From Oecophyllibacter saccharovorans (GTDB lineage: Bacteria > Pseudomonadota > Alphaproteobacteria > Acetobacterales > Acetobacteraceae), in contig NZ_CP038143.1 in the NCBI RefSeq assembly GCF_006542375.1, forward strand, positions 1,736,001 to 1,800,000: a stretch of DNA of 64,000 bases, written 5' to 3'. Shown here piece after piece: positions 1 to 64,000 of the stretch; the stretch's first letter is position 1; every line of letters starts with the position of its first letter. The position numbers and the translations under genes are program-made. The notes below the pieces were generated by a model. That model had not been told where the DNA came from, ran no database searches, and was given only the letters and a program-made list of their open reading frames with translations.

Positions 1-1209
1 CTTTTCTGTCTGCCTGCAAAAGGCGGCCCTTATCCTTTCGGCAGCCTGGCGCAGTTGCTCCCGTCCGGTCTGTGGCGTCTGGAAGGGCCGGGCGCAGCGG
101 GCCCTGAGCAGGCGGTCCTGCAGGCTGACGCGGTGCTGGGTTTCTGCCTGGGCCGTTACCGCTACCGGCTGGAAGGGGAGGGCTCTTCGCCTGCGCCAGG
201 GCCGCGCCTGGTCAGGCCGCAGAACCTGCCGGCCGAGACCGAAATCCTGGCGCGCGCCATCTGGTTCGGCCGTGACCTGGTCAACATGCCCGCCAATCTT
301 CTCGGCCCGGCAGAACTGGCTGAAGCAGCAGCCCTGGCGCTGAAAGCGCGGGGCGCCGAAGTGGAATGGGTGACTGGTGACGCGCTTGCGGTTGCCTATC
401 CCTGCCTGGCGGCGGCAGGTGCAGGCTCGGACCGTGCGCCCGTGGTGATCGTGGGGAAATGGGGGGTGGATGACGGCAGGCGGCCCAAGCTGTCGCTGGT
501 GGGCAAGGGGGTGTGCTTCGATACGGGCGGGTACGATCTCAAGCCTGCCTCGGCCATGCTGCGGATGAAAAAGGACATGGGTGGTGCAGCCCTCGTGCTG
601 GCCCTGGCCTGCGCCTTGATCGAAGCCGGGGCCGAGCTGGTGCTCGAGATCCGTCTCGGCTGCATAGAGAACAGCGTTTCAGGCCATGCCATGCGCCCGA
701 GCGATGTGGTGCAGACCCGCAAGGGCCTGACGGTGGAAATCGGCAATACGGATGCCGAGGGGCGGTTGGTGCTGTGTGACCTGCTGACCGAAGCGGCGGA
801 GAGCGAGCCTGACATTCTGCTTGACGCTTCGACCCTGACCGGCGCTGCGCGCGTGGCCCTCGGCCCTGACCTGCCTGCCCTGTTTGCCAATGATGACACC
901 ACTGCGGACCGGCTTATCCAGGCCGGGCGGGAAGTGCATGATCCCATGTGGCGCCTGCCTCTCTGGGATGAGTATGAGTCATGGCTGGATAGCGATATCG
1001 CTGATTGCTGCAATCTCTCCTCCCAGCCGATGGCCGGGGCCATTACGGCGGCGCTTTTCCTGCAGAAATTCGTCCCTCCCGGTCAGAAATGGGTGCATAT
1101 CGATACTTATTCCTGGAGTGACACTGCGCGCCCCGGGCGCCCGAAAGGGGCAGAAATCCTGGCGTTGCGCGCGCTGTTTAAGGCTTTTTCAAGATATCAA
1201 GACAGGTGA
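1..1209 (+). CDS. Leucyl aminopeptidase (M17 family), 5' end outside window
   Basis: Metallo-aminopeptidase that removes N-terminal residues from peptides in the cytoplasm. The reading frame is open from base 1, so the N terminus lies outside the window; 402 residues are visible. The M17 catalytic domain is complete: the GKG-x-x-FDTGG segment (Asp at residue 174 of the visible part), the following MKKDMGG segment, and the signature NTDAEGR starting at residue 249, which together supply the two-zinc ligands and catalytic Lys/Arg of this family. An LDASTLTGAA stretch follows. The C terminus, with WSDTARPGRPKG, resembles the alphaproteobacterial branch. The TTG at 55 is in frame but is probably internal. 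The family is certain; the exact substrate cannot be read from sequence. Confidence 0.93.
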   Translation, partial: LFCLPAKGGPYPFGSLAQLLPSGLWRLEGPGAAGPEQAVLQADAVLGFCLGRYRYRLEGEGSSPAPGPRLVRPQNLPAETEILARAIWFGRDLVNMPANLLGPAELAEAAALALKARGAEVEWVTGDALAVAYPCLAAAGAGSDRAPVVIVGKWGVDDGRRPKLSLVGKGVCFDTGGYDLKPASAMLRMKKDMGGAALVLALACALIEAGAELVLEIRLGCIENSVSGHAMRPSDVVQTRKGLTVEIGNTDAEGRLVLCDLLTEAAESEPDILLDASTLTGAARVALGPDLPALFANDDTTADRLIQAGREVHDPMWRLPLWDEYESWLDSDIADCCNLSSQPMAGAITAALFLQKFVPPGQKWVHIDTYSWSDTARPGRPKGAEILALRALFKAFSRYQDR

Positions 1210-1530
1210 TATGCATATTGTGCATAGGTAATATGTTCATTCTTCCAGAAGGCCGCAGCACCCTTCGATAAATACTTGCGCTTCCGTTCCAAATGTCCCA
1301 CCTGATGAAGCACTACGGCACCCATTGTGCCCTTAATCAATGAGAAAGGTTCTCTTGCAGAGGCAGCTTGTCGGGGCAGGACGTGGGCCTGTTTCCAGCC
1401 GCTTCCTCCAAGCCCGTCATGCGGCACCCCCAAGGCCGGGGCTGCCTGGCTTTCTTCTCTCCGTTGGGGAGGGAGTGGGGCGACAAGCGCATGAAGCGTC
1501 TGTGCCAGGGGACCGCAAAGGAGTTTTCCG
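1210..1530. other. Intergenic region without recognised gene
   Basis: This 321-base gap separates the aminopeptidase from the MarR gene. I see no convincing coding frame, tRNA or terminator. It holds a short palindrome, ATATGCATAT, just after the aminopeptidase stop, and an AAGGAG ribosome-binding site at its right end that belongs to the MarR gene. Confidence 0.5.
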
Positions 1531-1926
1531 ATGTCCTCCAATGATCGTCTGCTTTGTCTGCTGCGCGACACCATCACGGCCATTGTCCGTGGCGACGGGG
1601 CTGATCTCTCGGCCCGTCAGCTGGGCGTGTTCCTGACCTGCTACCTTCAGGATGGCGCCCATACCGTCCGCGGGCTGGCCCAGGCGCTGAATGTCTCCAA
1701 GCCTGCCATCACCCGCGCGCTCGACCGGCTGGGTGAGCTGGACCTGGCACGCCGCAAGGTGGATCCGCTGGACCGGCGCTCGGTGCTCGTGCAGCGCACG
1801 CTGCGTGGGGCGGCCTATCTGCGCGAGCTGCGTACTGTCATGAACGGTGCCGAGCTTGCCGGCCGCAGCGCGCCGATGGCCGAGACGCCTTCCGTGCGCA
1901 TGGTGAGCTTCGGCGGCGCGCGCTGA
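1531..1926 (+). CDS. MarR-family transcriptional regulator
   Basis: Predicted DNA-binding regulator of 131 residues. The central part reads as a winged helix: a helix ending in LSARQLGVFL, a recognition-helix segment with LAQALNVSKPAITRALDRL (about residues 48-66), and a wing with RRKVDPLDRRSVLV. This is the usual MarR layout, but the protein is a little shorter than typical members (about 140-160 residues), with short N- and C-terminal dimerisation helices. The start is supported by AAGGAG seven bases upstream of the ATG. The ligand and targets are unknown. The adjacent DegT aminotransferase could be co-transcribed, since only 16 bases separate the MarR stop from the proposed upstream start of that gene. 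Confidence 0.82.
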   Translation: MSSNDRLLCLLRDTITAIVRGDGADLSARQLGVFLTCYLQDGAHTVRGLAQALNVSKPAITRALDRLGELDLARRKVDPLDRRSVLVQRTLRGAAYLRELRTVMNGAELAGRSAPMAETPSVRMVSFGGAR

Positions 1927-1942
1927 GGGCGGGAGAGAGACC

Positions 1943-3100
1943 ATCCCAGCCTCTTCCCGACCGCCTGTCCCCTTCCTTGACCTTGCGGCCCAGCAGAAAA
2001 GGCTGGAACCGGTCCTGCGGCAGCGGCTGGAGAAAGTTCTTTCCCATTGCCGCTTCGTGATGGGACCGGAGGTGGAGGAGCTGGAGCGGGAACTGGCCCG
2101 CTTCAGCGGGGCGCGCCATGCTATCGGGGTCTCTTCAGGTACCGATGCCCTGCTGGCGGTCATGATGGGAGAGGGCATCGGCCCCGGCGACGCGGTTTTC
2201 CTGCCAGCCTTCACCTATACCGCCACTGCTGAAGTCGTGCTGCTGCTGGGGGCCACGCCGGTCTTTGTGGATGTGGACCCTGACACCTTCCAGATCGATC
2301 CTCACTCGCTTGCGCGTCGCCTGCAGGACGTGCGCACGAATGGGGAACTCACGCCGAAGGCCGTGATCGGGGTTGATCTCTTCGGTCAACCCGCGCCCTG
2401 GGTACGCCTTCAGGCTTTTGCCGCCTCTCACAATCTGGTCCTCATCGCAGACTGTGCGCAGGCTTTCGGCGCTTCTCTGAATGGCCGCAGGCTGGGCACC
2501 CAGGGGCTGGCCACGACACTCTCCTTCTTTCCCGCCAAGCCCCTGGGCGCTTACGGGGACGGAGGTGCCATCCTCACTGACGATGACGAACGGGCGGCTC
2601 TCTACCGCTCCCTGCGCAGTCACGGGGAAGGGCAGCAGCGTTATGACGTGCAGCGCATTGGGCTCAATGCGCGGCTTGATACGCTGCAGGCCGCTGTTCT
2701 GCTGGCGAAAATGGAACTTTTTGAAGAGGATCTGGCGCGCCGCCGCGAAGTGGCGCGGCTTTACGATGCGGGGCTGCCCGCTCGCGTCCGCCCGCCGCCG
2801 CACGTTCCTCACAGCGAGAGTGCCTGGGCGGTTTACTGCGTGACCCTGCCATGCCGCGCGGAGCGGGATTCCCTGCAGCATTTCCTGCGGGAGGCAGGCG
2901 TGCCGAGTGCCATCTATTATCCGCGCCCCCTGCACCACCAGCCGGCTTATGAAAAATGCCATGACGGCACGTTGCTGCCGGTTTCAGAAGGGCTTGGGGA
3001 TCGGGTGCTGGCGCTGCCCATGCACCCTGACCTCACAGCTGAAGATCAGGCCCGTGTGCTTGAGGCTATCGGGCAATGGGACCGGCAGGCCAGCGCCTGA
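1943..3100 (+). CDS. DegT/DnrJ/EryC1/StrS-family PLP aminotransferase, non-canonical start
   Basis: PLP-dependent sugar aminotransferase-type enzyme, usually acting on nucleotide-linked keto-sugars. The PLP lysine is in the FFPAKPLG segment, after an SSGTDALL phosphate-binding segment. Family members begin with an FLDLxxQ-type stretch. Here FLDLAAQQ is encoded from 1973, yet between the in-frame TGA at 1904 and GTG 2054/ATG 2057 there is no ATG, GTG or TTG. Starting at 2054 or 2057 would remove the conserved N terminus. I placed the start at ATC 1943, where a GGGAGAG-like ribosome-binding site lies just upstream; that gives 385 residues, normal for the family. The start is an inference; the family is certain. 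The gene is convergent with the AI-2E exporter. Confidence 0.85.
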   Translation: MPASSRPPVPFLDLAAQQKRLEPVLRQRLEKVLSHCRFVMGPEVEELERELARFSGARHAIGVSSGTDALLAVMMGEGIGPGDAVFLPAFTYTATAEVVLLLGATPVFVDVDPDTFQIDPHSLARRLQDVRTNGELTPKAVIGVDLFGQPAPWVRLQAFAASHNLVLIADCAQAFGASLNGRRLGTQGLATTLSFFPAKPLGAYGDGGAILTDDDERAALYRSLRSHGEGQQRYDVQRIGLNARLDTLQAAVLLAKMELFEEDLARRREVARLYDAGLPARVRPPPHVPHSESAWAVYCVTLPCRAERDSLQHFLREAGVPSAIYYPRPLHHQPAYEKCHDGTLLPVSEGLGDRVLALPMHPDLTAEDQARVLEAIGQWDRQASA

Positions 3101-3137
3101 GGGCTGGTCTGCCTGAACCTGGCCCGGCTTTTGAGCT

Positions 3138-4379
3138 TCAGACCGGTTTTCCGCTGTCAGCGCCGTCGCTTTCAGAGGCCGCACGGACAGCGGATTTGGA
3201 AGCAGGCTTTGCAGCCCCCTTTTTCGCTGTGGCAGCTGCGAGCTCTTCGGGGCGCATTTCAGCTGTTTCCACCAATGTGGTCTGCGGGTCGGCCAGGGGC
3301 GGGAGCGCCTTGCCGAACACGGCCAGCAGGGCTGCGGTCAGCGGGGAGGCCAGCACCAGCCCCGGCACGCCGAGGATGGAACTGCAGACGGTCTGCGACA
3401 GGATGGCCAAAGCCGGAGGCATGTGCACGGCACGCCGCTGAATGAGGGGGCCGAAGATGTTTCCTTCGCAGAACTGGATCACGCAATAGAGAATGGCAAC
3501 GAACAGCACTTCCTGCGTGCTGACCGACAGCGCGATGATCAGGGCGGGTACTGCGCCGAGAAAAGCGCCGATATAGGGAATGAAGTTGCAGAGCCCGGCC
3601 ACCGCGCCCAGAGCGAAGGCAAGCGGCACCCCCAGCAGACCCAGCCCGATCCCCGACAGCAGTCCCACCACCAGCATGTCCAGCGCCTGGCCTGCCGTCC
3701 ACGCCCACAGGGTGGACCCTGCGGTGCAGAGCAGCATGCGTGCGTTCTTGCGGTAGGCAGGCGGGACGAGGCGCAGGAAGCCGTTGATGTAAAGGGATGG
3801 GGAAAGGGCGAAATAGAAGGCGGCGATAAGGATGACCAGCAGGGTGGCGATCAGGCCGAAAGCGCTGCTGAGAAGGCCGGTCAGCGAGCCTGCCAGGCCC
3901 CCGAAGCCGATATTGCTGCCAAGCCCGATGCGGTCATTGCCGCCAAGGGCGGTCGGCACGTGATCGAGGATGGTCTTGCCCACCGAAGACTGTGACAGGT
4001 GAAGCCTGAGATCGGTAAGCTGCGAGATCAGCGCGGCTTTGAGGGTCAGGAACTGTTCCCAGATGCCCGGACCGCTGGGCCAGAAAAGGGCCGTCAGGAT
4101 GAGAAGGATGGCCAGCGCGACCAGGCCCACGGCAAGCTGGTAGGGAATGAAGGGCAGGTGCCTGCGCAGCATCCGCGCCAGCCCGTTCAGCACGACCGCG
4201 ACCAGGGCTGAGGCGAACAGCACCATCAGCACATCGCCGATCAGCCAGATCGCCAGAAGGGTCAGGGCGGTGAAAATGGTGAAACGGGCCATTTTGGCCA
4301 GCTTGACGATGGCCACGCCCGCTTCCTGGTCAGGATTGGCAGAGGTCGAACTGGGCGTGCGGTTGAAGAAAAGAGCCAT
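3138..4379 (-). CDS. AI-2E family transporter (PerM/YdiK type)
   Basis: Integral inner-membrane protein of 413 residues with about eight hydrophobic segments: two N-terminal pairs, a soluble loop of roughly 70 residues (about 115-175), and a dense C-terminal membrane block that includes GLGLLGVPLAFALGAVAG and the family-typical NFIPYIGAFLG. The C-terminal 60 residues are polar, rich in Ala, Lys and Glu, and probably cytoplasmic. Members of PF01594 were named for autoinducer-2 export, but many act as general permeases, some in ion homeostasis, so the substrate is not assignable. In several alphaproteobacteria a permease of this family lies next to purM/hdaA; here it sits a few kilobases away, consistent with a locally rearranged version of that neighbourhood. 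Confidence 0.88.
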   Translation of the reverse strand: MALFFNRTPSSTSANPDQEAGVAIVKLAKMARFTIFTALTLLAIWLIGDVLMVLFASALVAVVLNGLARMLRRHLPFIPYQLAVGLVALAILLILTALFWPSGPGIWEQFLTLKAALISQLTDLRLHLSQSSVGKTILDHVPTALGGNDRIGLGSNIGFGGLAGSLTGLLSSAFGLIATLLVILIAAFYFALSPSLYINGFLRLVPPAYRKNARMLLCTAGSTLWAWTAGQALDMLVVGLLSGIGLGLLGVPLAFALGAVAGLCNFIPYIGAFLGAVPALIIALSVSTQEVLFVAILYCVIQFCEGNIFGPLIQRRAVHMPPALAILSQTVCSSILGVPGLVLASPLTAALLAVFGKALPPLADPQTTLVETAEMRPEELAAATAKKGAAKPASKSAVRAASESDGADSGKPV

Positions 4380-4428
4380 TCAGCAATACTTTCAGCCGGG
4401 AAAGCCGGCGCCAGAAAAAGCAGGGACG

Positions 4429-6351
4429 TTATCCCAGTTCGGTTTCAAGTTGGGTCTGCGCTTCCAGCCACTGGAGCTCCACCTCTTCCTGTTCGTTCCT
4501 CAGCCCGCTGAGAGCTGAATTGAGGGCTGCGATCTCTTCAGCGCCTGTGCCCGAAGAGGGCTGGTACAGAGCCGGATCGGCCAGCTTCTCTTCAATCAGT
4601 TGACACTTTTTGCCGAGTTTTTCCAACCGGGCTTCATAATCCCTGATTTCACGCCGCAGCGGGGCCAGGCGGCGCGTCAGCTCCTTGCGGTTTTCACGCG
4701 CCGCAGCGTTTGACGGAGCTGGCGTGCCACCCGGGGAGGGGCTGGCCTTTCCAGCCTCTGCCTGGGCCTGGCGGGCGCGCTCATCGAGCCAGCGGCGGTA
4801 GTCCTGCATATCGCCGTCAAAGGGCGTCACACTGCCCCGGTCGGCGATCCAGAGCCGGTCGGCAACCGCTTCGACCAGGTGGCTGTCATGGCTGATAAGC
4901 AGAATGGCCCCTTCAAAATCACTCAGGGCGCGGATGAGCGCATCACGGGCATCAAGGTCAAGGTGATTGGTCGGTTCGTCCAAAATGAGCAGGTGCGGGG
5001 CCTCGCGCGTGGCCAGAGCCAGAAGCAGGCGTGCTTTTTCGCCGCCCGAGAGGCTGCCGACGCTGGTGTCCGCCCGTTCCGCATCCAGCCCGAAACGGGC
5101 AAGCTGGGCCCGGACTTCAGGCGGCGTGGCTTTGGGCAGGGCGCGGCTCATATGGTCGATCGGGGTTTCCTCCAGCACCAGCGCTTCATTCTGATGCTGG
5201 GCGAAATAGCCGACGCGCAGCTTCGGATTGGCAGCCATTTCCCCGCGCAGAGGTGTCAGCTGACCGGCCAGGAGTTTGGCAAAGGTGGATTTGCCCTGCC
5301 CGTTGCGTCCCAGCAGGGCCACCCGGTCTTCCATGTCAAAGCGCAGATTGAGATTTCCGAGCACGGTCTTCTGCCCATCCCCCTTGCCGTAGCCGAGATC
5401 GACCTTGTTGAGCCGCAGCATGGGCGGCGGCAGCTGGCCGGGGTCAGGGAAGGAGAAAACAGTCGGGGCCGCTTCAACCACGCTTTCGATCTGCGGCAGG
5501 CGTGCCAAGGCCTTGAGGCGGGCCTGCGCCTGGCGCGCCTTGGTGGCCTGGGCCCGGAAACGCGCCACGAAGGCTTCCATCTTTTCGCGCTGCTCAGAGA
5601 CCTTCTGGGCAGCGCGGTTCTGCTGCAGCGCCTGTTCCGTCCTGATCTGCACAAAGCGCTCGAACCCGCCCGGCGTCAGGGAAAGCTTCCTGTGGTCCAG
5701 ATGGGCGATAGCGTCGACAGCCTTGTCGAGCAGGGCCCGGTCGTGGCTGACGATCAGCACGGCGCCTGAAAAGCGCGCCAGCCAGTCTTCAAGCCAGAGG
5801 GCAGCCTCCAGGTCGAGATGGTTGGTGGGTTCGTCCAGAATGAGCAGGTCTGGCGCCAGAAAAAGCGCGCTCGCCAGCGCGACGCGCATGCGCCAGCCGC
5901 CCGAGAAGTCGGAAACGGGCTTCTGCTGATCTTCCTGGCTGAAGCCCAGGCCTGCCAGAATGGTGCTGGCCCGCGCCGGTGCACTGTAGGCATCGATCGC
6001 CAGGAGCCGTTCATGGGCATCAGCCAGGCGCTCAGGCGCCGTTTCCTCCTCCACAGTGCGCAGCAGGCGCGCCCGCTCCTCATGGCTGGCCAGCACGGTG
6101 TCAAGCAGGGAGGCGGAGCCGGACGGCGCTTCCTGGCGGACACGGCCCATGGTGGCACGGGCTGAGAGGGTGATGCTGCCGCCGTCAGGAGCGATATCAC
6201 CGGCAATGGCTGCCAGAAGGGTGGATTTTCCAGCTCCGTTGCGCCCGATGAGACCGATCTTGCGGCCTGGCTCGATTGTCAGGGAAGCGTGGTCCAGCAA
6301 TGTGCGCCCGGCGATACGGAGCGTAAGATCGGTGAGGGTGAGAAGACTCAA
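4429..6351 (-). CDS. ABC-F family ATP-binding protein (YheS/Uup-like)
   Basis: Soluble twin-ATPase of the ABC-F class, which has no membrane domain; characterised members act on the ribosome as translation factors. Two full ABC modules are visible: Walker A GRNGAGKS (about residues 36-43), signature SGGWRMR and Walker B LLILDEPTNHLDL, then Walker A GRNGQGKS, signature LSGGEKARL and a second LDEPTNHLDL. A charged linker with KMEAFVARFRAQATKARQ separates them, and the C-terminal 80 residues form a predicted coiled coil ending near the stop. I chose TTG at 6351 because the protein then starts with MSLLTLTDLTL, where homologues begin, giving 640 residues. The frame stays open upstream to 6621, but that part overlaps the ndk leader and looks non-coding. 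Confidence 0.9.
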   Translation of the reverse strand: MSLLTLTDLTLRIAGRTLLDHASLTIEPGRKIGLIGRNGAGKSTLLAAIAGDIAPDGGSITLSARATMGRVRQEAPSGSASLLDTVLASHEERARLLRTVEEETAPERLADAHERLLAIDAYSAPARASTILAGLGFSQEDQQKPVSDFSGGWRMRVALASALFLAPDLLILDEPTNHLDLEAALWLEDWLARFSGAVLIVSHDRALLDKAVDAIAHLDHRKLSLTPGGFERFVQIRTEQALQQNRAAQKVSEQREKMEAFVARFRAQATKARQAQARLKALARLPQIESVVEAAPTVFSFPDPGQLPPPMLRLNKVDLGYGKGDGQKTVLGNLNLRFDMEDRVALLGRNGQGKSTFAKLLAGQLTPLRGEMAANPKLRVGYFAQHQNEALVLEETPIDHMSRALPKATPPEVRAQLARFGLDAERADTSVGSLSGGEKARLLLALATREAPHLLILDEPTNHLDLDARDALIRALSDFEGAILLISHDSHLVEAVADRLWIADRGSVTPFDGDMQDYRRWLDERARQAQAEAGKASPSPGGTPAPSNAAARENRKELTRRLAPLRREIRDYEARLEKLGKKCQLIEEKLADPALYQPSSGTGAEEIAALNSALSGLRNEQEEVELQWLEAQTQLETELG

Positions 6352-6602
6352 GCAGGCCTCGGGAGTGACTGGCCCCTGAAAGCCGGACGCGCTGCAGGGC
6401 GTGAAGGGAAGAGGGAATGCGGAGAAGCACGGATGCGCTGAAAAAGATCCTACCAGAAAAAGGGTTTTTCCTCCAGGGGAGGGAAGCGCTCCCTCCGGAA
6501 GGGGATTTTGCTGAAGAGCAGGGAAAGAGACGCGGACAGGTGGCCCCGCGCGCAGGAATTCGCTACAGGTTTTCCATAATCTGATCTGAGGAGGAAAGAC
6601 CC

Positions 6603-7031
6603 ATGGCCGTCGAACGGACATTGTCCATCATCAAGCCTGACGCAACCCGCCGTAACCTGACTGGCAAGATCAATGCGGTATACGAAGGGGCCGGGCTGCA
6701 GATCGTCGGGCAGCGGCGCATCCGCCTGACCCGCCCGCAGGCTGAAGCCTTTTACGCTGAGCACAAGGACCGCCCGTTCTTCGGCGAGCTGGTGGCGTTC
6801 ATGATCTCCGAGCCGGTGGTGGTGCAGGTTCTGCAGGGTGAGAACGCCATTGCCCGCCACCGCGAGCTGATGGGCGCCACCAATCCTGAAAAGGCTGATG
6901 AAGGCACGGTGCGCAAGCAGTTCGCCCTGAGCATGGGTGAGAACTCGGTCCACGGTTCCGACAGCCCTGAAAGCGCGCGCCGCGAGATCGGTTTCTTCTT
7001 TTCAGAGCTTGAAATCCTGCCCTGCGCCTGA
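6603..7031 (+). CDS. ndk: Nucleoside diphosphate kinase
   Basis: Transfers the gamma-phosphate between nucleoside di- and triphosphates through a phosphohistidine. The 142-residue length is normal (about 140). It begins with the typical [11 protein letters not shown] and contains the active-site histidine in [14 protein letters not shown], preceded by the [10 protein letters not shown] loop. The ATG has a GAGGAAAG ribosome-binding site directly upstream. It is divergent from the ABC-F gene and convergent with purN; the two stop codons are only about ten bases apart, with no obvious terminator between them. Confidence 0.98.
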
Positions 7032-7041
7032 GGAGAGAGGC

Positions 7042-7686
7042 TCAGATCCCTGCAGGTGCCGCGTTTCTGAGCCCGCCACTTTGCAGAAAGCGGCGCAAGG
7101 TCTCGGGATAGAGCCTGTGTTCGGCCTGCAGGACGCGCGCGCCCAGGCTTTGGGGGGTGTCGCCTGCCAGGACAGGTACGCGCGCCTGCCCCAGAACAGG
7201 GCCTTCATCCACGCCGTCTGTGACGAGGTGGACCGTACAGCCATGGTCCTGAACGCCTGCCTGCAGCGCGCGCTCATGCGTGTTCAGCCCGGCAAACTTG
7301 GGCAGCAGGCTGGGATGGATGTTGAGCATGCGCCCTGCCCACCGGTTGACCAGCCAGGGCGTGAGCACGCGCATGTAACCGGCCAGGCAGACGAGCTGCG
7401 CGCCTGAGCGGCTCAGCTCTGCCTGCACGGCCTGCTCGTGGGCGCGTCGGTCACCCCCGTAAAGGCGGTGGTCAACAGCGCAGGTGGCCAAACCGGCTTT
7501 CCGGGCCACCTCCAGCCCCGGGGCTGTGGGTACATTGCTCAGAACCAGGACGATTCGGGCGGGGAAATCCTCTCGGGCACAGGCCTGGATCAGCGCTTCC
7601 ATATTGCTGCCGCGACCACTGATCAGAACAGCGATCGGAACTTTTCTGCCGGAGTGAGGCTCGTCAGGCTGAGAAGTGGGGGGCAC
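7042..7686 (-). CDS. purN: Phosphoribosylglycinamide formyltransferase
   Basis: Third step of de novo purine synthesis: formyl transfer from 10-formyl-THF to GAR. The protein has 214 residues; the conserved core begins at VPIAVLISGRGSN after a 15-residue variable tail. Catalytic residues are present as NIHPSLLPKF (Asn, His) and, downstream, HLVTDGVDEGP (Asp). The GTG start is preceded by AGGAG at good spacing. It lies 38 bases downstream of purM in the same direction, so the two are almost certainly co-transcribed. Confidence 0.96.
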   Translation of the reverse strand: MPPTSQPDEPHSGRKVPIAVLISGRGSNMEALIQACAREDFPARIVLVLSNVPTAPGLEVARKAGLATCAVDHRLYGGDRRAHEQAVQAELSRSGAQLVCLAGYMRVLTPWLVNRWAGRMLNIHPSLLPKFAGLNTHERALQAGVQDHGCTVHLVTDGVDEGPVLGQARVPVLAGDTPQSLGARVLQAEHRLYPETLRRFLQSGGLRNAAPAGI

Positions 7687-7724
7687 GGCAGCGCTCCTGG
7701 TTGAGGTTGCTCCTGGTGGATGTT

Positions 7725-8837
7725 TCAGGCCTGCAGGCCCAGGGGCGCGGTCAGCCTGAAAGCCGGCTCTCCTGCTGCGCGCCGGACAACCTGGCCCATG
7801 AGGACCGGCTCTTCGCCTTCGCTGCGGAGGCGCGCCATGACGGCGTCCGGCTGATCGGTGACCAGCACCATGCCGATGCCGCAGTTGAAGACCTTGAGCA
7901 TTTCTTCAGGCGTTACCGGTCCGGCCTGGGCCAGCCACCTGAACACTTCCGGCACCTTCCAGGCGCTGCCATCCACCTCGACCGCCAGCGTCTGGGGCAG
8001 TACCCGGGGCAGGTTGCCGGGCAGGCCACCGCCGGTGATATGGGCGCAGGCATGCAGCAGACCCGCCTCATGCAGACCCAGCACAGACTTCACGTAAAGC
8101 CGGGTAGGGGTCAGCAGGGCCTGGGCGACGGTTCTGCCAGGCGCGAAGGGGGCCGGGTCGTTCCAGCCCAGACCGCTTGCCCCCACGATGTTTCTGACCA
8201 GCGAAAAGCCGTTGGAGTGCACCCCTGAGGAGGGCAGGCCGATAAGGCTGTCGCCGGCCTGGCAATTGCGCGGCAGCATCTGCCCGCGCTCAGCCGCTCC
8301 CACGCTGAAGCCGCCCAGATCGTAATGACCGCTGGCATAAAGCCCGGGCATCTCGGCTGTTTCCCCACCCACAAGCGCGCAGCCGCTTTCAGCGCAGGCG
8401 CGGGCAATGCCGTCCACGATCTGGCGCGCCACAGGCAAGGTGAGCTTGCCAGTGGCGAGGTAGTCGAGAAAGAAGAGGGGCTGGGCGCCTTGGACGACCA
8501 GGTCATTGACGCACATCGCCACCAGATCGGTGCCGATATCCTCATGCAGTCCGCTTTCGATGGCCAGCAGCAGTTTCGTGCCCACCCCATCCGTGCAGCT
8601 GACCAGAACCGGATCGGTAAAGCCCGCCGCCTTGAGATCGAAAAGCGCGCCGAAGCCGCCGAGTCCTCCCATGACCCCGGGGCGTTTGGTGGCGCTGGCA
8701 GCCGGTTTGATGGCCTCCACCAGGGCATCGCCGGCCTCGATGTCCACGCCAGCACCGGCATAGCTGGCAGGGGTGCGGCTGGCATGAGGCGGGGGGGCAG
8801 GAATTTGGGGCATTGCAGCGAAATTCTTTCCGGACAT
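7725..8837 (-). CDS. purM: Phosphoribosylformylglycinamidine cyclo-ligase
   Basis: AIR synthetase, ATP-dependent ring closure of FGAM in purine synthesis. It contains the N-terminal [12 protein letters not shown] segment, the ATP-binding stretch [19 protein letters not shown], and [15 protein letters not shown]. The C-terminal half has [13 protein letters not shown] and VFNCGIGM, all typical of PurM. The ATG at 8837 gives 370 residues; a second ATG at 8813 (362 residues) is equally plausible, because neither has a strong ribosome-binding site and both keep the whole conserved core. The frame extends further upstream but would overlap the hdaA promoter region. It forms an operon with purN downstream and is divergent from hdaA. 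Confidence 0.95.
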
Positions 8838-8989
8838 GGACCAGGAGCGCGCGTGCAGAACAGGGGAAATCCTGCTTGCTGTTACAAGGGCGTTATAATC
8901 CGCACAGGGAGTGTGGCAAGAGGAACGTGGCTGGAGTAGGGCCGAAAGAGCGGGCCGGTCGAACCGGGCCCGGCGTGGAGGGAAGGGGA

Positions 8990-9844
8990 ATGGCAGAAAC
9001 ACGAACGCACGGACGCAAAGGTCCCTCTCAGGCCGGGCAGAAACAGCCGGAAAAATCCGGGGCTCAGATGGCGCTGGCGCTGGCAGCTGAGCGGGGCACG
9101 AGGGAACGTCCTTTCATTGCGGCGCAGGCCAATGCTCAGGCGCGCTCCTGGCTTGCGCGCCCACGCTGGCCGGCGGAGCGGCTGTGGCTCTGGGGAAATG
9201 CGGGGGTCGGTAAAACGCATCTGATGCACGCCTGGGCGCGCGAGCAGGAAACGCGCGGACGCAAGGTGCAATGGCTTCAGGCGGGCGGCCTGACCCTCGA
9301 CAGCCTGGGGCAGATCTGTGTGGCAGGCGTGCCCTGGGAAGGCGAGCACGCCCCCCTGATGGCGCCCGGGCTGGATATCGTGATCGACAATATTGAGACT
9401 CTGGCCGATGAAGCCGCGCTGCTGCATCTCCTGAACCATGTGCAGCATCTCAACGCGGGCCTGGCTCCACCCGGTCATCATCTCCTGCTGGCGGCCCGCC
9501 TTCCACCTGCTCGCCAGGTTTTCACCTTGGCAGACCTGGCCAGTCGCCTGCGCGCCATACCGGCCGTTGAGGTGCAGGAGCCTGATGACCGGTTGCGGAG
9601 CTCGCTGCTGCTGTCGCTTCTGGCGGCACGGCAGCTGGTGGTGGCCCCCACGGTCATCGAGTGGCTGGAGCGCCACCTGCCCCGTACGGCGCAAGCCCTC
9701 ATCACTTCTGTCGATCGTCTGGATGCGCTGGCCCTGGCGCGTGGGGCGCCTGTAACCCGCGCCCTGGCGGCTGAGGGGCTGGCTGACCTGCTGACAGCGG
9801 TTGAAGAGCCGGCGGTTGCAGATGAAGAGGGGAAAACAACATGA
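8990..9844 (+). CDS. hdaA: DnaA-like regulatory ATPase HdaA
   Basis: Alphaproteobacterial DnaA homologue that, together with the beta clamp, promotes hydrolysis of DnaA-bound ATP and so limits replication initiation. It has 284 residues and consists essentially of the AAA+ domain. An N-terminal QMALAL (residues 26-31) resembles the QxxLxL clamp-binding motif. Walker A is GNAGVGKT (69-76). The Walker B region reads VIDNIE, with Asn at the usual second acidic position. The C-terminal lid contains the [13 protein letters not shown] segment. The DnaA DNA-binding domain IV is absent. The ATG at 8990 follows GGAGG. The order hdaA-ppk-ppx matches other alphaproteobacteria, which strengthens the call. 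Confidence 0.85.
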
Positions 9845-9934
9845 GCTGTACGGGCCACGCTTGCTTGACCCTACGTTTGCTTGGCCCCACGCTTGCTTGA
9901 CCAATGATGCGGCGCCTTTATCCTGCAACAGATC

Positions 9935-12208
9935 ATGACCCATTCCCCCCATCCCGCTGCCCTGCCTGCTGCCCTGCCTGGAAAAGCGCGGGCCGAGGAA
10001 GAAACCCTCCGCTCTGAAAGCAAGGGGGAGGAGAAAAAGTCCGTGATCACCGCGACCATGCCGGAGCGGTTCCTCAACCGGGAGCTCTCCTGGCTGGATT
10101 TCAACGAGCGCGTTCTAGAAGAAGCCAGAAATCCGCGCCATCCCCTGCTGGAGCGGGTCAGATTTCTTTCCATCAGTGCCCGCAACCTGGATGAATTCTA
10201 TTCCGTCCGTGTCGCAGGGCTGGTCGGCCAGGTGCGCGAAGAGCGGGCCGGTCGCAGCCCTGATGGCGCGACGCCTGCCCAGCAGCTTGAAGCCGTGCGC
10301 CTCAAGGGCCGCGCGCTCAAGCAGGCGCAGCAGCGCGTCTGGCGCGATCTCCGCGGCGCATTGCGCGAGGAGGGAATCGTCCTGCTCGGCAGCCGTGACC
10401 TGGAAAAGCCCGATCGCGACTGGCTGGAAGAGTTTTTCAACGAGCAGGTTTTCCCCGTGCTCACCCCCCTGGCCGTGGACCGGGCCCAGCCGCTGCCGTT
10501 CGTGCCTAATATGGGGCTGGCCCTGGTCTTGTGCCTCAAGAACCCGGCCAGCGGGGACCACGTCATGGACGGCATCGTCCTGCTGCCGGCGCGTATTCCC
10601 CGTTTCATCCGCCTGCCGGGCAACGGGCCGGAACGGGACCGGGAAGCACGGTTCGTGCTGCTGGAAGACGTCATCACGCTTTTTGCCGGCCGGCTTTTCC
10701 CCGGCCTGACCATCACCAGCGCCGGCCTGCTGCGGCTCGTGCGCGACACGGACGTGGAATTTGAAGATGAGGCCGAAGACCTGGTCAATGCCTATGAGAC
10801 GGCCCTGAAGCAGCGCCGGCGCGGCACCGGGATCCACCTGGAGATGGAAAGCACGCTGCCGGTCACGCTGGGGCGCGAGATCGGCGAGGACATGGGGGTC
10901 AGCACGGGGGACCTGCTCGTGCTGCCGGAGATGATCGGGCTGGTGGACCTGGAGCAGCTGGTGCGGGCCACGGATCGGTCTGATCTCCTGTTTGCGCCCT
11001 ACACGCCGCTTTTCCCGCAGCGCGTGCTGGATTTTGACGGCGACTGCTTTGCCGCCATCCGGGCCAAGGACATGATCATCCACCATCCGTTCGAAAGCTT
11101 CGACGTGGTGGTGCAGTTCCTGCGCCAGGCGGCGCGTGACCCCAATGTGGTGGCGATCAAGCAGACGCTTTACCGCACTTCGAGCGACAGCCCCATCGTG
11201 CAGGCGCTGATCGAGGCGGCGGAAGCGGGGAAGTCCGTCACGGCGGTGGTGGAGCTGCGGGCGCGTTTCGATGAGGAAGCCAACATCCGCTTCTCGCGCG
11301 CACTGGAGGCGGCAGGCGTGCAGGTGGTGTACGGGCTTGCCGCCTACAAGACCCATGCCAAGCTGAGCCTGGTCGTGCGGCGGGAGGGGAAGGCCCTGCG
11401 CTCCTATGCGCATTTCGGAACCGGGAACTACCACCCCGTTACCGCGCGTATCTATACCGATCTCTCCTTTTTCACCTGTGATGAGAAGCTAGTGAAGGAT
11501 TCTGGTCGGCTGTTCAACTATGTCACCGGCTGGGCGCGGCCCGAGCAGATGGAAGCGCTCTCCTATGCGCCGGTCACGCTGCGGGCTGACCTTGAAGAAC
11601 TGGTGCGGGCGGAAATGCGCCATGCGCGCGAAGGCAGGCCGGCCCATATCTGGCTCAAGATGAACAGCCTGGTGGACCCCCAGCTGATCGACCTGCTTTA
11701 CGAAGCCTCCCAGGCGGGGGTGAGAATCGACGGGCTGGTGCGCGGCATATGCTGCCTGCGCCCGGGCGTGCCGGGGCTGTCGGAAAATATCCGGATCCGC
11801 TCCCTGGTCGGGCGCTTTCTGGAGCATTCCCGCATTTTCGCCTTTGGCAACGGTCGCCGCCTGCCATCGCGCCAGGCCCGGGTTTACATGTCTTCAGCCG
11901 ACTGGATGCCCCGCAACATGGACCGACGCGTTGAAGTCATGGTACCGCTGACCGATCCGGTGGTTCATGCGCAGGTTCTCGGTCAGATCATGGTGGCTGA
12001 CATGCGCGACACGCTTCAGAGCTGGGAGCTGAATGCACAAGGGGAATGGCATCATGTCCCGACCGAGCGGCGCCAGTTTTCCGCCCATGAGTATTTCATG
12101 GCCCATCCCTCCCTTTCAGGCCGCGGCACTGCGGGGGCGGCCGAGCTGATCGCTGAGCCTTACGCGCCTTTCCGCCACCGGCGCGACCTGAGCGGCGAAG
12201 AGGACTGA
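9935..12208 (+). CDS. ppk: Polyphosphate kinase 1
   Basis: Reversible synthesis of inorganic polyphosphate from ATP. It shows the PPK1 N-terminal domain (RFLNRELSWLDFNERVLEEA), the head domain, and the two phospholipase-D-like C-terminal domains. The autophosphorylated histidine is in the YKTHAKLSLVVRR segment, followed by AHFGTGNYHP. From ATG 9935 it has 757 residues. That ATG has no clear ribosome-binding site, whereas GTG 10043 follows a strong GGGGGAGGAG and ATG 10058 begins MPERFLNRE, so the true protein may lack the first 36-41 residues. Eight bases separate it from ppx, so the two probably share an mRNA. Confidence 0.96.
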   Translation: MTHSPHPAALPAALPGKARAEEETLRSESKGEEKKSVITATMPERFLNRELSWLDFNERVLEEARNPRHPLLERVRFLSISARNLDEFYSVRVAGLVGQVREERAGRSPDGATPAQQLEAVRLKGRALKQAQQRVWRDLRGALREEGIVLLGSRDLEKPDRDWLEEFFNEQVFPVLTPLAVDRAQPLPFVPNMGLALVLCLKNPASGDHVMDGIVLLPARIPRFIRLPGNGPERDREARFVLLEDVITLFAGRLFPGLTITSAGLLRLVRDTDVEFEDEAEDLVNAYETALKQRRRGTGIHLEMESTLPVTLGREIGEDMGVSTGDLLVLPEMIGLVDLEQLVRATDRSDLLFAPYTPLFPQRVLDFDGDCFAAIRAKDMIIHHPFESFDVVVQFLRQAARDPNVVAIKQTLYRTSSDSPIVQALIEAAEAGKSVTAVVELRARFDEEANIRFSRALEAAGVQVVYGLAAYKTHAKLSLVVRREGKALRSYAHFGTGNYHPVTARIYTDLSFFTCDEKLVKDSGRLFNYVTGWARPEQMEALSYAPVTLRADLEELVRAEMRHAREGRPAHIWLKMNSLVDPQLIDLLYEASQAGVRIDGLVRGICCLRPGVPGLSENIRIRSLVGRFLEHSRIFAFGNGRRLPSRQARVYMSSADWMPRNMDRRVEVMVPLTDPVVHAQVLGQIMVADMRDTLQSWELNAQGEWHHVPTERRQFSAHEYFMAHPSLSGRGTAGAAELIAEPYAPFRHRRDLSGEED

Positions 12209-12215
12209 TCCTGTT

Positions 12216-13721
12216 ATGGCCCTGCCTCCGCTCGCCTCTCCGCTGCCGCCGGCGCAACGGGCCGCCATCATCGATCTCGGCTCCAACTCGGTGCGTATGG
12301 TGGTGTTCGAGGGGGTGGCGCGCAATCCCGTGCCCATCTTCAATGAGAAAGCGACCCTCCAGCTGGGCAAGGGGCTGGAAAAGACGGGGTGCCTGAGCGA
12401 GCCGGGGATGCACAAGGCCATGGAGGTGCTGGGCCGTTTCGGCAGGATCGCCACGGCCATGGGCGCGGACCCCTTCGTGGTGGTGGCGACCGCTGCGGTG
12501 CGCGACGCCCGCAACGGCCCGCAGTTCATCGAGGCGGCGTCCAGACACCTGCCGCAGGCCAGCTTCCGCATTCTCCGCGGTGAGGAAGAGGCGGATTATG
12601 CAGCCGCAGGCGTGCTGTGCGCCCTGCCTGAGGCAGACGGTCTGGCCGCGGATATCGGCGGCGGCTCCATGGAGCTGATCCGCATCAGCGGCGGCACCTA
12701 CACCAATGCGGTGACAACCCCCTTGGGTGTGATCAGGCTGGCTGAGCGGGCCGATGATAATGTCCTGCGCGCCCGTGACCTGGCTGAAAAAGTGCTGGCT
12801 GACATCAGCTGGCTGCCTTCAGCCCGAGGGCGGCCGCTCTACCTGGTGGGGGGTGGCTTCCGTGCGCTGGCGCGGGCGGAGATCAGCCGGTTGCGCTACC
12901 CGCTCAACATGGTTCATCTCTTCCGGCTGACGCGCGCACAGGCCTGGGAGATGGCGCGCTGGTGCCTGGACGCGGATGCGAAGACGCTTGAAAAGCTGGG
13001 CAACGTGCCGCGCAAGCGCGTTGAGCAGGTGCCTTATGCCGCTGCTGTGCTGGAAGCGCTGCTGATGCTGCAGGAGCCTGATGAGGTCGTCTTCAGTGCT
13101 GAAGGCCTGCGGGAAGGCTGGTACATGCGCCATGTGGCCGCTGAGGTGCAGCACCTTGATCCCATGCAGGCTTTGGCCCGGGAAATGGCTGCACGCCTGG
13201 GGCGCAACACGAACCTTCCTGCCGAGCTGGTCGCCTGGACCGCCCCGCTTTTTGCCGCCCATGAGAGCCCGGAGCAAAGCGAGCTGCGTGGCCTGGCGTG
13301 CCTGGTTTCCGATATCGGCTCTTACGATCATCCCCAGTACCGGGCCGAGCAGACCTACCGCCGCCTGCTCTACTGCCACGGCGTGGGTTTCGAGCACCGG
13401 GCGCGCGCCTTTCTGGCGCTCGTTCTGGCGGTACGCTATGAAATGGGCCTCAATGACCCGGTCCTCAAGCCTTCCCGCAAGCTGCTGAGCCCTGAGATGT
13501 TCGAACGCGCTGTTCAGCTCGGGCTCGCGCTGAGGCTGGCCTATACGCTGTGCGGCGGCAATGAGGCCCTGCTGCGGGACAGCCATCTGGCGATCGAGGA
13601 CGGCACGCTGGTGCTGAAAATCCGCGCCAATGGCCTGCGCATGGCTGGCAGTGCGCTCAGGCGGCGTTTTGAAAAACTGGCTGAAGCCTTGCACATGCCA
13701 GGGCGGATCTGTGAAGACTGA
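12216..13721 (+). CDS. ppx: Exopolyphosphatase / Ppx-GppA phosphatase
   Basis: Processive hydrolysis of polyphosphate ends, possibly also pppGpp. The actin-like fold signatures are present: DLGSNSVRMVVFE near the N terminus, ATAAVRDA, the GEEEADYA segment carrying the catalytic Glu, and DIGGGSMEL. The 501-residue length matches the longer Ppx form with a C-terminal HD-like domain (the HESPEQSELRGLA and YCHGVGFEHRARAF regions). It immediately follows ppk, so synthesis and breakdown of polyphosphate are encoded together. Confidence 0.94.
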   Translation: MALPPLASPLPPAQRAAIIDLGSNSVRMVVFEGVARNPVPIFNEKATLQLGKGLEKTGCLSEPGMHKAMEVLGRFGRIATAMGADPFVVVATAAVRDARNGPQFIEAASRHLPQASFRILRGEEEADYAAAGVLCALPEADGLAADIGGGSMELIRISGGTYTNAVTTPLGVIRLAERADDNVLRARDLAEKVLADISWLPSARGRPLYLVGGGFRALARAEISRLRYPLNMVHLFRLTRAQAWEMARWCLDADAKTLEKLGNVPRKRVEQVPYAAAVLEALLMLQEPDEVVFSAEGLREGWYMRHVAAEVQHLDPMQALAREMAARLGRNTNLPAELVAWTAPLFAAHESPEQSELRGLACLVSDIGSYDHPQYRAEQTYRRLLYCHGVGFEHRARAFLALVLAVRYEMGLNDPVLKPSRKLLSPEMFERAVQLGLALRLAYTLCGGNEALLRDSHLAIEDGTLVLKIRANGLRMAGSALRRRFEKLAEALHMPGRICED

Positions 13722-13792
13722 TCCGAAGGCCGTGACGGAAAGCACATTTCTGCTTTCCCCGGTTTTTCAGAACGCCGGCTGAAAAGGAAGAC

Positions 13793-14515
13793 ATGGAAAT
13801 GACAGCACTGCGTCCCACCCTCCAGGCAGGTCTTCTCTCAACCCTCATGGCTGCCGTGACATTAACAGTCTGGGGCAGCGTTCCGGCAGCCGGTTTTGCC
13901 GCCCCGCCGCCAAATGTTTCAGCGGCGATGCGGGCGGCGGACGCCTATCATGACAGCGGGGCCTACCAGAAGGATTTTGACGCTGTCATCGCGCGGGCCT
14001 CGCAATATCTGACTGACCAGGCGCCGAAGGTCAGCCATCCGGCCATCGTGCTGGACGTCGATGAAACGGTTCTCTCTAACTGGCCGCAGATCCATGCCAA
14101 TCATTACGGCGATTTCGACCATGGGGACTGCAGCCGCCTGCCTGCAGGGCCGTGCGGGGAACATGCCTGGGTCAGGCTGGCCCAGGCCCCCGTCTTTCCG
14201 GCCACGCGCCAGCTGATCAGACAGGCGGAAGCCGAACATGTCGCGGTGTTCCTGCTGACCGGCCGCCATGAAAGACACCGGGCCGATGTGGTGCGCAACC
14301 TGCATCAGCAGGGCGTGACGGGCTGGACAGCCTTCTACATGCGCCCTGACGGGGAACATCGCCCCGCAGCCAGCTTCAAGCCGGAAGTGCGTGCCCGGAT
14401 CGAGGCGCAGGGCTACCACATTCTGGAAACGATCGGCGACCAGCCCAGCGACCTTTCAGGCGGCCACGCGCAGCGGGGCTTTCTGCTGCCCAATCCGTTT
14501 TATTCCGTTGAGTGA
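13793..14515 (+). CDS. Secreted HAD-type acid phosphatase (class B / PF03767-like)
   Basis: Predicted periplasmic phosphomonoesterase. An N-terminal signal peptide of about 35 residues ends near AAGFAA. The HAD motif I nucleophile is in VLDVDETVLSN (DxDxT), motif II in FLLTGRHE, and the late acidic motif in IGDQPSDLSGG. This set fits the acid phosphatase class B/lipoprotein-e(P4)-like family. There is no lipobox cysteine, so it should be soluble. The 240-residue length is normal. The start has GGAAG upstream. It lies just after ppk-ppx and may share phosphate-related function with them, but that link is inference. Confidence 0.85.
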   Translation: MEMTALRPTLQAGLLSTLMAAVTLTVWGSVPAAGFAAPPPNVSAAMRAADAYHDSGAYQKDFDAVIARASQYLTDQAPKVSHPAIVLDVDETVLSNWPQIHANHYGDFDHGDCSRLPAGPCGEHAWVRLAQAPVFPATRQLIRQAEAEHVAVFLLTGRHERHRADVVRNLHQQGVTGWTAFYMRPDGEHRPAASFKPEVRARIEAQGYHILETIGDQPSDLSGGHAQRGFLLPNPFYSVE

Positions 14516-14561
14516 ACGTTTCTTTCAGGCACCAATCGCGGGCTAGGCGGACGGCTTTCGC

Positions 14562-17351
14562 TCAGGGCTGACTGTCCGTCGTGTCGGAACCAGCGCCCGT
14601 CCCGCTCTGGGCGCGGAAAGGGGCCAGCAGGCGGTTGAGGTAGTCAAGCTCGCTCTGGGGACGCGTGCGGTCGGAAGCGCGCCTGCGCAGCTCTTTTTCG
14701 ATGGCCTGGGCCGCATCGTCATGGCGATCGGGAATATGGGCGTCCGATTCAGGGCTGTTGTCGAGCTTGCGCCCCAGGGGATCGCGGTTGGCCTGGCTGG
14801 CAGGCGTGTCGCTGTCATCATCGGGGTCCTGGCCGTCCTCATCGGGGTCCTGTTCCTCACCCTGGCCGCCCTGGTCCTGCGATTGCGGGCGCGCCTGGCC
14901 CTGGGGCGGGATGAAGCCGAGCCGCCCCTGGCTTTTGCCTTGCGCCGCCTTCTGGTTCTGGCGCATCTGGTTGCGGGCTTGTGAGAGGTCCTGCAGCACT
15001 TTTTCTTCAGCGCTGACAGCTTGGGGATCATCCCGCCGGGCCAGCGCCTGCAGGGCGGTCTGCATGTCCTGGTCGGCCTTGAGCAGGCCCTGTGTCTGCT
15101 TGCCGGTGAGGGTCTTGCCACGGTTTTCCAGGATGCGGTCCAGGGTCTGCAGGGCCTTCTGGGTTGCGTGGTCCTCCTGGCGCTGCTGGGCCTGCTGCTG
15201 TTCGGTGGCGGGGTCGAGGGTCACTTCCGGGGCAGGGGCCTGCGCTTCAAGTTCTGCAGGGGGCTGCATGCCCAGCTGACGCAGCAGCTCGGCGGTGGAC
15301 ATCTGGGAGATGTCGCGAGACTGCGCCACCACGTCATTCTTGTGCTGGACGACCGCCAGCCGCGCCTGCCCATGGTTGAGCAGGGCGGTCTCGCGCCGGA
15401 TGAGGTCCTGCAGGGCCCGGCGCTGCAGGCGCGCTTCAGCACGGGCCTGCATCTGCCGCGCAAGCTCCTGGAGGTCAGGCGTGCCTGCCTGGCGCATCTG
15501 CTCGGCCATCTCGCTCATTTCCGCTAGGTGCATCAGTGCGGCTTCGGTCTGCCCATCCAGCGCCTCAGTCTGGATCTTGCCGGCCAGCCGGTGCCAGGGT
15601 GTGCCCTTGCCCTGGGGCATGGGGATCAGCAGCCCGTTCTGCCCGGCCAGCTGGCGCATCAGCGCCATGCGGTGGTCCAGCGCGGTCTCCATGCCGGCCA
15701 GGTCCTCATGCAGGGCTGTCTGCTGGTCCAGCGGCACCGGTTGGTGACCGGCCATGCTGCGAAGCGCAAGCTCGGCTGCCCGCTGCTCCGCCCGCAGCCG
15801 TGCCATGAGGGCCGCCATCTGTGGCCCCAGGGTCGCGCGGTCTTCGGCATACAGGGCGAGATACCAGAGATCGGCCAGAATGGGCTGGAGGGAGCCGTCC
15901 TTGCGCCGCGTGGTCTGGAGATGGACCAGCAGGGTGGCCAGCGGCAGCTGGAGGCTGGCCGGCAGAGGCAGCGCGGCCAGCAGAGAGAGGTCTTGCTCGG
16001 CTTCGTGCAGCGTTTCGTCCCGCAGGCCCAGGCGCTGGCGGGTCTCGATGAGCGCGCGTGCCAGGGGATCGCTGAAGCTGCGGCTGCCGAGGCGGAAGAC
16101 CACCGGCGCGCTTACGGCCGTCTGGCCCGAAAGACTGGTGGCTTCAAGCCGCCCTTCGACTTTCAGGCCTGCCAGGATGTTTTCGGACGTATCGATAACA
16201 CTGACGGTCTTTTCAGTCTGCGGATGGCCCTTGAAAGGCAGCGAAAGGCGGCTGACCTGGCGCGGATGGGCGCGGCCCGGCGGCCAGCTGAGCACGACGG
16301 TAACGGATTTCAGCCCTGAGGGCTGTGCGGCCTGCCAGGCGAAAGCCGTGCGCCATCCCTCTGCCTTGGGGCGGGCTGTCCAGGTCACCTGGGGCGGCAG
16401 GTCAGGCAGGACCTTGAGAGGCCAGCGGGCCAGCTGGCGCCCACGGACGGTCAGGGTGACGGTGCCGCTGCGCATGAGCGGCGCGGTCGCCTCCCAGCTG
16501 GTGGGAGAAAGCGCGCGTAGGGTGGGCGCACCGGTGCCGCGCAGGATGGGCCATCCCGTGCTGCCGCTGACCACCACGTGCAGACGCGCCCCCTGGGGAA
16601 GCGGGGCTTTCGGGCCACCGGATTCTGAAAGAAAGATCGGCGCGCCCCTGGCCCAGCCGGGCAGGTCGATCCAGGCCTGAACATGGGGCAGGGGAACGGT
16701 GTCATCATCCGTGCCGGGCAGCAGGGCCGCCCGCAGGCGCGAGAAAGTATGGGGGGCTGCATGGAAAACCCCGCCCGTCACCAGGAGCAGGCACGCCAGC
16801 AGGCCAAGGCGGCTGCCCCAGTCCGGGAAAAGATAAGGGCCGCGCACCTTGAGGTTTCTCAGGGCAAGCAGGGTCCTGGCGCGGTGCTGGGCCCAGATGG
16901 CGCGCTGGGTTGCGCCTGGAACGGGGCCGGAAGTGGCGGCCTGGTCGGTCAGGGTGGAAAGCGGCTGGTTGGCCAGGGCGGAATCATGCTCGATCCGCTG
17001 GTCGATCTCCCGCTCAGTCAGGGGCTGGCAGGCGTGCAGGCGGCGGTAAGCGAGGTAGAAGACCCCAAACAGCAAAGTGCCTTCAAGAATGCTATGCAGC
17101 AGGTCAGGCAGGCTCTGCGGCAGCCGCACGAGCCCCAGCAGCCCCCAGGCCAGCAGCAGGACGAGAGGCAGGCGCAGGGCGCGCCAGAGCCGCTCGATCG
17201 TCAGCACCCTGCGTGCCCGGCGCCGGCTGAGCCTCAGCCGCAGCGGCAGCCGTCCGCCTGGCAGGTCAGCGGGCTGCGGCGAGGCAGCTGCCCGGGGGGT
17301 CGGGAGGCCTTGGGGAAGGGAAGTCGCGCTCACGCCTGTTCTGCCAACCAT
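14562..17351 (-). CDS. TIGR02302 / DUF4175 family membrane protein
   Basis: Large alphaproteobacterial protein of unknown function, 929 residues. The N-terminal 190 residues contain basic Arg-rich clusters and about three membrane segments (near 56-75, 89-103 and 183-198). A long periplasmic-looking central part with Ig-like strands follows, then a helical Gln-rich region with repeated LLRQL and LARQMQARAEARLQ type heptads. The last 150 residues are low-complexity and acidic (QDPDEDGQDPDDD), ending in RPQSELDYLNRLLAPF, a conserved tail in this family. It overlaps the end of lysA: ATG 17351 overlaps by 22 bases, while GTG 17333 gives the classic 4-base GTGA overlap and may be the real start. 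Translational coupling to lysA is likely. Confidence 0.82.
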   Translation of the reverse strand: MVGRTGVSATSLPQGLPTPRAAASPQPADLPGGRLPLRLRLSRRRARRVLTIERLWRALRLPLVLLLAWGLLGLVRLPQSLPDLLHSILEGTLLFGVFYLAYRRLHACQPLTEREIDQRIEHDSALANQPLSTLTDQAATSGPVPGATQRAIWAQHRARTLLALRNLKVRGPYLFPDWGSRLGLLACLLLVTGGVFHAAPHTFSRLRAALLPGTDDDTVPLPHVQAWIDLPGWARGAPIFLSESGGPKAPLPQGARLHVVVSGSTGWPILRGTGAPTLRALSPTSWEATAPLMRSGTVTLTVRGRQLARWPLKVLPDLPPQVTWTARPKAEGWRTAFAWQAAQPSGLKSVTVVLSWPPGRAHPRQVSRLSLPFKGHPQTEKTVSVIDTSENILAGLKVEGRLEATSLSGQTAVSAPVVFRLGSRSFSDPLARALIETRQRLGLRDETLHEAEQDLSLLAALPLPASLQLPLATLLVHLQTTRRKDGSLQPILADLWYLALYAEDRATLGPQMAALMARLRAEQRAAELALRSMAGHQPVPLDQQTALHEDLAGMETALDHRMALMRQLAGQNGLLIPMPQGKGTPWHRLAGKIQTEALDGQTEAALMHLAEMSEMAEQMRQAGTPDLQELARQMQARAEARLQRRALQDLIRRETALLNHGQARLAVVQHKNDVVAQSRDISQMSTAELLRQLGMQPPAELEAQAPAPEVTLDPATEQQQAQQRQEDHATQKALQTLDRILENRGKTLTGKQTQGLLKADQDMQTALQALARRDDPQAVSAEEKVLQDLSQARNQMRQNQKAAQGKSQGRLGFIPPQGQARPQSQDQGGQGEEQDPDEDGQDPDDDSDTPASQANRDPLGRKLDNSPESDAHIPDRHDDAAQAIEKELRRRASDRTRPQSELDYLNRLLAPFRAQSGTGAGSDTTDSQP

Positions 17352-18694
17352 TCAGGCACTGATTCCACCGCCAGCAGCTCTTCAAGCGTCTGGCGCGGCC
17401 GGATGACGCGCCACTGATCGCCATCGACCATGACCTGGGCGCAGAAGGGGCGCGTATTGTAGGTGGAGCTCATGACCGAACCATAGGCCCCGGCATCCAG
17501 CAGTGCGACCAGATCGCCCTGCTCCAGCGGCGGCAGCCGGCGGTTGCGCGCAAAGACGTCACTGCTTTCGCAGATGGGGCCCACCACATCCACTTCCCGC
17601 CAGTCGCGCTCAGGCCTGCGGGCAGGGGCCACGGGCAGAAGGCCGTGCCAGGCTTCATAAAGAGCCGGACGCAGCAGATCATTCATGCCGGCGTCGAGAA
17701 TGACGAAATCCGGGCTGCCCAGGGCCTGCGCCGCTTCTGAAGCCGCCCTGGTGCCGATCACCCGGCTGACCAGAACGCCCGCGGGACCGACCAGCCAGCG
17801 CCCGGGTTCGATCTTGAGCTCGACCTCCAGCGGCCCCAGGATATCGGCAATGACACGTGCCAGCATGGCGGGCTCAGGTGCTTGCTCATCGCGGTAGGCG
17901 ATCCCGAGGCCGCCGCCGCAATCAAGCGTGTGCACTGCCAGCCCTTCAGCGCGCAGCTGTGTCACCAGCTCGGCCAGGCGCTGATAGCCCTGGCGGTAGG
18001 GGGTCTCCGTGAGGATCTGGCTACCCAGATGCACGGCCAGACCGCGCATCTCGATCCCTGGCATGGTTTCGCAGGCCTGCCTGTAAAGGGCGATGATTTC
18101 AGGAGCCGCGATACCGAACTTGTCTTCAGCGCGGCCGGTGGTGATCTTGTCATGCGTGCCGGCGTCCACATCCGGATTGACGCGCAGGGCAACAGGCGCG
18201 CGCAAGCCCAGCTCAAGCGCCAGCGCATTGAGGCGCACCAGTTCCTCAGGGCTTTCAACATTGATCTGGCCGATGCCTTCACGCAGGGCCAGGCGGAGCT
18301 CCTCATCGGTCTTGCCGACGCCTGAGTAGACCAAGCCCTGCGGCTCCATGCCCGCGCGCAGGCAGCGCTGCAGCTCCCCGCCGCTGACCACGTCACCGCC
18401 GAAGCCTTCCTGGCGCAGCAGGGTCAGGGTGGCCTGGTGGTCCTGTGCCTTGACCGCGAAATGAAAGCTGGGCTTCAACCCCGCGTCCCCAAAAGCCGCC
18501 TTCAGCGCCCGGGCGCGCTGGCGGAGGGTCTGCGCGCCGATCACCCAGCAGGGGGTGCCTGCCTGGGCGGCGATTTCAGCCAGCGCCACCCCCTCCAGCA
18601 TCAGCCCCCGGCGCGGGTCTTCATGAAGGGCAGGGTGGGTGCGCAGAAGGGCTTCAGGCGTCGGGTCAGGTGTGGCCGGTGGGGGCAGGGTCAT
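17330..18694 (-). CDS. lysA: Diaminopimelate decarboxylase
   Basis: Last step of lysine synthesis: PLP-dependent decarboxylation of meso-diaminopimelate. PLP lysine K82 lies in HFAVKA. The barrel domain contains HLGSQI, DCGGGLGI and EPGRWLVGPAG, and the C-terminal beta-domain carries CESSDVFA and DAGAYGSVMSSTYN, the substrate-binding residues. The 454-residue length is slightly above the usual 420, mainly from an N-terminal extension. A 4- to 22-base overlap with the TIGR02302 gene suggests one transcript. dapA, an earlier step of the same pathway, lies elsewhere in the window (51 kb). Confidence 0.97.
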   Translation of the reverse strand: MTLPPPATPDPTPEALLRTHPALHEDPRRGLMLEGVALAEIAAQAGTPCWVIGAQTLRQRARALKAAFGDAGLKPSFHFAVKAQDHQATLTLLRQEGFGGDVVSGGELQRCLRAGMEPQGLVYSGVGKTDEELRLALREGIGQINVESPEELVRLNALALELGLRAPVALRVNPDVDAGTHDKITTGRAEDKFGIAAPEIIALYRQACETMPGIEMRGLAVHLGSQILTETPYRQGYQRLAELVTQLRAEGLAVHTLDCGGGLGIAYRDEQAPEPAMLARVIADILGPLEVELKIEPGRWLVGPAGVLVSRVIGTRAASEAAQALGSPDFVILDAGMNDLLRPALYEAWHGLLPVAPARRPERDWREVDVVGPICESSDVFARNRRLPPLEQGDLVALLDAGAYGSVMSSTYNTRPFCAQVMVDGDQWRVIRPRQTLEELLAVESVPEWLAEQA

Positions 18695-18805
18695 GGCCGA
18701 CAGATTACCGGTCTTGGAGGGATTTGGAAAGCGCGCGCCTGGCTGTGCCGAAGGCTTGCCAAGCGGCGGAACTGTCGGGATTGTCGGCAGGGAAAACAGT
18801 CCTTG

Positions 18806-18882
18806 TGGTGCACTCGAGAGGACTCGAACCTCTAACCCCCAGATTCGTAGTCTGGTGCTCTATCCAGTTGAGCTACGAGTGC
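18806..18882 (-). tRNA. tRNA-Arg (anticodon ACG), copy 1
   Basis: On the minus strand the sequence folds as a full cloverleaf: acceptor GCACTCG, D arm with AGCTCAACTGGATAGAGC, anticodon stem CCAGA/TCTGG enclosing loop CTACGAA (anticodon ACG, normally edited to ICG), T arm AGAGG-TTCGAGT-CCTCT, discriminator A and an encoded CCA. It is 77 bases long and identical to the second copy 87 bases away. Confidence 0.96.
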
Positions 18883-18968
18883 GTCTGCCACAGGACAAGG
18901 GCACTTGAAGGCACTTATACGAGACTGGTCTCACTTCAGAGCAGTCCAGGTGCCGTGCTGCGAACATT

Positions 18969-19045
18969 TGGTGCACTCGAGAGGACTCGAACCTCTAACC
19001 CCCAGATTCGTAGTCTGGTGCTCTATCCAGTTGAGCTACGAGTGC
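18969..19045 (-). tRNA. tRNA-Arg (anticodon ACG), copy 2
   Basis: Same 77-base cloverleaf as the copy at 18806-18882, with identical sequence including encoded CCA. The flanks differ almost immediately outside the gene, so the duplicated unit is essentially the tRNA itself. On the minus strand this copy is transcribed first. Confidence 0.96.
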
Positions 19046-19149
19046 GTTCGTGGGCCGGTTTTTAGCCGCTCCTGCCCGACCGCGCAACCCCCGCCAAGGC
19101 CCGCCAAGGCTTTTTCCAGGGCTTTTTTATACCCGCCCCTGAAAGCCCT

Positions 19150-19584
19150 TCAGTCCCTGACAAGCGTGACATGCGCGCGGCAGCGGGGGGAGAGGTAGGT
19201 GCCGCCGATCGTCATGCCGACAGGATAGCCGTTGAACACCATATGGTAGGGCTGGCCGTTCATGCCCTTTTCATCCAGCGTGGCCTGGTAATGCTGGCGG
19301 GCGGATTTGGGATTGTAGGTGCCGTGCAGAACCTGCGCGCCATTGGCAGGCGAGAAAACGATTTCCTTGCCGCGGATTCGCAGAATGGACTCATCGCTTG
19401 TCGGACACGCCCCGTCATCAGTGACCAGTTTCCCGCGCCACTGGCCGTAAGGCGAGCTGCTGGCATCAGGCGTGCTGCAGCCGCTCAGCGCAGCGGTGAG
19501 CCCCATCAGGCCGCAAAGCACGGCACCATGAAAGACCCCATGCGCAACAGGGCCAGCGGAGCGGGAAAAGACGGAAAGGCGCAT
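19150..19584 (-). CDS. Putative small lipoprotein of unknown function
   Basis: 144 residues starting at ATG 19584, which has a GAGG ribosome-binding site six bases upstream. The N terminus is a lipoprotein signal: a basic start, a hydrophobic core (GLMGLTAAL) and lipobox LSGC, so the mature protein probably begins at Cys and is membrane-anchored. The remaining about 110 residues look beta-rich (YGQWRGKLV, ILRIRGKEIVFSP, GMTIGGTYLS) with two further Cys (ACPTSD and SPRC) that could form a disulfide. I do not recognise a named family. It is divergent from guaA. Confidence 0.7.
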   Translation of the reverse strand: MRLSVFSRSAGPVAHGVFHGAVLCGLMGLTAALSGCSTPDASSSPYGQWRGKLVTDDGACPTSDESILRIRGKEIVFSPANGAQVLHGTYNPKSARQHYQATLDEKGMNGQPYHMVFNGYPVGMTIGGTYLSPRCRAHVTLVRD

Positions 19585-19746
19585 GCAGACCTCAGGGTAA
19601 GAAAGCAGGGAACGGAAGAGCCCGGCCGCCCCCACTGGCAGGACCGGCCCAGACAACTTATAAGGCGGGGAAACCGGTTCTGACAGCACGTTTCCCGGGT
19701 TTTGTGATTCGAGTACAGCTTTATTTCCGAAGGTGGAACCAGATCC

Positions 19747-21390
19747 TTGACGCAGTCCTCTCCCGCCCAGACCGCCCGCCCTCACGAAAGTTCCCCTGAC
19801 CTTTCACAGCCAGGCGCTGCCGGCCAGCTGGAGGCCGTTCTGCATGAAGACCGCATCCTGATTCTTGATTTCGGCAGCCAGGTGACCCAGCTGATCGCCC
19901 GCCGCGTGCGGGAAAGCGGGGTGTATTGCGAGATCTGGCCCTTCACTGCGTCAGTTGAAAAGATCCGCGCTTTCGGCCCGCGCGGTATCATTCTCTCGGG
20001 CAGCCCGGCAAGCGTGCATGATGCCAACGCGCCCGCCCTGCCTGAAGGGCTCTTCGAGCTGGGGCTGCCGGTGCTGGGCATCTGCTACGGCCAGCAGGCG
20101 ATGTGCCAGCTGCTGGGCGGCAAGGTGGAGACCCATGAGCACCGCGAGTTCGGCCGCGCCTATGTTGACGTGGCGGAGCCCTGCGCGCTTTTCCACGGTG
20201 TCTGGCATGTGGGCGCGCGTGAGCAGGTCTGGATGAGCCATGGCGACCGCGTGACCGCCCTGCCGCCGGGCTTCAGGGCCGTTGCCCATTCGGAAGGTGC
20301 CCCTTACGCGATCATCGCCGATGAGGCGCGCAAGCTCTACGGCGTGCAGTTCCACCCGGAGGTGGTGCACACGCCCCATGGTGCGGCTTTGCTGCGCAAC
20401 TTCACCCATGGCGTGGCCGGCTGCAAGGGCAACTGGACGATGGCCAGCTTCCGCGACCTGGAAATGGCGCGCATCCGCGAGCAGGTCGGCGAGGGGCGGG
20501 TGATCTGCGGCCTGTCAGGCGGGGTGGACAGCTCCGTGGCTGCCAAGCTGATCCATGACGCGATCGGCGACCAGCTGACCTGCATCTTCGTCGATCCCGG
20601 GATTTTGCGTGCAGGCGAGGCTGAAGAGGTGGTGCGCACTTTCCGCGATGAGTTCAACATCCGCCTGGTGCACCGCGATGCGTCAGACCTGTTCCTCAAC
20701 GCCCTGGCCGGGGTGACGGACCCTGAGGTGAAGCGCAAGACGATCGGCCGCCTGTTCATTGAGGTGTTCGAGGAGGAAGCGGCCAAGCTGGGCGGGGCGC
20801 AGTTCCTGGCCCAGGGCACGCTTTACCCGGATGTGATCGAAAGCGTCAGCTTCAGCGGCGGCCCTTCGGTAACCATCAAGTCCCACCACAATGTGGGCGG
20901 GCTGCCCGAGCGCATGAACATGAAGCTGGTCGAGCCGCTGCGTGAGCTGTTCAAGGACGAGGTCCGCGCCCTGGGCCGCGAGATCGGCGTGCCCGAGCGC
21001 ATCGTCAGCCGCCATCCCTTCCCGGGGCCAGGGCTTGCCATCCGCATTCCAGGCGACATCACGCGCGAAAAGCTGGACCTACTGCGCAAGGTGGACAGCA
21101 TCTATCTCGAGGAGATCCGCAAGGCCGGTCTGTATGACGAGATCTGGCAGGCCTTCGCCGTGCTGTTGCCGGTGCGCACGGTCGGCGTGATGGGCGACGG
21201 CCGCACCTACGACCAGGCCTGCGCCCTGCGGGCCGTGACCAGCACGGACGGCATGACCGCGGAAGTCTACCCCTTCAGCTTCGACTTCCTGAACCGCGTC
21301 GCCGGCCGTATCGTCAATGAAGTGCGGGGCATCAACCGCGTGACCTACGACATCACCTCCAAGCCGCCTGGGACGATTGAGTGGGAGTGA
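19747..21390 (+). CDS. guaA: GMP synthase (glutamine-hydrolysing)
   Basis: Converts XMP to GMP with glutamine as nitrogen donor. The N-terminal class I amidotransferase domain has its catalytic Cys in GICYGQ (Cys113) and the His/Glu partner in [10 protein letters not shown]. The ATP-pyrophosphatase domain has the PP-loop [11 protein letters not shown], and the C-terminal dimerisation domain ends in PPGTIEWE. It has 547 residues. The start is a TTG at 19747 behind AAGGTGG; no ATG or GTG occurs before the conserved [11 protein letters not shown], so an unusual start is required. The 3' end of guaA is a well-known integration site for genomic islands, and base composition changes abruptly right after its stop. 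Confidence 0.97.
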
Positions 21391-21577
21391 GAAGCACGAT
21401 TTAGAGCTAATTCTTTTAAATTAAATAGTTCAACTTGGGAAAGGTAGCTGTATTTTGGACATTGTTTAGAATTTAAAAACAGGCGCTTATAAATTTCCTT
21501 TATGAATAAACAAAACAGTTGCCCGAATCCCGCATGAAATTTTCCAATTAAATCAATTATGGGCTAGCTCTTTATAA

Positions 21578-22702
21578 ATGCTTCATATTCGCCTTGAAAA
21601 AATCCGTTTTTTGGTAATGGAAATGCGGCTTGTGCTTCGGTTAGTTCAAGCCGCTCCTACTGATGAAGTGGCTCGGATAATTGCACGGCATATATTTGTT
21701 CGCTTAGAAAATTTCATCCAGCATGCACGTCAATTAAAAAAGTTTTTGAACACTTCTGGATATAATACGAATCATTATCATAAAATTAAAGAAGAATATG
21801 TAAAATTATTTGAAGATTACTCCAAAAAAATTCGCAATCATCTTAGCGCCCATATTCAAGATCTTGATTTAAGAGAAATTCTAGTATTTTGGTACTTTAT
21901 TGATGAGGAAAAACTAAGCATCTTTGTGGAGCTGGCAGCCAAAATATATTCTTCCCTTGAGAATTTAGGAATTGTAGGATTCCCAATTTTAAAAGATTTC
22001 CCTGAAATTAATGAGCCAGTTTTTAAAGAAACTTTACTGGATTGGGAGGGGTCCGGGGAAAAAAGCAATGGTTTTGAAGTAGCTAGAGATCCTTTTTCTA
22101 GAGCACGTCCTGACACACTATCTATTGGTAATTATGATTTTCCACTCATTAATCGAGCGCAGCAGATATATTTTCTCTATCGCTGGATAACAATTCAGAA
22201 AGAAGTTTATGAAAAATTTAAGGGCTTTGCAAATGTTGTGCGTATAATAAAATCTCGTATTATTACTGATGTAGTAAGTTCAATTGATTGTCTTGTTACA
22301 CGTGATATTGATCCCTCACGCCCTCAATATCTAGAAGGGTTTGATAAACTATTTAAAAAATGTTTCCCAGAGAATCCTTTAGAGGAATTTAAGAAAGAAT
22401 TTTCAATTGAAAATATAGTCGCTCCATATCGAGACGTTAGAAATAAATTTGGAGCTCACTTTGAAAAAAGTGTCTCTTACTCACTTATAGATTTAAAGAA
22501 ACTCATTGATGAAAGTGATTTAAATTTAGCTCTTAAAGAATATGAAACACTTATATTTATATTTGATAATTTATGCAAATACCATCGAAACCTTTACATA
22601 TATTGCCCCTCAATGAGTTTTTATATAGACGACCCAAATATTATAGATTTAATCTCTAAAACTAATAAAAATTATACATTTCCTTTTCATAAGAGTTCAT
22701 AA
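21578..22702 (+). CDS. Unknown protein with two HEPN-like Rx5H motifs
   Basis: 374 residues, predicted mostly helical, rich in Ile, Lys, Phe and Asn, unlike its GC-rich neighbours. I do not recognise the family. Two segments share the same pattern: IRNHLSAH (Arg86-x5-His92) and VRNKFGAH (Arg288-x5-His294), each preceded by a long amphipathic helix. An RN followed a few residues later by His matches the Rx4-6H motif of HEPN ribonucleases, many of which act in phage defence or toxin-antitoxin systems. The two copies are about 200 residues apart, which suggests a tandem or pseudo-dimeric arrangement. No signal peptide or membrane segment is seen. The start codon has no clear ribosome-binding site. 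No antitoxin-like partner (for example MNT) lies next to it. Function is inference only. Confidence 0.7.
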   Translation: MLHIRLEKIRFLVMEMRLVLRLVQAAPTDEVARIIARHIFVRLENFIQHARQLKKFLNTSGYNTNHYHKIKEEYVKLFEDYSKKIRNHLSAHIQDLDLREILVFWYFIDEEKLSIFVELAAKIYSSLENLGIVGFPILKDFPEINEPVFKETLLDWEGSGEKSNGFEVARDPFSRARPDTLSIGNYDFPLINRAQQIYFLYRWITIQKEVYEKFKGFANVVRIIKSRIITDVVSSIDCLVTRDIDPSRPQYLEGFDKLFKKCFPENPLEEFKKEFSIENIVAPYRDVRNKFGAHFEKSVSYSLIDLKKLIDESDLNLALKEYETLIFIFDNLCKYHRNLYIYCPSMSFYIDDPNIIDLISKTNKNYTFPFHKSS

Positions 22703-23113
22703 GAGGAGGTAGGAAATATCTCTATATGACATAATGTTATTTAGACGCCTGGAAATTGGAGATATATCAATAGAAATATATTTAAAATTCTTATGATGTC
22801 GATCTTAAATTCATATCATTAATTATCAAGCGTAGAAAATGTCAGGTTAGGTGGCAAAAACTCTGTTTCGGTTTTCGTATTTGTTATATAGGCTCCTTAG
22901 AACGAGTTGTGAAAACACTTTGCTTTAAAGCAGCTTTGTACTCTTAACAAAAAATTAACGGTTGCAGGGGAAGTTGAATTTTCCGGGCGTTTCTGTAGAG
23001 TTGGACCTTGATTGCAGGTCCCGTGGAACGCGGTTTCACGGGGCGCATGAGGCGTTATGTTGGTGAATGGGGCTGTTACGGGCCCGCGCACGCAAACCAG
23101 GAGCTGATTCGTC
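22703..23113. other. Intergenic region, AT-rich to GC-rich transition
   Basis: 411 bases between the AT-rich gene and the peroxidase. The left two thirds continue the AT-rich composition with no open frame of note. A perfect 12-base palindrome, TGCTTTAAAGCA, lies at 22921-22932, and the inverted repeat CCCGTG/CACGGG at about 23019-23042 marks the return to GC-rich sequence. It probably contains the peroxidase promoter, but no -35/-10 pair is convincing. Confidence 0.5.
22921..22932. promoter_or_regulatory. 12-bp perfect palindrome upstream of the peroxidase
   Basis: TGCTTTAAAGCA reads the same on both strands. It lies about 180 bases ahead of the DyP start, in the transition out of the AT-rich block. 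It could be an operator half or a chance palindrome; nothing links it to a named regulator. Confidence 0.25.
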
Positions 23114-24053
23114 ATGACCACCAAACCTGTCCCGCAAGCAGTTGCGGCTCTGCTGACACCGTGCGCCATGTTCCTGGTGCTGACCATCAAGCCGGGCCGT
23201 GAAGCCGAAAAAAACGGTTCTTGAAGTCCTGGCTGACATGAGCGGCCTGCAGCGGACGGTGCGTTTCCGCAACCTGCATGCTGATTTCACCTGCGTGACC
23301 GGCATCGGCTCCCATGCGTGGGACCGCCTGTTCCCGGGCAAGCCGCGCCCCAAGGAGCTGCATCCCTTCATCGAGATGAAAGGCGCCAAATACACCGCGC
23401 CCAGCACGCCCGGTGATCTGCTGTTCCACATCCGCGCCTCGCAGATGTATATGTGCTTCGAGATGGCCATGCTGATCATGGACCGCCTGCGCGCCGTGAC
23501 CGAGACGCAGGATGAAGTGCACGGCTTCAAATATTTTGATGACCGCGACCTGCTCGGCTTCGTGGACGGCACCGCTAACCCTGAAGGGCCTTACGCGGTC
23601 GAAGCCACCATGATCGGTGAGGAAGACCCCGAATTCGTCAATGGCAGCTACGTGATCGTGCAGAAATACATGCATGACCTTAAAACCTGGAACGAGCTGC
23701 CGGTCGAGATGCAGGAGAAGATCATCGGGCGCAAGAAGCTCTCCAATGTCGAGCTGCCTGACGATGAAAAGCCGCCTTATGCCCATAACGTGCTGAACGT
23801 GGTGGTGAAAGACGGCAAGCAGATCGACATTCTGCGTGACAACATGCCCTTCGGCGAAGTGGGCGATGCCCATTTCGGGACGTATTATATCGGCTACGCG
23901 AAATCTGCCGCCACGACCGAGGAAATGCTGCACAACATGTTCATCGGCAAGCCGGTGGGCAATTACGATCACATCCTGGATTTCAGCACGGCCAAGACCG
24001 GTTGCCTGTTCTTCGTGCCGACCGAGGATTTCCTCAACAACGTCAAGGCCTGA
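23114..24053 (+). pseudogene. DyP-type haem peroxidase, interrupted by a frameshift in an A7 run
   Basis: Dye-decolourising peroxidase of the DypB-like class. The main frame (GTG 23199 to TGA 24053) carries the GxxDG motif as GFVDGTANP, the proximal haem His in YAHN, the distal Arg and Asn in ILRDN, and the family ending ILDFSTAKTG-x-LFFVP. The natural N terminus, with MFLVLTIKPGREAE, is encoded in a different frame from ATG 23114. The two frames meet at seven A residues (23208-23214); with six A's they join into one protein of about 312 residues, the normal length. As written, translation from 23114 stops soon after in KNGS. The core is well preserved, so this is either a very recent mutation, a homopolymer sequencing error, or a gene rescued by transcriptional slippage. 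No signal peptide is seen. Confidence 0.85.
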
Positions 24054-24144
24054 GGCTTGCTGCTGAAATCAGTTTTACAGCATGGGACAACGGGGCAGGG
24101 ACGTACCCTGGCGCAGCCCGCAGCCCGCAGGCACAGGACATGAT

Positions 24145-25014
24145 ATGAAGAAACCGTCTTTTCCTCTTTCTTCAGAAGCGGGCCGCCTGCTCCGCGCCGG
24201 CAGTGCTCTGGCTCTGTCGGCCGTGGTGCTGGGCGCTCTAGTGCCTGGAGAGGCGGAAGCTGCGAAGAAAAAAATGGCCCATGCCCACAGCGCGGGCCAC
24301 CACGGCCATGCGCTTCATCACGGGGCTCATAAAGGGGCCCATGCCGCCCTGGCCGGTGCCGCAGCAGCAGGGGCTGCAGGCGGGGCAGCGACTGTGGCCG
24401 CCAAGCCCCTTCCGGCACCGCCGCAGGCCCAGCCGCCTGCCGAGCCGACAGACAAGGGAACGGAAACGGGTCTGCCCCTGCCGCGCTATGCCTCGCTCAG
24501 GGCTGACCGGGTCTATATGCGCCGCGGGCCCGGGGAGCGCTACCCGATCGACTGGGTCTATCACCGCCGTGCCCTGCCGATGAAGATCGAGCGTGAATTC
24601 GGCGTGTGGCGCCTGGTGGAGGACCCGGACGGCCAGAAGGGCTGGGTGCACCAGGTGACCCTGCGGGGGACGCGCACCTTCGTCATCGCAGGGGCGCCCA
24701 CCATGACGGGGGAGGAGAAGGAAGTCGCACCCAAGCCCGGCACCAGCGCCCAGCATGCCGACCCCAGGATCGTTGCTTACGTGCCGCCGACCTCGCTGAA
24801 CGGGCTGCAGAACGGGCATGACGCGCTCCTTATGAGCTCGCCTGACCCGGACCACCACGTCACCGCTGCCCTGCAGCCTGGCACTGTCGGGCGGTTGCGG
24901 GCCTGTCCTGCAGATTCAGCATGGTGCCATGTGAGCGTGAAAGGCTATGACGGATGGGTGGAGCGCCGCCTGCTTTGGGGGGTGCAACCCGGTGAAATCA
25001 TTCAGCCTGACTGA
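24145..25014 (+). CDS. Exported His-rich protein with SH3b-type domains
   Basis: 289 residues from ATG 24145 (AGGA upstream). An N-terminal signal sequence with a hydrophobic core (ALALSAVVLGALV) and an AEA-A cleavage-like site is followed by a His/Ala-rich stretch (HAHSAGHHGHALHHGAH, about residues 48-64) and an Ala/Pro linker. The folded part holds a bacterial SH3-like domain of the alphaproteobacterial PF06347 type (RADRVYMRRGPGERYPI ... GVWRLVEDPDGQKGWVH) and a second similar unit (HDALLMSSPDP ... CHVSVKGYDGWVERRLLWG). Such domains usually bind cell wall or other envelope components. The His tract could bind metal. Function beyond that is unknown. It lies 35 bases upstream of pyk, but co-transcription is not obvious. 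Confidence 0.8.
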   Translation: MKKPSFPLSSEAGRLLRAGSALALSAVVLGALVPGEAEAAKKKMAHAHSAGHHGHALHHGAHKGAHAALAGAAAAGAAGGAATVAAKPLPAPPQAQPPAEPTDKGTETGLPLPRYASLRADRVYMRRGPGERYPIDWVYHRRALPMKIEREFGVWRLVEDPDGQKGWVHQVTLRGTRTFVIAGAPTMTGEEKEVAPKPGTSAQHADPRIVAYVPPTSLNGLQNGHDALLMSSPDPDHHVTAALQPGTVGRLRACPADSAWCHVSVKGYDGWVERRLLWGVQPGEIIQPD

Positions 25015-25049
25015 AACCGCCTGACTGAAACAGAAAGTCGAGGAATGTT

Positions 25050-26477
25050 ATGACAGACAAAGTCCACCATCGCCGTACCCGGATTGTCGCGACGATCGGC
25101 CCCGCTTCGTCCACGCCTGAGATGATCCTCAAGCTGGCGCAGGCCGGAGTGAACGTTTTCCGTCTGAACTTCTCTCACGGTTCTCACGAGGAACACGCCG
25201 CCCGTTACAAAGCGATCCGTGCTGCGGAGCCGAAGGTTGGCCGTCCACTTGGCATCCTGGCTGACATGCAGGGGCCGAAGCTGCGCGTTGGCGTATTCGC
25301 CAACGGGCCGATTCAGCTCAAGAAAGGCGATCGTTTCCGTCTTGATCTGGATAAGACCCCCGGCGACCAGAAGCGCGTCAACCTGCCGCATCCTGAGATT
25401 ATTTCCGCTGTCGGTGTCGGCCACCGCCTGCTGCTTGATGATGGCAAGCTTGCCATGCGCGTTGTGGCGAAAGACGCCAACGGCCTCGATACCGAAGTGC
25501 TGAATGACGGCAAGCTCTCCGAGCGCAAGGGCGTGAACGTTCCCGACGTGGCGCTGCCCATTCCGGCCCTGACCGAGAAGGATCATGCCGATCTGCAGTT
25601 CGCCCTGTCCCTGGGCGTTGATTTCATCGCGCTTTCCTTTGTGCAGCGTCCCGAGGACATCAAGGAAGCCCGCGAGATCATCAAGGACCGCGCCTGGATC
25701 GTCACGAAGATGGAAAAGCCCCAGGCCGTCGAGTGCATGGAAGAGATCATCCGTCTCAGCAACGTCCTGATGGTGGCGCGTGGCGACCTGGGCGTCGAGC
25801 TGCCGGCTGAGGAAGTGCCGCCCACGCAGAAGCTGGCCATTGAAACCGCCCGCCGCCTTGGGCGCCCGGTCATCGTGGCCACCCAGATGCTGGAGAGCAT
25901 GATCGAAAGCCCCGCGCCGACGCGTGCGGAAGTGTCTGACGTTGCCAATGCCGTTTATGACGGCGCGGATGCAGTCATGCTGTCGGCTGAAAGTGCCGCC
26001 GGTCAGTATCCGGAAGTGGCGGTGGAAACGATGGCGCGTATCCTTTCCCGTATCGAGACCGATCCGGAATGGCGCAAGCGGATGGACCAGAACCGTCCGC
26101 CCGCAGAGCACACCATCCAGGGTTCCCTGGCCAAAGCCGCGTGGGATGTCGGCCATCTCATCTCCGCGCCTTCCATGGTGATCTATACCCGCAGCGGCCG
26201 CGGGGCTCTGTGCATCTCGCGTGAGCGGCCCTACAACCCGCTGCTGGCCCTGGCTGATTCCCCGACCGCCCACCGCCTGACGGTGGCCTGGGGCGTGTTC
26301 CCCAAGGTTGTCAACCGCACCAGCGAAGCCCACGCGGTTGAAGATCTGGCACCGGAAGCGGCGCAGCAGGCCGAGCAGAACGGTTTTGCCAAGAAAGGTG
26401 ACCATATCGTCATGCTGGCGGGTCTGCCCTTCGGTCACTCCGGCACTACCAACACGCTGCGGGTCGTGCTGGTCTGA
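25050..26477 (+). CDS. pyk: Pyruvate kinase
   Basis: Phosphoenolpyruvate plus ADP to pyruvate plus ATP. 475 residues with the N-terminal RRTRIVATIGPAS, the N-x-S-H loop RLNFSHGSHEEH, the active-site KMEKPQAVECMEEI and MVARGDLGVELP segments, and TQMLESMI. The C-terminal regulatory domain (about 350-475) ends with the typical GHSGTTNTLRV. The start has GAGGAA upstream. Two stem-loops follow the stop codon. Confidence 0.98.
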   Translation: MTDKVHHRRTRIVATIGPASSTPEMILKLAQAGVNVFRLNFSHGSHEEHAARYKAIRAAEPKVGRPLGILADMQGPKLRVGVFANGPIQLKKGDRFRLDLDKTPGDQKRVNLPHPEIISAVGVGHRLLLDDGKLAMRVVAKDANGLDTEVLNDGKLSERKGVNVPDVALPIPALTEKDHADLQFALSLGVDFIALSFVQRPEDIKEAREIIKDRAWIVTKMEKPQAVECMEEIIRLSNVLMVARGDLGVELPAEEVPPTQKLAIETARRLGRPVIVATQMLESMIESPAPTRAEVSDVANAVYDGADAVMLSAESAAGQYPEVAVETMARILSRIETDPEWRKRMDQNRPPAEHTIQGSLAKAAWDVGHLISAPSMVIYTRSGRGALCISRERPYNPLLALADSPTAHRLTVAWGVFPKVVNRTSEAHAVEDLAPEAAQQAEQNGFAKKGDHIVMLAGLPFGHSGTTNTLRVVLV

Positions 26478-26504
26478 GCTTCTCTCAGGTATATTAGGTG
26501 CATC

Positions 26505-26533
26505 GGTCTTCCCTTTTACTGGAAGGGAAGACC
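26505..26533. terminator. Perfect 11-bp stem-loop after pyk
   Basis: GGTCTTCCCTT and AAGGGAAGACC form a perfect 11-base stem with a 7-base loop, 28 bases past the pyk stop. It has no T tract, so it may be an mRNA-stabilising hairpin or a bidirectional barrier rather than a classic intrinsic terminator. Confidence 0.5.
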
Positions 26534-26551
26534 GGGTGCGGCCTCCATGTG

Positions 26552-26584
26552 AAAGGCTGTCTCCAGTTCAGGAGGCAGCCTTTT
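26552..26584 (+). terminator. Rho-independent terminator between pyk and prephenate dehydrogenase
   Basis: AAAGGCTGTCTCC pairs with GGAGGCAGCCTTT (one G-T pair) around a 6-base loop and runs into TTTT. It lies between two convergent genes and, with A's on the left arm, could act in both directions. Confidence 0.7.
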
Positions 26585-26614
26585 GCATGTACGGCTGCAT
26601 CCTGAGAGGGACCG

Positions 26615-27550
26615 TCAGGCCTGCCGGTTGGCGATGAGAGACTTGCGGATGTGCCTTCCGTGCTCAAGGCGGGTCATGATGGCCTGTTCATCCTCCTCGC
26701 GCAGGGCGGTGGCCATCTTGTCCACTTCCGTCTGGAAGCGTTCCAGGGTGGCAAGCAGAATATCGCGGTTGGCCAGAAAGATGTCGCGCCACATGACCGG
26801 GTCTGAAGCAGCGATGCGCGTGAAGTCCCGAAAGCCGGAGGCGGCGAATTCCAGCACGTCGCTGCGCAGCTCGCCTGAAAGCCGGTCGGCGGTCTCACAG
26901 ATCGTGAAGGCCAGGAAGTGCGGCAGATGGCTGACCATGGCGCAGATCTGGTCGTGATAGCTGTCTGTCACCTCACGCGTTCTGGCCCCGCAGCGTTGCC
27001 AGAAAGCTTCAATTTTCCGGATGGCTTCGGCAGGCGTGCCTTCGGGCGGCACGACGAGGCACCAGCGATTTTCAAACAGATCCGCCAGCCCCGCATCCGG
27101 GCCGGAATGCTCGGTCCCTGCCATGGGGTGAACAGGCACGTAAGCGATGTCGGGCGGCAGATGGGCGGTGATTTCAGGGCCGAGCGTGGTGCGGACTGAC
27201 GCAACATCGCTCAGCACGGCGCCGGGTTTCATGTGCGCAATGGCTGCAAGCGCCGTTTCCCGCACCGCGCCGACGGGAACGCACAGAATGACCAGGTCAG
27301 CTTCACGCACTCCTTCAGCCAGGGAAGAGGTCACCACATCGGCCAGGCCCAGCTCCCGCACGCGCGCCAGGACCTGGGGGGCGTGGTCAATGGCCACCAG
27401 CTTTTCCGCCAGCCCGCCACTTGTGCGTGCGCGCCGCAACAGCGAAGAGCCGATCAGCCCGGGGCCGATGATGGCCATTGTACCGAAAAGAGGGGGGCCG
27501 AAAAGGGGCTGCTCCGCGCCCGGCGGTGCAGGGGAAGGGCCAGCAGGCAT
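26615..27550 (-). CDS. tyrA: Prephenate/arogenate dehydrogenase family protein
   Basis: NAD(P)-dependent oxidative decarboxylation leading to tyrosine. Rossmann motif AIIGPGLIGSS near residue 26, then DLVILCVPVGAV, SDVASVRTTL and the catalytic-region HPMAGTEHSGPDAG, followed by MVSHLPHFLAF. 311 residues, monofunctional (no chorismate mutase or ACT domain). The start could also be the internal ATG before AIIGPG at 27478, since the first 24 residues are Pro-rich and not conserved. It follows the hpnL gene by 12 bases on the same strand, so the two are probably co-transcribed. Confidence 0.93.
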   Translation of the reverse strand: MPAGPSPAPPGAEQPLFGPPLFGTMAIIGPGLIGSSLLRRARTSGGLAEKLVAIDHAPQVLARVRELGLADVVTSSLAEGVREADLVILCVPVGAVRETALAAIAHMKPGAVLSDVASVRTTLGPEITAHLPPDIAYVPVHPMAGTEHSGPDAGLADLFENRWCLVVPPEGTPAEAIRKIEAFWQRCGARTREVTDSYHDQICAMVSHLPHFLAFTICETADRLSGELRSDVLEFAASGFRDFTRIAASDPVMWRDIFLANRDILLATLERFQTEVDKMATALREEDEQAIMTRLEHGRHIRKSLIANRQA

Positions 27551-27562
27551 GGAGCGGGGCTT

Positions 27563-28591
27563 TCAGGGTGAGGGCTGTGAAGGCGGTTGGGGCTTCTGCT
27601 GGCGCAGGTGGTACATCTCATAAAGCTGCCAGAGCAGGAGGATGGGAATGCCGACGACGATCTCGCGCCCGCGCCGCAGCAGCGAAAGGCTCAGCATGAT
27701 GTCAGCCGAGATGCCGAATACCAGCCCCAGCGCCACATAAGCCCCTTCCTGCACGCCCAATGCTGCGGGCACCATGAAACCGGCTGCCATGATACCGCAG
27801 ACAACGCCTTCAATGGAAACGGCATCGAAATAGGTCAGGTGTGCGCCCAGCAGCAGCAGTCCCAGCCAGGCCAGCCCCGCACTGCCGCACCAGCACAGAA
27901 GGTGGACAGCCGACCCGCCTGCAATGCGCCCCGGCCGACTCCAGAGCCGGTCCAGAAAGCTGCGGAAAGCCTGAGTGTTCTTGATCAGGGAGCCCTGCCA
28001 GCCCTCGGAGATGTGGCGGGCGAAGAAATGCGCGGCCCTGGTCAGCAATGTCCCGCCTTGCTGCTGGGTCCAGACAAAGCCTGCCATGCCCAGACTCAGC
28101 AGCCCCATGCCGATCAGGAGCGGCCAGATGAAGCGCCCTGCATCCTGGTGACCGATGAGGCAGAGAATGGCCAGGATGACAAAGACGATCATCGCCAGCA
28201 CTTCAGTGGTGATATCGACCAGGGTGGCCGCAACCGCTTCCGGCCAGGTCAGGGGGGCGCCGCTCGGGATGAGCCTGGGATGGCCGGCAACGGTGGCCCG
28301 CACGCCCAGGATCATGCCGCCCAGCTGGGAGAAAGGCAGGCATGTCCCGGCTGCGTCACGCACGGCGCGGGCGGCCACAAGGCGCAGGAAGGCGATCTCG
28401 GGAACAGCCACTTTCCAGGCGCAGCCAAGGCCGACATCCAGCACCAGCTGGCCTGCGATCAGAAGGCCGAAACCGCCTAGCCCCACCTTGGAAAGCGTGA
28501 CGACAATGGGGTGAATGCCGGCACGAAGGGTCAGGAAGCAGAAGAGAGCGACGCCGAACAGGGTGAGCGCGAGAGTGAGAGTCTTTTTCAA
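27563..28591 (-). CDS. hpnL: HpnL-type lysylphosphatidylglycerol synthase-like membrane protein
   Basis: Integral membrane protein of 342 residues with about eight hydrophobic segments, from LALTLFGVALFCFLTL at the start to IVVGIPILLLWQLYEM near the end. The PFSQLGGMILG and GIMAAGFMVPAALGVQEGAYV stretches are typical of the flippase-like UPF0104/HpnL group found beside hopanoid genes. Its exact role is not established; a part in lipid handling is the usual proposal. The start is a TTG, with only a weak ribosome-binding site. It is divergent from hpnA across a 354-base region. Confidence 0.82.
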   Translation of the reverse strand: MKKTLTLALTLFGVALFCFLTLRAGIHPIVVTLSKVGLGGFGLLIAGQLVLDVGLGCAWKVAVPEIAFLRLVAARAVRDAAGTCLPFSQLGGMILGVRATVAGHPRLIPSGAPLTWPEAVAATLVDITTEVLAMIVFVILAILCLIGHQDAGRFIWPLLIGMGLLSLGMAGFVWTQQQGGTLLTRAAHFFARHISEGWQGSLIKNTQAFRSFLDRLWSRPGRIAGGSAVHLLCWCGSAGLAWLGLLLLGAHLTYFDAVSIEGVVCGIMAAGFMVPAALGVQEGAYVALGLVFGISADIMLSLSLLRRGREIVVGIPILLLWQLYEMYHLRQQKPQPPSQPSP

Positions 28592-28945
28592 GATCGAGGC
28601 CGCTGACTGTGGGAGTTGTGTGTGTATAAGTCAGGCAACGGGTTCGGCCAACCTTTGTGACAGGATAAAGGCGATAATGTCCCTGGGTCCCCCGCTTTCC
28701 CAGCTGCTTTGAGAGCAGCAGGTTCCTGGTCTGTGGCCGGTTCACCCTAAAGGCTGTGGGCACCCCGGCTCACGGATTGCTGAGCCGGTATTGAACATTT
28801 CCACATTGTCGTCACATTGCCCTACAGGCCAGAGCCGGTATATCTCTGGCAGCAATCGTTGCGGGGCTGATTCTGCCTGCCAGGCGCGGTTGCAGTCGTG
28901 GCGCCGGTGCCGGCCGAGGGATTGGAAGTTTGAGAGGGAGAATGG
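28592..28945. other. Divergent promoter region between hpnL and hpnA
   Basis: 354 bases separating the two hopanoid transcription units. No gene is seen. It must contain the promoters for both directions; one candidate pair for hpnA is listed separately. Confidence 0.6.
28817..28844 (+). promoter_or_regulatory. Candidate sigma-70 promoter for the hopanoid operon
   Basis: TTGCCC and TATATC are separated by 16 bases, each matching four of six consensus positions, about 100 bases ahead of the hpnA start. Weak evidence; other promoters are possible. Confidence 0.3.
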
Positions 28946-29941
28946 ATGAGCGGCCCACAAGAGAGGACACTCGTTACCGGGGCAACAGGGTTTGTAGGCT
29001 CAGCCGTGGCGCGGACCCTGCTGGAGCGCGGGCATAACCTGCGTCTGCTCGTGCGCCCGACATCCGACCGCTCCAATGTCCGTGATCTGCCGGTGGAATA
29101 CGCGGTGGGTGATCTCAGCGATGCGGCCAGTCTTGAGGAAGCGCTCACCGGGGTGAAATACCTCTTTCACGTGGCAGCGGATTACCGGTTATGGGTGCCG
29201 GACCCGGCAGAAATGATGCAGGCCAATGTGACAGGCACCCGCCGCCTGATGCAGGCAGCCCAGCGTGCCGGGGTGGAGCGTATCGTCTACTGTTCGTCGG
29301 TCGCAGCGCTTGCAACGGCCAAGAATGGCGTGCCGGCTGATGAGGCAAGCCCGGTCAGCGCGGCGGAGATCGTGGGGGCCTATAAGAGGTCGAAATACCT
29401 GGCCGAGCAGGAAGTGCTGCGCCTGGTGCGCGAAGAGGGGCTGCCGGCGGTCATCGTCAATCCTTCCACCCCCATCGGCCCGCGCGACATCAAGCCCACC
29501 CCCACGGGAAAGATGATTTTCGACTGCATGCGCGGCCGCATGCCCGCTTATGTGGATACGGGGCTGAACATCGTGCATGTCGATGATGTGGCCGAAGGAC
29601 ACGCGCTGGCTTTCGAGCGCGGGCGCATAGGTGAGAAATATATTCTTGGTGGCGAAAACCTGATGTTGCGCGAGTTGTTTGAGCTCATCAGCGCCTGCTC
29701 GGGCAGGCGTCCGCCACGTTTCCAGGTCAGCCGCAAGGCGCTGTATCCCCTGGCCCTCGCTGCTGAAGGGGCGGCGAAGGTTTTCGGCATTCAGCCCATC
29801 GTGACGCGTGAGATGCTGAGCATGTCGCGCAAGCTCATGTTCTTTTCTACTGCCAAAGCGGAACGGGAGCTGGGCTACGCGCCGCGCTCTGCACAGGAGG
29901 CAGTGGCAGCGGCGGTGGAAGGGTTCCGCGAGCGGGGCTGA
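28946..29941 (+). CDS. hpnA: Hopanoid-associated sugar epimerase/dehydratase HpnA
   Basis: Extended short-chain dehydrogenase of 331 residues. NAD(P)-binding GATGFVGSAVA near the N terminus, the catalytic region CSSVAAL, and the YxxxK pair as YKRSKYLAEQ, with NPSTPIGPRDIKPTPTG typical of the HpnA group. It probably works on the sugar part of extended hopanoids. GAGAGGGAG precedes the ATG. First gene of the operon hpnA-B-C-D-E-shc-G. Confidence 0.92.
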   Translation: MSGPQERTLVTGATGFVGSAVARTLLERGHNLRLLVRPTSDRSNVRDLPVEYAVGDLSDAASLEEALTGVKYLFHVAADYRLWVPDPAEMMQANVTGTRRLMQAAQRAGVERIVYCSSVAALATAKNGVPADEASPVSAAEIVGAYKRSKYLAEQEVLRLVREEGLPAVIVNPSTPIGPRDIKPTPTGKMIFDCMRGRMPAYVDTGLNIVHVDDVAEGHALAFERGRIGEKYILGGENLMLRELFELISACSGRRPPRFQVSRKALYPLALAAEGAAKVFGIQPIVTREMLSMSRKLMFFSTAKAERELGYAPRSAQEAVAAAVEGFRERG

Positions 29942-30021
29942 GGAACGGGTCTTGCAGGCACCCTGTCGGGCGCCCTGCACAGTAAGGGCAGGGCCGTCCT
30001 GCAGACAGGGAGTGAAGAAAG

Positions 30022-31254
30022 ATGGCAAAGACGCAGGCAGGCCAGTCCAGGCGAAAACCTGTTTCACGGCGCGACAAGATGCTTTTTTCAGCCGGCGTGC
30101 TCTCTCTGCTCAGCTGGTTCGTTCTGCTGTTCTGCAACGGAAAGTTCTGGTACGGAGGGCCGTGGCTGAAGGAAAATCTCCAAGCTTCTCCCAAGGAAAC
30201 ACGCTGGCCCGATGTCGTGGTGATCGTGCCGGCCCGCGATGAAGCTGCTTCAGTAAGTGCCAGTGTCGCTTCCCTGCTGGCCCAGGACTATCCCGGCGCC
30301 TTTCGGGTAGTGCTCGTTGACGATGAAAGCACTGATGAGACGGCAAAGCTGGCCCGCACCCTTCCGGATCCGGACAAACGCCTCACTGTTCTGCACGGGG
30401 CGGTGCGCCCTGCTGGGTGGAGCGGCAAGCTCTGGGCGGTGCAGCAGGGGCAGGAGGAAGCTTTTGAGTGGCTGTCGGATGAAGGCATGGTCCTGCTGAC
30501 CGATGCCGACATCGTCCATGCGCCTGATCATCTCACCACCCTCGTGCGTCGTGCCCGCCAGGACAGGCTGGACCTGATTTCAGAAATGGTGCGCCTCAAT
30601 GTGGGGGGCTTCTGGGAAAAAGCGCTTGTTCCGGCCTTTGTCTATTTCTTTGCCATGCTTTATCCCTTCCGCAAGATCGCCGATCCGACTTCGCCTGTGG
30701 GCGGGGCGGCCGGTGGAACGGTCCTGCTCAGGCGGGTGATGCTGGAGAAGATCGGCGGGATCGCCTCGCTGCGGGATGCGCTGATCGATGACTGCACGCT
30801 TGGGGCGCGTGTCAAGCAGGCGGGTGGGCGGCTTTACCTTGGCTGCAGCGAGCAGGCCTGGTCCATCCGCGCCTATCAGCGGCCGGAAGAGATCTGGCAC
30901 ATGATCGCCCGTAACGCTTACGTCCAGCTGCATTACTCTCCCTGGCGGCTGTTTGGAGTGCTGCTGGCCATGATGCTGGTCTGGGTGCTGCCGGTCAGCC
31001 TGTTGCTCTTCGGACGTGGGAGGAAAAGGGGGCTGGGCGCGCTGGTTTACGGGCTGAGCTGCCTGAGCTTCGTGCCCACCCTGCGCTGGTTCAATCTTTC
31101 CCTGTGGCGGGTGCTGCCCCTGCCGCTGGTGGCCTGTTTCTACCTGATGGCCACGCTGGGCTCGGCAGCAGACCATTACCGGGGCCGCGGCGTGCAGTGG
31201 CGGGGGCGCTCCTATGCGGAAGTTACACCGCAAGAGCTGCACCCGCCCTCCTGA
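30022..31254 (+). CDS. hpnB: Hopanoid-associated glycosyltransferase HpnB
   Basis: Family-2 glycosyltransferase, 410 residues. One N-terminal membrane segment (FSAGVLSLLSWFVLLF), then the GT-A core: VVIVPARDEA, VVLVDDESTDETA, the DxD-like LLTDADIVH, and the acceptor-side LIDDCTLGARVKQAGG. Two to three more membrane segments follow near residues 309-375. HpnB is expected to add a sugar to the hopanoid side chain at the inner membrane. Its 3' end lies just before hpnC. Confidence 0.92.
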   Translation: MAKTQAGQSRRKPVSRRDKMLFSAGVLSLLSWFVLLFCNGKFWYGGPWLKENLQASPKETRWPDVVVIVPARDEAASVSASVASLLAQDYPGAFRVVLVDDESTDETAKLARTLPDPDKRLTVLHGAVRPAGWSGKLWAVQQGQEEAFEWLSDEGMVLLTDADIVHAPDHLTTLVRRARQDRLDLISEMVRLNVGGFWEKALVPAFVYFFAMLYPFRKIADPTSPVGGAAGGTVLLRRVMLEKIGGIASLRDALIDDCTLGARVKQAGGRLYLGCSEQAWSIRAYQRPEEIWHMIARNAYVQLHYSPWRLFGVLLAMMLVWVLPVSLLLFGRGRKRGLGALVYGLSCLSFVPTLRWFNLSLWRVLPLPLVACFYLMATLGSAADHYRGRGVQWRGRSYAEVTPQELHPPS

Positions 31255-31288
31255 CTGCCCCGGAGAAAAGACACTGGAGGAAAGACAA

Positions 31289-32242
31289 GTGACTGAAGCG
31301 ATGGTCGAAACGATGGCTGTGCCTGAAATGCCAAATTCGGAAATGCCGAACCCGGAAATGACAGCCCGCCAAGAAGGCCGGACTGCAGAAGCCTGGGCGA
31401 AAAGGGATGTCTCTTCTTCCAAGACCGGCGCCGATGAGAACTTCCCGACCGGTTCCCTGCTGATCAGCCCTGCGCTGCGCCCGGTGGTGCATGCTTATTA
31501 CCGTTTTGCGCGCATTGCCGATGACGTGGCCGACACGACGGAACTCACCCCTCAGGAGAAGCGCGCGCGCCTTGCGGCCTTGAACGGAATTCTCGAAGGC
31601 ACGGCCCAGACGCCCGAGCGCGCTGATGCCCGCAGCGCTGCAACCCTGCGCCAGGCGTTGCTTGAAGTCGGTGTGCCGCTCTCAGTCGCCACAGATCTTC
31701 TGGTGGCCTTCAGGGAAGATACGGAGAAAGACCGCTACGAAACCTGGGATGAGCTTCTGCATTACTGCCGCTATTCAGCCAATCCGGTCGGCCGTTTTCT
31801 GCTGGCCCTCCACCGCGAGGGCCGGGCGACTTTTCCCCTTTCCGATGCGCTGTGCACGGCCCTGCAGGTTATCAATCACCTGCAGGATGTCTCAGGAGAC
31901 CTGCGCAGGCTCAACCGGTGCTACGTCCCCCAGCTCTGGCTGGAGCAGGAAGGGGTGAAAACCGAAGATCTGGCCCTGGGATGCAGCAAGCCCGGTGTGC
32001 GGCGGGTCATGAACCGCATGCTTGACCATGTGGAGGAGCTGAACCGCCAGGCGCGCAGGCTGCCCGGGGTGATCGCTGATCGGCGCCTGCGGCTTGAAGC
32101 TGCTGTCGTGGTGGCGCTGTGTTGCCGCCTGACAGCCAGGCTGCGCCGGCAGGATCCGCTGGCGGAGCGCGTGGCGCTGTCACGCGGTGACGGTCTGCGG
32201 GCGCTGGCCTGGGCGCTCCGTTTCTGGAACGTCCCTGCCTGA
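31289..32242 (+). CDS. hpnC: HpnC (hydroxysqualene synthase), squalene/phytoene synthase family
   Basis: Second of the three enzymes turning farnesyl-PP into squalene in hopanoid producers (presqualene-PP to hydroxysqualene). Trans-isoprenyl synthase fold: first aspartate region FARIADDVADT, second INHLQDVSGDL. I chose GTG 31289 because TGGAGGAAAG lies just upstream; this gives 317 residues with a 45-residue Met/Glu-rich N-terminal tail (repeated PNSEMPNPEM-like units) before the conserved ENFPTGSLLISP. An upstream in-frame start would overlap hpnB. Confidence 0.92.
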   Translation: MTEAMVETMAVPEMPNSEMPNPEMTARQEGRTAEAWAKRDVSSSKTGADENFPTGSLLISPALRPVVHAYYRFARIADDVADTTELTPQEKRARLAALNGILEGTAQTPERADARSAATLRQALLEVGVPLSVATDLLVAFREDTEKDRYETWDELLHYCRYSANPVGRFLLALHREGRATFPLSDALCTALQVINHLQDVSGDLRRLNRCYVPQLWLEQEGVKTEDLALGCSKPGVRRVMNRMLDHVEELNRQARRLPGVIADRRLRLEAAVVVALCCRLTARLRRQDPLAERVALSRGDGLRALAWALRFWNVPA

Positions 32243-32390
32243 AAGACGCGCCTCTTGGCCTGACGGGAGATTTAACGCTAGATAAGGCAGCAGGCGGTCG
32301 GGAAAGGCCTGGATAAGTTCCTGCCCCTGACTGAAGGACCGAGGCGTAACTGCAAATAACAACCGAAAAGGGCAGGGGACTGAACAGAAG

Positions 32391-33269
32391 ATGAAAAAGG
32401 ATGCGTCTCTCGGGCTGGTCTGCGCCCCTGCGGATCTCGCAGCGGTGGAAGAGATCGTCACGCGTTCCGGCACTTCCTTTGGCAAGGGCATGCGTATCCT
32501 GCCGCCGGCGCGGCGTGATGCGATGTTCGCCGTCTATGCCTTCTGCCGCGAAGTCGATGACATTGCCGATGGCGACAGTGCCCATGAAGACCCCCGCGCT
32601 GCCCTGGGGGCCTGGCGGGAGCGGATTTCGGCGCTGTACCGCACCCGTGAGGGACGTGATGCGCTTGACCGCGTTCTGCTGGCGGCGATCGAGCGCTTTC
32701 ACCTGCGGGAAGAAGACTTCCTGGCTGTCATCGACGGCATGCTCATGGATTGCGGCGCGCCGATCGTCGCCCCTGATGAAGAGACGCTCGATCTGTACTG
32801 CGACCGGGTGGCTTCAGCAGTCGGTCGGCTTTCCGTACGCATTTTCGGCACGCCCGAGCCTGTGGGCGACGAGGTGGCACACCATCTGGGGCGGGCGCTT
32901 CAGCTGACCAACATCCTGCGTGATGTTTCAGAAGATGCGGAACGCGGGCGGCTCTATCTGCCGCGGGAGCTGCTGAAGCGCTTCGGGGTGCCGACCGACC
33001 CCAGAGAAGCGCCTTATGCCCGGGGGCTCGACGGGCTGTGCCGCGTTCTGGCCGCGCGGGCCCAGGACCATTTCCGCAAGGCTGAAGAGCTCATGCGGCG
33101 CTGCCCCCCTGCCACCATCCGCCCCGCCCGCGTCATGGCCGCCTCCTATGAAGTGGTGCTTGGCGCGCTGATGCGCCGCGGCTGGCGTAATCCGGCAGCG
33201 GCGCTCCATGTGTGGGACGGCTGGAAGAAGTTCAGGATGCTGCTGGCCTGGGCAGGGCTGTCCTTGTGA
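32391..33269 (+). CDS. hpnD: Presqualene diphosphate synthase HpnD
   Basis: Condenses two farnesyl-PP to presqualene diphosphate. 292 residues with SGTSFGKGMRILP, the first Asp motif CREVDDIADGD, and the second LTNILRDVSEDAERGRLYLP. 148 bases separate it from hpnC, the longest gap inside the operon; nothing recognisable lies there. Its stop overlaps the GTG of hpnE by four bases. Confidence 0.95.
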   Translation: MKKDASLGLVCAPADLAAVEEIVTRSGTSFGKGMRILPPARRDAMFAVYAFCREVDDIADGDSAHEDPRAALGAWRERISALYRTREGRDALDRVLLAAIERFHLREEDFLAVIDGMLMDCGAPIVAPDEETLDLYCDRVASAVGRLSVRIFGTPEPVGDEVAHHLGRALQLTNILRDVSEDAERGRLYLPRELLKRFGVPTDPREAPYARGLDGLCRVLAARAQDHFRKAEELMRRCPPATIRPARVMAASYEVVLGALMRRGWRNPAAALHVWDGWKKFRMLLAWAGLSL

Positions 33270-34573
33270 GCCTTCCTCCTCCGGCACGTGTTCACATCAT
33301 CGGGGGAGGGTTGGCTGGGCTTTCAGCGGCTGTGGAACTGGCACCCCAGACGCAGGTGCGCCTGTATGAGGCTGGCCCGTCCTGCGGGGGGCGGGCCAGG
33401 TCCTATTATGACCGGGCCCTGGAGACCGAGATCGACAACGGCAACCATCTTCTGCTTTCAGCCAATCCGTATACGTTCCGTTATCTCGATCTGCTGGGCG
33501 CGCGCGATACCCTGCGCACACCGGGTGCGCCTCTCTTTCCATGGTATGACCTACGGGACGGGCTTGCCTGGCACCTGAATCTGGGGCGCGGCAGGATTCC
33601 CTACTGGCTGCTGTCGCCCCATACGCGCGTGCCCGGCATGCGGCTGCGTGAAATGGCCGGGCTGAGAAACCTTCTGCGCGCCGGGCCCGATGAGGTGGTG
33701 GCGGATTGCCTGGTACCAGGCGAGTTCAGCCGGCGCCTCCTGGAGCCCCTCGCTGTATCGGCGTTGAATACGGACATCGATTCCGGTAGCGCCCAGCTGC
33801 TCGGCACCATCGTGCGCCGCACCCTGGCCAAGGGCGGCACTGCCTGCCAGCCCTGGATGGCAGCCAGGGGCCTTTCCAGAAGTTTCGTCACCCCGGCCCT
33901 GGACTGGCTGAAGCGCTGCCATGCCGAAGTGCATACCGGCCAGCGCATCACCGAAATCGTGCGCGAGAAAGGTCGGGTCACGGCGCTGAACTCAGCCAGT
34001 GGGCCGATCAGGATCGGTCGGGATGAAGCCGTGATCCTGGCAGTCCCGCCAGTGGTCGCGTCGACATTACTCCCTGAAGTTGAAGGGCCGGATGCTTTTG
34101 AAAGTATCGTCAATGCCCATTTCAGGCTTCCTGTTTCCACCAGAGCCAAGGGCGTGGTGGGCAAGGCAGGGTTTGTCGGGCTGGTCGGCGGCATGGCGGA
34201 ATGGGTTTTTCTGCATGACCGTGTGCTTTCGGTCACAGTAAGTGCGGCCAACCGTTTTGCCGATATTCCCAGTGAGGTCATGCTCAATACGATCTGGGAG
34301 GAAATATCGCAGGCGCTTAATTCCGTCCTCACCACGCCTCTGCCTCTGACCCGCCCGCGTGCCCGGCTTATCCGGGAGAAACGCGCGACTTTCGCTGCCA
34401 CCCCATTGCAGGCGCGTCGTCGCCCGGGGGCGGTCACCAGCACGGTCAATCTGGCCCTTGCAGGGGACTGGACCGATACGGGCCTGCCTTCCACCATCGA
34501 GGGCGCCATCCAGTCCGGCCTGGCGGCCGTTGCCGCACTGGGCTTCAGGTCAGGCTATTCAAAACAAGACTGA
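33266..34573 (+). CDS. hpnE: Hydroxysqualene dehydroxylase HpnE
   Basis: FAD-dependent amine-oxidase-type enzyme that reduces hydroxysqualene to squalene. Dinucleotide-binding VHIIGGGLAGLSAAVEL near the N terminus followed by YEAGPSCGGRARS, and a C-terminal FAD segment LALAGDWTDTGLPSTIEGA. 435 residues from GTG 33266, chosen because GTGA overlaps the hpnD stop, giving translational coupling and beginning just before the Rossmann motif. Confidence 0.94.
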   Translation: MSLPPPARVHIIGGGLAGLSAAVELAPQTQVRLYEAGPSCGGRARSYYDRALETEIDNGNHLLLSANPYTFRYLDLLGARDTLRTPGAPLFPWYDLRDGLAWHLNLGRGRIPYWLLSPHTRVPGMRLREMAGLRNLLRAGPDEVVADCLVPGEFSRRLLEPLAVSALNTDIDSGSAQLLGTIVRRTLAKGGTACQPWMAARGLSRSFVTPALDWLKRCHAEVHTGQRITEIVREKGRVTALNSASGPIRIGRDEAVILAVPPVVASTLLPEVEGPDAFESIVNAHFRLPVSTRAKGVVGKAGFVGLVGGMAEWVFLHDRVLSVTVSAANRFADIPSEVMLNTIWEEISQALNSVLTTPLPLTRPRARLIREKRATFAATPLQARRRPGAVTSTVNLALAGDWTDTGLPSTIEGAIQSGLAAVAALGFRSGYSKQD

Positions 34574-34709
34574 CAGGGCATATAGAGGCCCCGCATGTTC
34601 CGGTATCGGGCCGCAATGAACGATCTGAGATCGGCCGCAGTGATGTCTGGCTGCCTGTCCGCCCTTGCGGGGGCGGCATGATGGTTCTGTCTAGTAAGGA
34701 GAGTGTCCC

Positions 34710-36761
34710 GTGAGCGAGACGTTGTCCCGCCCCCCTTCCGAAACTTCCGTACCCTTGGTGGGTGGCATGCTGTCAGGGCAGGGCGCAGTAAACCTGTCGG
34801 CTGGTAAGCAGGGAGAGCTGGTTGAGACAAAGCTCGATCCGGAAACCGTTGATCAGGCCATCACCGGCGCCCACGCGGCCCTGGGCAAGCGCCAGAATGA
34901 GGACGGGCACTGGGTTTTCGAGCTGGAAGCCGATGCCACCATCCCCGCTGAATACGTGCTGCTGGAGCATTTTCTCGACCGCATTGACGAGGAACGGCAG
35001 AAAAAGATCGGCGTTTACCTGCGGCGCATTCAGGGTGCCCATGGCGGCTGGCCCCTCTACCATGACGGCAAGTTCGACCTTTCGGCGAGCGTGAAAGCCT
35101 ATTTCGCCCTCAAGGCAATCGGTGATGACCCGCAGGCGCCCCACATGAAGCGCGCGCGTGAAGCCATCCTGGCCCATGGCGGCGCTGAGCGCACCAACGT
35201 GTTTACGCGCATCCAGCTGGCCCTGTTCGACCAGGTGCCCTGGCGGGCGGTGCCGGTCATGCCGGTCGAGCTGATGCTGCTGCCGCGCAAGGCCTTTTTT
35301 TCTGTCTGGAACATGGCGTACTGGTCGCGCACCGTCATCGCGCCCCTGCTTCTCCTCGGCGATCTCAAGCCGGTTGCGCGTAACCCCAGAGGGGTGGACG
35401 TGCAGGAGCTCTTCCGGACGCCGCCCGGAAAAATCCGCGACTGGATCCGTGGGCCTTATCGCTCGCAGTGGGGGCGGGTCTTCAAATATCTCGACACCGC
35501 CCTGCGCCCCGTAGTGCCCTTTTTCCCGCAGAAGCTGCACCGCAAGGCAGTTGATACGACGCTCGCCTTCATCAAAAAGCGGCTGAGCAATGGCGGGCTG
35601 GGCGCCATCTATCCCGCCATGGCCAATGTGGTGATGATGTTCCGCGCGCTCGGCGTTCCCGATGAGGACCCGCATGCCGTGCAGGCCTGGCAGGCCATCC
35701 AGGACCTGATGATCGAGAAAGACGGCGAAGTCTACTGCCAGCCCTGCGTATCGCCGATCTGGGATACGGGTCTTGCAGGCCTGGCCATGCTCGAGACAGC
35801 AAGCGGGCCGCGCGCCACCCAGCCCCGCGAAACGCGGGAACGGCTTGAAAAAAGCGCTGCCTGGCTGAGGGAGCGGCAGATTCTGGACGTCAAGGGCGAC
35901 TGGGCGGTCAACGCGCCTGATCTGCGCCCCGGTGGCTGGGCCTTCCAGTATGAAAATGATTACTATCCGGATGTGGATGACACGGCCGTCGTCGGCATGC
36001 TCCTGCACCGGCTTGACCCCGAAACAAATGCGACCGCCATCGCACGCGCACGGGAGTGGATCATCGGCATGCAGAGCACCAATGGCGGTTGGGGCGCGTT
36101 CGATATCGACAATGACCTCGATGTCCTGAACCATATTCCCTTTGCCGATCACGGCGCGTTGCTTGATCCGCCGACGGCTGATGTCTCGGCGCGCTGTATC
36201 TCCTTCCTGGCCCAGCTGGGGCATCCCGAAGACAGACCGGTCATCGACCGCGCCCTTGAGTACCTGCGCCAGGAGCAGGAGGAGAGCGGCAGCTGGTTCG
36301 GGCGCTGGGGCACCAATTACATCTACGGCACCTGGTCGGTTCTCTGCGCGCTCAACATCGCCGGGGTGGACCCTAGGGACCCCATGGTCGTAAAGGCCGT
36401 GCAGTGGCTGAAATCCGTGCAGCGCGAAGATGGCGGCTGGGGAGAGGACTGCGCCAGTTATGAGGGCGCGCCCCAGGGCGTTTACAAGGAAAGCCTTCCG
36501 ACCCAGACGGCCTGGGCCGTGCTGGCCCTGATGGCTGCCGGGGAGCGTGAAAGCGAGGCGGTGAAACGGGGCATCGCCGCACTGACGCGGATGCAGGACG
36601 CCCACGGCGAATGGCATGAAGAACCCTATAACGCTGTCGGTTTCCCCAAGGTGTTCTACCTGCGCTACCACGGCTACAAGCAGTTCTTCCCGCTCATGGC
36701 GCTTTCACGCTACCGCAATCTGGGCGCCAGCAATTCCGGGCGGGTGGAATACGGCTTCTGA
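34710..36761 (+). CDS. shc: Squalene-hopene cyclase
   Basis: Cyclises squalene to hopene/hopanol on the inner membrane (HpnF). 683 residues. The protonating motif DVDDTA is in YYPDVDDTAVVGM, and several QW repeats are visible (QGAHGGWPLY, QSTNGGWGAF, QREDGGWGED). The GTG start follows AAGGAG. Its stop overlaps the hpnG start by one base (TGATG), so the two are coupled. Confidence 0.97.
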   Translation: MSETLSRPPSETSVPLVGGMLSGQGAVNLSAGKQGELVETKLDPETVDQAITGAHAALGKRQNEDGHWVFELEADATIPAEYVLLEHFLDRIDEERQKKIGVYLRRIQGAHGGWPLYHDGKFDLSASVKAYFALKAIGDDPQAPHMKRAREAILAHGGAERTNVFTRIQLALFDQVPWRAVPVMPVELMLLPRKAFFSVWNMAYWSRTVIAPLLLLGDLKPVARNPRGVDVQELFRTPPGKIRDWIRGPYRSQWGRVFKYLDTALRPVVPFFPQKLHRKAVDTTLAFIKKRLSNGGLGAIYPAMANVVMMFRALGVPDEDPHAVQAWQAIQDLMIEKDGEVYCQPCVSPIWDTGLAGLAMLETASGPRATQPRETRERLEKSAAWLRERQILDVKGDWAVNAPDLRPGGWAFQYENDYYPDVDDTAVVGMLLHRLDPETNATAIARAREWIIGMQSTNGGWGAFDIDNDLDVLNHIPFADHGALLDPPTADVSARCISFLAQLGHPEDRPVIDRALEYLRQEQEESGSWFGRWGTNYIYGTWSVLCALNIAGVDPRDPMVVKAVQWLKSVQREDGGWGEDCASYEGAPQGVYKESLPTQTAWAVLALMAAGERESEAVKRGIAALTRMQDAHGEWHEEPYNAVGFPKVFYLRYHGYKQFFPLMALSRYRNLGASNSGRVEYGF

Positions 36762-37438
36762 TGCCGAGCTCCCTGAAAGCGGGCACCGGGCGCCTGGGCA
36801 TTATGGTCGGGCTGCGGGAAGAGGGGCGGCTGATCGAGCGCTTCTTTCCCCAGGCTGTCATTGCCCTCAGCCACGCCCATGAAGCAGGTGCGCGGCGCGC
36901 CCTGCAGCAGCTGCGCCAGGGGGGAGCGGAGGAGCTGCTCTCTTTCGGTTGTGCCGGGGGGCTGGATCCCGCGCTGAAACCGGGCACCATCCTGCTTGCC
37001 GACAGCGTCGTGGCGGGAGGAGAACGCCTGCCCAGCAGCGAGGGTCTCAGCAGGCAGTTTGATCTGGGCCGTGGCGTGATGCATGGCGCGATCGTTCACA
37101 GCCCGGTCATGGTCGGGGAGGTGGCGGAGAAACGTGCCCTGCATTCCCGCACAAAAGCGCTGGCGGTGGACATGGAAAGCGGGGTGGTGGCTCAGAGCGG
37201 CCTGCCATTTGCGGTATTGCGGGTCATCTGTGATGACGCCGCGCGTCCCCTGCCGCCGGCAGCCGCTTCAGGCCTGCGGGAAGGGCGGGTGTATCTGCCG
37301 GGCCTGCTGGGCTCGCTTGTGCGCCAGCCAGGCCAGATCGGGGCCCTGATGGCACTGGGGCGGGACGCGGCGCAGGCGCGTGCAAGCATGAAAACCTATC
37401 TTGAAAACCTGGCTGAATTACCGGCTAAGCGGCATTGA
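36761..37438 (+). CDS. hpnG: Hopanoid-associated phosphorylase HpnG
   Basis: Nucleoside-phosphorylase fold, 225 residues; in hopanoid producers it removes adenine from adenosylhopane to give the ribosyl side chain. Visible features: GIMVGLREEGRLI at the start, SFGCAGGLDP, VDMESGVVAQ and VICDDAARPLPP. Last gene of the operon. The partner HpnH (adenosylhopane synthase) is not in the window. Confidence 0.9.
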   Translation: MPSSLKAGTGRLGIMVGLREEGRLIERFFPQAVIALSHAHEAGARRALQQLRQGGAEELLSFGCAGGLDPALKPGTILLADSVVAGGERLPSSEGLSRQFDLGRGVMHGAIVHSPVMVGEVAEKRALHSRTKALAVDMESGVVAQSGLPFAVLRVICDDAARPLPPAAASGLREGRVYLPGLLGSLVRQPGQIGALMALGRDAAQARASMKTYLENLAELPAKRH

Positions 37439-37469
37439 ACAATCGTGCAGGAGTCAGGCCTGTTTCTGC

Positions 37470-37498
37470 TTGAATTCCGGTCATGATCTGATTACAGA
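37470..37498 (+). promoter_or_regulatory. Candidate sigma-70 promoter for rpsB-tsf
   Basis: TTGAAT and TACAGA are separated by 17 bases, about 135 bases before the rpsB start, leaving a leader of roughly 130 bases where S2 feedback control could act. No conserved leader structure was recognised. Confidence 0.45.
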
Positions 37499-37634
37499 AT
37501 ACCGTTGCTGTCGCGTTCTCAGCTGAGGAACGTGCAGTCATTTCGCACGCATGGCCGGTTATCCTGGTGTCCTGCTGCTTCTGCAGCCGGGCGTTCCATG
37601 CGGAGGTTGAACCAGAGAACAAGGTATTCATTTC

Positions 37635-38438
37635 ATGGCAATGCCAGAATTCACGATGCGCCAGCTCCTTGAAGCGGGTGTGCATTTCGGTCACCACACG
37701 CGCCGCTGGAATCCGTCCATGGCGCCTTACCTGTTCGGTGTGCGCAATCAGGTCCACATCATCGACCTGCAGCAGACCGTGCCGATGCTGGACCGGGCGC
37801 TCAAGCAGGTGCGCGATACCGTTGCGGCTGGCGGGCGCGTGCTGTTTGTGGGCACCAAGCGTGCGGCAGCCGAGCACATCGCTGATGCGGCCCAGCGCTG
37901 CGGGCAGTATTACGTCAACCATCGCTGGCTCGGCGGCATGCTGACGAACTGGAAGACCATCACGGGCTCCATCAAGCGCCTGCGCGCCATTGACGAGATG
38001 CTGGCCGGTGACACCGCAGGTCTGACCAAGAAGGAAATTCTCGACATCACGCGTGACCGCGAGAAGCTGGAACGTTCCCTGGGCGGCATCAAGGACATGG
38101 GCGGCCTGCCCAACCTGCTGTTCGTGATCGACACCAACAAGGAAAAACTGGCCGTTGAGGAAGCCAACAAGCTGGGCATTCCCGTGGTTGCCGTGCTCGA
38201 CAGCAACTCCGACCCCAAAGGCGTGGACTTCCCCATTCCGGGCAATGACGACGCTCTCCGCGCCATCGCGCTGTATTGCGACCTCGTGGCCGGCGCCGTG
38301 CTTGACGGCATCTCCGCCGAACTGGCCGCATCGGGCCAGGACCTGGGCGCCGCTGAGGAACTCGGCGCTGAAGCGCTGGTGGCGGAAGCCAAGGCGGAAA
38401 ATGCAGCTGAGATCGCTGCCAATACGGCAGGGGCCTGA
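37635..38438 (+). CDS. rpsB: 30S ribosomal protein S2
   Basis: Primary small-subunit protein of 267 residues. Begins [20 protein letters not shown] and contains [39 protein letters not shown] and the late [13 protein letters not shown]. The C-terminal 30 residues are an Ala/Glu-rich tail, common in alphaproteobacteria. tsf follows after 211 bases. Confidence 0.98.
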
Positions 38439-38649
38439 AGCCTTACAAGGTTCTTTGGTTTCAGTCCGCGTTTTTGGGCTGGGGGTCTGTCAGGCGCCCA
38501 GCCCTCAGAAACAGGGAATCTCCTGCGCGGATTGATGGCTGATCGCCCCAGCCAGGCCCTGACCTGGCTCTGACGGAAATTTTGAAGAACACGGCTCTGC
38601 GGCTGCGGTAATCATCCCGGCCGCAGGCGTTTTGCAGGAAGGTGACAGA

Positions 38650-39558
38650 ATGGCACATATCACAGCCGTACAGGTGCGTGAGCTGCGCGAAGCGACAGGC
38701 GCAGGCATGATGGATTGCAAAAAGGCCCTGACTGAAAATGACGGGAAGATGCAGGACGCCATCGACTGGCTGCGCAAGAAGGGCCTTTCCGCCGCTGCCA
38801 AGAAGTCCGGTCGCGTGGCAGCTGAAGGCCTGGTCGGCGTGGCGGCTGACAAGAACCGCGCCGCCATGGTCGAAGTGAATGCCGAGACCGATTTCGTGGC
38901 CCGTAACGAAGCCTTCCAGGAAGCGGTGCAGCAGATCGCCCGTGCCGCGCTGCAGGTGGGCGAACCCACGCTCGAGAAGATCAATGCGGCCGTGCTGCCG
39001 TCCGGCCGGACCGTGGCTGATGAGCTGACCCATCTGATCGCCACCATCGGCGAGAACATGACCCTGCGCCGTGCGGCCGTGCTGAGCGTTCCCTCTGGCG
39101 TGGTGGCCAGCTACGTGCATGGTGCCCTGCGTGACGGTGTGGGACGCATCGGCGTGCTCGCTGCCCTCAAGGCGCCTGATGAGAGCGAAGCGATCACCAA
39201 TCTCGGCCGCCAGGTGGGCATGCACATTGCCGCTACCCGTCCGCAGGCCCTCAAGCGCAGCGATGTGGCCCCTGATGCGATCGAGCGCGAGCGTTCTGTG
39301 CTGCGCGAGCAGGCCAAGGCGTCCGGCAAGCCCGAGAACATCGTCGAGAAGATGATCGATGGCCGTATCCGCAAGTTCTATGAGGAAGTCGTTCTCCTGG
39401 AGCAGCTCTGGGTGCATGACAATGAGAGCAAGGTGGAAGACATCCTCAAGAAAGCCGGTGTGGAGATGACCGGTTTCGAGCGCTTCCAGCTTGGTGAAGG
39501 GGTCGAGAAGGAAGAGAACGACTTCGCGGCTGAAGTGGCGAAAGCTGCCGGCCACTGA
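38650..39558 (+). CDS. tsf: Elongation factor Ts
   Basis: Guanine-nucleotide exchange factor for EF-Tu. 302 residues from ATG 38650 (AGGAAGG upstream); a TTG 18 bases earlier is inside the ribosome-binding site. Signature [19 protein letters not shown], then [14 protein letters not shown] and [12 protein letters not shown]-terminal coiled-coil region present. Followed by an intrinsic terminator. Confidence 0.98.
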
Positions 39559-39639
39559 AGTGACGGTCTGAGGGAGGAGAAAAGCGTTTTTCCAGCTGGA
39601 AAGCGTTGAGGATTCCCTGCTCTTGCGATCCGTTTTCAA

Positions 39640-39669
39640 GGCTCCCATCCTGGTGGTGGGAGCCTTTTT
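39640..39669 (+). terminator. Rho-independent terminator after tsf
   Basis: GGCTCCCA and TGGGAGCC form an 8-base stem with further G-C pairing possible inside the loop, followed by five T's. It ends the rpsB-tsf unit 80 bases past the stop and separates it from recO. Confidence 0.8.
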
Positions 39670-39746
39670 GTCTGTCAGGCAAAGCAGAAAAGGAGCAGCC
39701 TGCTGTCTGCCAGCACGGTGCGTGGAAGCAGGGTGGAGAAAGCGAC

Positions 39747-40532
39747 ATGATCGAATGGGAAGCACCGGCTGTCGTTGTGAACACGGCGCTGCAGGGAGAG
39801 GGCAGTCTCCTGGCCACGGTTCTGACAGGCGGGCAGGGCCTGCGGCGCGGGTTGGTCTATGGCGGGCAGTCGCGCCGCCAGCGTGGCTGCTGGGAGCTGG
39901 GCACGATCGTGGTGGCGCGCTGGCAGGCGCGCCTGCCGGACCAGCTGGGCCGGCTGTCTGCTGAACCGGTCCGCTTTCCGGCAGCCTCTCTGCTGTCTCA
40001 GCCGCTTTCTCTGGCCCTGCTCAGGAGTGCGTGCACCCTGGCTGCTGAGACCCTGCCTGAAAAGGAGCCGTGCCCGGAGGTCTTTGAGGGATTGGTCGGT
40101 CTGCTGGGTGCGTTGACAGTCAATCCCCAGTCGCCGCCTGTGGCCGATTACCTGCGCTGGGAGCTGATCTTGCTGCAGACGCTGGGCTACGGTCTGTCGC
40201 TTGGGGCCTGTGCGGTCACAGGCGCGCAGGCGGGGCTGGCCTATGTTTCACCCAAAAGCGGATGCGCGGTGACCGATGAGGGCGCCGGTCCCTGGCGCGC
40301 GCGCCTGCTGCCGCTGCCGGGTTTTCTCACAGCTGAGGCGGGAAGTCTGGAAACTGACGGTCAGGAAAATGAGCCCCGACAGGCAGAAGGGTCGGCGCAG
40401 GCCTGGCTTGAGGGTCTGCAGCTGACGGGCCATTTTCTGCAGCGCGCCGTTTTTGACACTTTCCACCGCCCCCTGCCTGCAGCCCGCGCCCTGCTGGAAC
40501 AGCGCCTGGTGCGCCTGGCGCAGGTTTCCTGA
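39747..40532 (+). CDS. recO: DNA repair protein RecO
   Basis: Recombination mediator that helps load RecA in the RecFOR pathway. 261 residues from ATG 39747 (GGTGGAGAA upstream). The N-terminal OB fold shows VVVNTALQGEGSLLATVL and GLRRGLVYGGQSR; the helical part has YLRWELILLQTLGYGLSL, CAVTGAQAGLAYVSPKSG with two Cys in the usual zinc-site region, and HFLQRAVFDTFHRPLPAAR. Low absolute similarity is normal for RecO; the pattern is convincing. Confidence 0.9.
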   Translation: MIEWEAPAVVVNTALQGEGSLLATVLTGGQGLRRGLVYGGQSRRQRGCWELGTIVVARWQARLPDQLGRLSAEPVRFPAASLLSQPLSLALLRSACTLAAETLPEKEPCPEVFEGLVGLLGALTVNPQSPPVADYLRWELILLQTLGYGLSLGACAVTGAQAGLAYVSPKSGCAVTDEGAGPWRARLLPLPGFLTAEAGSLETDGQENEPRQAEGSAQAWLEGLQLTGHFLQRAVFDTFHRPLPAARALLEQRLVRLAQVS

Positions 40533-40602
40533 AGGGTCAGCGCTTCAGAGGCCGTGCAATGCTGGACAAAAGCGAAGGGAGTGTGGCTAACTTTCCAGCT
40601 TC

Positions 40603-42846
40603 ATGAGTGAAAGAAACAAGACAATGACTGCTGCCGAGCCAGCCGGGGGCCTGCCTGCCGGTCTGATTGAAGACACGCGCCTCGTTGATGCGCTGAGCGA
40701 GCGGTACATGGCCTATGCCATGTCCACGATCATGTCGCGCTCCCTGCCGGACGTGCGCGACGGTCTCAAACCGGTGCACCGGCGGCTGCTTTATGCCATG
40801 CAGCAGCTCAAGCTTGACCCGAATTCCGGCTTCAAGAAATGCGCGCGCGTTGTGGGCGACGTCATCGGCAAGTTCCATCCGCATGGCGACGTGTCGGTTT
40901 ATGAAGCCCTGGTGCGTCTGGCCCAGATCTTCGCCGCCCGCTATCCGCTGGTGGAAGGGCAGGGCAATTTCGGCTCGGTGGACGGCGATGGCGCTGCCGC
41001 CATGCGGTATACGGAAAGCCGCCTGACGGAAACGGCCAGCGTCATGCTGGCGGGTCTTGAAGACAATGGCGTTGATTTCCGCCCGACCTATGACAATGAA
41101 GACCAGGAACCCGTGGTTCTGCCGGGCCTGTTTCCCAACCTGCTGGCCAATGGGGCGGCGGGGATCGCTGTCGGCATGGCAACGAACATTCCCCCCCATA
41201 ACGCGGTGGAGCTTTACCGTGCGGCCCGTCTGCTGATCGACAGGCCGGACGCCACGACGGCCGAGCTGGTGGCCCTGCTGCCCGGGCCTGACTTTCCGAC
41301 GGGCGGTCAGCTCGTTGAAGACCAGGCGACGGTGGTTGAGGCTTACGAGACCGGTCGCGGCAGTTTCCGGCTGAGGGCGCGCTGGCATGTGGAGCGCCTC
41401 AAGGGCGGGGCCTGGCAGATCATCGTGACGGAAATTCCCTATCAGCTCCAGAAATCCCGTCTGATTGAGCAGATCGCCGCGGAGATGGAGAAGCGCAAGC
41501 TGCCTCTGCTGGCCGACGTGCGCGATGAAAGCACCACCGATATCCGCCTCGTTCTCGAACCCCGCAGCCGCAGCACGGATCCTGAAGTCCTGATGGAAAC
41601 GCTGTTCCGCCAGACAGCGCTGGAAAACAGGTTCAGCCTGAACATGAATGTGCTCGGGGCTGACGGGGTGCCGGCGGTCATGTCGCTCAAGCAGGTGCTG
41701 CAGGCGTGGCTTGTGCATGTGCATGACGTGCTGGTGCGCCGGTCCGAGCATCGTCTGGAGGCAGTGCGCAAAAGGCTGGAAATCCTCGACGGCTTCCTGC
41801 TGGTCTATCTCAACCTGGATGAAGTCATCCGCATCATCCGCGAGGAGGATGAGCCAAAGCCGGCCATGCAGAAGACGTTCGGCCTGACCGAGCTGCAGGC
41901 GGAATACGTGCTGAACATGCGCCTGCGTTCCCTGCGGCGGCTGGAAGAGGAAGCCCTGCGCAAGGAACGTGCGGCACTGGGGCGTGAAGAGGACGGTCTG
42001 GTGCGCCTGCTGGGCTCCGACAAAAGGCGCTGGAAGCGGGTGAGTGATGATCTGGCGGCGTTTGAAAAACGCTTTGCAGCCTTGCCGGGTGGTGAGCGGC
42101 TGACCCAGATCACCGAAGCGCCCAAAGAGATTGATACCTCTGCAGCTCTGGAGGTGGACCGCGAGCCCCTGACGGTTCTCCTGTCGCGCGAAGGCTGGAT
42201 CAGGGCCGTCAAGGGGCACGGGCTGGAGGCAGCCTCGCATCGTTTCAAGGAAGGCGACGGGCCTGCCTTTGCCGTGGAATGCCAGAGCACGGAACGTCTG
42301 TGCCTAATGGGAAGCGGCGGGCGCGCTTTCACGCTCAAGGCGGCTGACCTGCCGCGCGGGCGTGGTTTCGGCCAGCCGGTGCGCACCCTGGCTGACCTCC
42401 CGGTTGAAGAAACGGTGGTCAGTCTGTTCGGGCTGCAGGAGGACGGGAAATGGATTCTGACCTCCCGGCAGGGGCGGGGGTTTCAGGTGACAGCCGCGAA
42501 TCTGGGGGCAGAAAAGAGAACCGGGCGGCAGATCTTCAATCTCAAGCCCGGCGATGCGCTGCTGAGCTGCCTGCCTGCTGCCGGCACGCATGTGCTGTGC
42601 CTGGGAGAAAACAAGAAAGCCCTGATATTTCCGAGCGAGCAGATCCCCGAAATGACCCGCGGTGCTGGCGTGGCGTTTCAGAAGCTGGGGGAAAGTGCCC
42701 TCAGGGAGGTCAGGACGCTGACCTTTGAGGAAGGCCTGCAGTGGCGGGAAGGCCAGCGCCTCCGCCCGGCGCGGGACCTTGAGCCGCTTCTGGGGCGCCG
42801 CGGGGCGGCAGGCAGAATGGCGCCGCAGTGGATGCTCCGCAAATAG
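40603..42846 (+). CDS. parC: DNA topoisomerase IV subunit A
   Basis: Decatenating type II topoisomerase, cleavage subunit. 747 residues. Winged-helix/tower region with [45 protein letters not shown], and the catalytic Tyr in [10 protein letters not shown]. The C-terminal beta-propeller is shorter than in GyrA and lacks a clear GyrA box, which favours ParC. ATG 40603 has no clear ribosome-binding site; ATG 40624 is an alternative with little effect. Confidence 0.95.
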
Positions 42847-42885
42847 CGCCCTTGCAGGGCGAAGAACGCGTGGAGGAGGCACACC

Positions 42886-44304
42886 ATGCTGTCCATGAAC
42901 TGGTCCCAGTCGGCTTTTCTGTTCGTGATCGTGCAGATCGTCCTGGCTGTGTGTGTTACAGGGCACGTGCTTCTGACAAAGCGCGATACTTCAGCCGCGA
43001 CAGGCTGGATCGGCATCTGCTGGCTGCTGCCGGTTTTCGGGTCGCTGCTATATCTCATGTTCGGCATCAACCGCGTGCAGCGGCGCGGGCAGAAGATGCT
43101 GGCTGCCGACACGCTGCCCCTCAACCCTGAGCTGGAAGCGCTGCGCTGTGAGCCGCCCGGGCCCATGCAGCCCCTGGGGCACATGCTCGACCGCCTGACT
43201 GACCGCCAGCTGCTGCGCGGCAACAGCATCCGCTGCCTGCACAATGGCGACCAAGCCTATCCCGCCATGCTCGCAGCCATTGCCCAGGCCCAGCATTCGG
43301 TCCTGCTGAGTTCCTATATTTTCCGCGATGACAGGGTGGGGCAGGCTTTCATCGGGGCCCTGGCTGAGGCCCACAGGCGCGGTGTCGAGGTCCGGGTGCT
43401 GGTGGACGGCATCGGCAGCGGCTATTTCTATTGTCCCACGCAACGCGCCCTGAAACGGGCCGGCGTGCCTTGCGCCCGTTTCATGCACTCCTTCTGGCCC
43501 TGGCGCATGGCCTTCATCAATCTGCGCAACCATCGCAAGATCCTGGTCGTGGACGGCCATACAGGCTTCATGGGGGGGCTCAACATCGCCGCCCAGAATG
43601 TCCTCTCCCAACCGAGTGCCCATCCGGTGGCAGACACGCATTTCCAGCTGGAAGGGCCGGTTGTGGAGCAGCTGGCCGATGCTTTCACGCGGGACTGGGC
43701 CTTTACGACCGGCGAGGAACTGCAGGGAAAGAAGTTCTTTCCTCCCACGGAAATCCGGGGAGAGATACCTGCGCGCATCGTGACCTCGGCGCCGGATGCC
43801 GATATGGAGAAGATCGAATACACCATGCTGCAGGCCATCATCCTGGCCCGCAGGAACGTGTGTTTCATGACGCCGTATTTCATTCCTGACGGCCGCTTTG
43901 CCACCGAGCTGGGCCTGGCGGCGCTGCGGGGGGTGCGGGTGGATATCGTGGTGCCGCATCACAGCAACCATCCTATCATCGACTGGGCCCGCAATGGGTG
44001 CCTTGAACCTTTGGTGGAAGTGGGTTGCCATATCTGGCTGGCGCCACCGCCTTTCAATCATTCCAAGCTGATGGTGGTGGACGGCAGCTGGAGTTTCGTC
44101 GGCAGTGCCAACCTCGACAGGCGTTCGCTGCGGCTCAATTTCGAGATCAACATGGCCCTGTATGATGTGCCACTGGCCGAGGGGCTGGAAGCCTTCATGG
44201 CGAGCCACCGCGGCCACGAGCTGACGCTTCAGGAACTCAGGGAGTGGTCACTGGCCGAGCGGCTGCGTAACGCAGCTGTGCGTCTGTTGCTGCCTTATCT
44301 GTAA
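42886..44304 (+). CDS. cls: Cardiolipin synthase
   Basis: Membrane-bound phospholipase-D-type enzyme making cardiolipin from phosphatidylglycerol. Two N-terminal membrane segments, then two HKD motifs: NHRKILVVDGHTGFMGG and NHSKLMVVDGSWSFVGSANLD. 472 residues, typical. A strong GGAGGAGG precedes the ATG. Its last 68 bases overlap the 3' end of the convergent gene on the other strand. Confidence 0.95.
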   Translation: MLSMNWSQSAFLFVIVQIVLAVCVTGHVLLTKRDTSAATGWIGICWLLPVFGSLLYLMFGINRVQRRGQKMLAADTLPLNPELEALRCEPPGPMQPLGHMLDRLTDRQLLRGNSIRCLHNGDQAYPAMLAAIAQAQHSVLLSSYIFRDDRVGQAFIGALAEAHRRGVEVRVLVDGIGSGYFYCPTQRALKRAGVPCARFMHSFWPWRMAFINLRNHRKILVVDGHTGFMGGLNIAAQNVLSQPSAHPVADTHFQLEGPVVEQLADAFTRDWAFTTGEELQGKKFFPPTEIRGEIPARIVTSAPDADMEKIEYTMLQAIILARRNVCFMTPYFIPDGRFATELGLAALRGVRVDIVVPHHSNHPIIDWARNGCLEPLVEVGCHIWLAPPPFNHSKLMVVDGSWSFVGSANLDRRSLRLNFEINMALYDVPLAEGLEAFMASHRGHELTLQELREWSLAERLRNAAVRLLLPYL

Positions 44305-45019
44305 AATCGGCGATCGGCGTACTGTCCTGAGGGTCTGTCTCCTGAAAGGACGACGCGGACAGGGGCTGGGCATTTGGCACAAGCGTCACCGCGATGGCGC
44401 GATGGTCGGAGCCGAAGCGGGGCAGCACCCGGCAGCTGACGGGCCTGAAGCCCCTGACCAGGCAGCGGTCGAGGCGGAGCGGGACGCGATTGAGCAGGCG
44501 ATGCGTTTTGGCGCGTGGGCCGACATCGCGGAAATGCCGCAGCCACACAGGCCCCACCTGGTTGAAGTCCCCCATGATGATGGCCTGGTCCGTCAGTGAA
44601 TCCCGGATGGTGCGGAGCTGGCGGCGATTGAGCAGCTGGCCGTGCGACAGATGTACGTTCGCAATGGAAAAAACGCCGAACCGGGGGTCGTCAAATCGCA
44701 GGACCTGGGCATTGCGACGCACGAAGAGGCCGGGCGGCAGAGGGGCCAGGTGGGGGGTGCAGGCCAGAGGCAGCCGGCTCCAGCATGCCGTGCCATGCGC
44801 ACGACCCGGCAGGGTGGCCCTGGCGTAGCTGCCCGGTATCTCCTGCGGCAGCGCGTCCATGAAAGAGCGGACCTCCTGCATGAGCAGAATATCGGGCTGC
44901 ATGGTCTCGATCAGCAGTTTCACTTCTTCCAGGCTTGCCCCGCCTGCATGCAGCAGGTTCCAGCTGATCACGCGCAGGCGGGGCTGGGCAGCAGAGACAG
45001 AGGGAGCTGAAAGCGTCAT
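44237..45019 (-). CDS. Endonuclease/exonuclease/phosphatase family protein
   Basis: EEP-fold metal-dependent hydrolase, 260 residues from ATG 45019. Motifs: VISWNLLHAGG, LMQEVRSF (metal Glu), NVHLSHGQLLN, MGDFNQ, and C-terminal FGSDHRAIAVTL (catalytic His). No signal peptide. Substrate unknown: the fold covers nucleases, lipid and sugar phosphatases. Upstream TTG 45094 keeps the frame open, but the extension is not conserved-looking. It overlaps cls 3' to 3', and its own leader contains a short inverted repeat. Confidence 0.85.
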   Translation of the reverse strand: MTLSAPSVSAAQPRLRVISWNLLHAGGASLEEVKLLIETMQPDILLMQEVRSFMDALPQEIPGSYARATLPGRAHGTACWSRLPLACTPHLAPLPPGLFVRRNAQVLRFDDPRFGVFSIANVHLSHGQLLNRRQLRTIRDSLTDQAIIMGDFNQVGPVWLRHFRDVGPRAKTHRLLNRVPLRLDRCLVRGFRPVSCRVLPRFGSDHRAIAVTLVPNAQPLSASSFQETDPQDSTPIADFTDKAATDAQLRYAAARPVTTP

Positions 45020-45119
45020 GGCAGGAAAGAGCCAGGGTCCGTGTAGGTTGCGTGAGACAGATTGCGGAGAAACCGCCGCGGAAGAGTATAACAAGGTGCC
45101 AGAAACCGCCTGAGGTCAA

Positions 45120-45140
45120 TTGAAAAGAACGGCTTTTCAA
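45120..45140. repeat. Inverted repeat between comM and the EEP gene
   Basis: TTGAAAAG and CTTTTCAA are perfect inverted arms around a 5-base loop (AACGG). It could be a weak comM terminator on the minus strand, but a T tract is not convincing, or an operator for the EEP gene. Confidence 0.35.
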
Positions 45141-45230
45141 ACCTTAAATTTAGCTAAGGTGGGTCTCTGAACACGCTCAGGAACACAAGGAAACGGATGG
45201 TCCCTTCAATGCCTGGAACCTTTCGGAGCT

Positions 45231-46745
45231 CTAAAAATCCCGTAGGCGGTAACTCAGCGCTTCGGCCACATGGGCGCGCTGGATGGCCTCACTTTCTGCC
45301 AGATCGGCGATCGTGCGCGCCACACGCAGCAGGCGTGTGATGCCCCGGTTGGAAAGCCGCAGTCGCTCAGCGGCCTTTTCAGCCAGGAGCTGTGCGTCTT
45401 CCTCCATGCTGAAGCTGTCGGGAGAGGCCTGGGCATTGGCCACACCCTGGCGCTCGATCTGGCGCAGTCGCGCTTTTTCCGCCCGCCTGCGCACGCTGGC
45501 GCTTGCCTCGCCTTTGGGGGCCCGGCTGATCTCGAGCGGGGAAAGGGGGCGGATCTCAACGCGCAGGTCGATCCGGTCCAGCATGGGCCCTGAGATGCGG
45601 GAAGAATAGTCCTCAGCGCATCGGGGCGCCTTGCGGCAGGCGCGTTCCGGGTCGCCCAGATAACCGCAGCGGCAGGGGTTCATCGCGGCGATGAACTGAA
45701 AGCGGGCAGGATAGGTCCTGTGGCTGGCAGCGCGGGCGATGGAGACGGTTCCGCTCTCCAGGGGCTGGCGCAGGGATTCCAGGGCGCTGCGGGCAAACTC
45801 CGGCAGCTCATCGAGAAACAGGACACCGTTATGGGCGAGGCTGACTTCTCCCGGTCTTGCCTTGCTTCCCCCGCCGACGAGGGAGGCCAGGCTGGCGTTG
45901 TGATGGGGCGCACGGTAAGGCGGGCGCACGACCAGCTGGCCTGGCGGCAGCTGCCCGCTGATGCTGTGGATCTGGCTGGTTTCAAGAATCTCTTCACGCG
46001 TCAGATCAGGCAGGATCCCGGGCAGGCGGCTTGCCAGCATGGATTTGCCGGCTCCAGGCGGGCCTGTCATCAGCAGGGAATGACCGCCTGCCGCCACGAT
46101 CTCCAGCACCCGCCGCCCCACTTCCATGCCTTTGACGTCCGCAAGGTCAGGGCCGTAATCGGGTTCCTGCAGTTCCGGCATGGCAACGGGTGTGAGAACC
46201 TGGTCGCCGCGGAAATGGGCAATCAGGGCCAGCAGGGAAGGGGCTGCGAGAATATCCAGGTCGGGATGGCCCCAGCGCGCTTCTGGTCCCTGGCTTGCGG
46301 GACAGATCAAACCGATTTCCTGGGCAGCCGCGCCGAGAGCTGCGCACAGAACGCCGTTAACCGGATTAATGCGACCATCCAGCGAGACTTCGCCGATCGC
46401 AGCGTAAGCAGCAGCGGCTTCGGCAGGCACGACATTCATGGCCACGAGCAGCCCGAGCGCAATCGCCAGGTCGAAATGCGCGCCTTCCTTGGGGAGATCG
46501 GCAGGCGTGAGATTGACCAGGATACGCTTTGGCGGCAGGGCCAGGCCCATGGCACCCAGAGCAGCGCGCACCCGCTCGCGCGCTTCCCCCACCGCCTTGT
46601 CGGCCATGCCGACCACCAGAAAAGAGGGCAGTCCGCTTGCAACCTGCACTTCCACCGTCACCGGGACGGCCTCAATGCCGGCAAAGGCAAAGCTCTGGAT
46701 ACGTGCGAGGGCAGGACCAGTGGCTGGCTGTGGCGGGGTGGTCAT
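45231..46745 (-). CDS. comM: YifB/ComM family Mg chelatase-like AAA ATPase
   Basis: Hexameric AAA+ motor; characterised ComM promotes branch migration during natural transformation. 504 residues from ATG 46745 (GAGG upstream). N-terminal Lon-protease-like fold domain (IQSFAFAGIEAVPVTVEVQ, KRILVNLTPADLPKEG), Walker A TGPPGAGKSMLA, Walker B VLFLDELPEF, and a C-terminal domain with the zinc-like NPCRCGYLGDPERAC and the helical RLSNRGITRLLRVARTIADL. Typical length and layout. Confidence 0.93.
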   Translation of the reverse strand: MTTPPQPATGPALARIQSFAFAGIEAVPVTVEVQVASGLPSFLVVGMADKAVGEARERVRAALGAMGLALPPKRILVNLTPADLPKEGAHFDLAIALGLLVAMNVVPAEAAAAYAAIGEVSLDGRINPVNGVLCAALGAAAQEIGLICPASQGPEARWGHPDLDILAAPSLLALIAHFRGDQVLTPVAMPELQEPDYGPDLADVKGMEVGRRVLEIVAAGGHSLLMTGPPGAGKSMLASRLPGILPDLTREEILETSQIHSISGQLPPGQLVVRPPYRAPHHNASLASLVGGGSKARPGEVSLAHNGVLFLDELPEFARSALESLRQPLESGTVSIARAASHRTYPARFQFIAAMNPCRCGYLGDPERACRKAPRCAEDYSSRISGPMLDRIDLRVEIRPLSPLEISRAPKGEASASVRRRAEKARLRQIERQGVANAQASPDSFSMEEDAQLLAEKAAERLRLSNRGITRLLRVARTIADLAESEAIQRAHVAEALSYRLRDF

Positions 46746-46896
46746 GAGGCCTCTTGAGGCTGGAGACTGTTTGGGAAAAAAGCGCACAAGCCGTCAGATG
46801 ACGGGACGGGGCATTGTAGAGGCGTGCAAACAGTCCCGCCAAGTCTCAACCCTCAGTGAAAAGACCGGGGGGCTGAAAATCCTTGGGAAGACCCAC

Positions 46897-48168
46897 TCAA
46901 CGCGGCCGGATGAGGCGTGTACGCAGCGTGCCTTCCAGGGCGCGGAGGCCCTGAAGGATGTCGTGCTCCAGAGCGACGGTTTCAGCTTCCGGCATTTCAG
47001 GCGGTTCGGCTTCCACGACCACGTAGCCGATCTCACCATCGGTCTGCAGGGACTGGGCGGTCAGGTTGCAGCCGGTCTGGGCGAAGATCCGGTTGATCTG
47101 TCCCATGAGTCCGGGCCGGTTGGCATGAACATGCATGAAGCGCATGCCGCCCGGTCGTTCAGGCAGCTGGACTGCAGGGAAATTGACCGCGCCCACCGTT
47201 GAGCCGATATCGGAGTATTCCACCAGCTTGCGGGCCACTTCCACACCGATGCGTTCCTGCGCTTCCATGGTAGAGCCGCCGATATGGGGGGTGAGCACAA
47301 CATTCTCCAGCCCCTGCAGAGGCGTGCTGAAACGCTCCTCGGCGCTTGGGGGCTCTGCGGGAAAGACATCCACCGCCGCCCCCATCAGGTGACCATCCGC
47401 AAGAGCACGCGCCAGTGCCTCGAGATCGACGACTTCGCCCCGGGCGTTGTTGATCAGCACGCTGCCCGGTTTCATGGCGCGCAGCTCGGCTTCACTGATC
47501 AGGTTTCTGGTCGCGGGCGTCTGGGGCACATGGAGCGTGACCACATCTGCCTGCTCCAGAAGCGCGTCCAGGCTTTCCACGGCCTTTGCATTGCCGTGGG
47601 GCAGGCGGGGGGCAATGTCATGATAAAGGACCCGCATGCCCATGGCTTCTGCCAGGACGGAGAGCTGTGAGCCGATGGAACCGTAACCGACGATGCCCAG
47701 TGTTTTGCCGCGGACTTCCCGGGAATTGCGGGCTGATTTTTCCCATGCTCCCCGGTGGCAGGCCTCCGAGCGGCTGGGAATGCGCCGCAGGAGCATGATG
47801 ATCTCCCCGATCACCAGCTCGGCGACCGAACGCGTATTGCTGAAGGGCGCGTTGAAGACGGGAATGCCCCGTCTTCTGGCCGCATCGAGATCCACCTGGT
47901 TCGTGCCGATGCAGAAACAGCCGATGGCCATCAACCGGTCGGCCTGAGCCAGCACCTCTTCTGTCAGTTGGGTGCGGCTGCGGATGCCTACCATGTGCAC
48001 GCCCTGCAGGGCTTCGACCAGAGCCGGCCCCTCCAGCGCGCCTTTATAAGTCGTCACTTCCACGTAGCCCTGCTGGCTGAACCATTCTGCGGCTGAATCG
48101 TGAATGCCTTCCAGAAGCAGGATTCGGATCTTGTTCTTGGACAGGGACAGACGGGGTAGGGCGGACAT
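46897..48168 (-). CDS. serA: D-3-phosphoglycerate dehydrogenase
   Basis: First step of serine synthesis. 423 residues from ATG 48168, whose N terminus (LSLSKNKIRILLLEGIH) lines up with E. coli-type SerA; ATG 48207 would add 13 residues. NAD-binding GIVGYGSIGSQ, catalytic region NNARGEVVDLEAL and LTPHIGGSTMEAQ, and a C-terminal ACT domain (HANRPGLMGQINRIFAQ) that usually binds serine for feedback control. It is of the short E. coli type, without the long intervening domain. Confidence 0.96.
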   Translation of the reverse strand: MSALPRLSLSKNKIRILLLEGIHDSAAEWFSQQGYVEVTTYKGALEGPALVEALQGVHMVGIRSRTQLTEEVLAQADRLMAIGCFCIGTNQVDLDAARRRGIPVFNAPFSNTRSVAELVIGEIIMLLRRIPSRSEACHRGAWEKSARNSREVRGKTLGIVGYGSIGSQLSVLAEAMGMRVLYHDIAPRLPHGNAKAVESLDALLEQADVVTLHVPQTPATRNLISEAELRAMKPGSVLINNARGEVVDLEALARALADGHLMGAAVDVFPAEPPSAEERFSTPLQGLENVVLTPHIGGSTMEAQERIGVEVARKLVEYSDIGSTVGAVNFPAVQLPERPGGMRFMHVHANRPGLMGQINRIFAQTGCNLTAQSLQTDGEIGYVVVEAEPPEMPEAETVALEHDILQGLRALEGTLRTRLIRPR

Positions 48169-48265
48169 GAAAGAGCCGGTCTCCGAAGGGGCTGAAGGAA
48201 CAGTCATAGCCGGTAAGGCCGGGCCGTTTACAGTGGTTTACAGTGCAAGTGTGTCCGGCTGCCTT

Positions 48266-49114
48266 TCAGCTCCGGGAAATGTTCAGCAGGGCCCGCGCCT
48301 CACAGGCGAGGGGGCTGTTGGCGCTGGCAAGCACGCTGCCGTCGCTCTGCAGGCTCAGAGGCCTGCCTTGCCAGTCGGTGATGGTGCCGCCTGCCCCTTC
48401 TATGACAGGGACCAGCGCTCCCCAGTCCCAGGGCTTGAGCGTGTCTTCGGCGATGAGATCAATCTGTCCCAGGGCCAGCAGCCCGTAAGCATAGGCATCC
48501 CCGCCCCAGGAAACACGGTTCACCCGGCCGGCAAGCCGCCTGAAATCCGCCTGTCTTTCAGGACGGATGATCTCAGGCGCGGTGCAGGACAGTTCTGCCA
48601 TCTCCAGGGTGACAGACTGCCGGGTGCCGGGACGGCCCGGCAGCTCGGCAACGTAGCGGGTCGGCTGGCCCCTGACACCGATCCAGCGTTCACGGGTGAT
48701 AGGCTGATCGATCACCCCCAGAACCGGCACACCCCGGTGAAACAGGGAAATAAGTGTGCAGAAGGTCGGTCGCCCTGTCACGAAGGCGCGCGTGCCGTCA
48801 ATGGGATCAAGGACCCAGAGCCATTCTGTTGCAGTCAGCTCGGCCTCTGTGCGCCCGGTCGGGCCTTCCTCTTCGCCCAGAATGCCGTGATGGGGGAAGG
48901 ACCGGCTGATCAGGCGGCGCATTTCCTGTTCTGCCAGCCGGTCGGCAACTGTAACGGGGCTTGCATCGGCCTTGGTGTTTACCTGCAGGACCTGCCTGAA
49001 ATGGGGGTAGACCGTTTCACGCGCCAGCTCAGCGCAGCGTTCTGCAAGAGCCAGCTCGGCTGCAAGATCCGCCGGCACTTCAGAAGATCGGGCAGCGGGT
49101 TGAACAGGGGCCAT
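48266..49114 (-). CDS. hisN: Histidinol-phosphatase, inositol monophosphatase fold
   Basis: Probably dephosphorylates histidinol phosphate in histidine synthesis. 282 residues. The IMPase metal motifs are present: GEEEG, WVLDPIDGTRAF and WDWGALVPVIEGAGG. The whole pattern, including SWGGDAYAYGLLALGQID, resembles the HisN subfamily rather than true inositol phosphatases or CysQ. CGGAG lies eight bases before the ATG. Same strand as serA, with a 97-base gap. Confidence 0.88.
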   Translation of the reverse strand: MAPVQPAARSSEVPADLAAELALAERCAELARETVYPHFRQVLQVNTKADASPVTVADRLAEQEMRRLISRSFPHHGILGEEEGPTGRTEAELTATEWLWVLDPIDGTRAFVTGRPTFCTLISLFHRGVPVLGVIDQPITRERWIGVRGQPTRYVAELPGRPGTRQSVTLEMAELSCTAPEIIRPERQADFRRLAGRVNRVSWGGDAYAYGLLALGQIDLIAEDTLKPWDWGALVPVIEGAGGTITDWQGRPLSLQSDGSVLASANSPLACEARALLNISRS

Positions 49115-49276
49115 GAAAGTGCTCCGGAGAGGACAGGATCAGGAGAGAGGGCGCAGTCTCGCCCGGGAGCGAGCACTGTGGCAAGCACGTGAACAGACGC
49201 GGATTTCCCGTTCTCCATTTCTGCCGCCGCCCGGGCGCTCATTGACGCCTGCAGGAGGCGCTGCAACAGTGCCTTC

Positions 49277-50074
49277 ATGCGTCCGGTTGTCGTCATCCCA
49301 GCCCGTCTTGCTTCCACGCGTCTGCCGCGCAAGCCGCTGGCTGACATCGGCGGGCAGCCCATGATTGCGCATGTGGCCCGGCGCGCACGGGCCGCAGGGC
49401 TGGGGCCGGTTGTCGTGGCTGCTGACAGCGTGGAAATTCTGGCCGCCATAGAGGCTCTGCAGGGCGTGACGGGCGTATTGACCCCCCCTGACCTGCAGAG
49501 TGGGTCAGACCGCGTGGCCGCAGCATTGAAGCACTTTGATCCGGCAGGCGTTCATGATGTCGTGGTCAATCTCCAGGGGGACCTGCCGCTGGTTGAGGCT
49601 GACAGTGTGGCCCGCGCCCTGCTGCCTTTGCAGGACCCCGGGGTTGATCTGGGCACGCTGGTGACGCAGGTCCGTTCCCCTGCTGAAGCGCAGACCGATT
49701 CGGTGGTCAAGGCGGTGTGCGCCTTTCCCGCTGAGGGGGAGGCGGGGCCCCAGGAAGACCGGCAGACGGCGCGCGCGCTTTATTTTTCCCGCCAGCCGGT
49801 GCCCTGGGGTCCCGGACCGCTCTGGCATCATGTCGGCATCTACGCCTGGCGCAGGCAGGCGCTGGAGAAATTCGTGCAGCTGCCCCCTGGCCTGCTGGAG
49901 CAGCGCGAAAGCTTGGAGCAGCTGCGGGCGCTGGAAGCCGGCATGACCATCGGCTGCGCGCGGATCGCACGTTCCTTTCCGGGGGTTGATACGCCCGGTG
50001 ATCTGGCGCGTGTCCGTAAACTGGTGCAGGAAGGGAACTTGGCAGAAGCGGAGGAGGTGGGGTGGCCGTCATAG
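49277..50074 (+). CDS. kdsB: 3-deoxy-manno-octulosonate cytidylyltransferase
   Basis: Activates KDO as CMP-KDO for lipopolysaccharide inner core. 265 residues. Starts with VVVIPARLASTRLPRKPLADIGG, then LQSGSDRVAAAL, VVNLQGDLPLVE, and FSRQPVPW followed by HVGIYAWRR, all typical. It overlaps pheA by 13 bases, so the kdsB-pheA-dapA-smpB run is probably one transcript. Confidence 0.96.
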   Translation: MRPVVVIPARLASTRLPRKPLADIGGQPMIAHVARRARAAGLGPVVVAADSVEILAAIEALQGVTGVLTPPDLQSGSDRVAAALKHFDPAGVHDVVVNLQGDLPLVEADSVARALLPLQDPGVDLGTLVTQVRSPAEAQTDSVVKAVCAFPAEGEAGPQEDRQTARALYFSRQPVPWGPGPLWHHVGIYAWRRQALEKFVQLPPGLLEQRESLEQLRALEAGMTIGCARIARSFPGVDTPGDLARVRKLVQEGNLAEAEEVGWPS

Positions 50075-50973
50075 CCTTCCAGGGCCGTCCGGGCGCCTAT
50101 TCAGACTTGGCCTGCCGGGAGGCCCGTCCGGGATGGCAGACGCTGCCCTGCCGCAGCTTTGCCGAGACCATTCAGGCCGTTGCGCGGGGAGAGGCTGATG
50201 AAGCCCTGCTGCCCTGCGAGAATTCACTGGCGGGGCGCGTGCCCGAAATCCATGCGCTGTTGCCGGAATCAGGGCTGGTCATCGTGGGGGAACACTTTCA
50301 GCGGATCGAACACTGTCTTCTGGTTCTGCCCGGCACCCGGTTGGAGGAGCTGCGCTGCGTGCACACTCACCCGGTTGCCCTGGCCCAGGTCCGGGATTTC
50401 CTGGCGCGTACAGAGCTGGAAGGGGTGGCGGCTTTCGATACGGCTGGGGCGGCGGAAGAAGTGGCGCAGCGGGGCGATCGGACGCAGGGCGCCATTGCCT
50501 CTGCACTGGCCGGCACCCTGAACGGCCTGACGGTGTTGGAACGCAATGTCGAGGATGCGTCCCACAACACCACCCGTTTTTATCGCGTGGCCCGTGCCGC
50601 CAGAGCGACTGATCTCCCCGCAGGTCACGCCAAGGGGCAGCAGAGCGTGGGTTTTATGACCACCCTGCTTGTGCGCGGGCGGAACAGTCCTGGCGCGCTT
50701 TACCGGATTCTGGGATGTTTTGTGCGCCATGGAGTCAACATGACGCGCATTGAAAGCTATATGCTGGATGGCAGCTTCACAGCGACGCGCTTTCTGATGG
50801 ATGTCGAAGGTGCCCCTGATGAAGCGGCCTTGGCGCAGGCCCTGGCGGAGCTGGCAGAAGTCAGTGAGGCGCAGCGTATCCTCGGTGTTTATCCCCGCAG
50901 CACTGAGTGGCGGGACCGGCAGGGGGCGCAGGGGCTGCAGAACGAACAGGCTTCCCTGCTTTCCGGGGAGTGA
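50062..50973 (+). CDS. pheA: Prephenate dehydratase
   Basis: Forms phenylpyruvate on the phenylalanine branch. 303 residues, starting at GTG 50062 inside the kdsB end. Prephenate domain motifs: AFQGRPGAYSD, LPCENSLAGRV, and NTTRFYRVAR (the TRF motif). A C-terminal ACT domain (RNSPGALYRILGCFVRHGVNMTRIES) should sense phenylalanine; the usual ESRP is ESYM here. Monofunctional, matching the separate prephenate dehydrogenase at 26.6 kb. Confidence 0.95.
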   Translation: MAVIAFQGRPGAYSDLACREARPGWQTLPCRSFAETIQAVARGEADEALLPCENSLAGRVPEIHALLPESGLVIVGEHFQRIEHCLLVLPGTRLEELRCVHTHPVALAQVRDFLARTELEGVAAFDTAGAAEEVAQRGDRTQGAIASALAGTLNGLTVLERNVEDASHNTTRFYRVARAARATDLPAGHAKGQQSVGFMTTLLVRGRNSPGALYRILGCFVRHGVNMTRIESYMLDGSFTATRFLMDVEGAPDEAALAQALAELAEVSEAQRILGVYPRSTEWRDRQGAQGLQNEQASLLSGE

Positions 50974-50990
50974 GAGGAAGGGAAGACAGA

Positions 50991-51923
50991 ATGACTGGCA
51001 CGATGACCGCGGGCAGGACGCAGGAACGGCAGGCTCTCAACCGGCTCTATCACGGATCACTGACCGCCCTGGTAACGCCTTTTCTGGAAAATGGCGATGT
51101 GGACCGCAGAGGGTTTGCGGGGCTGGTCGAACGCCAGATTGCCGGCGGCACCCGTGGCCTGGTTCCCATGGGCACCACCGGCGAGAGCCCCACGCTTACC
51201 CATGAGGAGCATTTGGGGATCATTGAAACCTGCGTGACAGTCACGGCAGGGCGGGTTCCTGTCATGGCCGGTGCGGGCTCCAACTGCACGCGCGAGGCGG
51301 TGGACATGGCCAGGCAAGCTGCCCGGATCGGCGCTGACGCCCTGCTGGTCGTGGTGCCTTATTACAACAAGCCGACGCAGGAAGGGCTTTACCGGCATTT
51401 CATGAGCATTGCCGATGCGACTGACCTGCCGCTTTGGCTGTACTGCATCCCCGGTCGTTCCGTGGTGAATCTTTCCATTGAAACCATGGGGCGCCTGGCA
51501 ACCCACCCCAACATCGTCGGCACCAAGGACGCTACAGCTGACATGACGCGCCCGATCGCCGTTCGCCGGGTGGCGGGGGCGGACTTCAACCAGCTTTCGG
51601 GTGAGGATGGATCGATTCTCTCCTTTCGCGCAGCAGGCGGCCATGGCTGCATCAGCGTGACATCCAACGTCGCGCCTGCGCTCTGCAGTCAGCTCCATGA
51701 GCTCTGGGAGAGCGGGAAGACCGAAGAAGCGATTGCCCTTCAGGACCGGCTGAGCCCGCTCCATGACGCGCTGTTTGCTGAAACCAGCCCGGGCCCTGTC
51801 AAATACGCCCTGTCACGTCTCGGGCTCTGCCGCCCTGAGCTGCGCCTGCCGCTGGTGGAACCGCGCCCCGAAACCCGACAGCGCATTGATGCGGCCCTGC
51901 AGGCGCTGGAGCTGATGGAATAA
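50991..51923 (+). CDS. dapA: 4-hydroxy-tetrahydrodipicolinate synthase
   Basis: Condenses pyruvate with aspartate semialdehyde in the lysine/diaminopimelate pathway. 310 residues from ATG 50991 (GAGAGGAAGG upstream). Features: SLTALVTPF, VPMGTTGESPTL, the active-site YYNKPTQEGLY, and the Schiff-base Lys in NIVGTKDATADM. The usual YNVPSRT segment is YCIPGRSV here. lysA, the last step, is at 17-18 kb. Confidence 0.95.
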   Translation: MTGTMTAGRTQERQALNRLYHGSLTALVTPFLENGDVDRRGFAGLVERQIAGGTRGLVPMGTTGESPTLTHEEHLGIIETCVTVTAGRVPVMAGAGSNCTREAVDMARQAARIGADALLVVVPYYNKPTQEGLYRHFMSIADATDLPLWLYCIPGRSVVNLSIETMGRLATHPNIVGTKDATADMTRPIAVRRVAGADFNQLSGEDGSILSFRAAGGHGCISVTSNVAPALCSQLHELWESGKTEEAIALQDRLSPLHDALFAETSPGPVKYALSRLGLCRPELRLPLVEPRPETRQRIDAALQALELME

Positions 51924-51962
51924 GGCCCGGAACAGGTTTGAGTTGACGAGCGGAAGAGCGCA

Positions 51963-52460
51963 ATGGCTGCGAAGAAACCGAAAAACACGATGATTTCCCA
52001 CGGCATCGCGGCCCAGAACCGCAAGGCGCGCCACGATTACGCGATCGGCGAGACGGTGGAGGCGGGGCTGGTGCTCAAGGGGCCGGAAGTCAAAAGCCTG
52101 CGCCATGGCCGCGCGACCCTGACTGAGGCCTGGGCGGGGGAACGGGACGGAGAGCTGTGGCTTTTTAACGCCTATATCCCTGAATATCAGGGCGGTGTCC
52201 TGTCACGGTTCGAGCCGCGTGCACCCCGCAAGCTGCTGCTGCATAAACGCCAGATCAGGCAGCTTCTGGGCGCCATCACGCGTGAGGGGGCGACGCTGGT
52301 GCCGTTGAATGTCCATTTCAACGATCGCGGCCGCGCCAAGGTCACGCTCGGCGTGGGGACCGGGCGCAAGAAGGAGGACAAGCGCCACGCCATTGCTGAG
52401 CGGGACTGGCAGCGCAGCAAGGCGCGCCTGCTGCGCAACAAGGGCAAGGGGGATTACTGA
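51963..52460 (+). CDS. smpB: SsrA-binding protein SmpB
   Basis: tmRNA partner for trans-translation. 165 residues with NRKARHDYAIGETVEAGLVL, GPEVKSLRHGRATL, LFNAYIPEY and the basic C-terminal tail KARLLRNKGKGDY. The ATG is preceded by GGAAGAG. The tmRNA gene itself is not in this window. Confidence 0.97.
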   Translation: MAAKKPKNTMISHGIAAQNRKARHDYAIGETVEAGLVLKGPEVKSLRHGRATLTEAWAGERDGELWLFNAYIPEYQGGVLSRFEPRAPRKLLLHKRQIRQLLGAITREGATLVPLNVHFNDRGRAKVTLGVGTGRKKEDKRHAIAERDWQRSKARLLRNKGKGDY

Positions 52461-52511
52461 CCGCGCCGGCCCAGCTTTCTGCCTGCAGGTTCGGGAAAAT
52501 TCCGGCAGCAG

Positions 52512-52543
52512 AAACCCCCGGTTCCATCAGGTGCCGGGGGTTT
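52512..52543 (+). terminator. Terminator-like hairpin after smpB
   Basis: AAACCCCCGG and CCGGGGGTTT form a perfect 10-base stem with a 12-base loop, about 50 bases past the smpB stop and between two convergent genes. With A's on the left arm and T's on the right it can serve both strands. Confidence 0.75.
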
Positions 52544-52604
52544 GCGACTCAGCCGGCAGATGACCGGTTGAGCTGAGACGTGCTGGAAGCGGCGCCTGTG
52601 CGTT

Positions 52605-53303
52605 TCAGGCCAGGGAAAGTTCGACCGCTTCAGGACCCTTCTGGCCTTCGACGACCTTCATATGGACGATCTGGCCTTCCAGCAGGTTGCTCAGCCCGGA
52701 GCGCCCCAGGGCCGAGGCGTGCACGAAGACATCCTTGCTGCCTGCTTCAGGCGTGATGAAGCCGAAGCCCTTGGTGGCATTGTACCATTTGACCGTGCCG
52801 GGCATTTCCTGGGCCTGCGACATGTCAGGCGCTGCAAAGCGGGGGCGTGGGGCGCTCTGGCGGGGAGCTGCAGCGGGCTCAGCCGTGCTGGGGTCGATGG
52901 ACAGGACTTCAGCGACCTGGCGTCCCTTGGGGCCCTGACCGATGCGCACCACCAGCGTCGTGCCGGGTTCAGGCGCGGTGTGGCCGAGATCTGTAAGGGT
53001 ATTGGCATGGAGGAAGACATCCCCGCTGCCATCGCTCAGCCCGACGAAGCCGAAGCCGCGCTCGGTATTGAACCATTTGACGGTGGCCCCCACTTCAGGA
53101 CCGCTCGCCACGACCTGCGGGCCGCGCCCGCCACCGCCGCGGCGAAAACCGCCGCCTGCACCGCCGCGCGGAGCGCCGAAGCCGCCGCCGTTGTCGAAAC
53201 CGCCGCTCCGATCATCGAAATAAGAGGGCTGGCTCATGAAGTCGCGGTCAAATCCGCCGCGGCGTGAAGAGGAGGAGCTGCGGTCGGGTCTATTGTTTCT
53301 CAC
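52605..53303 (-). CDS. Two-domain cold-shock protein with Gly/Arg-rich N-terminal tail
   Basis: RNA/DNA-binding protein of 232 residues with two CspA-type domains: the first has VKWFNTERGFGFV and DVFLHANTL, the second VKWYNATKGFGFI and DVFVHASAL (RNP1 and RNP2 in each). Ahead of them lies a 60-residue disordered tail rich in Gly, Arg, Phe and Asp (RRGGFDRDF, GGFDNGGGF, GGGFRRGGGGRG), similar to RGG tracts. The GTG at 53303 lets the whole tail be made; ATG 53237 would remove 22 residues. A Pro/Ala linker joins the two domains. A 320-base region upstream gives room for a long leader, as in other cold-shock genes. Confidence 0.9.
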   Translation of the reverse strand: MRNNRPDRSSSSSRRGGFDRDFMSQPSYFDDRSGGFDNGGGFGAPRGGAGGGFRRGGGGRGPQVVASGPEVGATVKWFNTERGFGFVGLSDGSGDVFLHANTLTDLGHTAPEPGTTLVVRIGQGPKGRQVAEVLSIDPSTAEPAAAPRQSAPRPRFAAPDMSQAQEMPGTVKWYNATKGFGFITPEAGSKDVFVHASALGRSGLSNLLEGQIVHMKVVEGQKGPEAVELSLA

Positions 53304-53623
53304 GAATCTTGTTCCGAAATACTGTAATTACTGTACTGGGCCCGGCTTCCGGCCGGGTCCAGACCCCTGTGCTGGGGAACTTGCAAAAGCACGTGGAACG
53401 GTCTGGATGCCTGAGCCACGGGCTATAAAAGAGCCTAGCACGGTTTTTCCCCTCGTCACTCCCTCGTGAAGCAAGAAAAGGACCGGCATTCGTAGCCCCG
53501 GCTCAAGAGGCGCATGAAAACGGCAGATAACCGCCCGTTACTTGAAAACTTCCTGTCATCTTAACAAGTTGAAATTCAAGACTGAAATGCTCTCTTTTCA
53601 GTTATTTCCCCTCTCTTTCAGTT
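53304..53623. other. Leader/promoter region of the cold-shock gene
   Basis: 320 bases between recG and the cold-shock gene, both on the minus strand. No gene is seen. It holds a GC-rich stem-loop (53339-53359) and AT-rich stretches near 53540-53600 that could contain the promoter. Confidence 0.5.
53339..53359 (-). other. GC-rich stem-loop in cold-shock mRNA leader
   Basis: GACCCGGC and GCCGGGCC on the minus strand form an 8-base stem with one mismatch and a 5-base loop, about 36 bases upstream of the GTG start. Such a structure close to the ribosome site could affect translation with temperature, or act as a recG terminator, though there is no T tract. Confidence 0.35.
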
Positions 53624-55762
53624 TCAGCCGGAAATGAGCAGACGCTCGGGGCGCGCCCGGTCAAAGAGATGCAGGAGCTGGTGCAGGGAAGCAGCCTTGG
53701 AATCAGGCGCGCCGGAGGCGGTACCGGGCCCGGGGGAAAGAAGCGGGGTCTGGTGCAGCAGGAGGCGTGCTTCCTGCTCCATGGTGCTGAGCAGATGCGA
53801 AAGGCCGTTCTCTACAGTGGCCAGGCGAAAGCCCGGCAGGCCGGACTGCCGGTTGCCGGCCAGGTCCCCGCCACCGCGCAGGCGAAAATCCTCATCGGCA
53901 ATCCGGAAACCGTCCTCGGTCTCCCGCAGCAGGGCCAGTCGGGCGCGGGCTGTGGGGCTGGCATCCGAGTGGTGAAGCAGGAGGCAGTAGGATTTCTCCC
54001 GCCCGCGCCCCACGCGCCCGCGGAGCTGGTGGAGCTGAGCAAGCCCGAATCTTTCGGCTTCCTCAATGATCATGATGGTGGCATCGGGAATGTCCACGCC
54101 GACTTCGATCACGGTCGTGGCAACCAGAAGCCGGGTTTTGCCCGTGCGGAAATCTTCAAGTGCCTGCTGGCGCTCGCCGGGATCCTGGCGACCGTGCGCC
54201 AGGCCTGTCAGCGGGCCGAAGCGCCGGGTCAGTTCCGCCCAGCGCTCTTCGGCGGCTGCCGCACTCTGGCTTTCGCTGTTTTCAATCATCGGACAGACCC
54301 AGAAGATCTGCTGCCCGCTGTCCAGCGCCCGCTGCACGCCCTCCAGCAGGGAATCCATCTGGGCCATGTCATGAACGCTTGTCTGCACCGGCAGTCGCCC
54401 GGCCGGTTTGCCTTCAATCCGGCTGACGCCCATTTCCCCCCATTCCGCCAGCTGCACAGTGCGTGGAATGGGAGTTGCGGTCATGACCAGCAGGTCCGTG
54501 GCCGTGCCTTTGGCGCCCAGGCGCATGCGCTGCTCCACGCCGAAGCGGTGCTGTTCATCCACGATGGCCAGGCCCAGATCAGCGAATTGAACCTTGTCCT
54601 GAAAAAGGGCGTGGGTGCCCACGACCAGCCGGGCGGTCCCGCTGGCAATCTGCTCCAGCGCTTCCTGGCGTGCGCGTCCCTTGATGCGCCCGCTCAGAAA
54701 GACGGGTGGAACCGGACAGAATTGGGAAAGAGTTTCAAAATGCTGCTGGGCCAGCAACTCTGTGGGGCTCATCAGAGCCGCCTGCGCGCCGGATTCAACT
54801 GCCTGCAGCATGGCCATCATGGCGACCAGGGTCTTTCCCGAACCGACATCGCCCTGCAGCAGGCGTGTCATGGGGGCCGGGGCTCTCATATCGGCCGAGA
54901 TCTCGCTGAAGGCCTGCTGCTGTGCGGCAGTGGGCGTGTGGCCGAAGCGGTTCAGCATCTCCGTCTGCAGCTCGCCGGTACCGGGCAGGGAACGCCCCGG
55001 GCGCTCGTGGGCCTGGCGGCGCGCCAGTGACAGGCACAGCTGGTCGGCCAGCAGCTCATCAGCTGCCAGGCGGGCGCGGGCGCGGGCAAAGAATTCAAAG
55101 GGATCCTCCATCTCCTGGTGGGCGGAAGGATCCTGCAGGCCCCGTAACGCTTGGGTAAACCTCGGCCAGTTCCGTTGTGCGACCAGTGACGGCACATGCC
55201 ATTCAGGCAGGTCAGGGAGCTTTGCCAGTGCGGCCTGCATGGCGCGCCGGACCGTTCCGTTGAACAGGCCGGCCGTAAGGGGCCACACAGGCTCCAGTTT
55301 CGGGAAAAGATGACGTTTTTCCCAGGGCAGGAGGTGATCGGGCCCGTTAATGGTTAGGCGGTCCTGGTAAAAGCTCGTCTTGCCGGAAACGATCAGGTCA
55401 CTGCCGATGCTCGGTAAACTCAGCCGCCCTTTCTGGAAAAAGACCAGCTCAAGCGTGGTCAGTGATGTTTCCTCGCTCAGGGTCACGACGGTCGGCAGGC
55501 CGGGGCGTGACGGTGCGCGGATGGCTTCAACGCGCGCGCGCGCGGTCAGCAGGGTGCCGGCGGGCAGCAGGCGCGCCTGGTCCAGAGAGAGAAGCTGACG
55601 CCGATCTTCGATGCGCTCGGGAAGCGTGAAAAGCAGATCGATGACGCGCCGCCCGCCACATATCTTTTCCAGCAGACCTGCATGGTGGGGGCCGATTCCC
55701 GGCAGGGAGTCGAGCGGGGCCAGCAGGGGGGCCAGAATGTCCGGGGGCGGGGAAAGCGGCAT
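53624..55762 (-). CDS. recG: ATP-dependent DNA helicase RecG
   Basis: Branch-migrating helicase for stalled forks. 712 residues. N-terminal wedge/OB domain begins with LAPLDSLPGIGPHHAGLLEKI; helicase motif I GDVGSGKT, motif II VDEQHRFGVEQR, motif III VMTATPIPRT, and the late VIEVGVDIPDATIMIIEEAERFGL and QLRGRVGRG. Divergent from mfd with a 161-base gap. The sdhE gene often found between recG and mfd in alphaproteobacteria is absent here. Confidence 0.97.
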   Translation of the reverse strand: MPLSPPPDILAPLLAPLDSLPGIGPHHAGLLEKICGGRRVIDLLFTLPERIEDRRQLLSLDQARLLPAGTLLTARARVEAIRAPSRPGLPTVVTLSEETSLTTLELVFFQKGRLSLPSIGSDLIVSGKTSFYQDRLTINGPDHLLPWEKRHLFPKLEPVWPLTAGLFNGTVRRAMQAALAKLPDLPEWHVPSLVAQRNWPRFTQALRGLQDPSAHQEMEDPFEFFARARARLAADELLADQLCLSLARRQAHERPGRSLPGTGELQTEMLNRFGHTPTAAQQQAFSEISADMRAPAPMTRLLQGDVGSGKTLVAMMAMLQAVESGAQAALMSPTELLAQQHFETLSQFCPVPPVFLSGRIKGRARQEALEQIASGTARLVVGTHALFQDKVQFADLGLAIVDEQHRFGVEQRMRLGAKGTATDLLVMTATPIPRTVQLAEWGEMGVSRIEGKPAGRLPVQTSVHDMAQMDSLLEGVQRALDSGQQIFWVCPMIENSESQSAAAAEERWAELTRRFGPLTGLAHGRQDPGERQQALEDFRTGKTRLLVATTVIEVGVDIPDATIMIIEEAERFGLAQLHQLRGRVGRGREKSYCLLLHHSDASPTARARLALLRETEDGFRIADEDFRLRGGGDLAGNRQSGLPGFRLATVENGLSHLLSTMEQEARLLLHQTPLLSPGPGTASGAPDSKAASLHQLLHLFDRARPERLLISG

Positions 55763-55923
55763 GGTGAGAACCGGGGTGTCCGCAAGAGCTGGAAGAGCCA
55801 GGGTGAAACAGCCTGGATGAAACAGACAGTCTGCCCGGGCTCAGGCAAGCCTGTGCGGGACAGGAAATCCGTTCCGCGAGATCTGGCGCGGGATCTGGCT
55901 GAAGGTTATAGAATGCCTCGATC

Positions 55924-58900
55924 ATGCCTGATTTCCCGTCTGCCGAAAACCATTCTTCCCCTTCTGCTGTTTCTCCTGCGCTGGCAGGGGATAGTGACGT
56001 TAGTGACACCGAGGGCTTCGGAGTGCCTGTCCGTGCCGTGCCTGACAGCAGCATTGCCTTTCTGTTGCGCCAGAGGCTGGCTGAGCAGGAAGCGCCGCTG
56101 GTGCATGTGGCGCGCGATGATGCCTCCATGGCGGCATTGGGGGAAATGCTGGAATGGCTGATGCCCGAAGTCGAGGTGCTGCGCTTTCCGGCCTGGGACT
56201 GCCTGCCTTATGACCGTGCCTCGCCCAATCCCGCCCTGGTGGCGGAGCGGGCGGCGACGCTGAGCCATCTTCTGGAGCCTGCTCCGCGCGCAGGGCGGAT
56301 CGTTCTGACAACCGTGCATGCCCTGCTGCAGCGCGTGCCGCCGCAACATGTTTTTGCCGGCCAGACGATCAGGGTGACGGTCGGTGAAGAGCTGGACGCA
56401 CCGCAGCTGGCCGAGCTGCTGGTCGATACCGGGTACACGCGGGTCGATACCGTGATGGAACGCGGAGAATTCGCTTCGCGCGGCGGCATTTTCGATCTTT
56501 TCCCCGCCGACGGTGAGGAGCCGATCCGGCTGGAGTTCTTCGGCGATGAAGTGGAGAAAATCCGTCACTTCGACCCGGCCACGCAGCGTTCAACCGACAG
56601 TCTTGAGGCTTTTGCGTTGGGACCTGTCTCTGAATATGCGCTGGACCGGGAGAGCATCGGGCGTTTCAGGGCCGGCTGGCGCGACAGTTTCGGCACTGGT
56701 GCGCTCAATGACACGTTGTATCAGCAGGTGATTGAAGGACGGCGTGCCGCAGGGGCCGAGCACTACCTGCCGCTGTTTCATGAAAGTTTCGCGGGGTCTG
56801 AAGCCTCGTCCTCCGCAAGCGGCGCTCAAAGCGGAATGGCCACCCTGCTGGATTACGTGCCGGGTGCCGCGCTGAGTTTCGAGCGCGATACGCCTGCCAT
56901 CCTGGAAGCGCGCCTGGAGATGATCGCTGATCACTACCAGGCGCGCCTGGCGGCCGTGAAGGAAGGGGAAACGCCTTACCGGCCGCTGCCGCCCTACCGG
57001 CTTTATCTCGACCGTGAGGGGTGGAAGGCCATGGTGGCCCGCCATCCCGCCATCCTGCTTTCTCCCTTCGGTTATGAGGGAGGGGCGCCGGGAAGCTCCG
57101 AGCTCGTGTCCGGCATTGATGCGGGCTACCGCCCGACACCCCTGTTCGCCGGGCTGGGCGGAAAGGCGCGTGAAGGGGTGTTTGAGGCGTTCGGCGCCCA
57201 GGTGAAAGCCTGGGCCAAGGAAGGCAGGCGCACTTATGTCACGGCCTGGAGCCGCGGCTCGCGCGAGCGGATCGCCCATCTTCTGGCAGAGCACGGCATT
57301 GAAACCGTTTCCTACGATTCATGGCCCCAGGCAGCGGCGATGGGCCGCAAGACGGTCGGGCTGGTCGTGCTGGGGATGGAGCGCGGCTTTGTAAGCGACC
57401 GGCAGGTTTTTGTTTCCGAGCAGGACCTCCTGGGGGAACGCCTTGCCCGCCCCCCCAGGCGGCGGCGCAAGAGCAGCGAGTTCATCACGCAGATCGGCGA
57501 GATCACTGCCGGGGACCTGGTGGTGCATGAGGAATACGGTATCGGGCGCTACGTTGGTCTTGAAACGGTGACCGAGGGGCGGGTGGCGCATGATTACCTC
57601 TCCATTCTCTATGACGGTGAGCAGCGTCTGCTGCTGCCGGTGGAGAACATAGATCTCCTCAGCCGTTTCGGCGCCGAGCAGGAAGGGCTGCAGCTCGATC
57701 GCCTGGGCGGAACCGCGTGGCAGGCGCGCAAGGCGAAGATGAAGACCCGCCTGCGGGAGATGGCAGGCGAACTCATCCGTACCGCTGCAGCGCGGGCCAT
57801 GAAAAAGGCCCCCCTGATGGCGCCGGCGGAAGGGGCGTGGGACGAGTTCTGCGCGCGCTTTCCCTTCGTGGAGACCGAGGACCAGATGCGCGCCATCGCG
57901 GAAGTCCTTGAGGACATGAACAGCGGCGTGCCCATGGATCGCCTTGTCTGCGGTGACGTGGGGTTCGGCAAGACGGAAGTGGCGCTTCGGGCCGCCTTCG
58001 TGGCTGCCATGTCAGGGCGGCAGGTGGCCGTGGTGGTGCCGACCACCCTGCTGGCGCGCCAGCATTTCAGGGGTTTTTCGGAACGCTTTGAAGGCCTGCC
58101 GGTCAAGGTGGCCCAGCTTTCACGCATGGTGACGCCTAAAGAAGCTGAAAACGTACGCGCCGGCCTGGCAGACGGCTCCATCGACATCGTGATCGGCACC
58201 CATGCCCTGCTGTCGAAACACGTCTCTTTCGACCGGCTGGGACTGCTGATCATCGATGAGGAGCAGCATTTCGGCGTCAGCCACAAGGAGAAGCTCAAGG
58301 CAATGCGCGAGGATGTGCATGTCCTCACCCTTTCCGCCACACCCTTGCCGCGCACCCTGCAGCTTTCCCTGTCAGGGGTGCGTGAAATGAGCCTGATCGC
58401 AACCCCGCCGACGGATCGCCTGTCAGTGCGCACCTTCATTACGCCCTTTGACCGGGTGATGATTCGCGAAGCCATCCAGAGAGAACGTTTCAGGGGTGGA
58501 CAGGTGTTCTGCGTCGTGCCGCGCCTGGCCGATATGGGCCGGATGGCGGAACGGCTGAAGGAGATCGTACCTGACGCGCGTATTGCCGAAGCGCACGGAC
58601 GCCTGAGCCCGACCGAGCTCGAATCCGTGATGAGCGCTTTTTCGGAGGGGAAATACGATATTCTGCTTTCCACCAATATCGTCGAAAGCGGGTTGGATAT
58701 GCCCGGCGTCAACACCATCATCATCCACCGGGCGGATATGTTCGGGCTGGGGCAGCTTTACCAGCTCAGGGGTCGGGTCGGGCGCGGCAAACAGCGGGGA
58801 TATGCCTATCTGACCTGGCCGCAGACGCGCCCTCTCTCGGCTTCTTCGCTGAAGCGGCTGGAAGTGATGCAGACGCTTGATTCACTGGGGGCCGGCTTTA

Positions 58901-59562
58901 CCCTCGCTTCACATGATCTGGACATGCGCGGGGCGGGTAACCTGCTGGGCGAAGAGCAGTCAGGCCATATCCGTGAAGTCGGCATCGAGCTCTACCAGCA
59001 GATGCTGCAGGAAGCAGTGAGTGACCTGCGCCGCGAGCGCGGGCGTGAGATGGAAGAGGAGAGGGGCTGGACTCCCACCATCATCCTGGGCTTGCCGGTG
59101 CTGCTGCCTGAAGCCTATGTGCCTGACCTGTCGGTCCGCCTGGGGCTCTATCGCCGTATTGCTAGCCTGCAGAATGAGGCTGAAGTGGAAGCGATGCGTG
59201 TGGAGCTGGTGGACCGCTTCGGCACGCTACCGCCGGAAGTGGAAACGCTTCTCGAAGTGGTGCTCATCAAGAAACTCTGCCGCGAGACAGGCGTGGAGCG
59301 TCTGGAAACCGGTCCGAAAGGTATGGTGATCCAGTTCCGCCAGAATCGCTTTGCCGACCCGGAAGGGCTGATGCGCTGGGTGGCGCGCAACCAGAAGGCT
59401 GGTGCTAAAGTCAGGCCCGACCAGAAACTGGCGATCGTGCGCGAAATGACGAATTCCGTACGTATAAAGCTGGCCCGGAAAGTGCTGGGCGTCCTTCAGA
59501 AGATGGTCCGGCAGGTCGAGGGGCAGGAGAGTGCCGGGTCTGATACGGCGAAGGCGGGCTGA
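55924..59562 (+). CDS. mfd: Transcription-repair coupling factor
   Basis: Removes stalled RNA polymerase and recruits UvrA. 1212 residues, slightly longer than E. coli Mfd (1148) due to an N-terminal tail of about 40 residues. UvrB-like N-terminal region (VLRFPAWDCLPYDRASP), the RNAP-interacting CarD-like domain (GDLVVHEEYGIGRYVGLETV), Walker A GDVGFGKTEVAL, motif II IIDEEQHFGVSHK, TLSATPLPRTL, and QLRGRVGRGKQRGYAYL. The C-terminal UvrA-binding-region TRCF domain is present. Confidence 0.98.
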   Translation: MPDFPSAENHSSPSAVSPALAGDSDVSDTEGFGVPVRAVPDSSIAFLLRQRLAEQEAPLVHVARDDASMAALGEMLEWLMPEVEVLRFPAWDCLPYDRASPNPALVAERAATLSHLLEPAPRAGRIVLTTVHALLQRVPPQHVFAGQTIRVTVGEELDAPQLAELLVDTGYTRVDTVMERGEFASRGGIFDLFPADGEEPIRLEFFGDEVEKIRHFDPATQRSTDSLEAFALGPVSEYALDRESIGRFRAGWRDSFGTGALNDTLYQQVIEGRRAAGAEHYLPLFHESFAGSEASSSASGAQSGMATLLDYVPGAALSFERDTPAILEARLEMIADHYQARLAAVKEGETPYRPLPPYRLYLDREGWKAMVARHPAILLSPFGYEGGAPGSSELVSGIDAGYRPTPLFAGLGGKAREGVFEAFGAQVKAWAKEGRRTYVTAWSRGSRERIAHLLAEHGIETVSYDSWPQAAAMGRKTVGLVVLGMERGFVSDRQVFVSEQDLLGERLARPPRRRRKSSEFITQIGEITAGDLVVHEEYGIGRYVGLETVTEGRVAHDYLSILYDGEQRLLLPVENIDLLSRFGAEQEGLQLDRLGGTAWQARKAKMKTRLREMAGELIRTAAARAMKKAPLMAPAEGAWDEFCARFPFVETEDQMRAIAEVLEDMNSGVPMDRLVCGDVGFGKTEVALRAAFVAAMSGRQVAVVVPTTLLARQHFRGFSERFEGLPVKVAQLSRMVTPKEAENVRAGLADGSIDIVIGTHALLSKHVSFDRLGLLIIDEEQHFGVSHKEKLKAMREDVHVLTLSATPLPRTLQLSLSGVREMSLIATPPTDRLSVRTFITPFDRVMIREAIQRERFRGGQVFCVVPRLADMGRMAERLKEIVPDARIAEAHGRLSPTELESVMSAFSEGKYDILLSTNIVESGLDMPGVNTIIIHRADMFGLGQLYQLRGRVGRGKQRGYAYLTWPQTRPLSASSLKRLEVMQTLDSLGAGFTLASHDLDMRGAGNLLGEEQSGHIREVGIELYQQMLQEAVSDLRRERGREMEEERGWTPTIILGLPVLLPEAYVPDLSVRLGLYRRIASLQNEAEVEAMRVELVDRFGTLPPEVETLLEVVLIKKLCRETGVERLETGPKGMVIQFRQNRFADPEGLMRWVARNQKAGAKVRPDQKLAIVREMTNSVRIKLARKVLGVLQKMVRQVEGQESAGSDTAKAG

Positions 59563-59606
59563 AAACAGCGAAGAAACACTACAACAACTGGAGACCGGGG
59601 AACTGA

Positions 59607-59643
59607 AGACCGGGGCTGCTTTGTCAGTGTCCCCGGTCTTTTT
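59607..59643 (+). terminator. Rho-independent terminator after mfd
   Basis: AGACCGGGG and CCCCGGTCT form a perfect 9-base stem around a 15-base loop, followed by T's, about 45 bases past the mfd stop. A partial direct copy of the left arm (GAGACCGGGG) lies just upstream at 59591-59600. Confidence 0.82.
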
Positions 59644-59663
59644 GCGCGCGGTCTTTTCAGGCC

Positions 59664-60890
59664 TTAGGCGTCAGCGTCGAGCGCCAGATAAGGATTGGAA
59701 GCAGACCCGAACATTTCATAATGGATCTGCTCGGTCGGCAATCCAGCTTCCTTGAGGGTCTGGACCATCAGCACCAGGAAATCGACCGGCCCGCAGATGT
59801 AATAATCGGCTGTCCGGTCCAGATTGGTCGTGACCCACTCAAAGGGGATGCGGCCTTCATGCACCGCCATTCCGGGGGTTGTGGCGGGCGCGCCTGCCTT
59901 ATCACGGCTGAAGAACAGGTCAGCCGTCATTTTCTTCTCGGCAGTGAGCTTGCGGATGAGATCTCCGAAAGCTTCTGTCTTGGGGCTGTGAGTGCTGTGC
60001 ACGTAATGCATCTTCGGGGCGTTGGCGTTTTCAGCCAGCGTTTCAATCATGGAGATCATGGGCGTGACACCCACGCCACCACTCAGGAAAACGACGGGCT
60101 TCTGCGGCTCAGCAGGGAGCTGGAAGTCACCGGCCGGCGCTGAGACATCCAGCTCCTGGCCTTCGCGGACATTGTCATAAAACCAGTTGGAGACCACACC
60201 TTCCGGCTGGCGTTTGATGGTCAGGCGGTAATGGTCATGGGAAGGGGCTGAGGAAATGCTGTAATTGCGCCGCTGCGAGCCATGCTCGGGCACATCCAGG
60301 CGGAAGCTCAGATACTGCCCAGGCTTGTGCAGCATGACTTCCTTGCCGTCAGCAGGCACCAGCTTGAAGGAGACGATGTCTTCCGCTTCTGGCCGGCGCT
60401 CAGCCACACGGAAGCGACGCCATCCGACCCAGCCGCCTGGCTGGTGGGCATGATCCTCATAGATCTGGTGTTCGCGACCGATCAGGACGTCGGCCAGGAA
60501 CCAGTAGGCTTCTGTCCAGGCAGCCATGATTTCTGGCGTGGCAGCGTCTCCCAGCACGTGGGCGATGGCTTCCAGAAGGGCTTTACCCACGTAAGGATAA
60601 TGCTCGGGCAGGATGTTGAGGCCGACATGTTTTTCAGCAATGCGTTCGATCATCGGCCCGAGAGGGGCGGGGTTATCAATGTGCTTGGCATAGGCCAGCA
60701 CTGAAAAGGCCAAAGCTCTTTGCTGCTCTCCATCCTTCTGGTGCGACATGTTGAAAAGATCGCGGATTTCTGGATTGGCCAGGAGGCGTTTGTACATTTC
60801 CTGCGTAATGTCGACGCCTTTGGCTTCCAGCGCCGGAACACAGGCTTTGACGATGGCTTTGGTTTCCGGGGAGAGAGGTTTGGGGGCCAT
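59664..60890 (-). CDS. hmp: Flavohaemoglobin, nitric oxide dioxygenase
   Basis: Oxidises NO to nitrate with O2 and NAD(P)H. 408 residues. Globin domain (1-140) with the proximal haem His in EKHVGLNILPEHY region, FAD-binding domain with RRNYSISSAP, and NAD domain with FLSGGVGVTPMISM and YYICGPVDFLVLM. AAGGA precedes the ATG. It is divergent from an NsrR-like regulator, with a candidate operator between them. Confidence 0.97.
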   Translation of the reverse strand: MAPKPLSPETKAIVKACVPALEAKGVDITQEMYKRLLANPEIRDLFNMSHQKDGEQQRALAFSVLAYAKHIDNPAPLGPMIERIAEKHVGLNILPEHYPYVGKALLEAIAHVLGDAATPEIMAAWTEAYWFLADVLIGREHQIYEDHAHQPGGWVGWRRFRVAERRPEAEDIVSFKLVPADGKEVMLHKPGQYLSFRLDVPEHGSQRRNYSISSAPSHDHYRLTIKRQPEGVVSNWFYDNVREGQELDVSAPAGDFQLPAEPQKPVVFLSGGVGVTPMISMIETLAENANAPKMHYVHSTHSPKTEAFGDLIRKLTAEKKMTADLFFSRDKAGAPATTPGMAVHEGRIPFEWVTTNLDRTADYYICGPVDFLVLMVQTLKEAGLPTEQIHYEMFGSASNPYLALDADA

Positions 60891-61242
60891 GAAATATGAA
60901 TCCTTGCAGAAGCTATGTCGTTTTGGATCGTTTTAGTGTATTATTAACTTTCCACGTTCAGAATTTCATAATATAAAGATACATGTAAAGTATATTTTTT
61001 AGAAATTTTCCCCGAATCCCAATGCGCCTTCTGCTGTCGCCGGCAGGGTAGAAAGGAACTTTCACCCCTTTCCTGGGCGGAACGATTCGGCGCAGAAATA
61101 CAACAGGGGCGAAAAAGTTAAGAAACAGGTTAACGCTTCTGCTATTGTTCCGTGAAGGCCTATAGAGAGCTGTTTAACCAATTTTTAACCGTTTTCTGAG
61201 GAAACGCCCTTTAAATAACTTTGAAAATGATTGGGGAGTGCT
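60891..61242. other. Divergent hmp/nsrR control region
   Basis: 352 bases between the two start codons, distinctly AT-rich at 60940-61010. It holds the NsrR-like box (60976-60998), and several GTTAAC/GTTTAACC-type repeats at about 61119-61190. No gene seen. Confidence 0.7.
60976..60998. promoter_or_regulatory. Candidate NsrR operator for hmp
   Basis: AAGATACAT-GTAAA-GTATATTTT has the 9-5-9 layout of the known NsrR site (AAGATGCAT-n5-ATGCATCTT): eight of nine bases match in the left arm and five of nine in the right. It lies about 86 bases before the hmp start, in the AT-rich part where the hmp promoter should be. Confidence 0.55.
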
Positions 61243-61716
61243 ATGCGCCTGACATTACATACAGATTATGCGTTCAGGACCCTGATCTATCTGGGGGTCA
61301 ACAGTGACCGCTTGATTCCCCTGGCGGAAGTGGCGCGCGTTTACGGAATATCGGTCAATCATCTCGTGAAGGTCATTCACGGTCTGGGGCAGGAAGGCTT
61401 CATCCAGACCATACGGGGTCGTTCAGGCGGAATCCGGCTGGCGCGCCCCCCCGAAGAGATCAGCCTGCTTGATGTGATCAGCCATACGGAAGGCGATCTG
61501 GTGCTGCTAGGCTGCATGCGCGAAGGGACGTCCAAGGCCTCCAACAAAGAGTTCGAGTGTCTGCTTGAATGCGGCTGTGCGATGAAGAACGTTCTCAACA
61601 AGGCGCGACTGGCTTTTCTGAAAACCTTTTCAGGCAAGACCCTTGCCGATGTAATCACGCCTCATGAGCGTCGCCTTCTCGCCCGGCGGCAGGAAGAGCT
61701 CCGGAATGCCTCCTGA
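61243..61716 (+). CDS. nsrR: Rrf2-family regulator, NsrR-like
   Basis: Iron-sulfur-type repressor, likely sensing NO and controlling hmp. 157 residues from ATG 61243 (GGGGAG upstream). Winged helix: MRLTLHTDYAFRTLIYL, VARVYGISVNHLVKVIHGL, IRGRSGGIRLA. The cluster region holds four Cys in the pattern C-x14-C-x3-C-x-C, whereas well-studied NsrR proteins have three Cys with a much shorter first gap. The last pair of spacing positions (C-x5-C followed by helix AMKNVLNKA) aligns with NsrR. Identity as NsrR is supported by the neighbour hmp. Confidence 0.85.
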   Translation: MRLTLHTDYAFRTLIYLGVNSDRLIPLAEVARVYGISVNHLVKVIHGLGQEGFIQTIRGRSGGIRLARPPEEISLLDVISHTEGDLVLLGCMREGTSKASNKEFECLLECGCAMKNVLNKARLAFLKTFSGKTLADVITPHERRLLARRQEELRNAS

Positions 61717-61792
61717 CGTGCCTTCGGCTGCTTAAGCGCCGCTGAAACTTTTCCGGTACTTACTACTTCATTTAGGCTGTTCTCTATCACGT

Positions 61793-62644
61793 TCAGCCCT
61801 GCGTTTGCGTCTCGGGCTGACCGCGAAATCCCATGGCAATGACGTAAAGCTCTCGCGATTCCTTGCGGGAAGCTGGCGGTTTCACATGGCGGACAGTGGC
61901 GTAGTTCTTTTTCAGCGTATCGAGCATCTGCTTTTCAGCGCCGCCCTGAAAGACTTTGGCGATAAAGGCCCCGCCAGGGGCAGTGATCTGCAGGGCGAAG
62001 TGGAGGGCGTTGTCGGTTAGGCCCATGATGCGGAGATGATCAGTGCTTGGATGGCCGGTGGTATTGGGCGCCATGTCCGACATGACCAGATCAGCGCGTC
62101 CGCCCAGCATCTTCTCCAGGCGCTCGGGCATGTCGTCAGCCATGAAATCCCCTTCGATGATTTCTGCCCCTGGTACGGGATCAACGGGAAGAAGATCCAC
62201 GCCGACAATTTTTGAACGCGGGGCGCGTTTGGCTGCAACCTGTGCCCAACCGCCTGGCGCCGCTCCCAGATCGACGATTTTCATGTCAGGCTGGAAAAAA
62301 TGGAATCGGTCATCCATTTCCATCAGTTTGAAGGCTGCGCGTGAGCGCCAGCCCTGCTGGCGGGCCGCATTGACGTAAGGATCATTGAGCTGGCGCTGTA
62401 GCCAGCGGACCTGCGCTGTTGTGCGGCCGCGTGCTGATTTGACCTTGACCACCTTGTTGCGCAGGGTGCGGGAAGCGCTGGTATCCTGGTGCGGATCGCG
62501 CATGCCCGGAATGCGGCGGGAGCGCAGAGGCTTGCCCGGAATGCGTTTCGAGGAGCCTGTTCTGGCAGTCGGCACTGCTGGGGCGGACGCTGCTTTTTCC
62601 GGCTGGTCTGTCGGGCCCTCTGCGGAATCAGGGGTGTTATCCAT
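61793..62644 (-). CDS. rlmE: 23S rRNA (uridine-2'-O)-methyltransferase RlmE
   Basis: FtsJ/RrmJ, 2'-O-methylates U2552 in the 50S subunit. 283 residues from ATG 62644, with GGAGG eight bases upstream. SAM-binding VDLGAAPGGWAQVA; the K-D-K-E set is visible as SRAAFKLMEM, VMSDMAPNTTGH, FIAKVFQGG and RKESRELYVIA. The N-terminal 70 residues are a Pro/Arg/Ser-rich extension absent from E. coli RlmE. The frame continues open upstream through the tRNA region but is not coding there. Confidence 0.94.
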   Translation of the reverse strand: MDNTPDSAEGPTDQPEKAASAPAVPTARTGSSKRIPGKPLRSRRIPGMRDPHQDTSASRTLRNKVVKVKSARGRTTAQVRWLQRQLNDPYVNAARQQGWRSRAAFKLMEMDDRFHFFQPDMKIVDLGAAPGGWAQVAAKRAPRSKIVGVDLLPVDPVPGAEIIEGDFMADDMPERLEKMLGGRADLVMSDMAPNTTGHPSTDHLRIMGLTDNALHFALQITAPGGAFIAKVFQGGAEKQMLDTLKKNYATVRHVKPPASRKESRELYVIAMGFRGQPETQTQG

Positions 62645-62828
62645 GAGAGGTCCTCCAGGAAGATGGCAGAGCCCGCGCTGCTTGAGCGAGGGGCAGGAAT
62701 GAAACCAGGTGGGGGAATTATTGTCTCCCAGGCCAGAGAAGGGCAAGGGGCATCCGCTGGAGCGGAAGATTATCTGGGGGTTGCGCAAGACAAGCACAGA
62801 AAATCTCAGGAAAGATCCCAAAAACAGC

Positions 62829-62857
62829 TTGCGCTCTTTTCTGGAGGAGTCTAGAAA
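62829..62857 (+). promoter_or_regulatory. Candidate promoter for tRNA-Gln
   Basis: TTGCGC and TAGAAA are spaced 17 bases apart and end 27 bases before the tRNA. Both boxes are weak matches; position is the main support. Confidence 0.3.
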
Positions 62858-62884
62858 CCACTCAACGACGCGAATGTCGCCGCT

Positions 62885-62958
62885 TGGGAGATAGTTTAGC
62901 GGTAGAACTACCGGCTCTGACCCGGTCAGCCCTGGTTCGAATCCAGGTCTCCCAGCCA
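62885..62958 (+). tRNA. tRNA-Gln (anticodon CTG)
   Basis: Cloverleaf with acceptor TGGGAGA/TCTCCCA, anticodon stem ACCGG/CCGGT enclosing loop CTCTGAC (anticodon CTG), T arm CCTGG-TTCGAAT-CCAGG, discriminator G and encoded CCA. The U1-A72 start is typical of glutamine tRNAs. 74 bases with CCA. Confidence 0.95.
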
Positions 62959-63260
62959 GTTTAATGCTTAAGCGCCAATTGATATGAGTTAGAGATCCTA
63001 AAGCTTCGGTCATAACCGAAGCTTTTTTTGCGCTCTGTCCTCTGTGTACTCTGCGCCATTGAGCTTTTATAAACCCTGTCTCCAAATCACTGGCCGCTCC
63101 TGCTTCTTGGGTGGTAGTTGCAAGGTTTCAAAAGGTAACTGCGTCTTCGCGGCCACAGTGCTGTTGAAGAGAAGGGCGGCTGGTGGGCAGCAGGTTTATC
63201 TCAGGGTTTTCTGGGCCTATTGAAGAGAAAAGAAACGGTTTATTTCTCTCGAGGCTGCTT
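62959..63260. other. Region between tRNA-Gln and the secreted protein gene
   Basis: 302 bases. Contains the tRNA terminator at its left end and, at its right end, the GAGG ribosome site of the next gene. Nothing else recognised. Confidence 0.5.
63000..63029 (+). terminator. Rho-independent terminator after tRNA-Gln
   Basis: AAAGCTTCGGT and ACCGAAGCTTT form a perfect 11-base stem with a CATA loop and run into a T tract. It lies about 40 bases past the tRNA 3' end. Confidence 0.9.
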
Positions 63261-63878
63261 ATGAAACGCCCGGTTTCGGTCCTTGCACTGGCCTGTTCAG
63301 CTCTCCTCCTTACAGGAGAGGGGCTGCGAAAGGCCTGGAGTGTGGCTGATACGACATCCGTGCCTGGCGTGACGGTTCCAGACACCCCTGAAACGATCAA
63401 GATCGTTCCAAGGGCCTATGAAGGCAGGAAACCGGAAGCCACACTGATCGGCAATTGGACCCTGCATTTTGGAACGCTGCCTGAACTGATCTTTCAGTCT
63501 GATGGCAATATGGTGGAAGTTTACGGTCTGAGGCCCGAAGAGGATATCGTGCGGGCTTCGCTCATCGTGCACCTCGAGCATAAGCTGGCCGGATGTTACA
63601 GAGGCAAGATCTGGGTGGTATTCGGCAATGGCGACCGCTTTCCCTCCAGGGTTTCACCGGGTTGCACTGAAATACGCCTGATTGCGGCTAATTTCGGGGC
63701 TTACGAGGAAATCGGCAAGGCGATTGAAGAAGCGCTGCCCACGGCCATTGAACAGGGCAGAAATGTGATCCGGCTCAAGGCGCATGGTGTCAAGGCCGAT
63801 ATCCAGCGTTTCCGGCGCGGCATCCGACCTGTCATCGTCGAGCGGGTAACGAGTGACGGTCTGCAGAAGGCTGAGTGA
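63261..63878 (+). CDS. Exported protein of unknown function
   Basis: 205 residues from ATG 63261 (GAGG seven bases upstream). N-terminal signal-like segment MKRPVSVLALACSALLLTGEG; there is a Cys but no proper lipobox. The mature part has GNWTLHFGTLPELIFQSDGN, a central charged segment, and two Cys (AGCYRG and SPGCTE) that could pair, then a helical stretch EEIGKAIEEALPTAIEQG. I do not recognise a family. Composition matches the surrounding genome. Confidence 0.7.
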   Translation: MKRPVSVLALACSALLLTGEGLRKAWSVADTTSVPGVTVPDTPETIKIVPRAYEGRKPEATLIGNWTLHFGTLPELIFQSDGNMVEVYGLRPEEDIVRASLIVHLEHKLAGCYRGKIWVVFGNGDRFPSRVSPGCTEIRLIAANFGAYEEIGKAIEEALPTAIEQGRNVIRLKAHGVKADIQRFRRGIRPVIVERVTSDGLQKAE

Positions 63879-63884
63879 GAGACG

Positions 63885-64000
63885 ATGACGGTCGCATTGT
63901 TTCCTGACCGATCAGGACCATTATGGTTCTGGTCAGGACGGTTGCAAAGCGTTATGAAATCCTGCCAATGGCCCGGCGCCTCAGGGGTGAGTGGCTACAC
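63885..64000 (+). CDS. Possible start of a further gene, cut by window end
   Basis: An ATG just after the previous stop, with GAGAGA upstream, opens a frame that runs to the window edge (38 full codons). The peptide (MTVALFPDRSGPLWFW...) is not recognised. It may be a real partial gene or chance. Confidence 0.2.
   Translation, partial: MTVALFPDRSGPLWFWSGRLQSVMKSCQWPGASGVSGY

Follow-up and report, generated by a model that had tools for sequence, protein, structure and literature searches.

The locus considered here raises the question of whether a single protein chain can hold both parts of an RNA-cutting site and act in defence on its own. It lies in a stretch of 64,000 nucleotides, called the window below, from the Oecophyllibacter saccharovorans chromosome NZ_CP038143.1, which is 1.94 Mb long. 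From the sequence, a gene in an AT-rich island of this window had been predicted to encode a self-contained HEPN-type ribonuclease, possibly a defence protein, on the strength of two short Arg/His motifs in its translation.

The AT-rich insert and its gene

Over most of the 64-kb window the GC content is 0.62-0.69, against 0.32 in the insert. The insert is flanked by two genes, which we take to be guaA (19747-21390, GC 0.66), the upstream neighbour of the 374-aa gene, and a Dyp-type-peroxidase-like open reading frame (ORF). The predicted AT-rich, foreign-looking island is real, since the ORF at 21578-22702 on the forward strand has a GC content of 0.319 (GC3 0.224) versus 0.657 for guaA. The frame is intact and both motifs are found as predicted, RNHLSAH at residues 86-92 and RNKFGAH at residues 288-294. 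The insert, the gene and the two motifs are located as follows.

~21391..23000, no strand: AT-rich insert, GC 0.321 versus 0.62-0.66 on either flank; ends approximate
21578..22702, forward strand: gene for the 374-aa tandem-HEPN-like protein (putative nuclease half of a ~760-aa family), with nine BLAST relatives
21833..21853, forward strand: motif 1, R86-N-H-L-S-A-H92 (R-[NDH]-x4-H); R and H in 10 of 10 proteins, N, D or H after R in 10 of 10
22439..22459, forward strand: motif 2, R288-N-K-F-G-A-H294 (R-[ND]-x4-H); R and H in 10 of 10 proteins, N or D after R288 in 10 of 10

Integration at the 3' end of guaA was considered: with up to 3 mismatches allowed, no second copy of the last 15 bases of guaA was found in the window. 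The downstream peroxidase gene was present in one relative among 30. AbiF is a case with a non-coding RNA partner; no Rfam family passed its cut-off in the window insert, and the two sub-threshold rows, rliF (E 0.93) and a viral 3'UTR model (E 0.32), were both far below their cut-offs.

Two further observations were made in the window. Firstly, two tRNA-Arg(acg) genes (18806-18882 and 18969-19045) lie on the strand opposite guaA, with their starts 163 bases apart. Secondly, there is another, milder GC dip at 59000-64000 (GC 0.54-0.60), which contains a tRNA-Gln and ORFs that are presumably a flavohaemoprotein-like gene (59664-60890) and an Rrf2-like regulator (61231-61716).

Relatives, conserved motifs and defence-gene neighbours

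The window protein matched no Pfam, NCBIfam or PADLOC family at E<=0.001, so the original statement that it has no recognised family holds at this threshold; the Pfam rows TetR_C_10 and HJURP_C (E 0.04-0.05) were under their own cut-offs. Likewise, the relatives scanned gave no Pfam or PADLOC model at E<=0.001 (NCBIfam was run for the window protein only), and the family had no PDB sequence or profile match. Because of this, defence surveys based on Pfam, NCBIfam or PADLOC would probably overlook it. The proposed profile search against HEPN families gave no significant match; HEPN_AbiU2 was the one family with a weak hit, E 0.21 in one of nine members. Homology to AbiU2 was pursued and rejected: four AbiU2 proteins fetched via the Pfam model ranked no higher than decoys, hhalign with two of these four gave E 0.15 and 0.33, which are not significant, and an alignment with AbiU2 proteins put the motifs in the wrong place and was left out.

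Direct searches found one relative, encoded on an Agrobacterium pusense plasmid and 34% identical over 344 residues, with RHKLGAH and RDQIGGH as its motifs. A degenerate motif-1 pattern was then run over the genome contigs of 84,980 species. This gave 29 loci, eight of which were true relatives by tblastn, while the other 21 were not and were dropped. The eight come from a Caulobacteraceae bacterium (UBA3198), Rhodoblastus acidophilus, a proteobacterial metagenome-assembled genome (MAG), Rhizobium sp. FKY42, Paraburkholderia madseniana, Burkholderia sp. L27(2015), Marinimicrobium and Methylobacterium sp. 2A. All nine relatives are thus proteobacterial, with 30-43% identity to the window protein, the closest being that of Burkholderia sp. 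L27(2015) with 43% over residues 1-371 of 374. Two weak profile matches with internal stops, L003 (E 0.003) and L004 (E 0.007), were excluded from all counts.

The family is rare. The window genome was the sole positive among 299 genomes of its family and among 398 genomes of its phylum, and the starting genome was again the sole positive among 394 genomes searched in the family of the Rhizobium relative. One plasmid in 72,556 carries a relative. A phage origin was looked for, and no relative was found in 50,697 phage records or in five scans of viral contigs.

The HEPN motif is described as Rx4-6H with a polar residue, N, D or H, after the arginine (PMC3710099). The bare Rx4-6H pattern was discarded as evidence, being common by chance at this composition: it occurs four times in the window protein against a mean of 1.7 in 20,000 shuffles (P 0.08). 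Two copies of R[ND]x4H, on the other hand, were present in 0.12% of 20,000 shuffles of the window protein. Judged from the sequences, conservation is a stronger test than chance motif frequency. Five of the residues invariant in the ten-protein alignment are R86, H92, R285, R288 and H294, and the predicted Arg/His pairs are therefore kept in all ten proteins. Motif 1 was used to fetch eight of the nine relatives, and its conservation is unbiased only for the Agrobacterium protein. The conservation of motif 2, kept in all nine relatives, is unbiased, since this motif was not a search criterion. Helix 2 of unit 1 holds a third, loose pair, R33/H38; it too is invariant, but its arginine is not followed by N, D or H. 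Within residues 1-345, 13 of 22 arginines and three of nine histidines are invariant, H92 and H294 being among the latter.

For the neighbourhood survey, PADLOC models (E<=1e-35) were run on 103 mechanically called ORFs of at least 150 aa surrounding the nine relatives. As a control, they were run on 124 ORFs in eight 20-kb stretches that lie on the contigs of the relatives, at other places, in five of those genomes. The ORFs around the relatives matched 74 models, and those of the control 15, all of them RmrA, RmrT or mad3. Listed among 25 of the 74 models were type II/IIG restriction-modification, GajA/GajB, HerA, oligonucleotide cyclase, 2TM effector, IetA, PDC-S15 and RmrA. With 25 of the 74 matched models listed, known defence genes were placed near at least six of the nine relatives. 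The relatives thus recurrently lie among defence genes, as the original prediction had led one to expect.

Individual loci differ in their neighbours. GajA adjoins the Agrobacterium relative on the opposite strand, with a split GajB beyond it and IetA/IetS downstream. HerA-DUF4297 lies near the Burkholderia relative, a TIR/ThsB protein and an nSTAND3 ATPase near the Caulobacteraceae relative, and a type IIG enzyme and an FRG/PDC-S15 protein near that of the MAG. Two loci were placed by reading the sequences: we take the Methylobacterium locus to hold a cyclase and a 2TM effector (CBASS) and the Marinimicrobium locus a type II restriction-modification pair. No defence neighbour was found for the Rhodoblastus, Rhizobium and Paraburkholderia relatives among the 25 of 74 matched models listed, RmrA not being placed. 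Three relatives have integrases or a resolvase close by, and integrase or plasmid surroundings are typical of mobile defence genes.

Three of the neighbouring genes deserve separate mention. The Gabija helicase gene gajB at the Agrobacterium locus (L002:5987-7894) is in two frames, of 107 and 512 aa, and may be broken. An ORF of 696 aa between the Burkholderia relative and HerA-DUF4297 (L034:5321-7411) has no Pfam or PADLOC match at E<=0.001; it is possibly a further defence gene. The nSTAND3 ATPase (L036:11317-15339; 1340 aa, with HEAT repeats) adjoins the Caulobacteraceae relative and is convergent with it; its best PADLOC match, at E 1.8e-5, is not a strong one.

Predicted fold and the missing C-terminal half

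The AlphaFold model of the window protein, built from a nine-row alignment (mean pLDDT 83.1, pTM 0.86), has two helical units, followed by a tail.

21578..21970, forward strand: HEPN-like unit 1, residues 1-131 (AlphaFold); helices 2-24, 29-59, 65-82, 98-106 and 110-128
22133..22603, forward strand: HEPN-like unit 2, residues 186-342 (AlphaFold); helices 189-213, 218-239, 277-292, 303-312 and 315-335; insert 240-276
22604..22699, forward strand: tail, residues 343-374, start of the linker before the missing solenoid; Burkholderia match to residue 371

In the model, the third long helix of unit 2 runs from residue 277 to 292, and motif 2 straddles its end; the insert at 240-276 sits between helices 2 and 3 of this unit. 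Motif 1 is found just past helix 65-82, the third of unit 1, in a stretch of low confidence (residues 86-88 have pLDDT < 50). In published HEPN domains, which are all-helical up-down bundles, the motif sits at the end of helix 3 or where the loop to helix 4 begins, and an insert may separate helix 2 from helix 3 (PMC3710099). Another element, an acidic residue of an Ex3[KR] motif in helix 2, is typical of "many" HEPN families, not all, according to the same source (PMC3710099). The Ex3[KR] motif was found in neither unit; helix 2 of unit 2 has the invariant acids D231 and D237, and helix 2 of unit 1 has no invariant acid. An hhalign comparison of the two units aligned motif 1 with motif 2, at a score of 26.1 (E 0.0013 for a single pair, Prob 18%). 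The controls, each unit against the C-terminal solenoid of the family, scored 13.5 and 13.3 (E 0.38 and 0.45).

Foldseek gave no match at E<=0.001. Five HEPN proteins were among the 50 VIA-align rows listed, namely AbiV (9bj7; Z 5.0 over 121 residues of unit 2), two Csm6 (Z 4.2 and 3.9), a HEPN-domain protein (4nqf; Z 3.8) and Csx1-Crn2 (Z 3.7), where Z values below about 13 may reflect an arrangement common to helical bundles. Alpha-catenin outscored AbiV (Z 5.5), and GPCR chains filled much of the rows listed. AbiV itself is described as being without the histidine of the HEPN motif (PMC3710099). The proposed structural check was thus answered in part: two helical units with motifs near helix 3 were predicted, whereas the fold and profile searches are no more than suggestive in placing the window protein near HEPN proteins. 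The wider claim, that of two HEPN motifs in one defence-related chain, is supported because the Arg/His pairs are invariant, the residue after the arginine is polar, the motifs are at helix 3 and defence genes are neighbours. HEPN superfamily membership of both units is probable.

Two other readings of the units have to be weighed. According to one, the protein has an unrelated all-helical fold, and its two R-[NDH]-x4-H segments are accidental or serve some other catalysis or binding. The dominance of generic helical bundles in the fold search would fit this, as would the R33/H38 pair, an invariant Rx4H which occurs here without the signature. It would however require a coincidence of the spacing, the polar residue after the arginine, the place of the motif at helix 3 in each unit and the location among defence genes, and the doubled R[ND]x4H is rare in shuffles even before conservation is considered. 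We regard an unrelated fold as quite improbable. According to the other reading, the units are HEPN-like but non-catalytic, forming a paired helical domain for which the solenoid serves as a scaffold and which binds RNA, a nucleotide or a partner. Inactive HEPN versions have been published, but those described had lost the motif, wholly or partly (PMC3710099), while here both arginines and both histidines are kept in 10 of 10 proteins, the two histidines being two of only three that are invariant among nine. The many invariant arginines (13 of 22) are what a nucleic-acid binder could have, and none of the active HEPN families was matched significantly; on balance a non-catalytic role seems rather unlikely to us. 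The preferred reading of the units is that of two HEPN-like domains, each with its motif.

The idea that the window protein is a self-contained ribonuclease found no support. The seven complete relatives are 756-764 residues long, about twice the 374 residues of the window protein, a difference that the window sequence alone does not reveal. After residue ~387 the Caulobacteraceae relative was modelled as an alpha-solenoid (pLDDT 77, pTM 0.52) with HEAT/TPR-like matches, a generic arrangement. This ~370-residue half is absent from the window protein. Since the solenoid is present whole or in part in all nine relatives, the window gene has probably been truncated and corresponds to the 5' half of the gene for a ~760-aa family member. 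No convincing remnant of the C-terminal half was found downstream of the window gene, and none elsewhere in the host genome in a search made without a positive control. One 36-residue match at 23032-23139 (E 0.013 in a 0.9-kb search, 1.1 in the whole window) was taken as chance.

Two of the other copies are also incomplete. That of Rhizobium sp. FKY42 (L039:38-1861 and 8773-8927) diverges near residue 595, where a contig ends. A ctRNA_p42d antisense RNA and an S-element were found on this contig as well, and we take them to be signs of a repABC plasmid. The Paraburkholderia madseniana copy (L040:6774-10337) is split into its first ~507 and last ~250 residues, ~1.1 kb apart, as if the solenoid part had taken an insertion.

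Of the 62 columns of the N-terminal half in which the nine relatives do not vary, the window protein keeps 52. This is the lowest score obtained when each of the ten proteins is left out in turn; the other members keep from 52 of 58 to 52 of 52. By this count no other member has diverged as far, as would fit either a distant lineage or a copy in early decay. The copy may be decaying, given the same count and the toxicity to be expected of an active ribonuclease without its sensor. We give an even chance to the window gene being a dead fragment, once a ~760-aa defence gene from an AT-rich donor, which lost its 3' half while the family itself is functional. The short length, the lack of a convincing remnant, the column count and the other two copies broken in the C-terminal half all favour this, and promoter-like sites at the window gene were not in excess (7 versus 7.1 in shuffles). 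Yet the frame of the N-terminal half is unbroken and retains both Arg/His pairs, half of the ten changed columns are conservative (I for L, K for R), and the stop falls in the inter-domain linker, a plausible end for a stand-alone nuclease. Death of the window copy is compatible with the best explanation of the family, which is set out below.

Proposed action and comparison with known systems

Taken together, the findings make it likely, in our judgement, that the family is a tandem HEPN-like ribonuclease with a solenoid sensor which acts by abortive infection, and that the window gene is the 5' half of such a gene. By analogy with known systems, the two HEPN units would pair within one chain, as in Cas13, and R86/H92 together with R288/H294 would form a metal-independent RNA-cutting site. 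The solenoid, as a putative sensor, would keep the nuclease inactive until it bound a phage or plasmid component. Activation would then lead to cutting of cellular RNA, and growth would stop before the invader multiplies. The ribonuclease activity, the intramolecular pairing, the sensor role and the abortive infection are all drawn from such analogies. As an effector without its sensor, the window copy would be silent, inactive or differently used, that is, an unexpressed or inactive remnant or a nuclease under other control.

A literature search over titles and the beginnings of abstracts, with supplements and subscription papers outside its reach, found no such tandem-HEPN family named. The family is probably a new, unnamed and rare branch of bacterial immunity, a putative tandem-HEPN abortive-infection branch. 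HEPN ribonucleases are typically homodimers, Cas13 being set in contrast to them as having both domains in one chain (PMC12165695). Slightly short of an even chance, in our view, is the more far-reaching idea that this is a single-protein immune family which reached the intramolecular HEPN pair by an independent route, with a solenoid sensing an invader protein instead of a guide RNA. If true, there would be a second, unguided lineage, and the Cas13-like design would have arisen in ordinary innate immunity too. It would also offer a small ribonuclease whose activity might be steered by a separable sensor.

Cas13 of type VI, including the compact Cas13an, has two HEPN domains in one chain which form an intramolecular RNase site, as described in PMC12165695. 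The family is similar in having two units in one chain, each with a motif, the HEPN identity of the units being probable, and differs in the HEAT/TPR-like solenoid that follows the HEPN-like pair. No array-like direct repeat was found within ~1-3 kb of the gene in six of six loci or in the window insert, the sole repeat in the six loci being a two-copy one of 151 nt at the Rhodoblastus acidophilus locus (L035), which encodes a full-length relative at 9023-11308. No Rfam family passed its cut-off near the gene in L034-L040. As no adjacent CRISPR array was found in these loci, the family was not filed as Cas13.

AbiU2 has one HEPN domain per chain, unlike the two HEPN-like units of the family, and there is no significant homology between them. 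One AbiU2 protein carries RNKFLAH, nearly identical to RNKFGAH of window motif 2. The family resembles AbiU2, AbiD/AbiF and other Abi HEPN ribonucleases in the Rx4-6H motif and in the defence context (PMC3710099); AbiD/AbiF were set beside it by description. It also resembles the LA2681-type and STAND-TPR HEPN proteins, which are published fusions of HEPN with TPR repeats (PMC3710099, Table 1). The descriptions of these in PMC3710099 name no tandem HEPN arrangement, and on these descriptions they were set apart.

A model for how the family could work is Tha, a single-gene HEPN ribonuclease of a Staphylococcus prophage with a further region, which is activated by a phage tail protein and degrades RNA (PMC11087260). 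Unlike the family, Tha has 301 aa and one HEPN domain and is predicted to be a homodimer (PMC11087260), whereas the proteins described here would bring both HEPN-like units, and the putative sensor, in one chain.
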